Part shown: positions 1 to 44,609 of the stretch, piece after piece
Layout: the number at the start of each line of letters is the position of its first letter
Numbering within the stretch: the stretch's first letter is position 1
From: Phycisphaerales bacterium
GTDB lineage: Bacteria; Bacteroidota; Bacteroidia; Chitinophagales; Chitinophagaceae
Reading direction: 5' to 3'
Assembly (NCBI GenBank): GCA_030054025.1
Contig: JASGCQ010000011.1
Coordinates: 1-44,609, forward strand
Length of the DNA: 44,609 bases
Position numbers and translations under genes: made by a program
Notes under the pieces: generated by a model
What the model saw: only the letters and a program-made list of their open reading frames with translations
Databases searched by the model: none
What the model was told of the DNA's origin: nothing

Positions 1-340
1 CATTATACCCCATCCTACTCCAACTATATTCCGTATTTCTACCCGGCATCATCATTCCTCCAGGGTAGCAATCTGCGGTAGAGGCAAGGCCTGCAGACCA
101 GTGGTCGTAAAGCACCCCTACCCCTCCAGAGGAGGGGAGAGCTCCAGTTTTGCGGTCTAGCACGGTAGCTAAGACATTCCCTAAATGGTCGGTCATTTCA
201 TAATACTTACGCCCTAAGGTACGGGATGTTTTCCATTCGTACAAGTAGGCATTGGCATATAGCCCGGGTGCGTGTGGGTCTTTTTTGGTAGAGTCTATGA
301 GGTCGGCATAGGGGTAGTGCTGTAGTTGCCAGTAGGCTGC
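1..340 (-). pseudogene. Rhs/YD-repeat core fragment, running off the left edge
   Basis: The minus strand in the frame ending at 340 reads a YD/Rhs core: YPYADLI, then RTLGRKYYEMTDHLGN and NTEYSWSRMGYN. A TAG stop at 341-343 closes this frame on its 5' side, so the N-terminal part of an Rhs protein is missing. Positions 1-225 match 1884-2108 at roughly 90% by eye, in the same orientation. This is therefore a second copy of the cassette in the complete Rhs gene to the right. Its variable C-terminal tip lies beyond the window. It is read as a displaced or truncated Rhs module; whether it is expressed cannot be judged. Confidence 0.75.
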
Positions 341-380
341 CTAGGCTGGAGGTCGCCGCCCAAAAAAAGGGATTGATTAA

Positions 381-506
381 GTTAAACTGCTCGCGCTCGG
401 CACGCATTATCGCTTCCAAACTTAGTTTTAAAATGCTTTGATAGCCGTTTTTTTGATTTGCTATTTCATCAAATATAAGTGAAATTTGCTCTTGTGTAAA
501 GTCCAT
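381..506 (-). mobile_element. N-terminal remnant of a transposase (IS256/Mutator-like)
   Basis: About 42 residues beginning MDFTQEQISLIF and including LKLSLEAIMRAER look like the N-terminus of Bacteroidota IS256-type (Mutator) transposases. The similarity ends near 381 and the frame then runs into unrelated sequence over the Rhs fragment, giving a chimeric open frame with no further family signal. No DDE catalytic region and no terminal repeats are visible. The family call rests on remembered N-terminal patterns only. The remnant suggests that an insertion followed by deletion removed the 5' part of the neighbouring Rhs fragment. Confidence 0.45.
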
Positions 507-526
507 AAATAGCTGAGTTTTTTTGC

Positions 527-976
527 TCAAACACAAAATTCAGATTTTTTGGCTTTACACACTTTTTTGGACAGTATCGTAATTTTTTGTAGTGTATTTC
601 TACTCCACCCATCAGAAGCAACCCTAATGCTACATATAAGTTTATCTTGATCGTATATTGAAAAGAAGTCCTTCATAAAACCTCTACCGAAACGTCTTTT
701 TTCAAATTTGAAAACAATATCCCTTGCTTTTACTCTAAATTCTTTCTTGGAAAATTTCTTAATTACTTTTATTTCATAGTGTAAGTCATCGAGTCTTTGT
801 ATGCTAAGTAGCATCTCATTCAATTTCAAAACACAATCATAAATTACCAAAAAACACAAAAAAAGTGACAATAAAATTATTGTTGAATTCTTGGTAATTA
901 TAAAAAAGAAAGCCCAAAAAACTAAGTACATAATTATACCTTTACTTAGGAGCAAAAAATCAATTTTATATTTCAT
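527..976 (-). CDS. Two-helix membrane protein, candidate Rhs immunity protein
   Basis: This 149-residue protein is not recognised by family. Residues about 8-28 and 31-50 are strongly hydrophobic and predict two adjacent membrane helices. The remaining about 95 residues are basic and look soluble and beta-rich (HYEIKVIKKF, FRVKARDIVFKFEKR), loosely like a small PH-type domain on a membrane anchor. The gene starts 11 bp after the stop of the Rhs tip gene on the same strand, the usual position of an immunity gene for a polymorphic toxin. A role as membrane-located immunity protein is an inference from position, size and topology. It could instead be an unrelated small membrane protein. Confidence 0.6.
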   Translation of the reverse strand: MKYKIDFLLLSKGIIMYLVFWAFFFIITKNSTIILLSLFLCFLVIYDCVLKLNEMLLSIQRLDDLHYEIKVIKKFSKKEFRVKARDIVFKFEKRRFGRGFMKDFFSIYDQDKLICSIRVASDGWSRNTLQKITILSKKVCKAKKSEFCV

Positions 977-987
977 ATTTTTATTTT

Positions 988-2595
988 TTAATCTGAATTC
1001 TTGCTAGTTGCTTTCAATTTTTCAACAAAAGTCTTCACTTTATTAACCTCTGTAGACGACATCTTTTTTGCTGAAGAAGAATTACTTGAAGAAGATGTAT
1101 TGGTTGAAGACTTATACTTATCATATATACTAAGAGTTGTGGTTTGGGCTGCTTGAATAAGTCCCCAGGTATCCTGACCTGCATCTACTGCACTTGCAGC
1201 TTCAAATGTACCCCGCATAAAACTTTTGGCTTCGCTTATAGACCTTGGGGCGTTAAGCAAACTTTTAATGTTACCTCCTGTTAACATCCCTGGAATAAAC
1301 TGAACTACAGCATCAACCCCATCTGCACCAGACATATTATTCTGTCTCATAGTATAACCAACTAACGTACTCGATGCTTGCAAATTTTTATTTTGACCAT
1401 CATTAGAAAAAGCGTCAGCTATTTGTCCGGCACCAAGACCCATTTCTGCAAAAGACAACGTTAAAGCAGTAGTTCCTCCAACAACGGCTCCCGAACCCCC
1501 ACTTCCATAAATGTAAATTCCTGAACCAATTGCACCAACTGTACCCATTACCAAATTTACTGTCCCGTTGGAAGCTTTCCCTACTTTGGAATTAGGATCT
1601 ACAGAATATTTAGCAACAGTATTGTTTATATCTACTTCTGTCTGTTGTGTTATTCCTGCCTGGCCCCACATAGATCTAAAAAAGTAGCCGTAATCTGCTT
1701 CAAGACCATCTAAGTCACTAGCTCTTATAGGACTATTACTAGCAAACTGAAACGGGGTTAACATAGGGTATTTTTTTGTGAGAGGATCTTCACTTATGAA
1801 CCTCATTATCCTATTATCAAGCATCCTAAATCCATAATCCTGAAAGTTTCCTTTCCCATAAACTTCATCATCCTTCTGTTTGCCATTGTACCCCATTCTA
1901 CTCCAACTATATTCCGTATTTCTTCCCGGCATCATCATCCCACCTGGGTAGCAATCTGCGGTACTAGCTAAGTCGGCAGACCAGTGGTCGTAAAGCACCC
2001 CTGCCCCTCCAGAGGAGGGGAAAGCTCCAGTTCTGCGGTCTAGCACGGTAGCTAAGACATTGCCTAAATGGTCGGTCATTTCATAATATTTACGCCCTAA
2101 GGTACGGGAAACTTGCCAAGTACCGAAATCGGTATTGCCTGTGCTGCCATAAGGCTCGGTATTGCTGGCTTGTATCAGGTCGGCATAGGGGTAGCTATAC
2201 CAGGCTATGTGGCTGCTAAGGCCCGTTACAGGTATGGTAGGTGTTGGTGGTGGTACGGGTGGCGTTGGTGGTGGTACGGGTGGTGGGGCAAAGCTGGCAT
2301 CGGTAAGGCCGCTGCTGTTGTAGAGGCTGCTGCTATCGTAGCGTTGTACGCCGATGCGGCTACTGCCATATAGGTGGTGTTCGGTGAGGGCAAAGGTGTC
2401 GTTTAGCATGGGGTAAGAGATCATTTCGGGGCTGCTGAGCTCGTTGTAATGTACACGGTAGCTAGCCAATATGTTGCCACCTGCATCGCGTACATAATAC
2501 TCGGCATCGTGGGTGCTGCCACCCATAGTGCCGCTGGGTATCGAAAATGCTGCCGAATTGGTGACTACGTCTTTGTTCCTCTTGACAAGTCCCAT
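988..2595 (-). CDS. Short Rhs-family protein with variable C-terminal tip
   Basis: The 535-residue product is much shorter than a full Rhs/YD protein (usually over 1000 residues) and has no signal peptide. Residues 104-122 are a proline-rich linker. Residues 130-300 carry the YD/Rhs core (TDHLGNVLATVLDRRTG, then GYNGKQKDDE, YDYGFRMLD-type motif, RFISEDPL and SNSPIRASDLDG), where the conserved part of Rhs ends. Residues 301-535 are the variable tip: a glycine-rich hydrophobic stretch about 345-400 followed by a Ser/Lys-rich tail. I recognise no nuclease, deaminase or ADP-ribosylation motif. The start codon lies in an inverted repeat and an in-frame TAA sits one codon upstream, so the 5' part of an ancestral gene has been lost. 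It is probably an orphan toxin tip with its immunity gene downstream. Confidence 0.8.
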   Translation of the reverse strand: MGLVKRNKDVVTNSAAFSIPSGTMGGSTHDAEYYVRDAGGNILASYRVHYNELSSPEMISYPMLNDTFALTEHHLYGSSRIGVQRYDSSSLYNSSGLTDASFAPPPVPPPTPPVPPPTPTIPVTGLSSHIAWYSYPYADLIQASNTEPYGSTGNTDFGTWQVSRTLGRKYYEMTDHLGNVLATVLDRRTGAFPSSGGAGVLYDHWSADLASTADCYPGGMMMPGRNTEYSWSRMGYNGKQKDDEVYGKGNFQDYGFRMLDNRIMRFISEDPLTKKYPMLTPFQFASNSPIRASDLDGLEADYGYFFRSMWGQAGITQQTEVDINNTVAKYSVDPNSKVGKASNGTVNLVMGTVGAIGSGIYIYGSGGSGAVVGGTTALTLSFAEMGLGAGQIADAFSNDGQNKNLQASSTLVGYTMRQNNMSGADGVDAVVQFIPGMLTGGNIKSLLNAPRSISEAKSFMRGTFEAASAVDAGQDTWGLIQAAQTTTLSIYDKYKSSTNTSSSSNSSSAKKMSSTEVNKVKTFVEKLKATSKNSD

Positions 2596-2636
2596 AAATT
2601 ATCTTTCGTTGGCGTAAACTCAAGATAATGGGACTT
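2587..2636. repeat. Inverted repeat spanning the Rhs start codon
   Basis: AAGTCCCAT-aa-ATTATCTT (2587-2605) pairs with AAGATAATGGGACTT (2622-2636) around a 16-nt loop. The arms match perfectly apart from two unpaired A. The minus-strand ATG of the Rhs gene lies inside the left arm. On the plus strand the hairpin is followed by TTTCTTAAAA. It could be a terminator-like hairpin, a translation-masking structure for the Rhs mRNA, or an old mobile-element end or recombination site. The sequence does not decide between these. Confidence 0.6.
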
Positions 2637-2970
2637 TTCTTAAAAATTAGTTCGGATAGTTGTGTACAAATCCCAGTAAGTGCTTAAAAATTTAAGGGTC
2701 AATTATGAGGTGCCAAAATGCAGAATACGCATTCTTGACAGCGTATTGCATTTTATGGGCTATTGAGTTCCTGAAGAGTCAATTACCTATTTTTACAACC
2801 CGTTACATTTCAAACTTGAATACAGTCAGCCTAATTATGATAGACCTAAATAATGGAAAATCCCTTTTTGGAATGGCAGATAAAGAGTTACTTTTGCCAG
2901 CAAATAGGTGAAACCCTGTATCTTTAACTTAATTTATATTTTTTGCTTCGGCGAAAGCATACAATAGACA
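2637..2970. other. Intergenic region upstream of parA
   Basis: No convincing gene is seen. An imperfect inverted repeat, CAAAATGCAGAATACGC (2714-2730) against GCGTATTGCATTTTATG (2741-2757), flanks a 10-nt spacer. It is not a canonical parS sequence. A 68-codon open frame on the plus strand (2705-2911) has no family features and crosses this repeat, so it was not called. Confidence 0.5.
2894..2926 (+). promoter_or_regulatory. Possible parA promoter
   Basis: TATCTTTA at 2919-2926 resembles the Bacteroidota -7 element TAnnTTTG. A TTG lies at 2894-2896, a spacing of 22 bp, slightly longer than usual. The parA start is 45 bp downstream. Confidence 0.35.
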
Positions 2971-3792
2971 ATGACAAAAATTATTGCGATAGCAAATCAA
3001 AAAGGTGGTGTAGGTAAGACAACTACTGCAATTAATTTGGCGGCCAGCCTCGCCGTATTGGAGTACAAAACACTGCTTATAGATGCAGACCCACAGGCAA
3101 ACAGTACCACTGGCAATGGTTTTGATTTAAAAAACATTCAACTCAGTTTGTACGATTGTCTTGTAAATGACACTCGCATGGAACAAGTTATATTGGAAAC
3201 TGAAACTCCTAATTTATTTCTCTTACCCTCACATTTAGACCTTGTTGGTGCTGAAATTGAACTCATCAACCAACCCAATAGAGAATATATTTTACAAAAA
3301 GAAATTGGAGAACTAGGAAGTAAATTTGATTTCATTATCATAGATTGCTCTCCCTCATTAGGCTTAATCACTGTCAATGCACTATCCGCCGCAAATGCGG
3401 TACTCATACCCGTTCAGTGCGAATATTTCGCATTAGAAGGTCTGGGTAAACTCTTAAATACCATTAAGATAGTACAAACAAGGCTAAATACATGTTTAGC
3501 AATTGAAGGTATCTTAATGACCATGTACGATGGACGTTTGCGCTTGAGTAACCAAGTGGTAGAAGAAATAAAAAATCATTTCGATTCACTGGTGTTCAAT
3601 ACCATCATACATAGAAATACCAAGCTGGGAGAGGCGCCAAGCTTTGGAAAACCAGCACTGTTGTATGATGCAGACAGTACTGGGGCTACAAACTACTTGA
3701 ATTTGGCAAAAGAAATTTTGCAAAAGAATGATTTGACAAAAATAAAAAACGAAGAAAAAATATTAGAACCAAGAGAGGATGGCAGCAACTAA
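2971..3792 (+). CDS. parA: Chromosome partitioning ATPase ParA/Soj
   Basis: The 273-residue protein is a MinD/ParA-type Walker ATPase that drives origin segregation together with ParB. The deviant Walker A motif KGGVGKTT is at residues 11-18. IDADPQANST follows at about 38-47 and FIIIDCSPSLGLIT (Walker B region) at about 116-129. These motifs and the length are standard for chromosomal Soj proteins without an N-terminal DNA-binding extension. The stop overlaps the start of parB by 14 bp, so the two are cotranscribed and probably translationally coupled. Confidence 0.95.
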   Translation: MTKIIAIANQKGGVGKTTTAINLAASLAVLEYKTLLIDADPQANSTTGNGFDLKNIQLSLYDCLVNDTRMEQVILETETPNLFLLPSHLDLVGAEIELINQPNREYILQKEIGELGSKFDFIIIDCSPSLGLITVNALSAANAVLIPVQCEYFALEGLGKLLNTIKIVQTRLNTCLAIEGILMTMYDGRLRLSNQVVEEIKNHFDSLVFNTIIHRNTKLGEAPSFGKPALLYDADSTGATNYLNLAKEILQKNDLTKIKNEEKILEPREDGSN

Positions 3793-4723
3793 CAATTCTA
3801 AAAAACAGGCTTTAGGTAAAGGCATTCGTGCCTTGCTCAATAATATAGACGAAGAGATGAAAGCTCCCATACAAGCAGCAGTTTCTAATCCTTCTTCTAA
3901 TAATACAGGAGCACAGGCGGGTTCTATCGTGCGTATTCCTGTAAATCTAATTGTTGTAAACCCCAAGCAGCCTCGTCACGATTTTGACGAAAATGCCCTT
4001 CAGGAATTGTCCGACAGCATTGCCTTGCATGATATTATACAGCCTATAACTGTCATCAAAATCAATCCTGCAAAATACCAACTCATTTCCGGAGAAAGAA
4101 GATGGAGAGCCAGTAAAATGGCTGGATTAAAAGACATTCCTGCTTATGTGCGTGCCGCCACTGACGATCAGCAGATACTAGAGATGGCGTTGCTTGAAAA
4201 CCTGCAACGCGAGAATCTTAATGCTATTGAGATAGCTATAAGCTACAAAATGTTGATGGATGAATGCAACTTGACACAAGAGCAAGTAGCCGAAAGAATG
4301 AAGAAGGAGCGTAGTACCGTAGCCAATTATCTACGTATGCTCAAATTGCCTCCTGATATTCAAAAAGCAGTAAGAGACAATCAATTGACCATGGGGCATG
4401 CAAGAGCCATTATTGGTTTAGAGCATATTGACCAGCAACTATATGTGTTTAGAGAAATACAACAAAAAGGACTATCCGTAAGGCAAGTAGAGCGTTTGGT
4501 CAAGGAAATGCAGGTCGGGGGAGATCAGAAAGAAGATGCAGCTAGAACAAATGCTTCGGATATCAAATTGCCCCCTGCATACAAAAGAATAGAGGATAAT
4601 ATGGCCTCGCATTTCTCAACAAAAGTAAAAATGAGTCGCAAAAAGAACGGCAAAGGCGCATTATTAATTGAGTTTTACAACGATTCCGATTTGGAAAGAA
4701 TTATGGAAAAAATGGGAATCTAA
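3779..4723 (+). CDS. parB: Chromosome partitioning protein ParB/Spo0J
   Basis: ParB binds parS sites and, as a CTPase clamp, loads onto DNA near the origin and stimulates ParA. The 314-residue product has the N-terminal ParB/Srx domain (IPVNLIVVNPKQPR; the nucleotide-binding GERRWRA motif), a central helix-turn-helix region around LTQEQVAERMKKERSTVANYLRMLKLP, and a basic C-terminal dimerisation part. The ATG at 3779 lies inside the end of parA and the ParB-like sequence begins soon after it (KKQALGKGIRALL). No recognisable parS palindrome was found in the flanking intergenic regions. Confidence 0.95.
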   Translation: MAATNNSKKQALGKGIRALLNNIDEEMKAPIQAAVSNPSSNNTGAQAGSIVRIPVNLIVVNPKQPRHDFDENALQELSDSIALHDIIQPITVIKINPAKYQLISGERRWRASKMAGLKDIPAYVRAATDDQQILEMALLENLQRENLNAIEIAISYKMLMDECNLTQEQVAERMKKERSTVANYLRMLKLPPDIQKAVRDNQLTMGHARAIIGLEHIDQQLYVFREIQQKGLSVRQVERLVKEMQVGGDQKEDAARTNASDIKLPPAYKRIEDNMASHFSTKVKMSRKKNGKGALLIEFYNDSDLERIMEKMGI

Positions 4724-4755
4724 TCTCAAATTTTTTTCAAAAAAATGAATAAAAT

Positions 4756-4785
4756 TTGCTTTTTCCAAAAAGAAGTATATCTTTG
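4756..4785 (+). promoter_or_regulatory. Bacteroidota-type promoter upstream of the YkgJ-like gene
   Basis: TTG at 4756-4758, a 19-bp spacer and TATCTTTG at 4778-4785 match the TTG-N19-TAnnTTTG pattern of the primary sigma factor in this phylum. The next gene starts at 4943, which leaves a leader of about 150 nt containing a strong hairpin. Confidence 0.6.
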
Positions 4786-4861
4786 TAGTTAGAGATAGTC
4801 GAGCTAATTTAGTTTTGTTCGTTTTTATAAAGAAGTTTTCATGGTGATAGGGTTTATAGGG

Positions 4862-4883
4862 GCTGATCTGTTCTCAGATCGGC
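4862..4883 (+). terminator. Hairpin in the leader of the YkgJ-like gene
   Basis: GCTGATCTG (4862-4870) and CAGATCGGC (4875-4883) form a 9-bp stem (one G-T pair) around the loop TTCT. TTATCTATTTTAT follows. It could be a terminator or attenuator between the promoter near 4780 and the start at 4943. No riboswitch fold was recognised. Confidence 0.45.
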
Positions 4884-4942
4884 TTATCTATTTTATAGCA
4901 GTTTAGTTTTTATCGCACCAACTTTAATCAAATCTGATTTTC

Positions 4943-5425
4943 ATGGATTTTATGCATCCTCCTCTTTGGGAAAAGCAATCTTTAGAAATGCAAAAGCAGT
5001 TCCGACGAATGCTTGAGAAAGGCAATAAAACAAAGATGCTGAAGTTGTTGCCCAAACTACACAAAGACGCTTTTTCTAAAATTGATTGTTTGCAATGTGC
5101 CAATTGTTGTAAAAATTATTCGCCGAGATTTAAGCAACCCGACATCAAAAGAATTGCAAAGTTGCTCCGAATGAAAGAAGGAGAATTTACACAACAGTAC
5201 TTGAGATTGGATGAAGATAATGATTATGTTGTGAAGCAATCCCCTTGTCCATTTTTAGGCAGTGATCATTATTGCAGCATTTACAATCATCGTCCGATCG
5301 ATTGTAGAAGATACCCCTATACAGATGAGGATGTTTTGCTGAAACGCATTCCACTCACCCTTAAAAACGCAACCTCTTGCCCAGCCGTATTTACAGTGCT
5401 TAATGAGTTGTTGTTGCATCAATAA
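4943..5425 (+). CDS. YkgJ-family cysteine-cluster protein
   Basis: The 160-residue protein has the CxxCxxCC arrangement CLQCANCC (residues about 49-56), then SPCPFLGSDHYCSIY and RPIDCRRYPY. These are the conserved cysteines of the YkgJ/UPF0153 family of putative zinc- or iron-chelating proteins. No signal peptide or membrane helix is present, so it is probably cytosolic. The biochemical role of the family is not established. It stands alone behind its own promoter. The first ATG is used; a second ATG three codons later (4952) is also possible. Confidence 0.85.
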   Translation: MDFMHPPLWEKQSLEMQKQFRRMLEKGNKTKMLKLLPKLHKDAFSKIDCLQCANCCKNYSPRFKQPDIKRIAKLLRMKEGEFTQQYLRLDEDNDYVVKQSPCPFLGSDHYCSIYNHRPIDCRRYPYTDEDVLLKRIPLTLKNATSCPAVFTVLNELLLHQ

Positions 5426-5504
5426 TAGCAGAATATCTTATTTTTTTGTGTCAGTAAATTGTAGTCAAAAAGTAATTGTTATAAAAATGTAGTAGCATCT
5501 AGTC

Positions 5505-5950
5505 CTTGTGTGGTAATGCTCAAAGCCTTACAAATTTTCTACACAATCATTGCTTGATAATCCCAATCGTCCTTTTTGCTGACCTTTTTATTGAGCAATT
5601 GTGGGGTATGCCGTTGATATTCTTATCGCTTAATCTCACCACCTCTAGAATTTTGGCTTCTATGTTTTGAAGTGTATTAATTTCCTCTTAATTAGTATTT
5701 TAAAGTTCGTTTTCTTTTTCACATCAATAACCGCCGTACCTGATACATAATCAGCAATCCGCCGGCTCTTGTTGCTAATAGCAGTACACAAAAAGTCTAG
5801 AAAATAAAAAATGCCTAAAATGAATCGGCCGTATAATAATATTGAGCATCAGGATAATCATATCCAATATTACAGAGTCGATTCGCTTAGCAATACTAGC
5901 GGTATTCAATTCCAAACCAATATTAAAAGGTGTACTAATGATAATATTAG
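5505..5950 (-). pseudogene. Decayed RDD-family membrane protein
   Basis: On the minus strand, a frame through 5950-5775 reads TPFNIGLELNTASIAKRI followed by LDMIILMLNI, the typical N-terminal helix and Arg-Asp-Asp region of RDD proteins. A different frame through 5800-5690 reads FLDFLCTAISNKSRRIADY and VSGTAVIDVKKKTNF, the C-terminal RDD segment. Further frames carry LQNIEAKILEVVRLSDKNI, then TPQLLNKKVSKKDDWDYQ and CKALSITTQGLDATTFL. The central membrane part is missing and at least two frame changes and stops interrupt the rest. An intact RDD protein in this group is about 230-250 residues. The short plus-strand open frame at 5811-6035 is antisense to this remnant. Confidence 0.65.
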
Positions 5951-6037
5951 CCTTGTGGCAAAGAAAAACTATTTTGGGTATTGGGTAATTAAAATAAAAA
6001 AAAAGGAAGGGAAGTGCAATTTTTTCGACAGATAACA

Positions 6038-6045
6038 TATCTTTG
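6038..6045 (+). promoter_or_regulatory. -7 element of a sigma-gene promoter
   Basis: TATCTTTG fits TAnnTTTG exactly. The upstream -33 region is T-rich (TTTTTT) without a clear TTG. The sigma-factor start is about 130 bp downstream. Confidence 0.45.
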
Positions 6046-6174
6046 GCACAAGCTAATCTTAAAAAAAAGAAATTTTATAGTCAATACTTCTACTTCAACA
6101 ATTGTGTAAAAATGTCTATGGTGTATTCGTTACCCCATCATTTTTTATAAACCTAAAACACACACACGAAGTAT

Positions 6175-6807
6175 ATGACAGTTCTCGAACTAAAGGCTAC
6201 TGATACCGAGCTTATAAGCTCTTTTTTAGAGGGTAATGAAGATGCTCTTCAGAAATTAATATTGAGATACAAAGATAAAATCTACACCAGTATTTATATG
6301 TTGGTAAAAGACAAGTATTTGGCCGAAGATTTATTTCAAGATGCATTTTTGAAAATGATTCGCAATATGCGCGAGGGTCGCTATATCGATCAGGGTAAAT
6401 TTTTGTCTTGGGCTAGCCGTATTGCTCATAATCTGTGTATGGATCATTTTCGACGTACCCATAGTAAAATTTCGATTACACTTGCGAGTGGCGAAGATAT
6501 AATGGAGCTACTAGCGGGACCAGATTATACAAATGTCACTAATTTTGAACAGAGGCAAACGGAGCAAAGTATCAGACAGCTCTTAGAGCAATTGCCCGAA
6601 GAACAAAGGGAAGTAATCGTTTTGCGTATTTATGGTGATATGAGCTTTAAAGAGATTGCACAAATAAGCCAAGTAAGTATCAATACAGCATTAGGGCGAA
6701 TGCGTTATGGGCTTATTAATCTTAGAAGAATGATGGGGGGAGAAAGAATTGGTATTAAGGTAGCAGAAAAAACACAGACTCTAAATATAGATAATAGACC
6801 AAAATAA
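6175..6807 (+). CDS. ECF RNA polymerase sigma factor (RpoE-like)
   Basis: The 210-residue protein is a group 4 sigma-70 factor. Region 2 spans about residues 25-98 (LAEDLFQDAFLKMIRNM; GKFLSWASRIAHNLCMDHFRR) and region 4 about 138-190 (QLPEEQREVIVLRIYGDMSF; EIAQISQVSINTALGRMRYG). Region 3 is absent, as expected. A C-terminal extension of about 20 residues follows region 4. No anti-sigma gene is adjacent: the next gene is HU on the opposite strand, so how the factor is controlled is unknown. A strong terminator overlaps its 3' end. Confidence 0.93.
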   Translation: MTVLELKATDTELISSFLEGNEDALQKLILRYKDKIYTSIYMLVKDKYLAEDLFQDAFLKMIRNMREGRYIDQGKFLSWASRIAHNLCMDHFRRTHSKISITLASGEDIMELLAGPDYTNVTNFEQRQTEQSIRQLLEQLPEEQREVIVLRIYGDMSFKEIAQISQVSINTALGRMRYGLINLRRMMGGERIGIKVAEKTQTLNIDNRPK

Positions 6808-6822
6808 AGAGTCTGTGTTTTT
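6768..6822 (+). terminator. Long-stem terminator overlapping the sigma gene end
   Basis: AAAAACACAGACTCT (6768-6782) and AGAGTCTGTGTTTTT (6808-6822) form a perfect 15-bp stem around a 25-nt loop. The left arm and loop lie in the last codons of the sigma gene. A/T tracts on both sides would let it work in both orientations, also for HU on the minus strand. Confidence 0.75.
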
Positions 6823-6912
6823 AAATTTTACAACAAAAGCTTTTTTGGCGAAACCAAAAATTTAGTTTACAAACCAAAAATTAAGCTGCAATCAAATTTA
6901 ATCTCTCAAAAA

Positions 6913-7200
6913 TCACTTCACCTTAACGCTCTTTATTGCAACCATAAATTCTTTTGCAGGCTTGAAAGTTGGAATGTAATGTTCGGGGATATGAACGACT
7001 TCATTCTTTTTAATATTTCGTCCTTTTTTTGCAGCTCTTTTCTTTACAGTAAAGCTACCAAAGCCACGAATACTAACTGTTTCACCTTCCAAAACAGCTA
7101 GTTTTACTTCTTTGAAAAATGTTTCCAATGTTACCAAAATATCCACTTTGGGTATGCCTGTCTTATCGGAAATGTTTGAAATGACATCTGCCTTTCTCAT
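6913..7200 (-). CDS. HU/IHF-family DNA-binding protein
   Basis: The 95-residue protein is a histone-like bacterial DNA-bending protein. It shows the family order: MRKADVISNISDKTGIPK, an amphipathic helix with TLETFFKEVK, the signature GFGSFTVKKRAAKKGRN, and the FKPAKEF end. The open frame extends 24 codons further upstream through hydrophobic sequence unlike the family; the ATG at 7200 matches the HU N-terminus and is chosen. The arm proline (VVHIPEHYIPTFKP) is slightly divergent. Confidence 0.92.
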   Translation of the reverse strand: MRKADVISNISDKTGIPKVDILVTLETFFKEVKLAVLEGETVSIRGFGSFTVKKRAAKKGRNIKKNEVVHIPEHYIPTFKPAKEFMVAIKSVKVK

Positions 7201-7335
7201 AATTTTTTTAATCTTATTTACATTTATAAACCATAATACTTGTACAAGGTAGTAAAAAAAAAGAAAAAGCAATAGCCTCTGAAATTTTTTTAAACAAATT
7301 TAAAATTCCAGCGGCTAATATATAATATTCAAAAA

Positions 7336-8646
7336 TCAGATTTCCCTTGAGGGGTCAAATGCTTCTAGTTCATTGGCAATTGCAGTAAGAAAACTTGCTC
7401 CTAAGGAACCATCAACTATTCTATGGTCATAGCTTAGGGATAAATACATCATTTGACGTATAGCGATTACATCTCCTTCTGGAGTTTCTAATACCATAGG
7501 TCTTTTTTTGATGCTACCCACAGCCAATATAGCTACTTGAGGTTGATTGATAATAGGCGTACCCATTAAGCTACCAAATGTGCCTACATTGGTCAATGTA
7601 AAAGTTCCACCTTGAGTATCATCAGCCTTCAATTTGTTTGCTCTGGCAGCATTGGCAAGGCTATTTACATCTTTAGTGAGTCCGATTAAATTTTTGGTGT
7701 CGGCGTTTTTAATTACAGGAACAATAAGATTGCCACTGGGCAGTGCAGCAGCCATACCGATATTGATATCTTTCTTCACAATAATTTTATCTCCATCCAA
7801 ACTACTGTTAATCATCGGAAATTTACGGATGCTTTTTACAATAGCTTCTATAAAAATTGGTGTGAATGTTATTTTCTCACCATACTTACTTTCAAAGCCT
7901 TTTTTAGCTTTCTCGCGCCAACGAACCAAATGAGTTACATCAGCTTCGGTAAAGCTGGTAACGTGAGGAGAAGTAGCTTTACTGCGTACCATGTGCTCTG
8001 CAATCAATTTGCGCATACGATCCATTTCTATAATCTCTACATTACCACTTATTGGTGTAGCTTCTTTAGATGCTTCTGTATTGACCGTCTGAGCTACCAC
8101 AGTGTTTGCCGCTGCTACATTAGGTGTTGGTGGTGTGGCAACAACAGGAGTCGCCCCTCTGTTGGCTACATAATTTAAAATATCTTTTTTGGTTACACGA
8201 CCTTCATTTCCTGTTCCTGCAATGAGCTCCAATTCGACCATGCTAATCCCTTCTTGTGCAGCTATATTGAGAACCAAGGGCGAATAAAACTTATTGGTGC
8301 CTGCGGGAACTATACTAACTGTTGATGCTATATTTGTTACTATAGGGCTGACAACAACAGAAGCCGGAGCTGCTACAGCAGCTGTGCTAACTGTGCTTCC
8401 CGAGGCATCTGTATTAATGCGCGCAATTATAGTACCTACAGCAACTACATCATTTTCTTTAAATAAAATTTCGGTAATTGTTCCGGCTCCAGTAGAAGGA
8501 ACTTCACTATCCACTTTGTCAGTAGCAATTTCAAGAACTGTCTCGTCCATTTTGACAGTGTCTCCCAGTTTCTTATGCCATTTCAAGACGGTGGCCTCTG
8601 TAATGCTTTCACCCATTTTGGGCATTACTAAATCAACTATTGCCAT
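7336..8646 (-). CDS. Dihydrolipoamide acyltransferase (E2) of a 2-oxo acid dehydrogenase
   Basis: The 436-residue protein is the E2 core enzyme that moves acyl groups from lipoyl-lysine to CoA. The lipoyl domain covers residues 1-77, with the modified lysine K44 in EIATDKVDSEVPS. An Ala/Val/Thr-rich linker follows. The peripheral-subunit-binding domain is at about 118-155 (SPLVLNIAAQEGI; GRVTKKDIL). The catalytic domain runs from about 205 to the end, with the HxxxDG motif in LSYDHRIVDGSLG near the C-terminus. It could serve 2-oxoglutarate or branched-chain 2-oxo acids; the sequence alone does not decide. No E1 or E3 gene is adjacent. Confidence 0.93.
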   Translation of the reverse strand: MAIVDLVMPKMGESITEATVLKWHKKLGDTVKMDETVLEIATDKVDSEVPSTGAGTITEILFKENDVVAVGTIIARINTDASGSTVSTAAVAAPASVVVSPIVTNIASTVSIVPAGTNKFYSPLVLNIAAQEGISMVELELIAGTGNEGRVTKKDILNYVANRGATPVVATPPTPNVAAANTVVAQTVNTEASKEATPISGNVEIIEMDRMRKLIAEHMVRSKATSPHVTSFTEADVTHLVRWREKAKKGFESKYGEKITFTPIFIEAIVKSIRKFPMINSSLDGDKIIVKKDINIGMAAALPSGNLIVPVIKNADTKNLIGLTKDVNSLANAARANKLKADDTQGGTFTLTNVGTFGSLMGTPIINQPQVAILAVGSIKKRPMVLETPEGDVIAIRQMMYLSLSYDHRIVDGSLGASFLTAIANELEAFDPSREI

Positions 8647-8779
8647 ATTGTTATTGCTTGCTTTGAATGTTAATTTTCGGCGTAAAAGTAATCATTTCAC
8701 ACTAAAGTAAAAGGCCAAAGCATAAACTAAATAATAAGTCTCGTATCTTGCAGCTATATTTTACATACGGAATACAGTG

Positions 8780-9550
8780 ATGAACATCATTAAATACCTA
8801 CTTGTTTTTTGTATTGGTTTTGCTAGTATGCCTGTTTGGGCACAAAAAGGCTTGTTCGAAACCCCTAAATTGGCTGCCCGAAAAGGTTTTATGCTTGGGG
8901 TCAATACAGACTTTGATTTTGCAGCGGCAGATATGGCAAAACGTTTCGGAAACAATTATCGCATTGGGCCTTCGATACAGTACAAAACTGCGAAAAAATG
9001 GATTTTTGGTGCAAAATTTGACTTTATCAATGGTGGTAAGATTAAGGAAGATTCTTTATTTGCAGGTATAAAAGATAATTATGGTACTTATATCAGTATA
9101 GATGGACAACGCATAGGTATCAACTGGTATGAAAGAGGTTACATGGTTGGTATTGAAGCCGGTTATATACTAAACACTTCCAAAAAAGTAACAGACAATG
9201 GGATTATGTTTTTGACTGGATTGGGATTTATGCAACATAAAATATTGATACAGGACAAGAGTGAATCTCTCCTACAGCTAAGAGGAGCATATCGCAAAGG
9301 TTATGACAGACTCAGTAACGGTATTTATTTGGAGCAATATGTTGGCTACCTTCATCTTTCATCAAATGGGCTCATTAATTATCATATTGGTATCAATGCC
9401 GCATTTGGTTTTACCCAAGGAAGAAGAGACTTTTTGTATGATGTACAAAGACCGGGAAACGATACGCGAACAGACATTTTAATAGGAATAAGAGGGGGCT
9501 GGTATTTACCTTTATTTAAACGAAAATCTGAAGAACTATTCTTCGAATAA
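8780..9550 (+). CDS. Outer-membrane beta-barrel protein upstream of kdtA
   Basis: The product of about 256 residues has a signal peptide (YLLVFCIGFASMPVWAQ, cleavage after Ala-Gln or at Ala). Alternating aromatic and glycine-rich strands typical of a small outer-membrane barrel follow (FMLGVNTDFDF, YMVGIEAGYIL, LINYHIGINAAFGFTQG, ILIGIRGGWYLPLF). No catalytic motif is visible and the family is not named. The stop is directly followed by kdtA, so the two are cotranscribed. This suggests, but does not prove, a link to the lipopolysaccharide/outer membrane. The start is GTG (8777) or the adjacent ATG (8780). Confidence 0.75.
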   Translation: MNIIKYLLVFCIGFASMPVWAQKGLFETPKLAARKGFMLGVNTDFDFAAADMAKRFGNNYRIGPSIQYKTAKKWIFGAKFDFINGGKIKEDSLFAGIKDNYGTYISIDGQRIGINWYERGYMVGIEAGYILNTSKKVTDNGIMFLTGLGFMQHKILIQDKSESLLQLRGAYRKGYDRLSNGIYLEQYVGYLHLSSNGLINYHIGINAAFGFTQGRRDFLYDVQRPGNDTRTDILIGIRGGWYLPLFKRKSEELFFE

Positions 9551-9553
9551 GTG

Positions 9554-10810
9554 ATGCTTTTTTTCTACAAACTCTCTTTAATGCTCTATGCATTAATTCT
9601 CCGAATCGCTGCTTTGTTTCACCCTAAGGCAAAATTATTTATTGAGGGGAGAAGAGGCTTGCTGTTGAAAATAAAGGCTCAAATGGGTAACGAGACACGC
9701 CCAAGGGTATGGATGCATTGTGCCTCTTTGGGTGAATTTGAGCAAGGAAGACCGTTGTTAGAATCTATACGAGCTTCATATCCTCAATATGCGATTGTTC
9801 TCACTTTTTTTTCACCCTCAGGTTACCAAGTCAGAAAAAGTTATAAAGGTGCTGATTTTGTATTTTACCTGCCATTGGATAATGCTTCAAATGCAAAACA
9901 TTTTATCGCAGATATCTATCCTTCTTTGGCGATATTCGTAAAGTATGATTTGTGGTATTATTATCTCAGGGTGCTTCACCAAAAACAAATTCCTACCCTG
10001 TTGATAGATGCCATTTTTCGCCCTCAGCAAGGTTTTTTTCGTTGGTATGGAGCTGTGCAGCGGCAAATGTTACGCTTTTGTAGTCAATTATTTATTCAAG
10101 ACACACCTTCTGTTCAATTGTTATCTTCCGTTGGTATAGAGCATGTAATGGTTTCTGGAGATACAAGATTTGATAGGGTATTGGCTGTGGCAAAAGCCTC
10201 GAAGCCGATAGAAAGAATCGAACAACTATCTCAACATTATAACTTGCTTATAGCAGGCAGCACTTGGGCTGAAGACGAACAATTGATGGCTCAATTTCTG
10301 CCTCATTTACCTTCAAATTGGAAATTGATCCTTGTGCCGCATGAAGTGGATGAGAGCAGAATATCCAGTATCGAAAAATTGTTTAGCGGCAAGGCGAAAA
10401 GATGGTCTGAGTGGAGAGAACATCAATCCTTAACTGAACCTGTTTTAGTAGTTGATACCATTGGCTTATTGCTCAAAATGTATCGGTATGGAAAAATTGC
10501 TTGGATAGGTGGCGGACTAGGTAAAGGAGGTGTGCATAATGTACTGGAAGCCGCAGTGTATGGATTGCCTTGTGCTTATGGACCAGTCTATCATAAGTAT
10601 CAAGAGGCGGTGGATTTAATCGCTTGCAATGCTGCTGTGTGTTGCACTACTGGCAATGATTTGATTCGCTACTTTAATGAGCTGGTACATAGCGAAGAAA
10701 AATACCAGACAAGTTCAGAAGCAGCCAAGCATTATGTGGCTTCTAAGTCTGGTGCTACTCAAATTATTTTGAATTATTTGGTAGCGAAAAATTGGCTCAA
10801 GACACCGTAA
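9554..10810 (+). CDS. kdtA: 3-deoxy-D-manno-octulosonic acid (Kdo) transferase
   Basis: KdtA/WaaA attaches Kdo to lipid A precursors at the inner face of the cytoplasmic membrane. The 418-residue sequence has the N-terminal membrane anchor, the catalytic-base motif in WMHCASLGEFEQGRPLLE, ILTFFSPSGY, then in the C-terminal GT-B domain LIAGSTWAEDE, LVPHEV and AWIGGGLGKGGVHNVLEAA. Length and order match the family (GT30). It begins immediately after the outer-membrane barrel gene; GTG at 9551 or ATG at 9554 is the start. Its last 37 bp overlap the convergent gene on the minus strand. Confidence 0.93.
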   Translation: MLFFYKLSLMLYALILRIAALFHPKAKLFIEGRRGLLLKIKAQMGNETRPRVWMHCASLGEFEQGRPLLESIRASYPQYAIVLTFFSPSGYQVRKSYKGADFVFYLPLDNASNAKHFIADIYPSLAIFVKYDLWYYYLRVLHQKQIPTLLIDAIFRPQQGFFRWYGAVQRQMLRFCSQLFIQDTPSVQLLSSVGIEHVMVSGDTRFDRVLAVAKASKPIERIEQLSQHYNLLIAGSTWAEDEQLMAQFLPHLPSNWKLILVPHEVDESRISSIEKLFSGKAKRWSEWREHQSLTEPVLVVDTIGLLLKMYRYGKIAWIGGGLGKGGVHNVLEAAVYGLPCAYGPVYHKYQEAVDLIACNAAVCCTTGNDLIRYFNELVHSEEKYQTSSEAAKHYVASKSGATQIILNYLVAKNWLKTP

Positions 10811-11484
10811 AAGGTTTGTACGCTAAATCCTCCCATATCCCATTTGTAAAGAGTGGTAATCCCCGAATTTTCTAAAAATTGCAGCACTTCGGTCTTGCTG
10901 CCACAAAGGTTTATTTCGTTCAGTATTTCTTCGTAGGATTCAGCATTATTTCCGAATAGTTCTGAGATGAAATTATATTTATCATTGATGCCGATATAGC
11001 TTCTGATGTCTTTATTCCAAAGTTTGAAAGCCACTACATTTTTAAGTTCTTTCAACTCTTGTAACTTTATTGGTTCTTTAGCTTCAATTGTACTTTCAGG
11101 CTCAATTATATTTTGTTCAAAAAAAGGAGAATTGTTTTCGGGCATAGCCGATTGCTCTACTTTTTCAATAAATTCTTCCAAGGATGCATCTTCGATAAAG
11201 TTTGCATCTTCTTCAAATTCGAAACTTGATTCTATTTCAGCATCTTCAAGTTCTATGGGTTCATCTGCAAGCGTATCATCTAATTCAGGTTGGGGTGGAG
11301 CTATATCTTCAGGGGCTATTTGGGCTAATGAATCTTGTGCTGCTCTTTCGATATTTAGTTCGCTTATTTCCTCGTACAAGGTTCTCGTTAATTGGAGCAT
11401 CAAATCTTTCTCTATTAAAGTAAGAGGTAAGGAGGAGGTAGCAATCAGGTTGATTTTATGTAAAATGGATTGGATAGTTTCCAT
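10774..11484 (-). CDS. Conserved acidic protein of unknown function
   Basis: The product of about 236 residues is not recognised by function. Residues 1-50 are helical. Residues about 50-150 are a low-complexity, very acidic and proline-containing linker (ELEDAEIESSFEFEEDANF). The C-terminal about 80 residues are compact and well ordered (VVAFKLWNKDIRSYIGINDK; NFISELFGNNAESYEEI). This last part resembles small conserved domains found in many Bacteroidota proteins near dnaX/gmk, as far as I recall. No signal peptide. It is followed on the same strand by kdtA antisense, with a 37-bp tail-to-tail overlap. The ATG at 11484 is preferred over the TTG at 11490. Confidence 0.7.
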   Translation of the reverse strand: METIQSILHKINLIATSSLPLTLIEKDLMLQLTRTLYEEISELNIERAAQDSLAQIAPEDIAPPQPELDDTLADEPIELEDAEIESSFEFEEDANFIEDASLEEFIEKVEQSAMPENNSPFFEQNIIEPESTIEAKEPIKLQELKELKNVVAFKLWNKDIRSYIGINDKYNFISELFGNNAESYEEILNEINLCGSKTEVLQFLENSGITTLYKWDMGGFSVQTFYGVLSQFFATK

Positions 11485-11564
11485 AATCAATCTTTTGAAT
11501 TTTGGATATTAAGAAGGGGCGAATGTAGGATTTTGAACTAATTTTTAGTTGCGTGTAATGAGTA

Positions 11565-12143
11565 TTATTGCGTTAAATATTGGCTAACGATTTTTGACAA
11601 TTCGGCACTTGCTTTTCCTAAATCATCATTCACGATAGTGTGGTCAAATTTTGACGCAAAACTCAATTCGTATGCTGCTTTATCTATTCTTTCTTTTAAG
11701 CTTTCAGGGGGTTCTGTGCCTCTTTTTTGCAGTCTTTCGCTCAGTATATCAATAGAAGGAGCTTTTATAAACACAGAGAGTGCTTGAGCTTTATACTGCT
11801 CTTGTACCTTTAAAGCCCCCTTCACATCAATATCTACTAGTGGAATTTTATGGTTCTGCCAAATCCTATTGAGTTCCGACTTTAATGTGCCGTAATATTT
11901 ACCCTCATATACCATTTCCCATTCAAGAAAATTATTTTGGGCAATGGATTGTTCAAATTGTTGCAGCGAAATGAAATGATAATCTGTACCATCCACTTCT
12001 CCGCCCCTAGGTGTACGAGTACAGGCCGATATAGAAAATGCTAAAGTAGGAAACTGAAGCATTAATCTTTTGACAAGAGTAGTTTTTCCCGAACCCGAAG
12101 GTGCTGTAATAATGATAATTTTCTGTTGACTCATGTTGTTCAT
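11565..12143 (-). CDS. gmk: Guanylate kinase
   Basis: Gmk phosphorylates GMP to GDP with ATP. The 192-residue protein has the P-loop APSGSGKTT at residues 14-22, then SACTRTPRGGEVDGTDYHF and the GMP-binding segment FLEWEMVYEGKYYGT, followed by VDIDVKGALKV and SERLQKRGTEPPE. This is full length for the family. It lies 11 bp downstream of dnaX on the same strand and is probably cotranscribed. A second ATG three codons in (12134) could also start it. Confidence 0.95.
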   Translation of the reverse strand: MNNMSQQKIIIITAPSGSGKTTLVKRLMLQFPTLAFSISACTRTPRGGEVDGTDYHFISLQQFEQSIAQNNFLEWEMVYEGKYYGTLKSELNRIWQNHKIPLVDIDVKGALKVQEQYKAQALSVFIKAPSIDILSERLQKRGTEPPESLKERIDKAAYELSFASKFDHTIVNDDLGKASAELSKIVSQYLTQ

Positions 12144-12154
12144 TCTATGGACAT

Positions 12155-13933
12155 CTAATAATCAATACTCATTTTCAAAGTATCTCTTAGCTGATACAGC
12201 AGGGGATTTTTTTCTGACATGACCGCAAAAATTTCGGCTTTAGATAATGCTTTTTCTCTAGGTTCGTCATTGCTCTCTACAAACGAGTTGGTAATGCTTA
12301 CAATCAATCCGATTTCTTTCTTAATATAGTCTTGTAGGGCACTTTTTTCGATTTGTATATTGCTGTCGGTAATATTGTCGGGAGCAGTAATGTGTAATGC
12401 CTTTTGCTCGTTTAGGTCAAGTTTTACGATATTGAACGCATTGTATAGAATGCTTTTGTTTTCATTTTTTAGCTGCGCCTTATAATCGTCAAATATTTTT
12501 TGAATAAGATTGAGGCTAACATCATTCAAGCTCATTTTTTGTTGTTCATTTTCATTTTTCGTAGCTGCGTGCTGTATCATATTGCGCGATACACGCCTAA
12601 CAGAAGTGGGCGACTCGCTTTGAGTAAATGGCGCAGTTTTTATTGCAGCAGTCTCTATGGGTATAGGGCTATTGTATAGGGCTGGTTCTTGCACCAATGT
12701 TTCTTCGCTATGTATTGATTGGGTATGTTCTAGCACTACTTTAGGAACTGCTTTTGGCGAGGCAGTTGCAGTTGTTTGAGCTACATTAGACGATGGGCTA
12801 AAGTTTTTTTTTTCGTCAGACGGTGTCTGGTTGATGGTCTGTAGTAGATAGCAAAGTCTTATCAAACAGAGTTCTGTATGTAATCTTCTGTTATTGGCAT
12901 TTTTATATTCCAACACACTTTCGTTGATTACATTCAAAGCCGACAATATAAAAGAGGGTGGGGCTTGGTTAGCCTTTTCGTGGTAGATGGGCTTGTGATT
13001 ATTTGGCACATCTAAAAGCTTTGCCATTCGTGCATCTTTACACAACAATAGGTTTCTGAAATGCTCCGCAAACCCATCTAAAATAACATCTCCTTCAAAG
13101 CCTCTATCGAGTACGTCATCCAAAAGCAACAAGGTGCCAGCCACATCGCTTGATAAAATGAAGTCTGTGATTTTAAAATAAAAATCTGCATCCAATTGGT
13201 TGAGATGCTCCATCGTAGCAGCATAGGTCAGTTGTCCATTTGTAAAACTCGATATTCTATCTAGGATAGACAAGGCATCACGCATACAGCCTTCACTTTT
13301 TTGGGCTATTACATGAAGTGCAGCTTCATCGGCAACAATGTGTTCTTTACTGGCAATTTGCACCAAGTGCTGAACGGTATCGTTGGTGGTAATTCTTTTA
13401 AAATCGAAAATCTGACAACGACTTAAAATCGTTGGCAAGATTTTATGCTTTTCTGTCGTGGCCAAGATAAAGATGGCATAAGGAGGAGGCTCCTCCAATG
13501 TCTTTAGAAAAGCATTAAAAGCCGCAGTACTGAGCATGTGTACCTCATCTATGATATACACTTTGTATTTACCTTGTTGGGGCGCAAAACGCACTTGTTC
13601 GGTAAGGCTTCGAATATCATCAACAGAGTTGTTGGACGCTGCATCGAGTTCGAAAATATTGAATGAAGTATTGTTGTTGAAAGATTGGCAATTGGAACAA
13701 GATCCACAGGCCTCCATATCTGCAGTAGGATGTTCGCAATTTAATGTGCGTGCCAAAATTCGGGCGCAGGTGGTTTTGCCCACACCTCGCGGACCGCAAA
13801 ACAAAAAGGCATGAGCCAAATGATTGTTGCGCATGGCATTCTTGAGTGTGGTGGTAATATGCTCTTGCCCTACAACCGTGTCAAAGGTTTGTGGTCTATA
13901 TTTTCTAGCCGAAACTATGTATTGATCAGACAT
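12155..13933 (-). CDS. dnaX: DNA polymerase III subunit tau (possibly also gamma)
   Basis: DnaX is the ATPase motor and scaffold of the clamp loader. In the 592-residue protein Walker A GPRGVGKT is at 47-54, the zinc-binding cysteines at C66, C76, C79 and C82, Walker B IIDEVH at 127-132, and the sensor/arginine-finger region LATTEKHKILPTILSRCQ at about 157-174. The collar domain III ends around residue 365. A variable Ser/Thr/Pro linker and a tau-type C-terminal domain follow. At codons 374-377 an uninterrupted run of ten A (12804-12813) occurs, and either a one-base gain or loss leads to a stop within a few codons. A truncated gamma-like product is therefore possible. Confidence 0.95.
   Translation of the reverse strand: MSDQYIVSARKYRPQTFDTVVGQEHITTTLKNAMRNNHLAHAFLFCGPRGVGKTTCARILARTLNCEHPTADMEACGSCSNCQSFNNNTSFNIFELDAASNNSVDDIRSLTEQVRFAPQQGKYKVYIIDEVHMLSTAAFNAFLKTLEEPPPYAIFILATTEKHKILPTILSRCQIFDFKRITTNDTVQHLVQIASKEHIVADEAALHVIAQKSEGCMRDALSILDRISSFTNGQLTYAATMEHLNQLDADFYFKITDFILSSDVAGTLLLLDDVLDRGFEGDVILDGFAEHFRNLLLCKDARMAKLLDVPNNHKPIYHEKANQAPPSFILSALNVINESVLEYKNANNRRLHTELCLIRLCYLLQTINQTPSDEKKNFSPSSNVAQTTATASPKAVPKVVLEHTQSIHSEETLVQEPALYNSPIPIETAAIKTAPFTQSESPTSVRRVSRNMIQHAATKNENEQQKMSLNDVSLNLIQKIFDDYKAQLKNENKSILYNAFNIVKLDLNEQKALHITAPDNITDSNIQIEKSALQDYIKKEIGLIVSITNSFVESNDEPREKALSKAEIFAVMSEKNPLLYQLRDTLKMSIDY
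12804..12813 (-). promoter_or_regulatory. Candidate slippage site in dnaX (ten A)
   Basis: In the coding strand, GAC GAA AAA AAA AAC TTT contains ten A in a row at codons 374-377. With one A more the frame reads CTT TAG at once. With one A less it reads through six codons (ACT TTA GCC CAT CGT CTA) plus ATG to TAG. Both truncated products would end between residues about 378 and 385, directly after the ATPase and collar domains. Thermus thermophilus dnaX is known to make gamma by transcriptional slippage at a nine-A run. Confidence 0.5.
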
Positions 13934-13980
13934 ACTGTGCTTCTCTTAATTTGAACTATTGATTAAAGGTAATGCTTGGT

Positions 13981-14646
13981 TTAATAAAACAAGTACATGA
14001 AGCGAAGTGCAAATACATTGTTGTATTGCTGTGCATTGCCAAATTCGGCAGCTACATCATCTCTTATGGACAGTAATGAATATTGAAACCTCAGACCGGC
14101 GAATAAACCTTTGTACAAATGTAATTGGCCGGATAATACCAAGTTGATGTCTATTTTTTTAAAGGGGTATTTTTCGGGGTCATAAACGATTGTCGAATTA
14201 TTATGTACAATATCTTCTTTACTGCTAATCAGTTGAGAATAAGAAAGGCCGCCACCAAAATGGCTTTTTCTTTTGTCGAAATAATTGATTTGAATCGGTA
14301 TTTCGGCATAGTTAAGTGTGATATTTTGTTTGGTAATCAGTGTAACACCTCCATTGGATTGTTGCGCCCCGTTTGACCTTGCTCCCTTTTGTGTAAACAA
14401 AAGCTCGATGCTGCCTGCTATTTTAGGAGCAAGCTTGGCATACGCTACCACACCCGTATTCAATCCTATATTTCGATACCCTTTATAGCTATCACCATCT
14501 ACCTGCGTGAAGTTTGCTCCCATGATGAGGCCTCCATAAAATGTGCGCTCTACGTCTTCGTAATAATTACTGGGGTTTTGTGCAGCAACTTTCAGATAGC
14601 TCACAAAAATCACCATTACCATCAGGGTTGTTTTTCGATTCATCAT
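13981..14646 (-). CDS. PorT-like outer-membrane beta-barrel protein, copy 2
   Basis: The 221-residue product has a signal peptide (LMVMVIFVSYLKVAAQ) followed by barrel strands (GGLIMGANFTQVDGDSY; GSIELLFTQKGARSN; YAEIPIQINYFDKRKSHFG; GGLSYSQLISS; LRFQYSLLSIRDD) and a C-terminal aromatic LRFMYLFY. These are features of the OMP_b-brl_2/PorT-like family. It is a clear paralogue of the gene directly upstream. The start ATG at 14646 (or 14643) precedes the signal peptide; 16 further upstream codons overlap the neighbouring gene and are unlikely to be used. Function unknown; a role in type IX secretion is not shown by the sequence. Confidence 0.8.
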   Translation of the reverse strand: MMNRKTTLMVMVIFVSYLKVAAQNPSNYYEDVERTFYGGLIMGANFTQVDGDSYKGYRNIGLNTGVVAYAKLAPKIAGSIELLFTQKGARSNGAQQSNGGVTLITKQNITLNYAEIPIQINYFDKRKSHFGGGLSYSQLISSKEDIVHNNSTIVYDPEKYPFKKIDINLVLSGQLHLYKGLFAGLRFQYSLLSIRDDVAAEFGNAQQYNNVFALRFMYLFY

Positions 14647-14663
14647 GTTTTTTAAAGTATGGT

Positions 14664-15335
14664 TTAGAACAAATATATTAACCGCAAATTCCATAAATTA
14701 TTGTATTGTTGACTCCTAGCTATTTCATAATTTACTGTTGTGCGAATGGGGAGTATGGAATATTGAAATCGAAGATTGGCATACAGCCCTTTCACCAATT
14801 TCAGATTGGCAGAAGCAATAAAGTTTAAATCACTTTTTTTGAACGGATAATCGGCAGGGTCATAAGCATAGCTCGGGCTAATCATTACACTTTCAGTGCC
14901 ACTAATCAATTGAGAATAGGAAAGCCCTGCGCCTAAATGGCTTTTCTTTTTATCATAAACATGCAGCAATACGGGTATTTCTGCATAGCTCAAGTTTATT
15001 TTTTGAGACACGATGGTATATAATTTTGAACTTGAGTTTTGTCGAAAATTTGATCGAGATCCTTTTTCGGAATAGAGTAACTCCATACTCAAAGACAACC
15101 TGTCGCTAATACGAGCATATAATACTGCTCCTGCATTTATACCGATTTTGAAATAACCGGCATATCTATCACCATCCACTTGGCAAAAATTAGTACCTGC
15201 TACCAATCCTCCCGAAAAGAGTTTGGGTTCTTCAACGTAGTAATTTTCAGGGTTTTGAGCTTGAGCCTGAAAAAAAATAGCACTCAAAAAAACGATAAGG
15301 CTTATAATTGTTCTTAATTTTCTACTTTTATGCAT
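14664..15335 (-). CDS. PorT-like outer-membrane beta-barrel protein, copy 1
   Basis: The 223-residue product has a signal peptide (IISLIVFLSAIFFQAQAQ) and the same order of strands as its downstream paralogue: NPENYYVEEPKLFSGG, TNFCQVDGDRYAG, MELLYSEKGSRSN, YAEIPVLLHVYDKKKSH, GLSYSQLIS, YPFKKSDLNF, LRFQYSILPIR. The shared spacing indicates a tandem duplication. The chosen ATG (15335) directly precedes the signal peptide. The open frame extends 39 codons upstream, but that part overlaps the divergent gene at 15358. The 22-bp gap to that gene must hold both translation starts and leaves little room for separate promoters. Confidence 0.8.
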   Translation of the reverse strand: MHKSRKLRTIISLIVFLSAIFFQAQAQNPENYYVEEPKLFSGGLVAGTNFCQVDGDRYAGYFKIGINAGAVLYARISDRLSLSMELLYSEKGSRSNFRQNSSSKLYTIVSQKINLSYAEIPVLLHVYDKKKSHLGAGLSYSQLISGTESVMISPSYAYDPADYPFKKSDLNFIASANLKLVKGLYANLRFQYSILPIRTTVNYEIARSQQYNNLWNLRLIYLF

Positions 15336-15357
15336 CGGTGATAAAGTAACCTGTCTA

Positions 15358-15663
15358 ATGAATCTCAAAATTACACCAAACACATTAAAAAAAATAGAGC
15401 AAATTTTTGATGAGGCTCGATATATTATCCGTTTCGAAAAAGGCAATTTCAATTCCGGTTATTGTGTATTGGAGCAAAAAAGGGTAGTAGTGGTGAATAA
15501 ATTTCTCAATATCGAAGGTCGCATCAATGCTTTGGTAGAAATATTGCCTACTATCAGTTTAGTAGAAGAAGATTTGAGTTCAGAATCGCTTAAATTGTAC
15601 AAACAAATTATTGGAGAATCTACCCCAGGTCCTATTTCTGTTCAAACTGTAATTGATATGTAA
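15358..15663 (+). CDS. Small conserved protein of unknown function
   Basis: The 101-residue protein has no signal peptide. It shows an N-terminal helix (PNTLKKIEQIFDEARY), a short beta region with RFEKGNFNSGYCVLEQKRVV and VVNKFLNIEGRINALVEIL, and ends LVEEDLSSESLKLYKQI. Similar about 100-residue proteins occur in many Bacteroidota, as far as I recall, without an assigned function. It ends 3 bp before the metallo-hydrolase gene, which indicates an operon and perhaps a shared process. Confidence 0.75.
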   Translation: MNLKITPNTLKKIEQIFDEARYIIRFEKGNFNSGYCVLEQKRVVVVNKFLNIEGRINALVEILPTISLVEEDLSSESLKLYKQIIGESTPGPISVQTVIDM

Positions 15664-15666
15664 TAT

Positions 15667-16434
15667 ATGCCATTACGAATTACCTTTTTAGGCTCCGGAA
15701 CATCGCAGGGAGTCCCTGTAATTGCCTGTAATTGCGCCGTATGTACTTCTACAGACACACGAGACAATCGCTTGCGTTCTTCTCTCTTGATTGAAACAGA
15801 GGATGTGAGTATTGTAATAGACAGTGGTCCAGATTTTAGGTATCAAATGCTGCGTCAGAAGGTCAATAAATTAGATGCCATTGTTTTTACGCATGGACAC
15901 AAAGACCATACGGCGGGATTGGATGATATAAGGGCTTACAATTATTTTCAGCACAAAGAAATGGATGTGTATGCCAGCTTAGAAACTCAAGAGGTATTAC
16001 TTCGCGAGTTTCAATACATTTTCCAAAACTCCAATTATCCAGGCGTACCACAAATCAAACTTTATGATTTGTATAATGAACCTTTTTTTATCAAGGGATT
16101 GAAAATAACCCCGATAAGAGTTCTACATTATCAACTTGAAGTATATGGTTTTAGGATTGGAGATTTTACTTATATCACGGATGCCAACTATATTGCTCCT
16201 AAAGAAATTGAAAAAATATATGGTTCAAAGGTATTGGTACTCAATGCGCTACGATTGGAGAAACATATTTCTCATTTCACGCTTGATGAGGCAATACAGC
16301 TTGCGCAAAACATCAATTGCCCGCAAACATATTTTACCCATATTAGCCATCAATTGGGATTGCATACCGAGGTGGGCAAGCATCTACCCGAGCATATCAA
16401 TTTAGCGTATGATGGAATGACTATTGAATTATAA
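15667..16434 (+). CDS. MBL-fold metallo-hydrolase, PhnP-like
   Basis: The 255-residue protein belongs to the metallo-beta-lactamase fold. The zinc ligands are in THGHKDH (H76, H78, D80, H81), with further histidines in HYQLEVYG, LEKHISHF and THISHQLG. N-terminal GSGTSQGVPVIACNCAVC carries three cysteines (C21, C23, C26) that form the structural zinc site of PhnP-type cyclic phosphodiesterases. No phosphonate genes are nearby, so a general phosphodiesterase or a different substrate is possible. It is paired with the small conserved gene upstream and ends at a strong terminator. Confidence 0.88.
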   Translation: MPLRITFLGSGTSQGVPVIACNCAVCTSTDTRDNRLRSSLLIETEDVSIVIDSGPDFRYQMLRQKVNKLDAIVFTHGHKDHTAGLDDIRAYNYFQHKEMDVYASLETQEVLLREFQYIFQNSNYPGVPQIKLYDLYNEPFFIKGLKITPIRVLHYQLEVYGFRIGDFTYITDANYIAPKEIEKIYGSKVLVLNALRLEKHISHFTLDEAIQLAQNINCPQTYFTHISHQLGLHTEVGKHLPEHINLAYDGMTIEL

Positions 16435-16461
16435 AAAACAATTTCTTATTTTAATACAAAT

Positions 16462-16494
16462 AAAAAGCACCAACTGGATAGTCGGTGCTTTTTT
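16462..16494. terminator. Bidirectional terminator
   Basis: AAAAAGCACC-A-AC (16462-16474) pairs with GT-C-GGTGCTTTTTT (16481-16494) around a short loop, with one internal A-C mismatch. It lies between the convergent metallo-hydrolase and glutamate dehydrogenase genes. A and T tracts on both sides allow function in both directions. Confidence 0.85.
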
Positions 16495-16517
16495 ATGTTT
16501 CAGTAGTAGCGTTTCTA

Positions 16518-17927
16518 CTATGGGAAAATTCCTAATTGTTCGTAAGCAACACCTACTTTGTTGATAGAAACCACAAAAGCTGCGGTACGCAAATCTGCCG
16601 CACCTGAGGTGAGCAAGGACTCTCGAATTTCGTGATAAGAACCAATCATAGTGTCTTCTAATCCTGAATACACCAAATCAATTTCATCAGGCCCATGTTG
16701 AATTTGACGACGCTCAACATCGTCTAATTTTTTACCTACAAGGCTTTCGAAAGATTTAAGAATGGTAGCATTTTGGTTTTCGCTAAAGCGTTTGTCCAAA
16801 CGACCAAAACGAACGTGACTCAGGTTTTTCAACCACTCGAAATAAGAAACAGTAACACCACCTGCATTCAAATACATATCAGGTACTACAATAACACCTT
16901 TTGCATTCAATACAACGTCTGCATCAGGAGTCAAAGGACCATTTGCGCCTTCGCCTATGATTTTTGCTTTAATGCGGGGAGCATTATCTCCAGTAATAAC
17001 AGCTTCCAATGCGGCAGGAATCAAGATGTCGCAATCTGCTTCCAATGCTTCTAGGCTGTTTTTAATATCAGTAGCACCAGGGAATCCAAGTATTGAACCT
17101 GTAGTTTTACGATGAGCTATTACATCTTCTAATTTCAATCCTTTCTCGCTGTAGATGCCGCCCTCATATTCTGCAAGACCTACAAGGATAGCGCCCGCTT
17201 CTTCAAAGAATTTTGCAGCGTGATAACCTACATTGCCTAAACCTTGAACAACTACACGTTTGCCTTCTACACCTGTAGTAAGACCAATTTTTTGCATATC
17301 ATTGGCGACATTCACTACTTCGCGGATACCATAAAAAATACCCAAGCCAGTTGCTTCTGTACGTCCAGTTACACCACCTTGGCTTACAGGTTTACCAGTT
17401 ACACAGCCTAATGCGTTGATGTCACTCGGATTAAGTGTTGCAAATGTATCGGCAATCCAACTCATTTCGCGCGCTCCCGTACCATAATCTGGAGCAGGAA
17501 CGTCAATACCTGCGCCAATGAAGTTTTTCTTCACCAATTCAGTAGCATAACGGCGAGTGATTTTTTCTAATTCAAATGGAGTGTATTTTTTAGGGTCAAT
17601 CTTAATGCCACCCTTTGCTCCTCCAAAAGGAACATTTACAATAGCACACTTATAAGTCATTAACGCAGCCAAAGCCATTACTTCATCTTGGTTTACGTCC
17701 ATACTGTAGCGTATGCCCCCTTTACAAGGAAGTTTGTGATGAGAATGTTGTACACGGTACGCTTCGATTACTTCTACCTCATCGCCAATGCGAACGGGGA
17801 ATTTCATTCTATACACCGAGTTACAAGCTTTGATTTGCTCAAGGATACCCTTTTCGAAACGGGTATAAACAGACGCTTTGTCAAAATTGCGTTCCACACC
17901 TTGAAAAAAACTGTACGTTCCTGACAT
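16518..17927 (-). CDS. Glutamate dehydrogenase (Glu/Leu/Phe/Val family)
   Basis: The 469-residue enzyme interconverts glutamate with 2-oxoglutarate and ammonia. Substrate-binding [12 protein letters not shown] is at about 67-77, and the catalytic-lysine motif [14 protein letters not shown] at about 99-112 (K105). [19 protein letters not shown] follows. The Rossmann motif [15 protein letters not shown] is in the C-terminal domain, and then [14 protein letters not shown] and [17 protein letters not shown]. The length suits the hexameric NAD-type enzymes. Cofactor use (NAD or NADP) is not decided. It is downstream of the CcmC/CcmD pair on the same strand. Confidence 0.93.
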
Positions 17928-17961
17928 GATTGCTTTTGTTTGTTGTTTAAAATTTAATGGA

Positions 17962-18171
17962 TTATTTTTTTGATTCTAACTTTTTAATTCTTCGTTCTAA
18001 GTAAACAAGGAAGCCTAAAATTCCTGCAAATATAGTCGCTAAAACAAAAACCACAACGTATATTTTACCATTGCTGCGCATTTCTGTTGCCATATCCTGC
18101 GCCATTGCTGTTTGTACAGACAATAAGAGGGTCAAAAAGCTAAATAAAAGTGTAGCGTGTAAGCGTGTCAT
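17962..18171 (-). CDS. ccmD: CcmD-like small membrane protein
   Basis: The 69-residue product has a signal-like hydrophobic N-terminus ([18 protein letters not shown]), then a single membrane helix ([21 protein letters not shown]) and a basic coiled tail ([11 protein letters not shown]). The tail and its position 9 bp downstream of a CcmC-like gene fit CcmD, a helper of haem transfer in cytochrome c maturation. It is too short for a firm call from sequence alone. Confidence 0.7.
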
Positions 18172-18180
18172 AAAAAAATA

Positions 18181-18861
18181 TTAATTGATAAACTCAAAGT
18201 CTGATTCTGTTTTTTTCTGTTGCAATAACTGTATCCTAATGAGCAGAGAGCCCATCCAAAAACTCAATAATACCCAACCGATGACGGCAGGATAAAATAC
18301 CGAGCGCATTCTGCTGTCCAAGTCGTAATTGCTAAAAGCAGGATTGCCCCCATTGCCAGGGTGAAGCGAATCTACCATTCTAGGCATGATAAAGATTAAA
18401 GGGATCATCAAGGCAAATATGAAAACATTATATACGGATGATATTTTGGCTCGTTTGCTTTCATCATTGATGCCACTGCGCAATACCCAATAGGCAAAAT
18501 AGGTCAGCATACAAAGTGCAGTCCCCAACTGTTTAGGGTCATTGCTCCAAGCAGTTCCCCAAGTATATTGTGCCCATTCCATACCAGTAAGCATACCTAA
18601 AATACTAAAAACGATACCTGTAGAGGCAAAAGCAGCAGAGTAAATATCATGTTTTATATCGTTGCTTCGCAAGTACAAAACTGCATATACTGCTGATGCG
18701 GCGAAGAGGCTAATCATCGCAAACCACATGGGTACATGAAAATAAAGATTACGGATGGTTTCGTTGAGAATGTGACGGGCAGGTACCAGACCCAAAATAC
18801 CTGCAAAAAGTACATAATTGAGTAAAGCTATGGATAATATTTTCCACCAAAGTAGGCGCAT
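18181..18861 (-). CDS. ccmC: CcmC/CcsA-type cytochrome c assembly protein
   Basis: The 226-residue integral membrane protein has about six helices. It has the conserved histidine near LYFHVPMWFAM and a Trp-rich periplasmic motif MEWAQYTWGTAWSNDPKQ, which is the Bacteroidota variant of the WWD haem-handling region. A further histidine is in DSLHPGNGGNPAF. These are features of CcmC, which presents haem for export and attachment. No ccmA, ccmB or ccmE lies beside it; upstream is a gene-poor 500-bp region. It probably forms a unit with the CcmD-like gene. Confidence 0.88.
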   Translation of the reverse strand: MRLLWWKILSIALLNYVLFAGILGLVPARHILNETIRNLYFHVPMWFAMISLFAASAVYAVLYLRSNDIKHDIYSAAFASTGIVFSILGMLTGMEWAQYTWGTAWSNDPKQLGTALCMLTYFAYWVLRSGINDESKRAKISSVYNVFIFALMIPLIFIMPRMVDSLHPGNGGNPAFSNYDLDSRMRSVFYPAVIGWVLLSFWMGSLLIRIQLLQQKKTESDFEFIN

Positions 18862-19367
18862 CGTTTCCGAAAAATTTTGTCAAAGGTAAAGGATAAATTA
18901 TTATGCTTAAATAGAGATTTCCTAAGTTCAAGTTTGAAGTGCAACAAGGTTAGTCAAAATTAAGAATGGATAACCCTTGTTAAATTTGACTAAGAAGTTA
19001 AGTTCGTGCTGCACACACAACGAAGCCTTAGCTGTTGGTGGTGGCTACTTTTTTCCATACCCATGCCTAGATGGCAGCACCCGCAGCGAGTTTGTGTATA
19101 GGTGCTCAGTGCGCCAACAACCAAGATACACATCGGTCGGTAGATTCTTGCCCTTCTTGATGCCCTGTAACGGTAGTATATCCGCCTACTAAGCGCAGGT
19201 CATGAGATTGTATTAAGTCCACCAAAGGACAGACTGCTACCCAGTCAATAGATCCCTCCAAGTACTTCACAAAGCCTCCCGCGGGAGAAGTTAGTAAATA
19301 TTGTTGTACCCAATGGATTTCTTAGGATTCATGGAGCAAAAACGTATCTTTAGAGTAAATTTTGAGT
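18862..19367. other. Gene-poor region with possible decayed coding sequence
   Basis: No intact gene. On the minus strand one frame is open over about 70 codons upstream of a stop near 19108, with coding-like content (SPAGGFVKYLEGSIDWVAV; DLRLVGGYTTVTGHQEG). A single-base shift continues it as RTEHLYTNSLRVLPSRHGYG to a stop near 19048. I do not recognise the family. An inverted repeat, TTAGTCAAAATTAA (18950-18963) against TTAAATTTGACTAA (18980-18993), lies to the left. Near the right end TATCTTTA (19345-19352) could be the -7 element for the gene at 19368. Confidence 0.4.
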
Positions 19368-20039
19368 ATGTGTTTTTCGGCTACTGCCAGTTTTAGTGCT
19401 GCAATAGTGATGGGTGTAGTGGGTATTGCTACTGTCAAAGCGAGTAAGCGCAAGGAACAGCGATTTTTGGCAGCAGTGCCTTTTCTTTTTGCGCTGCAAC
19501 AATTGTGCGAAGGCTGGATATGGATGGTCTTAAGGGATGCTCAGTCTTATCCTTACCAGTCTTTTTTTACTTGTGCTTTTTTATTTTTTGCATGGGTAGT
19601 ATGGCCCATACTGATACCGCTTTCTTTTTACAAATTGGAATCCAACCCTGTCCGAAAATTGTGGTGCAAAAGGCTCATTTATGTGGGTGTAGCGTCTGCT
19701 ACTTATGCTACATTCAATATGCTTGCCAAGCATCCGAAGCCTGACATTGCTACTTTTCATATTATCTACAAAATGGATAAATTGTATTATCATGACGTGT
19801 TGTTTTATCCGCATCAAACGGTCTATATCTTATCCACTGTATTACCTATGTTTTTATCTTCGCTCAAGGGTGTCAAGCTTTTGGCAGTAACCAATTTTAT
19901 TGCACTTGTGTTTTGTTTTTATCTTTTTCAGTATGCACTGCCCAGTACTTGGTGCTTTTTCGCCGCTTTTATCAGTGCAATGATTTATTGGATTGTGAAA
20001 AAGAACAATGCCGTAGAAAAACTACCGCTAAACGGATAG
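19368..20039 (+). CDS. DUF6629-like membrane protein
   Basis: The 223-residue protein begins MCFSATASFSAAIVMG, the hallmark N-terminus of a family of seven-helix membrane proteins annotated DUF6629. Later FALQQLCEGWIWM, FLFFAWVVWPILIPLSFY and PSTWCFFAAFISAMIYWIV complete the membrane bundle. The conserved MCFSATASF start favours the ATG at 19368 over the in-frame TTG at 19362. Function is unknown. It precedes the TauE/SafE gene by 32 bp on the same strand, so cotranscription is possible. Confidence 0.75.
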   Translation: MCFSATASFSAAIVMGVVGIATVKASKRKEQRFLAAVPFLFALQQLCEGWIWMVLRDAQSYPYQSFFTCAFLFFAWVVWPILIPLSFYKLESNPVRKLWCKRLIYVGVASATYATFNMLAKHPKPDIATFHIIYKMDKLYYHDVLFYPHQTVYILSTVLPMFLSSLKGVKLLAVTNFIALVFCFYLFQYALPSTWCFFAAFISAMIYWIVKKNNAVEKLPLNG

Positions 20040-20071
20040 TACACAATATCTTTGCTTCTTAATATTCGGCG

Positions 20072-20860
20072 ATGGAGATAATAGGCTATATAGCCTCCAT
20101 TTTAATTGGGATTTCGATTGGCTTGATTGGAGCCGGTGGTTCTATTTTGGCTGTTCCTATTTTGGTTTACTTATTTAGGGTAGAGCCTACTCATGCTACC
20201 AGTTATTCTTTGTTTATTGTGGGTGTTACAGCTCTATTTGGTTGTTATCGTCAATACCGAATGGGCTATCTTCGTTTTCGTTCTGCTGTGTTTTTTGCAA
20301 TGCCTTCAGTGAGTTCTATACTCTTTGTGCGCAAATTGGTATTGCCACAGATACCCAATCATATTGCTTATATAGCGGGTTTCGATTTGACCAAGGATAT
20401 ACTCTTGATGCTGGTTTTTGCCATTTTAATGCTGGGTGCCTCCAGATCTATGATTCGTAAGTCTAAGCCTGCAGCAGAACATCAAAAGCCTAATTTTATA
20501 AGACTGACAATCATAGGATTAGGGGTAGGAACAATTAGTGGGTTTCTAGGATCGGGTGGGGGCTTTTTGATTATACCAGCTTTGATATTTTTTGCCAGAT
20601 TGCCCATGAAGCAAGCGGTAGGTACTTCTTTATTGATTATCTTTTTGAATTCGTTCATTGGTTTTTCGGGAGATATTATCAATGGGGTACAATTAGATTT
20701 TCAACTTTTATTTTCTGTAACCATTATTGCCATCATAGGTATGTTGCTCGGGGTATGGCTTTCCAAAAAGGTATCGGGCGAGCAGCTAAAACCTGCATTT
20801 GGCTGGTTTATCTTAATCATGGGGGTTTTTATTATCATTCAGGAATTGTTCTTGAAATGA
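20072..20860 (+). CDS. TauE/SafE (TSUP) family permease
   Basis: The 262-residue, roughly eight-helix membrane protein has the two TSUP repeats: GISIGLIGAGGSILAVPIL with the PTHATSYSLFIVG region in the first half, and GVGTISGFLGSGGGFLIIP with MKQAVGTSLLIIFLNS in the second. The family exports or imports small organosulfur or sulfur oxyanions such as sulfite and sulfoacetate. The persulfide dioxygenase-rhodanese gene follows about 100 bp downstream, so export of sulfite made from persulfide is a plausible role. The substrate is inferred. Confidence 0.88.
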   Translation: MEIIGYIASILIGISIGLIGAGGSILAVPILVYLFRVEPTHATSYSLFIVGVTALFGCYRQYRMGYLRFRSAVFFAMPSVSSILFVRKLVLPQIPNHIAYIAGFDLTKDILLMLVFAILMLGASRSMIRKSKPAAEHQKPNFIRLTIIGLGVGTISGFLGSGGGFLIIPALIFFARLPMKQAVGTSLLIIFLNSFIGFSGDIINGVQLDFQLLFSVTIIAIIGMLLGVWLSKKVSGEQLKPAFGWFILIMGVFIIIQELFLK

Positions 20861-20914
20861 TAAAAAGCAGCTTTTTGACTAACAATGGTCACATTCTGCC
20901 CCCTGCTCCTTGTG

Positions 20915-20922
20915 TAATTTTG
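20915..20922 (+). promoter_or_regulatory. -7 element upstream of the persulfide dioxygenase gene
   Basis: TAATTTTG fits TAnnTTTG. No clear TTG lies 19 bp upstream. The start ATG is 41 bp downstream. It implies that this gene can be transcribed separately from the permease gene. Confidence 0.4.
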
Positions 20923-20963
20923 CAGTACTAAAATATAAACAACAGAGTACAAAATTCAAAACA

Positions 20964-22370
20964 ATGAAAATAGAACAAATTTATACGGGCTGTTTGGCTC
21001 ATGGTGCTTATTATATTACCTCCAATGGCGAAGCGGCGATTATAGACCCTCTAAGAGAAGTAAAACCTTACTTGGAAAGAATAGAGCGCGATGGCGTCTT
21101 TTTGAAATACATTTTCGAAACCCATTTTCATGCCGACTTTGTGAGCGGACATTTGGATTTGAGTAGAGAAACGGGTGCAGCCATTGTGTATGGACCTACG
21201 GCTAATCCTTCATTCGAGGCTATTATTGGTGCAGACAATGAAGTGTTTAAGGTGGGGAATATTACAATTAAACTCCTGCATACGCCGGGGCATACGATGG
21301 AGAGTAGCTGTTTTTTGTTGATAGATGAAGACGGAAAAGATTATGCTCTTTTCTCGGGAGATACTTTGTTTTTGGGCGATGTGGGTCGCCCCGATTTGGC
21401 ACAGAAAGCAGCGAATATGACCCAAGACCAATTAGCTGGCTTGCTCTACGATAGCCTGATGAATAAGATAATGTCTTTAGCAGATGAGGTCATTGTGTAT
21501 CCCGCTCATGGTGCGGGGAGTGCTTGTGGTAAGAATATGATGAAAGAAACCGTGGATACTTTGGGGCATCAAAAACAAATGAATTATGCCTTGAATCAGC
21601 CCAACAAAGAAGCTTTTGTAAAAGTTGTTACCGATGGCTTGACCACTCCACCAGGCTATTTTGGCATGAATGTGGCGATGAACAAAAATGGTTACGAAGC
21701 TTTTGAAACAGTATTGCACAAAGGCATGAAAGCCTTGACTGTAGCTGAATTTGAAGCTGCGGCAGAAACGGATGCTTTGATTTTGGATACGCGCAATGCT
21801 GCTGATTTTTACAAAGCCTTTATTCCGCAATCTATCAACATTGGTCTTAATGGCGATTTTGCTCCTTGGGTTGGTGCATTGATTGTAGATGTGCAACAGC
21901 CTATTTTGCTCATTACAGAACTAGGCAAAGAAGAAGAAACTGTGACCAGATTGAGCCGAGTAGGTTTTGACCATATTTTGGGTCATTTGCAAGGCGGTTT
22001 TGATGCTTGGACGAAGGAAGGCAAAGCTATAGACCATATTCATCGTATCTCTGCAACTGATTTTGCGCAAAGGGTACATATTGGAGAAAGTAAGATTATA
22101 GATGTGCGCAAAGAAAGTGAATATGCGGCAGAGCATATCGAAACTGCCCTTAGTCAACCTCTTGCCTATATCAACGATTGGATAAAGGACATTCATTCTG
22201 AAGAGCATTTCTTCTTGCATTGTGCAGGAGGATATCGAAGTATGATTGCGGCTTCTATTTTACAATCTCGAGGATATCGCAATTTTTCGGAGGTGGAAGG
22301 AGGTTTTGCTGCTATGACAACAACCAATTTGCCGCGCACTAATTTTGTTTGTACTTCTAAGCTGGTATAA
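20964..22370 (+). CDS. Persulfide dioxygenase-rhodanese fusion protein
   Basis: The 468-residue protein joins an ETHE1-like metallo-beta-lactamase domain (residues 1 to about 245) to two rhodanese domains, as in CstB/Blh-type sulfide-detoxification proteins. Metal ligands are visible in ETHFHADFVSGH (H54, H56, D58, H63), LLHTPGHTME and FSGDTLFLGDVGRPDLA. The first rhodanese domain (LILDTRNAADFY to about 365) has TELGKEEE where the active cysteine would be, so it looks inactive. The second (IIDVRKESEY to the end) keeps the cysteine in HCAGGYRS. The ATG at 20964 matches the family start (MKIEQIYTGCLAHGAYYI); the frame is open 18 codons further upstream. Confidence 0.92.
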   Translation: MKIEQIYTGCLAHGAYYITSNGEAAIIDPLREVKPYLERIERDGVFLKYIFETHFHADFVSGHLDLSRETGAAIVYGPTANPSFEAIIGADNEVFKVGNITIKLLHTPGHTMESSCFLLIDEDGKDYALFSGDTLFLGDVGRPDLAQKAANMTQDQLAGLLYDSLMNKIMSLADEVIVYPAHGAGSACGKNMMKETVDTLGHQKQMNYALNQPNKEAFVKVVTDGLTTPPGYFGMNVAMNKNGYEAFETVLHKGMKALTVAEFEAAAETDALILDTRNAADFYKAFIPQSINIGLNGDFAPWVGALIVDVQQPILLITELGKEEETVTRLSRVGFDHILGHLQGGFDAWTKEGKAIDHIHRISATDFAQRVHIGESKIIDVRKESEYAAEHIETALSQPLAYINDWIKDIHSEEHFFLHCAGGYRSMIAASILQSRGYRNFSEVEGGFAAMTTTNLPRTNFVCTSKLV

Positions 22371-22393
22371 TCAATTTTGAATGAGTCGTTCTG

Positions 22394-22424
22394 CAAGCCT
22401 ATGTGTATCGAATACATAGGCTTG
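22394..22424. terminator. Bidirectional terminator between convergent genes
   Basis: A 31-nt near-palindrome whose outer arms are CAAGCCTATG and CATAGGCTTG forms a 13-bp stem (one G-T pair) with a 5-nt loop. It lies between the persulfide dioxygenase gene and dabB, which converge here. Confidence 0.7.
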
Positions 22425-22504
22425 TGGCTTCCTTCTTTTGTATATAATTTCTTATTATATACACCAATTAACTTTTGGGTTCTTTTTTTAGATAATAATA
22501 TCGT

Positions 22505-24373
22505 TTAAGAACTTCGATAGGCTACCTCGTGATAGGTTTTTACATGAGATCCATAAAACACTCGAGCAAAAACACGAATGATGGAAAGCCCGTCTATCAC
22601 AAAGCAAAGAGAAATAAAGGTTGCTAAAAGAATCTGATGCTGGTGCATATGGCTGAACAAAAGATCTTCGCCAATAAATGTAGGCGTTATCGGGAAGCCT
22701 GTCAAGCCTAAGCAGGCCAATAAAAACAAGAAAGCCTTAATAGGGTATTCATAAACATGCCCATGAAATATGGACAAGTTACTATCAGGCTCCAGCTGCT
22801 GCATACGGCGCAAGATATAGTAGCCGCCAACACCACTCACAAAAATGCCGCTTAGGTACAAATAGATTTGACTCAAGTCGAAAATATCATTGTAGCCAAT
22901 TGCCATTGCAATCCAAAAATGACTCATCACAATCAGCAGCCATGTATGGATAATGCTTTTTTTCTCGGCAAAGGATTGCAGTACCATAGCCAAACCCGTG
23001 AAGGCAAAGAATATGGGCAAATAGGACAAAATAATTGTTGGAATCATATCCTTATGATACATACCCAATAAGCCCAATAGATAAGACGGGAAGAAAATAA
23101 AATAAATGGTCTTTGGTGTAAAAATGGTTAGTCTTCGCCCCGCTTTTTTGAGTGGGTTCCAAATTACGTTATACAAAATGGTATCTAAATTCCACTCTTT
23201 GATACAAAGAATGTACAGTGTGTTTTGCAATTTTTTCGGAAAACGGGCTTCAAAACTTTTCTTGTGTGGGGTGTAATTATAAAACTGTTCTCTGATTAAA
23301 TAACTGACAACCGATGGCGATACCAAGAGTTGGTAGGTGCGTAGGAAGGCATTGCCTGCAAAGTGAAATAAGGCCAGTTTTTCGAAACCTAGTGCCACTT
23401 CTATAAAGATGATACCAATCTGTCCGATTGATGCGTATGCAATTTGACTTTTTACGGATGATTGTACGCGTGCAATACCTGTTGCAATAAACATTGTAGA
23501 AAGACCTAATAAAATAATGATGCCACGAACTATAGTTTGATTTTCCCAAAAAGGAAAAGTGCGCAACAAAAGGAATACGCCAATATGTACGGATAGGGAA
23601 CCATAAAAAATGGCACTGGATGGGGTAGGACCTTCCATGGCTCTGGGCAGCCAAGAGGAGAATGGTAGTTGTGCAGACTTGGCGGCAGCGGCAATGAGTA
23701 TCATAATGGAAATAAAAATACCTACATAGCTATGTGCATTCAAGTGTTCATGAACCAACTCGTAATTGTTGAGTTTCATAAACGAGATATTTTCGTGCCA
23801 AAGATGATGACTCATCCACATGGTTAAGATAAGACCGATATCGCCCAAACGATAAACTGAAAATACTTTCATGGCATTTTTGACCGGTAAAAAACGATTG
23901 CGATAAAAGGCAATCAATAAGAAAGACGAGATTCCTAATATTTCCCAACCAATAAACAGGGTTTCGAAATTTCCGGAAAAGATGGTGATGTTGTAGCCGG
24001 TGTAAAAAAACAAGATAGTGTTGAAAAATCGCTTGTAGCCTTCTTCTCGATGCAGATAATAGCGACTGAATAAAATGACCATAAAACTCAATGCCGCCCC
24101 TACGAGCATGTACGTAGCCGTAATTTTATCGAAATAAAAATCAATCAAAAATTCGTAATCTTGATTGCGATAAATAACGATATCTTTCAGATTGACATTC
24201 GGATGATTGCAGAGTACCCAATAGATTACATATCCAAAGCCTAAAAAAAGTTGAAGTCCGACAGTACCTATTGCTAATAGAGAGAGCCTTTTTTCATTTT
24301 TCCCATTGATGAGTAGGCTGAGTACAAAACCAACAAAAGGAATCCAGATAAATATTTGAAGTAACCAATTCAT
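22505..24373 (-). CDS. dabB: DabB: NuoL-like membrane subunit of a bicarbonate/CO2 accumulator
   Basis: The 622-residue protein is an antiporter-like subunit of the complex I/Mrp type with about 14-16 helices. Key features: ETLFIGWEILGISSFLLIAFY (conserved Glu of helix 5), then AKSAQLPFSSWLPRAMEGP and TPSSAIFYGSLSVHIGVFL with the conserved Lys/Pro region of helices 7-8. Family members next to a DUF2309 (DabA) gene form the Dab complex, in which cation flow drives vectorial CO2 hydration. Here it follows the DabA frame by 30 bp, which supports this over a role in complex I. No other nuo or mrp genes are present. Confidence 0.88.
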   Translation of the reverse strand: MNWLLQIFIWIPFVGFVLSLLINGKNEKRLSLLAIGTVGLQLFLGFGYVIYWVLCNHPNVNLKDIVIYRNQDYEFLIDFYFDKITATYMLVGAALSFMVILFSRYYLHREEGYKRFFNTILFFYTGYNITIFSGNFETLFIGWEILGISSFLLIAFYRNRFLPVKNAMKVFSVYRLGDIGLILTMWMSHHLWHENISFMKLNNYELVHEHLNAHSYVGIFISIMILIAAAAKSAQLPFSSWLPRAMEGPTPSSAIFYGSLSVHIGVFLLLRTFPFWENQTIVRGIIILLGLSTMFIATGIARVQSSVKSQIAYASIGQIGIIFIEVALGFEKLALFHFAGNAFLRTYQLLVSPSVVSYLIREQFYNYTPHKKSFEARFPKKLQNTLYILCIKEWNLDTILYNVIWNPLKKAGRRLTIFTPKTIYFIFFPSYLLGLLGMYHKDMIPTIILSYLPIFFAFTGLAMVLQSFAEKKSIIHTWLLIVMSHFWIAMAIGYNDIFDLSQIYLYLSGIFVSGVGGYYILRRMQQLEPDSNLSIFHGHVYEYPIKAFLFLLACLGLTGFPITPTFIGEDLLFSHMHQHQILLATFISLCFVIDGLSIIRVFARVFYGSHVKTYHEVAYRSS

Positions 24374-24403
24374 AACTAATAATGTTGTGTTTTAAAAATC
24401 TGA

Positions 24404-26158
24404 TTAAGCTTGTTCGATTAAAAAAACAGGAAAATTTTCTTGGTGAGACTCTACTAATTTTTCAATATTCTTGACCGTATCCAAGCTTTTATGAACTGTC
24501 TGATAAGGTCTGAAATTGCCTTTTTCAAACAAGAAAAATTCTTTGGTTTCCGGCTCTACTACTACTAGTATTACCCATTCATTAATAAACCATTCGTAAG
24601 TAGCAGGATTTTTTTGAATGGTTTGTAACACGACATCAGGATGGTGTTCAACAATCATCAATAATCGAATGGGGTCGTGTACTTCAATCATTTGGCTGGG
24701 CAAACCCGGCCGCAAATCTCCATCTATACCATTGGATACACCAAAGAGCCCCATTACATTGTGTGGCAATTTGGTGCCGGCACCTAGTTTTTGATTATCT
24801 ACTCTTGAGAAATAGTACTCTAAATTAATGCCACCACAAACGGGTGCTGCGGCATTCAAAATATTGAGCAAATATTTACCGTCTGGGTCAATGCGATAAT
24901 CGTATGAATTTAAAAAAGCTCTTCGGTCCAAAAATACACCTTTAGATAAGGCTCTACGACCTACAATACACATCGCATTTGTGGCATGATTGAGTTCGGG
25001 GCGCGGTTCGAACAAGGATACCGAACGGTCTAAGATTTTTTTGTGAATTTTTTGGGCGCTCTGTTTTGAGTTTACACTGTCAAACCTTCTGGAACGCTCT
25101 TTAGCATTTTTATCTAAAGCAGTTTTAAATACAAGTAAGTTTTTTTGATGCAATGAGGCATTGTCGGGATACAGTACTTCCGTGTCAAAAAATACAATTT
25201 CGTCGCGAGTGGTATCTCTAATAGCACCTACAAATTGTGTATGTACCGGAATGTCGATTCCTTTTTCTTTTAAAATGGAACGCACTTGTGAATGGTTAGC
25301 CATATACGAAAACACTCTTGCATTGACTGAGCCTGCCCTTCCGGAACAAGCACCACAGTCATAAGCGGCATAGTGTGGGTTGTTGGTACTACTTGCACCA
25401 TGACCAATCATGTACACTATCGGTGCAAAATCATGAATCAGCCCAATACTTTTCAAAACATTCTCTACTCTAATTGTCATTTCGTCAATCGTAAAACCCA
25501 CTTGTAAATCATCTTCTCTATATTCAGGGTCTTTGTTTTCGATAATGAGTCTCGAATTTTTGTCCATATGCTTCAAGGAAGAAGCTGTAGCCGGACTCAT
25601 AGTAGGTTTGAAGATATTGACCAATAACTTGAATGCCGACCAAAAACCTATAGTTTGAGAAAGCAACCAACCCAACACGAAATTGTGAGCGTGTTTTGAG
25701 AAATGGATGTCGGTCTCGACTTTATTTCTAACACCAATTTCTTTAATCATGTATTTGGGTGTCACCGGAGCTGGGCAAACTTTTGTGGAAAATTTTCCAC
25801 CTTGAGGTTTGAAAAAGAATTCGACCCCAAAAAAGCCCGGTGTACCAAAGGTTTCGGCATTCATGTCTTCCATTTCGATATACCTTCTTATCGAACATTC
25901 TCTATCATCAATACAAAAGGCAGCTTGAAAACTTTTGTGTTTGATAGCTGCGATGTTTACTTTCTCGATTTGAATACCGGTCAATACTTGGTCATAAAAG
26001 CTCCATTCGAATGATTGTTGCCATAGGCTCAAGACTTTGTCTAATTCGGAAATAGAGCGTTTTTCGAATAAATCCTGTGGACGTGAATGTACTAAGTCTT
26101 TGAGCGGTTTCCATTTTCCTTTTTGTCGCTCATCTAAGGTATCTATTTCTAAGAGCAA
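24404..26158 (-). CDS. dabA: DabA, C-terminal part (zinc/carbonic-anhydrase-like domain)
   Basis: The 584-residue frame holds the catalytic part of DabA (DUF2309/UPF0753). Zinc-site residues are visible: C82 and D84 in AAFCIDDREC, H253 in MIGHGASSTNNP and C268 in YDCGACSGRAG. The part before C82 has no ATG: the frame opens only with a TTG at 26158 and the first internal ATG lies after the zinc cysteine. The frame joins to the N-terminal part (26160-26906) if one A is removed from a nine-A run at 26188-26196; this gives the family-like ISLKDIIIFELLLEID and a whole protein of about 833 residues. It is therefore read as one interrupted gene, by mutation, assembly error or slippage. Confidence 0.88.
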   Translation of the reverse strand: MLLEIDTLDERQKGKWKPLKDLVHSRPQDLFEKRSISELDKVLSLWQQSFEWSFYDQVLTGIQIEKVNIAAIKHKSFQAAFCIDDRECSIRRYIEMEDMNAETFGTPGFFGVEFFFKPQGGKFSTKVCPAPVTPKYMIKEIGVRNKVETDIHFSKHAHNFVLGWLLSQTIGFWSAFKLLVNIFKPTMSPATASSLKHMDKNSRLIIENKDPEYREDDLQVGFTIDEMTIRVENVLKSIGLIHDFAPIVYMIGHGASSTNNPHYAAYDCGACSGRAGSVNARVFSYMANHSQVRSILKEKGIDIPVHTQFVGAIRDTTRDEIVFFDTEVLYPDNASLHQKNLLVFKTALDKNAKERSRRFDSVNSKQSAQKIHKKILDRSVSLFEPRPELNHATNAMCIVGRRALSKGVFLDRRAFLNSYDYRIDPDGKYLLNILNAAAPVCGGINLEYYFSRVDNQKLGAGTKLPHNVMGLFGVSNGIDGDLRPGLPSQMIEVHDPIRLLMIVEHHPDVVLQTIQKNPATYEWFINEWVILVVVEPETKEFFLFEKGNFRPYQTVHKSLDTVKNIEKLVESHQENFPVFLIEQA

Positions 26159-26159
26159 T

Positions 26160-26906
26160 TCAAAAATGATGATGTCTTTTAGACTGATTTTTTTTTGCTA
26201 CCAATAAGGTTTGCGGCATATCCTCTACCACAGCTACCATGCCCGACCAGCCTTGATGCGAAAATTGTTGGTCGAAAATATATTGATGATAGAGACTTTC
26301 ATCGGCAACAAGTATATCTAATAAACTACGAATACTTGTGGATGAATCATGCAGCATTTTTTGGGCTCTTGCTGTGCGAAAAAAGCTAGCCTTACTGTTT
26401 TTTTCCATTGCGCGAATAGTAGCTAAAAAGCCTTCTGATTGCAAGGGAAATTCCCAAATAGAAATACCTTGGTCTAAATAGCTGCACAATACACGAAACA
26501 AGAGCGGCTGCACGAAAGATTCTAAATCAATACCCAGAATTTTTTTCCAATAGGCACGAAGCTGACCGATGTTGGGCTGTATGTTTTCATTGTAATCTTT
26601 ATGAATTAGCTTGTCTTTCCAATATTCGATTTGTTCGGCACCTTCTTGCTCTGCAATGACTTTATCTAATATTTCAGGATTGATACGCCCATTTCGATAG
26701 AGTTTTCTAAACTCATTTAAGGTCAAAAAGGTTTTGTACCCAAACGTGTCCGATGCATTTTTTAAGGCTTCGAAAAAATTTTCCGATTGATAAGCATGCA
26801 ATGAATTATGGTGGACGAAATCCTTTAGTGGAGCTTGAGCCGGTAAGTAATGTTTGAGTTCGTGCAGAAGCTCCTGTTCATCAAAAGAGTGATTACTATT
26901 GCCCAT
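26160..26906 (-). CDS. dabA: DabA, N-terminal part
   Basis: The 248-residue frame is the start of DabA: HELKHYLPAQAPLKDFVHHN and SLHAYQSENFFEALK are the conserved N-terminal segments of DUF2309, and GWSGMVAVVEDMPQTLLVAKK is the segment just before the metal-binding domain. In this frame the sequence ends in the non-family tail SKRHHHF and a TGA after the nine-A run. Removing one A restores the family sequence. The ATG at 26906 fits the family start; the frame is open 17 codons further into the preceding DUF2490 gene, which it overlaps by 11 bp, a sign of translational coupling. Confidence 0.85.
   Translation of the reverse strand: MGNSNHSFDEQELLHELKHYLPAQAPLKDFVHHNSLHAYQSENFFEALKNASDTFGYKTFLTLNEFRKLYRNGRINPEILDKVIAEQEGAEQIEYWKDKLIHKDYNENIQPNIGQLRAYWKKILGIDLESFVQPLLFRVLCSYLDQGISIWEFPLQSEGFLATIRAMEKNSKASFFRTARAQKMLHDSSTSIRSLLDILVADESLYHQYIFDQQFSHQGWSGMVAVVEDMPQTLLVAKKNQSKRHHHF
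26188..26196 (-). promoter_or_regulatory. Nine-A run that splits dabA
   Basis: The coding strand reads GTA GCA AAA AAA AAT. A run of eight A would read GTA GCA AAA AAA ATC AGT and continue into the catalytic domain. The site could be a true frameshift mutation, a homopolymer sequencing error, a reversible on/off tract, or a transcriptional slippage site that makes a mixture of full-length and short DabA. Confidence 0.6.
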
Positions 26907-27684
26907 TATTAACAGCTTTATGTTTTTTGAAGAAGTCAACGTTTGATGAGAGTCCAATCTGAATGGTATGATTGTTTTCTATTTTAAATCCATCGCTTTT
27001 AAGAATAGTCTGCTCTAAGTATCCTATTTCTAATCTCCCTATTTTAGGAATCTTATAGCCTATAGCAGCATAAGCTCTATTTTGATCAAAAAGATTCAAT
27101 CCTACATTTTTTCCGAAGTTGATAAAGAGTTCGTCATAGAATGAGATGTAAAAAGATTTATCCACTATTTTTTTCCCTATAAAGGGTATTGATACTCGAT
27201 TCAATAGACGAAAACGATTGGTATAAACAGCATCACCAGGTTCGTAGATGTTTGAGTTGGTATTTAGTATTGGTAATGCTGAAAATCTTTGCTCAAGCCT
27301 AAATCGGCTCGTCCATTCAAATTGACTGATCTGATTCTTGATTTGTATTTGTTCCCAAAATCTATGCTCTGGGAAACTTGATTTTACAGGAAAATCACCA
27401 TATGGGTATGTTTCTACAAAACAGTAACCTACTGTAGCAAAAATTTGTTCGTTGATATGGTAATTGATACCTGTACGCAAGAGTAGTTGCTGCCATTGAT
27501 TTACAAAGTCATTTTTACGCATCTGTCCTTCCAGATGAATGCCCCAGTGCTTGCTAATTTTGTGATCTCCAAAATACATAAACCAAGCATTGGTATTGGA
27601 TGAGTTGATTCTACTTTGTGCTTGTGCCTTATTCATACTGATTAATACGATGAATACAGCGATAATATTTTTATATTTTTTCAT
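26896..27684 (-). CDS. DUF2490 outer-membrane-like protein
   Basis: The 262-residue protein has a signal peptide (IIAVFIVLISMNKAQAQ), then NAWFMYFGDHKISKHWGIH and LEGQMRKNDFVNQWQQLLLR, the typical start of DUF2490 proteins. Barrel-like strands follow (RFRLEQRF, NRFRLLNRVSIPF, YISFYDELFINFGKN, RLEIGYLEQTI). DUF2490 proteins are thought to be outer-membrane barrels of unknown role. It sits between the porin-like gene and dabA, overlapping dabA by 11 bp, so it is part of the inorganic-carbon operon and might give bicarbonate a path across the outer membrane. Confidence 0.8.
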   Translation of the reverse strand: MKKYKNIIAVFIVLISMNKAQAQSRINSSNTNAWFMYFGDHKISKHWGIHLEGQMRKNDFVNQWQQLLLRTGINYHINEQIFATVGYCFVETYPYGDFPVKSSFPEHRFWEQIQIKNQISQFEWTSRFRLEQRFSALPILNTNSNIYEPGDAVYTNRFRLLNRVSIPFIGKKIVDKSFYISFYDELFINFGKNVGLNLFDQNRAYAAIGYKIPKIGRLEIGYLEQTILKSDGFKIENNHTIQIGLSSNVDFFKKHKAVNNGQ

Positions 27685-27698
27685 AATTTTCTTTACGT

Positions 27699-28442
27699 TT
27701 AATTTTGTGTATTAATTGGAATATAAGTCAGTTCAACTACTAAAGCTTTTTGACTTGAGCTATTAAATGTGGGTAATTGGTATCCTGAAGAAATCACCCA
27801 TTTTTTAGATAAAAAAAAATGCAGAACCGATAATGATGTCGCCCAAACTATGTTTGCCGCTGATAAAATCACTTTGAAAGTACCATTTCCCTTTGATAAT
27901 ACTTTTTCAACACCCATTTGTACCCCTATATTAGTACCCAGGAGTCTTGAACCTTCTCCAAAATAACTATTGGTAGCGTAGTACAATCCTGTCACAAACT
28001 TTATACTTATTTCCTCATTTTTTAAAATGTAATTAGCATAATAATTCCCACCGAAATAGTTGTTTTTATCTATCGTAATTCCTTGTTGAAATCCGATTGC
28101 GACTGCCATTTTAGTGTTGATGTCAATGCGTTTTTGGGCATTAATCATTAAATAATGTATGTAGGGGGCATTTTTGTTTTGTTGTTCTATTTTGATTGTT
28201 CCAAATCTGTTAGCGTTTAAACCAAAATAATTTAACCCAACTTCAAAATTATGTCCTAGTCCCGTACTTACTGTGGTATTGCTTTGCAATTCGTTATTGG
28301 TAATATTAATCTGCTGTTGAAAGAAATTTTTTTTCTTTGGTGTTATGTCCGAACTCACGACGTTAAAAAAAATTTGTTGTGCGGAGACTTTGAAAAAAAT
28401 AATGTTTAGCAAACCTAATAACCATATGAAATTTTTGTTCAT
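27699..28442 (-). CDS. Outer-membrane beta-barrel protein of the SulP-Dab operon
   Basis: The 247-residue product has a signal peptide (FIWLLGLLNIIFFKVSAQ), a Lys/Gln/Asn-rich early region (TPKKKNFFQQQINIT) and many alternating strands (VSTGLGHNFEVGLNYFGLN; MAVAIGFQQGIT; ISIKFVTGLYYATNS; KWVISSGYQLPTF) that predict a barrel. The family is not recognised. The stop of sulP overlaps an upstream in-frame ATG (28472) by the ATGA junction, so a start ten codons earlier is possible; 28442 places the signal peptide directly at the N-terminus. Confidence 0.7.
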   Translation of the reverse strand: MNKNFIWLLGLLNIIFFKVSAQQIFFNVVSSDITPKKKNFFQQQINITNNELQSNTTVSTGLGHNFEVGLNYFGLNANRFGTIKIEQQNKNAPYIHYLMINAQKRIDINTKMAVAIGFQQGITIDKNNYFGGNYYANYILKNEEISIKFVTGLYYATNSYFGEGSRLLGTNIGVQMGVEKVLSKGNGTFKVILSAANIVWATSLSVLHFFLSKKWVISSGYQLPTFNSSSQKALVVELTYIPINTQN

Positions 28443-28468
28443 AAAGCATTTAGTTTTTAAATTTTCAA

Positions 28469-30055
28469 TCATTTTTTCTTCCTAGTAGAAAGGGGATGAT
28501 TGGAAAGTGAGGTATGTCTCTCTAATCCAACTACTTCGACAGTTCCTCCGTCAGAGCTATAAGAATGAATGAAGTGTTCGATGTTTTCCATCACAGAATG
28601 ATCTACCAGTTTTGTTTTGCTGAAATCAATCGTCAAGTTCATGCCTTGAGGAATGGCTTCCAATCTGCTTTTAATTCCTAAGAAATTTGAAAATAGAGCT
28701 GATTTTTCAATTTCTAAGATGTAGTGGTTATCATTGAATGAAACTGTAGCAGGAGCTTTGAACAATGAACTGAAAGGAGCGCCGTTTACTAGATGGATGA
28801 TTATTTTTAGCAACATACCAGCAGCTATACCTACCAATAAGTCTTCGTACAAAGTAAAAAAAATGGTTACGAGGAAAATAGCCAATTGCTCTTTACCTAT
28901 TTTGAAGATATGAATAAACTCTTTAGGGTGAGCCAGCTTAATACCTACGGATATCAGCATGGCAGCTAAAGCTGTATTGGGTATCAATTCGATTAGGTGC
29001 GAGGCAAATAATACAAATACAAGAATGAAAAAACCATGAAAAAAGTTTGCCCATCTTGTTTTCGCGCCATTATTCACATTGGCAGAACTACGGGCTACCT
29101 CAGATATCATGGGCAAACCTCCTAATATTGCCGCAATCGTATTGCCAATGCCAATGGCGATTAAATCTTTATTAGCATTTGACTTTCTCTTGTATGGATC
29201 AATAATGTCAATTGCTTTTACGGTAAATAAAGATTCTAATGACCCTACCAAAGCAAACATGATGACAAATTTGATAAATGTACCGAATTGGCTGATACCG
29301 TCTAAGCTCACATTTACCTTAATATTTTCCATCAAATTGCCAATGTGTACTAAAGCATATTTGGGTTCTGTGGTCTGGAAATCCATCAACAATTCTGCAG
29401 GTATGGCAATGATTAGTACAACCAACGCAGCAGGAATTTTTTTCAAAAATGAGTTGGGTATTTTATTCCAAAACATCATGATGGCAAAACTGACAAGTCC
29501 AACGATGGTTGCTTTAGGATCAAGGTGTGCAATAAAATCGGGAACACTGGCTATTAATTGAAAAGGCGATTTACCTTTCGTCATGGGAGGATCAACATCC
29601 AGTAATACGGGTATTTGTTTAAAAATAATAATCATACCGATTGCCGCCAGCATGCCATGTACGGCAGATAAGGGGAAAAAGTCAACCAATTTTCCCAATT
29701 TGAATACGCCAAATAGAATTTGTACTACACCTGCCACGAGCATGGCTCCGAGTGCCAAATGCCAGCCTTGTTCTCCACCACCAAAAGCGGCTACTGCACT
29801 GACCACAATTACAATTAGTCCTGCTGCGGGTCCTTTGATGGTCAATCTGGAACCTGATATAAAACTAACAATCAGACCGCCAATAATAGCCGTGATTAAT
29901 CCCATCAACGGAGGAAAGTCTGAGGCTTTGGCAATCCCTAAGCTAAGAGGTAGAGCCAGTAAAAAAACAATGAAACCTGAAGTTGCGTCTGCGCTAATAT
30001 TTTCTTTAGATCCTAAAAAAACATCTTTAGGTATGCTGTTATTGTTGTGATTCAT
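28469..30055 (-). CDS. SulP-family anion permease (BicA-like) with STAS domain
   Basis: The 528-residue membrane protein has the SulP architecture: SADATSGFIVFLLALPLSLG, PPLMGLITAIIGGLIVSFIS, the GSRLTIKGPAAGLIVIV loop, and AVHGMLAAIGMIIIFKQIPV. Later GSLESLFTVKAIDIIDPYK and GNTIAAILGGLPMISEVARS follow. A short C-terminal STAS domain (about 430-515) contains TIDFSKTKLVDHSVMENI. SulP proteins carry sulfate, bicarbonate or other anions. Its position as the first gene of the Dab operon favours bicarbonate, as in BicA. The stop overlaps the next gene's frame. This substrate assignment is inferred from context. Confidence 0.88.
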   Translation of the reverse strand: MNHNNNSIPKDVFLGSKENISADATSGFIVFLLALPLSLGIAKASDFPPLMGLITAIIGGLIVSFISGSRLTIKGPAAGLIVIVVSAVAAFGGGEQGWHLALGAMLVAGVVQILFGVFKLGKLVDFFPLSAVHGMLAAIGMIIIFKQIPVLLDVDPPMTKGKSPFQLIASVPDFIAHLDPKATIVGLVSFAIMMFWNKIPNSFLKKIPAALVVLIIAIPAELLMDFQTTEPKYALVHIGNLMENIKVNVSLDGISQFGTFIKFVIMFALVGSLESLFTVKAIDIIDPYKRKSNANKDLIAIGIGNTIAAILGGLPMISEVARSSANVNNGAKTRWANFFHGFFILVFVLFASHLIELIPNTALAAMLISVGIKLAHPKEFIHIFKIGKEQLAIFLVTIFFTLYEDLLVGIAAGMLLKIIIHLVNGAPFSSLFKAPATVSFNDNHYILEIEKSALFSNFLGIKSRLEAIPQGMNLTIDFSKTKLVDHSVMENIEHFIHSYSSDGGTVEVVGLERHTSLSNHPLSTRKKK

Positions 30056-30095
30056 TTGTTGATTTTTGAATATGGATTGACGAATAGTAAAAACA

Positions 30096-30113
30096 GTGCT
30101 TTATGAAAAGCAC
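30096..30113 (-). terminator. Second hairpin downstream of the small secreted gene
   Basis: GTGCTTT (30096-30102) and AAAGCAC (30107-30113) form a 7-bp stem with a 4-nt loop. Read on the minus strand it is followed by a run of five T, as in an intrinsic terminator. It lies just upstream of the SulP operon and insulates it from the preceding minus-strand gene. Confidence 0.5.
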
Positions 30114-30121
30114 ATAAAAAA

Positions 30122-30150
30122 GGTGTCCGTTTACTTTGTAAACATGCACC
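30122..30150 (-). terminator. Intrinsic terminator after the small secreted gene
   Basis: On the minus strand GGTG, a 3-nt bulge, GTTTAC, the loop AAA, GTAAAC, a 3-nt bulge and CACC fold into an interrupted stem. Six T follow directly. It is 20 bp beyond the stop of the gene at 30170. Confidence 0.65.
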
Positions 30151-30169
30151 ACACGATAGCGTCAATATT

Positions 30170-30529
30170 TCAAATCAAAAAGGAACAATGCCTCAGATAA
30201 ATGGGCGTAGCATAAACTAGAGTAGCCTCAATAAAGGGGTTGTACTTATGCTTGCTATTGGCATCGCCAATATGCTTTGTATGCAAATGATTTTGCTCTG
30301 TGTAGAGAAGATCATTGGTTTCATTATCATTTACATCATCTTCGGTCTCACTTTCTGCTTCTAAGCAATTCTCGAATAATGTAAATGGTGTATCGTGGTT
30401 AATGTTATTGTACTTACAAAATGCACCACTTTTATTGTAAGCGTCTTTAAATCCATACAAAGAACTATTCCCGTAGGAATGGTTGCATAAGTTGCCGATA
30501 AAGATGACAATGAGGAATAGGTAACGCAT
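30170..30529 (-). CDS. Small secreted protein of unknown function
   Basis: The product of about 119 residues starts with a signal peptide (MRYLFLIVIFIGNLCNHSYG). The rest is hydrophilic: GFKDAYNKSGAFCKYNNIN, an acidic stretch ESETEDDVNDNETND and a His-rich NHLHTKHIGD, ending LRHCSFLI. It looks like a small exported metal- or surface-related protein, but no family is recognised. The open frame begins 12 codons earlier; the ATG at 30529 puts the signal peptide at the N-terminus. It ends at a double terminator. Coding status is moderately supported. Confidence 0.55.
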   Translation of the reverse strand: MRYLFLIVIFIGNLCNHSYGNSSLYGFKDAYNKSGAFCKYNNINHDTPFTLFENCLEAESETEDDVNDNETNDLLYTEQNHLHTKHIGDANSKHKYNPFIEATLVYATPIYLRHCSFLI

Positions 30530-30635
30530 AAAATTTGTCAGAGGGCAAATGTACTCTGTCTTCATGAACGAGAATGTTCATTAACAAGTACTTAGGATAA
30601 AAAAATACTAATATGGAATGGGATACAAATGCTTG

Positions 30636-31022
30636 CTAGCTTTTCATCACAGCCAGTAAACTATATACCCAACCGAGTATAAAGAATATGCCGCCAATAG
30701 GAGTAATAATACCGACTCCTTTTAAGCCAACGATACCATTCATTTGTAATAGAGATAGCGCATATAAGGAGCCACTGAAACAAATAATGCCTAAGGTAAA
30801 AAACAGACTGGCATAGCTGATATAGGAATTGCTGACATGGGTACTCAATAGCCCAAGCATAATTAAGGCAAAGCTATGGTACATCTGGTAGCGGACACCT
30901 GTTTCGAATGTTTGCTGTTGGCTAATTTCCATCATGGGTTTGAGTCCATGTGCTGCAAATGCACCAATGATAACGCCCAATGCAGCGCAAATAAATCCGA
31001 TAATGAATGCTGGTTTGTACAT
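30636..31022 (-). CDS. DUF423 (YgdD-like) inner-membrane protein
   Basis: The 128-residue protein has four hydrophobic helices and the DUF423 pattern: IGFICAALGVIIGAFAAHGLK, then FETGVRYQMYHSFALIMLGLL and FTLGIICFSGSLYAL, with GVKGVGIITPIGG-type sequence before the last helix. The function of the family is unknown. It lies 18 bp downstream of rimO on the same strand and is probably cotranscribed. Confidence 0.9.
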   Translation of the reverse strand: MYKPAFIIGFICAALGVIIGAFAAHGLKPMMEISQQQTFETGVRYQMYHSFALIMLGLLSTHVSNSYISYASLFFTLGIICFSGSLYALSLLQMNGIVGLKGVGIITPIGGIFFILGWVYSLLAVMKS

Positions 31023-31040
31023 CTTATTCGTTTAATATTT

Positions 31041-32348
31041 TTATACAACAATACCTTCCAAATCAAAATCGTAAGCTTTATCTATTTGTACGTTTACAAA
31101 TTCGCCTATTTTAAGGGCTTGTGCACTGCGTACAATTACTTCGTTGTCCACATCTACGCTATCGTATTCGGTGCGCCCGATGTAGCGTCCTGATTCTTTT
31201 TTATCCACCAAAACTTTGAAAGTGCGCCCGATTAATTCTTGGTTTTTCTCGTACGAAATCTCTTGCTGCACTTCCATAATTTCTTGTGCACGTTTCTCTT
31301 TTTCTTCGGCAGAGATATTATCCACTAAATCGTAAGCACTGGTATTTTCTTCATGCGAGTAGGTGAAAATACCCACACGGTCAAAACGTTGTTGCTCTAA
31401 GAATGCTTTTACTTCCTCCACATCATCGCGTGTTTCGCCGGGGAAGCCTGCAATTAAAGTGGTGCGCAAAGCTATACCTGGAACTTTTTCACGCACCGCA
31501 TCCAGCAAATCCAACATTTCTTGCTTATCCATTTGGCGTTTCATTGCCTTCAGCATATTGTCGGTAATATGCTGTAAGGGCATATCAAGGTAATTACAAA
31601 TATTATCTCGCTCACGCATCACATCTAAAACATCAAGGGGAAATTTTGAAGGATACGCATAATGCAAGCGAATCCAATGTAAACCGGGTATATCGCTCAA
31701 GTGTTTGAGCAAGTCGGGTAGGGCACGCTTTTTGTAAATATCCAATCCGTAATAGGTCAGTTCTTGGGCAATGAGCATAATTTCTTTCACGCCCATTTGT
31801 ACCAATTTTTTGGCTTCAGCAATAATTTCTTCTATGGTTTTGCTGACATGATTACCACGCATCAGGGGTATGGCACAAAAGGAGCAAGTACGGTTGCAAC
31901 CTTCAGAAATCTTGAGATAAGCATAATGTTTGGGTGTAGCCAAAAGGCGTTCTCCCACCAACTCGGTTTTATAGTCGGCCTCCAATTCTTTCAAGAGCAA
32001 GGGTAATTCCATAGTGCCAAACCAAGCATCTACATCGGCTATTTCTTTAGACAAATCTCCTCTATAACGTTCGCTCAAACAGCCTGTAACATATACTTTG
32101 TCTAATTTTCCTTGCTCTTTCAGTTCTAGCTGTTCGAGTATGGTATTAATGCTTTCTTCTTTAGCTTTATCAATAAAACCACAAGTATTGACAACTACTA
32201 TGTTGTGGTCTTTTTTGCTGTTTTCGTGAACCACAGCAATATCATTGGCTGCTAATTGTCCACTCAATACTTCACTATCCACCAGGTTTTTAGAGCAACC
32301 GAGCGTTATGATATTGACTTTGTTTTTTTTGAGGGTTTTGCTTCTCAC
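31041..32348 (-). CDS. rimO: Ribosomal protein S12 methylthiotransferase RimO
   Basis: RimO adds a methylthio group to an aspartate of ribosomal protein S12 using two iron-sulfur clusters and radical SAM chemistry. The 435-residue sequence has the N-terminal UPF0004 cysteines (ITLGCSKNLVDSEVL, VVNTCGFIDKAKEES, VTGCLSERY), the radical SAM CxxxCxxC in ISEGCNRTCSFCAIPLMRG and a C-terminal TRAM domain. The start is GTG: an in-frame TAG lies two codons upstream and no ATG precedes the conserved VNIITLGC. It is downstream of der by 14 bp. Confidence 0.95.
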   Translation of the reverse strand: MRSKTLKKNKVNIITLGCSKNLVDSEVLSGQLAANDIAVVHENSKKDHNIVVVNTCGFIDKAKEESINTILEQLELKEQGKLDKVYVTGCLSERYRGDLSKEIADVDAWFGTMELPLLLKELEADYKTELVGERLLATPKHYAYLKISEGCNRTCSFCAIPLMRGNHVSKTIEEIIAEAKKLVQMGVKEIMLIAQELTYYGLDIYKKRALPDLLKHLSDIPGLHWIRLHYAYPSKFPLDVLDVMRERDNICNYLDMPLQHITDNMLKAMKRQMDKQEMLDLLDAVREKVPGIALRTTLIAGFPGETRDDVEEVKAFLEQQRFDRVGIFTYSHEENTSAYDLVDNISAEEKEKRAQEIMEVQQEISYEKNQELIGRTFKVLVDKKESGRYIGRTEYDSVDVDNEVIVRSAQALKIGEFVNVQIDKAYDFDLEGIVV

Positions 32349-32362
32349 GGGCTATTTTTTTC

Positions 32363-33832
32363 TTATTTTTTTCTGAAATAGATACGAAGTGGCACACCCG
32401 AAAATTTGTAATGACCACGCAATTTGTTTTCTAAAAAGTTGCGGTACGCACTGCTCAAGGCTTCTGGATAGTTGGCATAGCAAGCAAAAGAAGGTGTTTT
32501 TGTAGGCAATTGACGTACAAATTTGATGCTCACATTGTGTCCGCGCGACATGGGTGGCGGGTAACGTTGAATTTCTTTCAACATCGTTTCGTTCAACTTT
32601 GATGTAGCAATTCTTCGTTTCAAATTTTCGTGTACTTCAATCGTTTTTTCCATGGCTTGAAAAATACGGGTCTTGTCCATGGCTGAAATGAAAATGACAG
32701 GAACATCGTTGAAGGGGGCTAATTTTTCTTTTATTTTTTGTTCGTAGTCGCGAGCGGTATTGGTCTCTTTTTCATAGGCATCCCATTTGTTGACCAAGAC
32801 TACAATGCCTTTTCCTTTTCTTGCGGCTAGGCTGAAGATATTGATGTCTTGCATCGTAATACCGTTGAGGGCATCTATGACTAGCAAGCAAATATCAGCT
32901 TCATCCATGGCTCTGATGGCACGGATTACGGAATAAAATTCAAGGTTTTCGTGTACGTTTTTCTTTTTGCGCAACCCTGCGGTATCAATGAGTACAAATT
33001 CTTTGCCAAAAAGTTTGTAATGGGTATGGATACTATCTCTTGTTGTACCAGGGATATTACTCACAATTGTTCTTTCTTCGCCTGTGAGTGCGTTCAGAAG
33101 GGTAGATTTTCCAGCATTTGGCTGACCTATGATGGCAATTTTAGGTACATATTCATCCAATTCGATGACTTTATTTTCTTCATCAATTTGCTCGTAATCT
33201 TCGGTATAAAACTCTTCTTCAAAATCTTCTTCCTCATCACCTTCTTCCCATTCTTTTTCCAGCTCGCTGTCGCTACGTTGTTTTTTTGCTTTCTTGAGTG
33301 TGCGTTTGATATTGGGTGTTGCCATTTCGGCATCTTCTGGCATCAAAGCCGTGATTTCGTCTAGCAATTCGCCAGTACCGCTACCAGATATGGAGGATAC
33401 AAAGAATAGTTTATCGAAGCCCATCGAATAAAATTCAGTGGCTTCAAGCATACGAGTGTTATTATCTACCTTGTTCACAACAAGCAACACTGGCTTAGTA
33501 CTACGACGCAGTAAATCGGCCATGTCATCATCTAAATTGGTAATACCTGTAGCGGTATCTACTACAAACATTAGCAAGTCGGCCTCGTCTAGTGCTATGA
33601 GTACTTGTTTGCGTATTTCGCGCTCGAATACGTCTTCGCTGTGCGATACAAAACCTCCGGTATCAATTAGGTTGAATGTTTTCCCATTCCAATCGGCAAC
33701 GCCATATTGGCGGTCGCGTGTTACTCCGCTTACATTATCTACTATAGCCTTGCGTTGCTCTAGTAATCTATTGAAAAGTGTTGATTTTCCTACATTTGGA
33801 CGCCCTACTATTGCTACCGTAAATCCTGCCAT
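32363..33832 (-). CDS. der: Ribosome biogenesis GTPase Der with long acidic linker
   Basis: Der (EngA) has two tandem GTPase domains and a KH-like domain and acts in 50S assembly. G1 is GRPNVGKST at residues 10-18 with DTGG and NKVD motifs. The second is GQPNAGKST at 236-244 with DTAG and NKWD, followed by the KH-like end. The 489-residue length exceeds the usual about 435-440 because the linker between the GTPases (164-230) is long, with a basic stretch (TLKKAKKQRSDSELE) and a strongly acidic stretch (189-220). The fold motifs are intact, so function is probably retained. Confidence 0.95.
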   Translation of the reverse strand: MAGFTVAIVGRPNVGKSTLFNRLLEQRKAIVDNVSGVTRDRQYGVADWNGKTFNLIDTGGFVSHSEDVFEREIRKQVLIALDEADLLMFVVDTATGITNLDDDMADLLRRSTKPVLLVVNKVDNNTRMLEATEFYSMGFDKLFFVSSISGSGTGELLDEITALMPEDAEMATPNIKRTLKKAKKQRSDSELEKEWEEGDEEEDFEEEFYTEDYEQIDEENKVIELDEYVPKIAIIGQPNAGKSTLLNALTGEERTIVSNIPGTTRDSIHTHYKLFGKEFVLIDTAGLRKKKNVHENLEFYSVIRAIRAMDEADICLLVIDALNGITMQDINIFSLAARKGKGIVVLVNKWDAYEKETNTARDYEQKIKEKLAPFNDVPVIFISAMDKTRIFQAMEKTIEVHENLKRRIATSKLNETMLKEIQRYPPPMSRGHNVSIKFVRQLPTKTPSFACYANYPEALSSAYRNFLENKLRGHYKFSGVPLRIYFRKK

Positions 33833-33922
33833 TGTCTTAAAAAATTAGGCTGCAAAAGTAGGGTATTTTAGGCGTAAAACCTTTGTAGATTTGACTTCTA
33901 TGCTTTTTGAAGGTAATGATTG

Positions 33923-35278
33923 TTATTGCTTAATGGTCAATTTGATTTTGACTATGCGCATTTTTTCGAGCTCGGTTATTGCAAATTCGTAATTCTTGTA
34001 AGATATTATATCTCCTATTTTCGGAAAACGACCGTAGATTTCAAGGATTAAACCTGCAATAGAATCGCTGTCGCCTCGGGCATCTTCGAATTCATCTGCA
34101 GAAACGTTGATGATACGACACACATCGTTAATCAGCGTTTTGCCGTCTATGATATAGTTGTTGTTGTCAATTTTTTTATAATGAAGGTCATCTTCATCAA
34201 ATTCATCTTTGATATCGCCGATGATTTCTTCCATAATATCTTCGAGTGTGATAATGCCGCTTGTACCTCCAAACTCATCTACTACAATAGCAAAATGAAT
34301 TCTTTTTTGTTGAAATTCTTTTAATAAATCTTCAATGAATTTGCCTTCATGAACAAAATAGGCAGGGCGAATGAGGCTATGCCAATCCAAATTGGGATTC
34401 TCGCTGTGCGCAAGAAAGTCTTTTGTATTGAGCATCCCCACAATTTTGTCCAAATTTTCTTTATATACTGGCAGGCGGCTATAACCCATTTCCACGGCAT
34501 ATTTCTGTACTTCCAAGAAACTGATATCTTCAGATACGCCGCTCACATCCATACGGGTACGCATGATTTGCTTGGCAGTAATATTGCCAAATTTTAAAAT
34601 GCCTTTGAATATGTTCACTTCTTCTTTGGTCGCAGAAGGACCTACTGTTAGTTCAATTGCGTGTTCAAATTCTTCTTTACTGAAGTTGTTTTTCTTATTA
34701 CCTATACGGTTTTCGATATATTTTGATGATGAAACAAAAAGACTACTGATAGGTTTTAAAATCTTAGAAAGCAATGTCAATATTGGGGCACAAAACAAAG
34801 CCATTTGCATTTTGTTTTGTGTGGCATAAACTTTGGGTAATACTTCTCCAAATAGTACCAATAAAAAGGTAACAGCAACAACTTGAATTAAGAATGAGGC
34901 TAAGGGACCTACATTATGAAACAAATCTTTGACCAACATATTGGTGGCAATAACGATGGCAATATTCAGAAAATTGTTGGTTACCAAGACTGTTGCCAAT
35001 AAACGTTGTGGTTGTTCTAAAAGCTTAACTGCTTGCTTTGCAGTATTGTTATCTTTAGACATCAGTTCGTTGATGTCTTTAGTTTTCAACGAAAAATAGG
35101 CAGTTTCTGCTCCTGCAGAAATAGCGGTGAGTAGCAATAAAATGGTAATTAGAATGAGCAATACGGTCATCTGCGATGAGGAAACAGCCGTTGAGGCATC
35201 CCAAAGAAAAATTGAATGAAACAGATTGCCTAGAGGGATACTATCCAAGAGAGTACGAGTTTGGTTATCGAAGCCCAA
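33923..35278 (-). CDS. gldE: GldE: gliding-motility-associated CorC/HlyC-family membrane protein
   Basis: The 451-residue protein has an N-terminal DUF21/CNNM-type membrane domain of three to four helices (LLILITILLLLTAISAGAE; LVTNNFLNIAIVIATNMLV; FLIQVVAVTFLLVLFGEVL), two CBS domains (ITAKQIMRTRMDVSGVSED; FAIVVDEFGGTSGIITLED) and a C-terminal CorC/HlyC transporter-associated domain. In Bacteroidota this type is GldE, needed for or linked to gliding and lipoprotein GldD. Gliding itself is not shown here. No ATG lies near the N-terminus: TTG at 35278 is used, with another TTG at 35248 possible. It lies 59 bp downstream of the polysaccharide operon. Confidence 0.82.
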   Translation of the reverse strand: MGFDNQTRTLLDSIPLGNLFHSIFLWDASTAVSSSQMTVLLILITILLLLTAISAGAETAYFSLKTKDINELMSKDNNTAKQAVKLLEQPQRLLATVLVTNNFLNIAIVIATNMLVKDLFHNVGPLASFLIQVVAVTFLLVLFGEVLPKVYATQNKMQMALFCAPILTLLSKILKPISSLFVSSSKYIENRIGNKKNNFSKEEFEHAIELTVGPSATKEEVNIFKGILKFGNITAKQIMRTRMDVSGVSEDISFLEVQKYAVEMGYSRLPVYKENLDKIVGMLNTKDFLAHSENPNLDWHSLIRPAYFVHEGKFIEDLLKEFQQKRIHFAIVVDEFGGTSGIITLEDIMEEIIGDIKDEFDEDDLHYKKIDNNNYIIDGKTLINDVCRIINVSADEFEDARGDSDSIAGLILEIYGRFPKIGDIISYKNYEFAITELEKMRIVKIKLTIKQ

Positions 35279-35337
35279 AGATATATAAAGTGAACAAAAT
35301 TTTACTATTTACTTTTATAGTTGGCACAAAAAATGAC

Positions 35338-37086
35338 TTATTTATGATTGCTCATAACAGATTCAGGGTTGGGTATTGTAAATGCTACTGACATGAATCG
35401 TTGTAAGGATTCGAAAATCACTACATCAGGTTTTTCTTCTTCAATCAATTTGTCGGGAAAATCGTATGACCAGATATAAGTTGCTTTTTTAAAGTGTAAA
35501 TTCAAAAAGGGGATTAAATAGTTTGAGTAGGAATCACGCAGCATTACTAGTTTCAAATTTGAGCCATCAATGGTTTTATTGTTATTGTAATTGATGGTAA
35601 TTTCGGAGGATTTGGGTAAAAACAATGACTTGGATGTATCTTTAAAAGTCATCAATATTTCTGTTCTGCCATAGCTATTTTTCAAGCCTGCCACTTTTGC
35701 TAAGTCGCCTTCATTGCTGTTAAAAGTACTGAAAATAAAATCATCTTCTTGGGCGGGTTTCAAGTAGGGAAAATCTTTTTGTATCATTTTCATTAGTTCT
35801 GAATATCCTATAAAACCGCCATACAAATTCCAATGAGTGTCAGTTTTGTAATACACTTCATGTCGGTTTTTAGCTTGTTTGAGTGCATCAATGGGGTATA
35901 TAAAGTTGATATTGCTATGTTTCTTTAAGTGTTCGGTGTTAAAGTCTGCTCTATTGACACCAATATCTTTGGTGACAAAATATCCTTTGGGCAAGAACTC
36001 GGTATATATCATGTGCTTGTTTGGGGGGACCAGTACATAAAATTTAATACCACGCTCATGAAGCCATCGGCATTTTGTTGCCAGATTTTCATGAATTTGT
36101 ACAATTTCATCCACAGATACGGGAGACATTTTACGCACATCATTGATATCGCCGGGTTCTGTATCAAAAAACCAACCCTCTTTACCCATAATTACATCTT
36201 CGGGCATTGGTGAACAATGAAAAATATTTGCCATATAGGCGGCGTGAAATAAGAACAAATTATTACGAAAAGAAAAATTATCTCGCGTATAATTGCTGAT
36301 TTCATCGGGATATGAGAAAAAGTTGGCACTCTTCAATTCTGGTTTCGCAGCCATGCTTCTGTTTTCATCATTTTCGGCATCTTCCCAAAACTTAAATTCG
36401 TTGTTGATAAATACGAGCCCTATAATAAATGCCATACCTACAATCAATACTGAGCCATTGCGTATTCCCGAAAATATAAAAATTGGCGCAAAAAAATAGA
36501 CTAAGCAGATTAAAAACAAACTGATAATAATGCTTGCTAATAACTGTGGCAAATCAAATTTGTTTTGGTTGTAGTATTGTAGCATTTCTGTACTTACAGA
36601 ATTATTGAAAACTAAATATGGGTCATCATTTAGTGCATTAATTTGTATATACATATTATTTCTCGAAACTATTTGAGCACTGTGATACACCCCAAATAAA
36701 GAGGATATGTTATTTCCTTTCCATGTTTTGAGTGTCTTTTTGTCAAATGCGCCCTTAATCTTTAGTTCTACACTCTCTATAAAAAATTGACTGGGTAGTT
36801 CGCCCAAATCCAATCGTAAAAATTGTACATCTTTAATTGTTGGTATGGTAAAGTCTAATTTTTTATAAAATTGAGAAGCAATGAGTTGGTTAATGCATGA
36901 TTTAGCATTATTAAATTTCAAAGGATTATTATTGTAAAACATCAGTAGATTAGCATTCCGGTACGATTTGATATTGATGCTTATCTCTGCCTTTTGGGAG
37001 TAAATTTTGGCGGTAAACGAATAGACACACCAAGCTATAATTGGAGCGGAAATAAGACTAATTAATAATCGCTTTGATTGACGCAT
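35338..37086 (-). CDS. AlgJ/AlgX-like SGNH-type O-acetylation protein
   Basis: The 582-residue protein has an N-terminal membrane helix, another pair of helices around residues 190-240, and a long extracytoplasmic domain. It carries GWFFDTEPGD, VLVPPNKHMIYTEFLPKG and the Asp-His catalytic motif YYKTDTHWNLYGGFIGY. MLRDSYSNYLIPFLNLHF is the GDSY-like segment. These features match the AlgJ/AlgX (ALGX/SGNH-like) proteins that pass acetyl groups to polysaccharide together with an MBOAT. Its start ATG shares one base with the MBOAT stop (TAATG), which indicates coupling. Confidence 0.85.
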   Translation of the reverse strand: MRQSKRLLISLISAPIIAWCVYSFTAKIYSQKAEISINIKSYRNANLLMFYNNNPLKFNNAKSCINQLIASQFYKKLDFTIPTIKDVQFLRLDLGELPSQFFIESVELKIKGAFDKKTLKTWKGNNISSLFGVYHSAQIVSRNNMYIQINALNDDPYLVFNNSVSTEMLQYYNQNKFDLPQLLASIIISLFLICLVYFFAPIFIFSGIRNGSVLIVGMAFIIGLVFINNEFKFWEDAENDENRSMAAKPELKSANFFSYPDEISNYTRDNFSFRNNLFLFHAAYMANIFHCSPMPEDVIMGKEGWFFDTEPGDINDVRKMSPVSVDEIVQIHENLATKCRWLHERGIKFYVLVPPNKHMIYTEFLPKGYFVTKDIGVNRADFNTEHLKKHSNINFIYPIDALKQAKNRHEVYYKTDTHWNLYGGFIGYSELMKMIQKDFPYLKPAQEDDFIFSTFNSNEGDLAKVAGLKNSYGRTEILMTFKDTSKSLFLPKSSEITINYNNNKTIDGSNLKLVMLRDSYSNYLIPFLNLHFKKATYIWSYDFPDKLIEEEKPDVVIFESLQRFMSVAFTIPNPESVMSNHK

Positions 37087-38510
37087 TAAAATCTAAAATA
37101 AATAAATGGATTAAAGGTAGTAGAAGCCATTTCGGCAAGGCTGATGACAAATAATGCTAAATAACCACAGTCATAGACGACTCGGAGTGTGCTGTTTTGC
37201 GTATTGATTTTAATCTTCTTGCGCACATATTGATAAATAGGAAATGAAAATAAAATGCCGATTGATAGGGTAGTGAAAGTATAACTGTTTAGATAAAACC
37301 ATAGGTTGTAGGCATATTGAAAATCGCTGTTGATAAAAAACATTTTTTTCAAAATGAGTTTGAGCAAATTAAAATCTTCTATTCTAAAAAGTACCCACCC
37401 AATCAATACAATAAACAAAGTATATAAATGCTGCAATACTTTAGGGATTTTGTCCAAAAATTTACCCAAACCGATACGTTCTACAACCAAGAATGTACCA
37501 TGAAAAATACCCCAGAGTAAGTAATTCCAACTGGCACCATGCCAAAATCCTGTTAGCGCAAAAACAATAAATAGATTGAGATAATTTCTGAAACTTCCTT
37601 TCCGATTTCCGCCTAAGGGGATATATACATAATCTTTGAAAAAATTGCTCAAGCTAATGTGCCATCTGCGCCAAAAATCGCGGATAGATCGGGCAGCGTA
37701 GGGATAATTGAAGTTTTCCAAAAAATCGAAACCAAACACCTTTGCCAAACCAATAGCCATATCTGAGTAGCCTGAAAAATCGAAAAATATCTGAAGGGTG
37801 TAGCACAATGCTGCCAACCAAAGCATTTTGGGGGTCATGTATGCCGGATTGGTTTGATAAATCTTATCTGCAATAACACCAACAGAATTGGCAATCAAAA
37901 TTTTCTTCGCAAATCCGATGATAAAACGTTGGATGCCAATATAAATTCTTGACTTATTGATTACCCTTTTGTTGAGTTGCTCATCTATGTCTTTGTATCG
38001 TACAATAGGCCCTGCTATCAATTGAGGAAAGAATAAGGTGTATAAACCTGTATTGAGCGGATTGTGTGATACATGGGCATCTTTGCGATAAATATCAATA
38101 ACATAGGTAAGTCCGTGAAATGTAAAAAAAGATATACCCAGCGGTAAATGTATTTTTAAAGCGGCATCTTTAGTCAGCGAATTGAAATGAAAAATACTAT
38201 CGGTATTTAACAATAAAAAACCAAAGTATTTGTAATAAATGAGTACACTCAGATTTACAATAATGGAAAAGCCTAAACCTATTTTTCTGATAAAACCTTC
38301 ATTTTTGTCAATTAAAATACCCATTAAATAATTGAACAAAATAGATGCCAAAACCAATACCGTATATTGTTTTTCTCCCCAGAAATAGAATATGAAACTT
38401 GCCGCAAAAAGAATTAGATTTTGTAAGACTATATTTTTTTTGGCTAAAAAATACGCAATCAACACAATGGGTAAAAAATAAAAAAGAAATATCGCAGAAC
38501 TAAATACCAA
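37086..38510 (-). CDS. MBOAT-family O-acyltransferase (AlgI-like)
   Basis: The 474-residue integral membrane protein transfers acyl, usually acetyl, groups across the inner membrane for polysaccharide modification. Signatures: LGISFFTFHGLTYVIDIYRK, PQLIAGPIVRYKDI, FFDFSGYSDMAIGLAKVFGF, WRRWHISLSNFFKDYVYIPL and the catalytic-histidine segment ALTGFWHGASWNYLLWG. The family start (VFSSAIFLFYFLP) favours the TTG at 38510; a further TTG 13 codons upstream (38549) is less likely. It is cotranscribed with the AlgJ/AlgX-like gene. Confidence 0.92.
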   Translation of the reverse strand: MVFSSAIFLFYFLPIVLIAYFLAKKNIVLQNLILFAASFIFYFWGEKQYTVLVLASILFNYLMGILIDKNEGFIRKIGLGFSIIVNLSVLIYYKYFGFLLLNTDSIFHFNSLTKDAALKIHLPLGISFFTFHGLTYVIDIYRKDAHVSHNPLNTGLYTLFFPQLIAGPIVRYKDIDEQLNKRVINKSRIYIGIQRFIIGFAKKILIANSVGVIADKIYQTNPAYMTPKMLWLAALCYTLQIFFDFSGYSDMAIGLAKVFGFDFLENFNYPYAARSIRDFWRRWHISLSNFFKDYVYIPLGGNRKGSFRNYLNLFIVFALTGFWHGASWNYLLWGIFHGTFLVVERIGLGKFLDKIPKVLQHLYTLFIVLIGWVLFRIEDFNLLKLILKKMFFINSDFQYAYNLWFYLNSYTFTTLSIGILFSFPIYQYVRKKIKINTQNSTLRVVYDCGYLALFVISLAEMASTTFNPFIYFRF

Positions 38511-38566
38511 AATGATTAATGTTTTAATGAAAAATACAATAGGGGGCAATATACTGAAAATCTATT

Positions 38567-39817
38567 TCAAATTAAAGAATGGTTTTTTTGATTTGTGGGG
38601 GTAAAATTTTTGTGATAAAAAATAAATAAGGCACCAAAAAACGAATAAAAACAAAGCCCGCGTTGGGTGAGCAAAATATCTTCCGTTGTACAACAGATGA
38701 TGACTAAGATTAGAAAAAAAATATGTAGATGGTTGCGCATTTGAATTGCCTTTCGAATTTGATAAAATAGAATAAAACAGAATAATAGTAATCCAAATAT
38801 GCCAAAACACAACCAAATATTGGCAAACTGATTATGGGTATTGAAATAGGGTATGGGATAATGAACCATTGCGCTTATCAGGAAATAATTGAACTCTAAA
38901 GTGTTTTTCAGATTGCCCGACCCCATACCCCAAAGCCAATTTTGACGAATCAATAACCAATCGGTACTCCAAATCAACTTTCGCATACTCATTGAATTGT
39001 CAATGATATTTGTTGTTTTATTTGTCTTAATATAATTTTCGATTTCAGCAACGCGCTCGCCTGCGAATGGAACTAAAAAATAAACGACAATTGCCGCTAA
39101 TATTAGGCTAACAACAAGTGGCAAGATTATTTTTTTCCTTTCTTTTCGGAAGGCAATAAAATAATAACTCAACCCTATCATCAAGCCGATAATTGGTGTT
39201 TTCGGTAGTAATGCAAACAATGAAATAAATAAAACAATAAATAATGCAAAAAACTGCCATTCTTTTAATTGATATTTCAACTGCTCTTCAAATAATAAAA
39301 TAAAGCAACTGAAACTGAGGTACATGCCCATAAATGTGGGATGAATGCCACAAGTATTTTCAAAAAAAATACGGTAATGAACATGATTGCCAAAATTGCC
39401 CGCATTTTGATACAGATGAATCAGGAAAGATACATTCGCAAAGCTGCAAGAGAGTAAACAAGCAAATACAAATAGGAGCAACTGCTTATAGATTGAGGCT
39501 TTACTGCTATTGTTCAGGCTTGCAAATATTAATGGGATAGACAATAAACCAGATTGCTGTTCTAAGGAAAAAAAAATAGAGTATCGTAATGCTTGGACTG
39601 TAAATGGTAAGTATATTGGATATAGAAAATAGATACAACCTAAGAATAATGCCAATTGATAATTTTTCGTTTTTGCTCCGTCAGAAAATACTAAGTCTCT
39701 TGTTGCCATATAAAAAAAAATAGTCACCAATACGCCTATTTGTATCCTCATCGGTAAGAAAAAGGAAATCATCAGCAAGCTAGAACAGTAGGTATCCCAT
39801 TTGTAATATTTATCCAT
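38567..39817 (-). CDS. O-antigen ligase/Wzy-like polymerase
   Basis: The 416-residue membrane protein has about 11 helices and a larger periplasmic loop between residues about 255 and 330. The loop contains FAGERVAEIENYIKTNKTT, WLLIRQNWLWGMGSGNLKN and NTHNQFANIWLCFGIFGLLL, which resembles the Wzy_C/RfaL signature (RxxxW...G.G, HN...). It lies between glycosyltransferases and the acylation pair in one operon, which supports a role in polymerising or ligating a surface glycan. It overlaps the upstream glycosyltransferase by 8 bp. Polymerase and ligase cannot be told apart. Confidence 0.8.
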   Translation of the reverse strand: MDKYYKWDTYCSSLLMISFFLPMRIQIGVLVTIFFYMATRDLVFSDGAKTKNYQLALFLGCIYFLYPIYLPFTVQALRYSIFFSLEQQSGLLSIPLIFASLNNSSKASIYKQLLLFVFACLLSCSFANVSFLIHLYQNAGNFGNHVHYRIFFENTCGIHPTFMGMYLSFSCFILLFEEQLKYQLKEWQFFALFIVLFISLFALLPKTPIIGLMIGLSYYFIAFRKERKKIILPLVVSLILAAIVVYFLVPFAGERVAEIENYIKTNKTTNIIDNSMSMRKLIWSTDWLLIRQNWLWGMGSGNLKNTLEFNYFLISAMVHYPIPYFNTHNQFANIWLCFGIFGLLLFCFILFYQIRKAIQMRNHLHIFFLILVIICCTTEDILLTQRGLCFYSFFGALFIFYHKNFTPTNQKNHSLI

Positions 39818-40946
39818 TCGAACTCGTTTTTTTGTTGCTATTTTCCAATAGCTTGATGATTTGATCGGCTATGCCTTGACGAAATTTATCTGCCGAAAAT
39901 TTTTCGGCATGGGTGCGTATTTTTTTATGGTCATTGAGCGGTTGCTGTTCAAATTTTAATACAGTTGCTTTAATGCTTTGCTCATTTTGTTGCTCAAAAA
40001 AATAGCCTGTTTCATTATCAATAACAGTTTCTTTGTGCCCGCCATAGTTAAGCGCAATTACCGGAGTGCCGCACGCTTGTGCTTCTACGCACATGATGCC
40101 AAAGTCTTCTTTGGCGGCAAAAATACAGGCTTTGGCCTTTTGCATATACTTGAGCAATTCAAAGTCATTTTGGTAGCCCAACCATTTGATGTTTTCGCTT
40201 GCTTTGATTTGTTTTCTTATCTTTCTTGCTCCATGACCGTCGCCTATTAAAATTAGTTTTTGCTCCGGCATTAGTTGAAATGCCTTGACAATAACGTCAA
40301 CTTTCTTATAAGGTACAAATCGACCGACACATAAATAAAAATCTTCTCTCGGGGTTTCAGACAAATGAAAAAAAACAGTATTTACAGGCGGATAAAGGAC
40401 TTCAGATGTCCTGCCATAATTTTTCAAAATGCGCTCTTGTACATTGATTGAATTTGCCAAAAAGACATCTACATTATGTACACTTCTCAAATCCCACTTG
40501 CGAAGCTGCTGAACAATACTACGATATAAAGCGTTCTTAAGCCAATTGTTGTCTTTTGAATAATCTTCGTACAAGTCCCACGCATAGCGCATCGGAGTAT
40601 GGCAATAGCATAAATGAGGAACATCTTTAGCTTTTCTAAATCCTTTCGCAACCGCATGGGAGGAGGACAATACAAAGTCATAATTTTCGATTTTAAAACG
40701 ATGTATTAAGCCTGGTAGCAGCGGCAAAAAATAACGGTACAGTTTCTTGATATAGGGGAAATAGTGTATGGGGGATACAATGACTTTTCTACGGTTGAGA
40801 ATTTTTACTCGATCTCGCTTAGGCAGGTGGCTAAACAATGTATAAACGGTAATGTCATCATCAGGGTAGGAAGACAATATTTCTCCGACAACCTTTTCGG
40901 AGCCAGCATTTACCTTAAACCATTCATGAACTAGTGCAAAGCGCAT
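39810..40946 (-). CDS. GT4-family glycosyltransferase (WbaZ/WcaI-like)
   Basis: The 378-residue GT-B enzyme begins MRFALVHEWFKVNAGSEKVV, then VLSSSHAVAKGFRK and HLCYCHTPMRYAWDLYEDY. The C-terminal GT4 domain has LCVGRFVPYKKVDVIVKAF, LILIGDG and the donor-binding E-x7-E region KACIFAAKEDFGIMCVEAQA followed by GTPVIALNYGG. The sugar is unknown; the HTPMRYAWD pattern is common in mannosyltransferases such as WbaZ. It overlaps the following membrane protein gene by 8 bp and lies 3 bp after the first glycosyltransferase. Confidence 0.9.
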   Translation of the reverse strand: MRFALVHEWFKVNAGSEKVVGEILSSYPDDDITVYTLFSHLPKRDRVKILNRRKVIVSPIHYFPYIKKLYRYFLPLLPGLIHRFKIENYDFVLSSSHAVAKGFRKAKDVPHLCYCHTPMRYAWDLYEDYSKDNNWLKNALYRSIVQQLRKWDLRSVHNVDVFLANSINVQERILKNYGRTSEVLYPPVNTVFFHLSETPREDFYLCVGRFVPYKKVDVIVKAFQLMPEQKLILIGDGHGARKIRKQIKASENIKWLGYQNDFELLKYMQKAKACIFAAKEDFGIMCVEAQACGTPVIALNYGGHKETVIDNETGYFFEQQNEQSIKATVLKFEQQPLNDHKKIRTHAEKFSADKFRQGIADQIIKLLENSNKKTSSNG

Positions 40947-40949
40947 TTT

Positions 40950-42008
40950 TTAATAATCTTTGTTTTCTTGGATTGCGTTTAAAATCACTTGTGAGGATTG
41001 TTCAAAACTATAATCTTTTACTAGAACATTCAATAAGTTCGAATCAATGGCTGTATCCATTAACGATAATCTTATGTCCCCTATTAAGTCTTGTATCGTT
41101 TCACTTTTACTCAATCTTACGAAGCCTTTGTATAGTTCTACATGGGTGGGGATTGCCGAACACAATACTTTGCAATTGAAGTATAAGGCTTCTAAAATAG
41201 GAATGTTAAATCCTTCATAGCTCGACATAGATACGAAAAGCTCAGATTCTTGATAGTAGCGAACAAGTTGGCTATCGTTGGGCGCCTCAATAATTTCAAT
41301 TTTTTTTTGCTCAATCCATTCTTGGAGTTCAATCGTTTTTTTAATTTTATCCAGATAATGACCAATTAAAATAAGCCGATAACCCGATGCCGCAAATTGC
41401 CCTGCAATAAATGCCGCTATCAATAATTGGAATTTTTTTCGAGCATCGAAGCTGCCCACAAATAGTATTTGCTTTTGTTTTTGAACCGGATTGTTACTAT
41501 ACTTTTCCAATTTTTCGGCGATTCCATTGTAGGTAACACTGATTTTATTTCCTTCTATATGATAGCTTTGTTCTATTTGATTTTTAATAGTATTGCTTAC
41601 CGTAAAAAGCCCCTTTGCTCTTTGCGCTATTTTAGGTACTAGAAAACGGTACCAAAGGCTAAACCAAAATGGATGTGTATTGGATTTGTGCTGAAATGCC
41701 AAATCATGAATACAAATGTAATTATTAGGGTATAATAGCGGAGCCGTGTTGGCAAAATTCAGTAATGGAGGATTGCCCATTTTTTTTGCAAATTTGTAAA
41801 GGTCTAGTTGCTCCCAAAGGTGCCCTTGATGGGTCCCTATGATTTGAACATCTAATTCTTTGGCAATTGCTGTATGTTTGATATTATGGGGCGAAACGAA
41901 AATAATATTATTGTCCATTCGCTTCATTTTTCTACTACACTCTAATGCGTACCTTTGAACCCCTGTGATATTTTGGGTCAGGAAACGAGCGTTTATGAGT
42001 AGTGGCAT
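40950..42008 (-). CDS. GT4-family glycosyltransferase
   Basis: The 352-residue enzyme, first gene of the polysaccharide operon, starts MPLLINARFLTQNITGVQRYAL, the N-terminus typical of WbpY-like GT4 mannosyl- or rhamnosyltransferases. CIHDLAFQHKSNTHPFWF, FTVSNTIKNQIEQ, ILFVGSFDARKKFQLLIAAF, LILIGHY and VSMSSYEGFNIPILEALYF (donor-site glutamates) complete the GT-B motifs. Donor and acceptor are unknown. No promoter could be fixed upstream. Confidence 0.9.
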   Translation of the reverse strand: MPLLINARFLTQNITGVQRYALECSRKMKRMDNNIIFVSPHNIKHTAIAKELDVQIIGTHQGHLWEQLDLYKFAKKMGNPPLLNFANTAPLLYPNNYICIHDLAFQHKSNTHPFWFSLWYRFLVPKIAQRAKGLFTVSNTIKNQIEQSYHIEGNKISVTYNGIAEKLEKYSNNPVQKQKQILFVGSFDARKKFQLLIAAFIAGQFAASGYRLILIGHYLDKIKKTIELQEWIEQKKIEIIEAPNDSQLVRYYQESELFVSMSSYEGFNIPILEALYFNCKVLCSAIPTHVELYKGFVRLSKSETIQDLIGDIRLSLMDTAIDSNLLNVLVKDYSFEQSSQVILNAIQENKDY

Positions 42009-42298
42009 TCTTTAGGGTGAATAGGTGATGAGCGTAAAACAGACAAAACTACTAAATAATTCAAGAAGCTAGTAGCTGCTTGCTTAAAAAGCCTCTAAAC
42101 TTCATTATTTTGAGTTTGAGACAAAAAACGAGAAGGTTACAGGCCTACGAAAGCCAAAATTATAGCAATTTATTGTTTTATCAACGAGGTATTAAAAAAC
42201 AATGACCCATCAAGAAGATTTACGTTGTAGGATTTCGGATAGCAAACCGCTAACATAAATTATTTTCACACTCCCGATTACAGCAATAAACTTGCGCC

Positions 42299-42467
42299 TC
42301 AATCCCAATCGCCTTCTTCTGTTGCGCTATTTTTCTGCGCATATTCTAAAAATTTTCTGTGTGCAGGTAATAGGTGCAACAAGAATGATTTGACCAGAGC
42401 GATTCTGATTTTCTACGAAATAGTTTCTCCAGCTCCTTGGCAGAAGGGATAGGGCTGAAGTCAATTA
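42299..42467 (-). pseudogene. Decayed fragment of an unidentified gene
   Basis: Two overlapping minus-strand frames read as plausible protein once a one-base shift is allowed near 42400. Only about 55 residues remain, with no start codon and no recognised domain. It was called because the two frames join smoothly and the last one ends in an ordinary stop. Confidence 0.35.
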
Positions 42468-42625
42468 GGTACAAAATAATTATCTAATTGGTGTTGTTTA
42501 TCAAAAATGATTATATATAAATATAGTATTTTATATATGCTTGCACTGGATAGGCCTTAACAGAAAAATAATATCGGGAAAATAACGAATCTCGGAAAAG
42601 CTGCGTACTTTTAGTATAATTTCCC

Positions 42626-42675
42626 AAACCAAACCAAACCAAACCAAACCAAACCAAACCAAACCAAACCAAACC
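42626..42675 (+). repeat. Ten perfect AAACC units upstream of the FG-GAP gene
   Basis: A pentanucleotide microsatellite of ten exact AAACC copies ends 14 bp before the ATG at 42690. A TAA (42687-42689) stands in frame directly before that ATG, so the repeat cannot be inside the coding frame. A change in copy number would alter promoter spacing or the 5' leader in 5-bp steps, not the frame. The same tract read on the minus strand makes an apparent VWFGL-repeat open frame, which is an artefact. Confidence 0.95.
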
Positions 42676-42689
42676 AAAAATGAAATTAA

Positions 42690-44609
42690 ATGAAACGATA
42701 CTACCTATTTTTACTGCTACCCTTAGCAGGCTACACTCCCGCCACAGCCCAGTATGGTGCTTGTACAACCGTAGATTATATCCAAGCTCCAAGTTTAACA
42801 AGCAGCAGCCTTGGCGATGGCTTCGGTGCTAAAACGGTCATCAGTGCCGATGGCAATACTTTGGCTGTGGGCAATAAAAACGAAAGTCGCTCGGGAACGG
42901 GCGTCAATCCAGCAGTTACGGGCTCTGTTGCAGGAGCTGGTGCTGTCTTTGTTTATACCCGTGCCGATAGTTTGAGCATCTGGGTAGTCCAAGCCTACAT
43001 CAAAGCCTCCAATACGGGAACGTCCGATCTTTTTGGTGCTTCAGTAGCATTAAGTGCCGATGGCACTACCTTAGCGGTAGGCGCCTATGGCGAAGCTGGC
43101 AACGGAACGGGTATTAATCCTGCGAATAATAATTTAGCCGCCGGTGCAGGCGCAGTCTATATCTATACCCGTAGTGGCAGTACTTGGAGCTTTACCCATT
43201 ATATCAAAGCTTCCAATACAAATTCCGGCGATAATTTTGGAATCTCCGTATCCCTGAGCGGCGATGCTACTACCTTAGTGGTAGGTGCCTACAACGAAGA
43301 TGGCAGCGGCACCGGTATTAATCCTGCGGATAATAATTCCGCCGGCGGTGCAGGTGCTGCCTATATCTATACCCGCAGTGGCAGCACTTGGAGCTTTACA
43401 GACTATATCAAAGCCTCCAATACGGGAAGCATCGATAATTTTGGAGGTGTCGTATCCCTAAGCAGCGATGCGACTACCTTAGCGGTAAGTGCCTATCTCG
43501 AATCAGGAAGCGGCAAGGGTATTAATCCTGCGGATAACGATTCCGCCAGCTATTCAGGGGCGGTCTATACCTATACCCGTAGTGGCAGTACTTGGTCTTT
43601 TAGTGCTTATATCAAAGCGTCCAATACGAGTTCCTTCGATTTTTTTGGAAACGCTCTATCCCTAAGCAGCGATGGCACTACCTTAGCGGTAGGATCCAGT
43701 AGCGAAGCGGGCAGCGGCAAGGGTATTAATCCTGCGGATAATGATTCTGCCGGCGGTGCAGGGGCGGTCTATATCTATACCCGTAGTGGCAGCACTTGGA
43801 TCTTTACAGACTATATCAAAGCTTCCAATACGGATGCCAATGATAATTTTGGATACTCCCTATCCCTAAGCAGCGATGGTACTAGCTTAGCGGTAGGTGC
43901 CTGGAACGAAGATGGTAGCGGCAGGGGTATCAATCCTGCCGACAACAATTTGTCCTCGGCTAGCGGTGCCGCCTACCTTTTTAAACGCACGGCAGGGCTT
44001 TGGGCTCAAAATGCCTATATCAAAGCACCGATAAACGCAGCAAATGATTATTTTGGCTCAAGCATTAGCCTGAGTGCTAATGGAGCCAATTGGGTCATTG
44101 GTGCCGCTGGCGACAAAAGTTCAGGCCTAGGGGTCAATCCGGTCAAAAACAGTTCGGGTACTCAATATGGTGCCGTATGGGTCTATAACCAATACGGAGT
44201 TACCATACCCCGACTAACCACCGATGGTACCGTCAATAAGGCAACTATCTGTGCAGCACCGCTGTACATCTATCTGAAAGATACTAGCGATAAGAGCGCA
44301 CGTAGAGCTATAGCCCGCATCTTCAAAAATGCTAATTCCTTTACTGTGGATAGTGCTTTTGTAGATGCTAGCAATACGGGTACTTACCTCGCTACCGGCG
44401 CTGGGCAAAGCACCCAACTGATGCGCAGAATGCTCAGTATCCATACGACACCTGCTTCGGGGCTAACCGTAAACGGCGGTCCTATTGTCCGCTTCTACTA
44501 CGATACGAGCGAAAAAAACACACAAATCCCTACTGCCACTTATCCTACCCAAGTTTGGTTCAAGCATCCGAACGACAAGGCGAGTACTTTGTCCGATTTG
44601 GTGTATAAT
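42690..44609 (+). CDS. Secreted FG-GAP/propeller surface protein, 3' end beyond the window
   Basis: The frame is open for 640 codons to the window end. A signal peptide (MKRYYLFLLLPLAGYTPATAQ) is followed by seven repeats that begin with YIQA or YIKA at residues 30, 103, 171, 239, 307, 375 and 443. From the second repeat the period is 68 residues (204 bp). Each contains a D-x-FG, then SLSxDGTTLAVGA, a Gly-rich GINPADN and AGAVYIYTRSG. This is an FG-GAP/integrin-alpha-like pattern, and seven repeats would form a seven-bladed propeller. A different domain starts at about residue 512 (ATICAAPLYIYLKD). The sorting signal would lie beyond the window. Its start is the first ATG after an in-frame TAA; the ATG at 42680 opens only a 50-codon frame. 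Confidence 0.85.
   Translation, partial: MKRYYLFLLLPLAGYTPATAQYGACTTVDYIQAPSLTSSSLGDGFGAKTVISADGNTLAVGNKNESRSGTGVNPAVTGSVAGAGAVFVYTRADSLSIWVVQAYIKASNTGTSDLFGASVALSADGTTLAVGAYGEAGNGTGINPANNNLAAGAGAVYIYTRSGSTWSFTHYIKASNTNSGDNFGISVSLSGDATTLVVGAYNEDGSGTGINPADNNSAGGAGAAYIYTRSGSTWSFTDYIKASNTGSIDNFGGVVSLSSDATTLAVSAYLESGSGKGINPADNDSASYSGAVYTYTRSGSTWSFSAYIKASNTSSFDFFGNALSLSSDGTTLAVGSSSEAGSGKGINPADNDSAGGAGAVYIYTRSGSTWIFTDYIKASNTDANDNFGYSLSLSSDGTSLAVGAWNEDGSGRGINPADNNLSSASGAAYLFKRTAGLWAQNAYIKAPINAANDYFGSSISLSANGANWVIGAAGDKSSGLGVNPVKNSSGTQYGAVWVYNQYGVTIPRLTTDGTVNKATICAAPLYIYLKDTSDKSARRAIARIFKNANSFTVDSAFVDASNTGTYLATGAGQSTQLMRRMLSIHTTPASGLTVNGGPIVRFYYDTSEKNTQIPTATYPTQVWFKHPNDKASTLSDLVYN

Follow-up and report, generated by a model that had tools for sequence, protein, structure and literature searches.

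The start of one gene for a putatively exported beta-propeller protein is preceded by a perfect pentanucleotide tract whose length is real and far beyond chance. Our preferred reading, to which we give about an even chance, is that this is a microsatellite of recent expansion and probably unstable length, located in the 5' untranslated region (5'UTR) of a single copy of the propeller family, and that any effect on expression would be graded. Neutral expansion is a serious rival to such a rheostat.

A unique tract beside a start codon

In the window (the whole stretch of 44,609 nucleotides analysed here), Tandem Repeats Finder (TRF) reports eleven uninterrupted CCAAA units over 55 bp, with 100% matches and a score of 110. 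Read in the AAACC register, the tract contains ten units at 42626-42675, the last of them 14 bp 5' of the ATG at 42690, so that the repeat, its gap and the in-frame TAA described in a first-pass annotation of this DNA are all as it had given them. The spacer between the tract end and the ATG is 11 bp. On the CCAAA strand the tract consists of A and C only, with no T. The features at this end of the window are as follows.

42624..42678, + strand: (CCAAA)x11 perfect pentanucleotide tract, from TRF; no second such tract in 2.05 of 2.49 Mb of the genome
42680..42682, + strand: out-of-frame ATG abutting the tract end; its frame is open until a stop at 42830 and overlaps the propeller gene
42687..42689, + strand: TAA, in frame and immediately 5' of the propeller-gene ATG, from sequence reading
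42690..44609, + strand: FG-GAP_2 beta-propeller gene with signal peptide; 640-codon open frame truncated by the contig end

Chance can be excluded as the source of the tract because the longest period-5 runs in 8 simulated genomes of 2.05 Mb, generated with an order-3 Markov model, stop at 15-17 bp. In the 2.05 of 2.49 Mb (82%) of the genome that was read, there is no other pentanucleotide run of at least 18 bp and no other perfect tract of period 2 to period 10 longer than 26 bp, and a probe of three units plus CC has a single match in the whole genome, the tract itself. The species is represented by one assembly, and no match to the tract was found in other genomes of the family.

The propeller gene and its paralogues

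The product of the gene contains 4 stretches of PF14312 (FG-GAP_2) and, judged by eye, an N-terminal signal peptide. A structure model built from two sequences, of low overall confidence (mean pLDDT 58, pTM 0.70), has approximately 28 strands in its first 501 residues, and the top Foldseek matches are integrin-alpha propellers; the earlier description of a secreted propeller gene is thus borne out by signal peptide, domain and best fold match alike. The gene leaves the contig at 44609, and its C-terminus lies outside the sequence. Its putative export by the type IX secretion system (T9SS) is read from the intact paralogue C1, the one copy in which a type A T9SS sorting domain was seen, at the C-terminus.

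The family has seven members in this genome, the window copy and six other copies or fragments (C1, C19, C38, C40, C66 and C87). All but one of the seven are cut off by contig ends, and the remaining copy begins 210 bp from one, a location expected for a repeated gene that breaks the assembly. At the opposite end of the window, positions 1-200 are 91.5% identical to 1884-2083, which places this end, too, within a repeat. Judged from its codons, the gene in the window has not decayed, because its frame is open and its dN/dS is like that of its paralogues: the value is 0.44 against C1 and 0.44-0.57 against all other full copies, as compared with 0.60-0.64 among those other copies, with all pairs spanning 0.44-0.64. 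No close orthologue was found in six genomes of the genus, including its own (the best was a 28% partial match), and no relatives of the protein were found among viral contigs.

The tract is absent upstream of all six other propeller copies, so that the similar tracts which the first-pass annotation proposed to look for before other FG-GAP genes of the genome are missing there, and it is also lacking in a related gene of Flavobacterium sp. MAG17. These absences reject a family-wide tract, and a general role for the propeller family is excluded because one copy alone carries the repeat. The leaders of the six paralogues and the MAG17 relative are otherwise alike, and those of the paralogues have CAAACTC or CAAACTT followed by A-runs just 5' of the ATG. 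On C1, the terminator and promoter region of the propeller copy are repeated 3' of the gene (L010:2520-2800), a trace of tandem duplication, and GCACTTCACGCTTGAATTCAGC recurs twice on that contig before a gene resembling ribosomal protein S1.

The upstream region and the probable leader

Among the genes of this genome, the Bacteroidota -7 box TAnnTTTG is strongly enriched 20-50 nt 5' of the ATG relative to the reversed motif, and a -7 box lies 30-44 nt before the ATG in the six other propeller copies and the MAG17 relative. Upstream of the tract, the following features were recognized.

42413..42522, + strand: stretch homologous to the C66 upstream region (Smith-Waterman 58 vs a shuffle maximum of 26; blastn 71% over 103 bp, E 2e-7)
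42523..42623, + strand: unique sequence holding both candidate -7 boxes, without a blastn match elsewhere in 2.05 Mb
42536..42543, + strand: candidate -7 box TATGCTTG, with the best upstream score in a position weight matrix (PWM), 2.5 bits, which is weak; predicted transcription start site (TSS) about 42548-42549
42606..42613, + strand: second candidate -7 box TACTTTTA, PWM 1.6 bits; predicted TSS about 42618-42619

Both scores are no better than typical background, the reversed-control median being 1.6 bits and the gene median 6.0 bits, and TACTTTTA has A in place of the consensus G. The candidate TATGCTTG is supported also by homology, because the distance from the homologous stretch to the box is nearly equal in the two copies (by direct reading, 13 nt in the window, 12 nt in C66) and CAC stands directly after the box in each, as it does in C1, C87, C40 and C19. 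A mobile origin of 42523-42623 was rejected, as the 82% of the genome that was read contains no second copy. Farther upstream, 42057-42413 is made up of two families of dispersed intergenic repeats (at roughly 42057-42242 and roughly 42246-42413), copies of which, at 78-89% identity, occur at several other places in the genome; they have no Rfam match.

In F. johnsoniae the -7 box is separated from the TSS by 4-5 nt (PMC6847099). The predicted leader of the window gene is about 141 nt if it starts from TATGCTTG or about 71 nt from TACTTTTA; the reported average is 33 nt in F. johnsoniae (PMC6847099), and the medians for F. psychrophilum and B. thetaiotaomicron are 24-32 nt (PMC9723704). The tract most probably belongs to the leader RNA, with a start that we infer from the candidate boxes, since these boxes lie upstream, the tract is T-free and 11 bp separate it from the ATG. 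No -7 box can form inside the tract, because it has no T.

The weakness of both sigma-A matches could instead point to a promoter of another type near or overlapping the tract, which would then be a DNA element (a spacer or a protein-binding array) and not leader RNA. F. psychrophilum uses other sigma motifs at about 7% of starts (PMC9723704), and the repeats of Haemophilus hmwA are located in the promoter, with mRNA falling as their number rises (PMC2424069). However, given the 11 bp to the ATG and the T-less tract, a box downstream would leave almost no leader, and we consider this arrangement extremely unlikely.

The same weak matches bear on neutral expansion, under which slippage would have acted on a C/A-rich leader motif in a copy with a decayed promoter, so that length may vary while expression is unaffected. 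This is quite possible, although we lean against it. The window scores are low beside those of C1, C38, C19 and C87 (12-21 bits), a unit-like motif is present in the paralogue leaders described above, and the other propeller copies are without upstream repeats. Yet C66 and C40 also score low (6.4 and 4.8 bits) and have a recognizable box, so that a low score is no proof of decay; moreover, the window gene is open and constrained, and the AAACC unit recurs at the starts of exported-protein genes in two other genomes.

Possible routes from unit number to expression

The coding route can be rejected, as the first-pass annotation had already concluded: none of the three frames that cross the tract has an ATG, GTG or TTG 5' of it. 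That annotation had instead pointed to promoter spacing, ribosome access or leader structure. A change in promoter spacing fails under the sigma-A model, with both candidate -7 boxes 5' of the tract and none 3' of it. In the folding predictions, the tract is more than 84% unpaired in every case. With the long leader, opening the region from -15 to +15 costs 2.09 kcal/mol at 6 units and 1.68 kcal/mol at 20, and with the short one it costs 1.40 kcal/mol at both numbers; the sole large step, from 7.0 to 2.8 kcal/mol, is predicted between 0 and 2 units with the long leader. A structure switch by unit number is not supported by these models, because predicted accessibility hardly changes from 6 to 20 units, and the leader-structure route is weakly supported at best, the shift in opening energy over that range being about 0.4 kcal/mol or less. 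Such flatness of predicted accessibility also favors neutral expansion. An invertible promoter was rejected on the finding of no inverted repeats of at least 12 bp in 42009-42700, and a known RNA element on that of no Rfam match in the window.

With frame, spacing and inversion rejected and structure weakly supported at best, the remaining options are graded tuning, either by the length of the leader or by a bound protein, and the absence of any effect. These results weigh directly on true on/off phase variation of the propeller gene, the idea from which the first-pass annotation set out. A surface or secreted product and a long perfect tract adjoining the start codon speak for it, and in other phyla genes of this kind are commonly switched by simple sequence repeats (SSRs) (PMC7302503, PMC2424069); but there is no coding route, promoter spacing is unaffected and the predicted accessibility of the start site levels off after about 2-6 units, so that an on/off switch through the tract is unlikely.

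Under the graded reading that we prefer, the tract would follow a weak sigma-A promoter, with its -7 box at 42536 or 42606, and precede the start codon, contributing 55 nt of A/C-only, non-folding RNA to the leader. Strand slippage, we infer, would gain or lose units and so shift leader length in 5-nt steps, while leaving frame, promoter and start codon untouched. The resulting effect on expression would be graded and might be exerted through translation initiation, mRNA stability or termination, as with the uspA2 AGAT tract of Moraxella. A more specific form of this idea, which we regard as very unlikely, would make the tract a repeat-counted RNA element, recurrent at exported-protein genes of Bacteroidota, in which C-rich, G-free, unstructured RNA would load an RNA-binding protein (for example Rho or ribosomal protein S1) and slippage would set output stepwise. 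As a separate observation, this 2.5 Mb genome has two genes for the termination factor Rho (G000:C77:852-2702 and G000:C46:9737-11347), both above the family cut-off.

Comparison with known systems

The closest anatomical parallels are found at uspA1 and uspA2 of Moraxella catarrhalis, where tracts between promoter and start codon alter expression (PMC4679880, PMC7302503). Like the uspA2 AGAT and uspA1 poly-G tracts, the window tract is a short-unit repeat at a surface-protein gene, perfect, non-coding, and located between a candidate promoter, itself weakly supported, and the start codon. The systems differ in unit, phylum and type of start site (Bacteroidota, with no Shine-Dalgarno sequence); furthermore, both length variation and expression change were measured for uspA1 and uspA2 (PMC4679880, PMC7302503), whereas the window tract is known from its sequence. 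By analogy, it would at most work like uspA2. The 7-bp repeats of Haemophilus influenzae hmwA are likewise non-coding and upstream of an exported adhesin, with graded control, but they are described as promoter repeats, whereas the window tract is 3' of the predicted -7 boxes.

Start codons are also closely preceded by short direct repeats, in the form of TAACTGA, in Beggiatoaceae, Cyanobacteria and some Bacteroidetes, for which a translational action has been proposed (PMC4679880); these occur as many sets of one heptamer per genome, in contrast to the one locus and different unit of the window. Finally, translational contingency loci have, as does the window, a long perfect SSR where an exported-protein gene begins. 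In those loci the SSR lies inside the open reading frame (ORF), as it does with the AAACC unit in one genome described below, whereas the window tract is outside any translated frame.

Bacteroidota are known more for their invertible promoters. Should the tract both vary and tune expression, it would provide a case of slippage-driven, leader-level variation in this phylum. In that event the leader, being free of a Shine-Dalgarno sequence, would also allow a clean test of the response to length alone, for which the tract-free paralogues, with mostly common coding sequence, constitute natural controls.

Other AAACC tracts and long repeats

A search of Bacteroidota genomes with a five-unit AAACC probe led to two further loci that were read. 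In G385:C22 (L182, reverse strand), eight CCAAA units come after ATG-TTA-TAC-AAA and before the hydrophobic segment of a lipoprotein signal (LATSC). The putative lipoprotein frame is open at 5, 8 and 11 units and meets an early stop at 6, 7, 9 and 10, which, on this reading of the frame, is a classical frame-switch contingency design. In G607:C67 (L187, reverse strand), the ATG of a signal-peptide-like frame is located 83 nt downstream of six CCAAA units; this frame appears to be out of register with the long ORF behind it, owing either to a frameshift or to misassembly. In both of these genomes, as in that of the window, CCAAA is read on the coding strand. The recurrence of AAACC near the 5' ends of exported-protein genes is suggestive, as a set of three cases with no statistic. 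A four-unit probe gave three further loci, in G1034, G1130 and G972.

Long mononucleotide runs were also noted in the genome of the window. The longest C runs in the 2.05 Mb read are a C14 tract at L120:9729-9742, 115 nt before an ORF resembling isocitrate dehydrogenase, and a C12 tract at L054:130-141. A signal-peptide gene (MKKLLLSTALFLCAMASKAQ) starts 72 nt downstream of an A14/T14 tract at L126:7173-7186.
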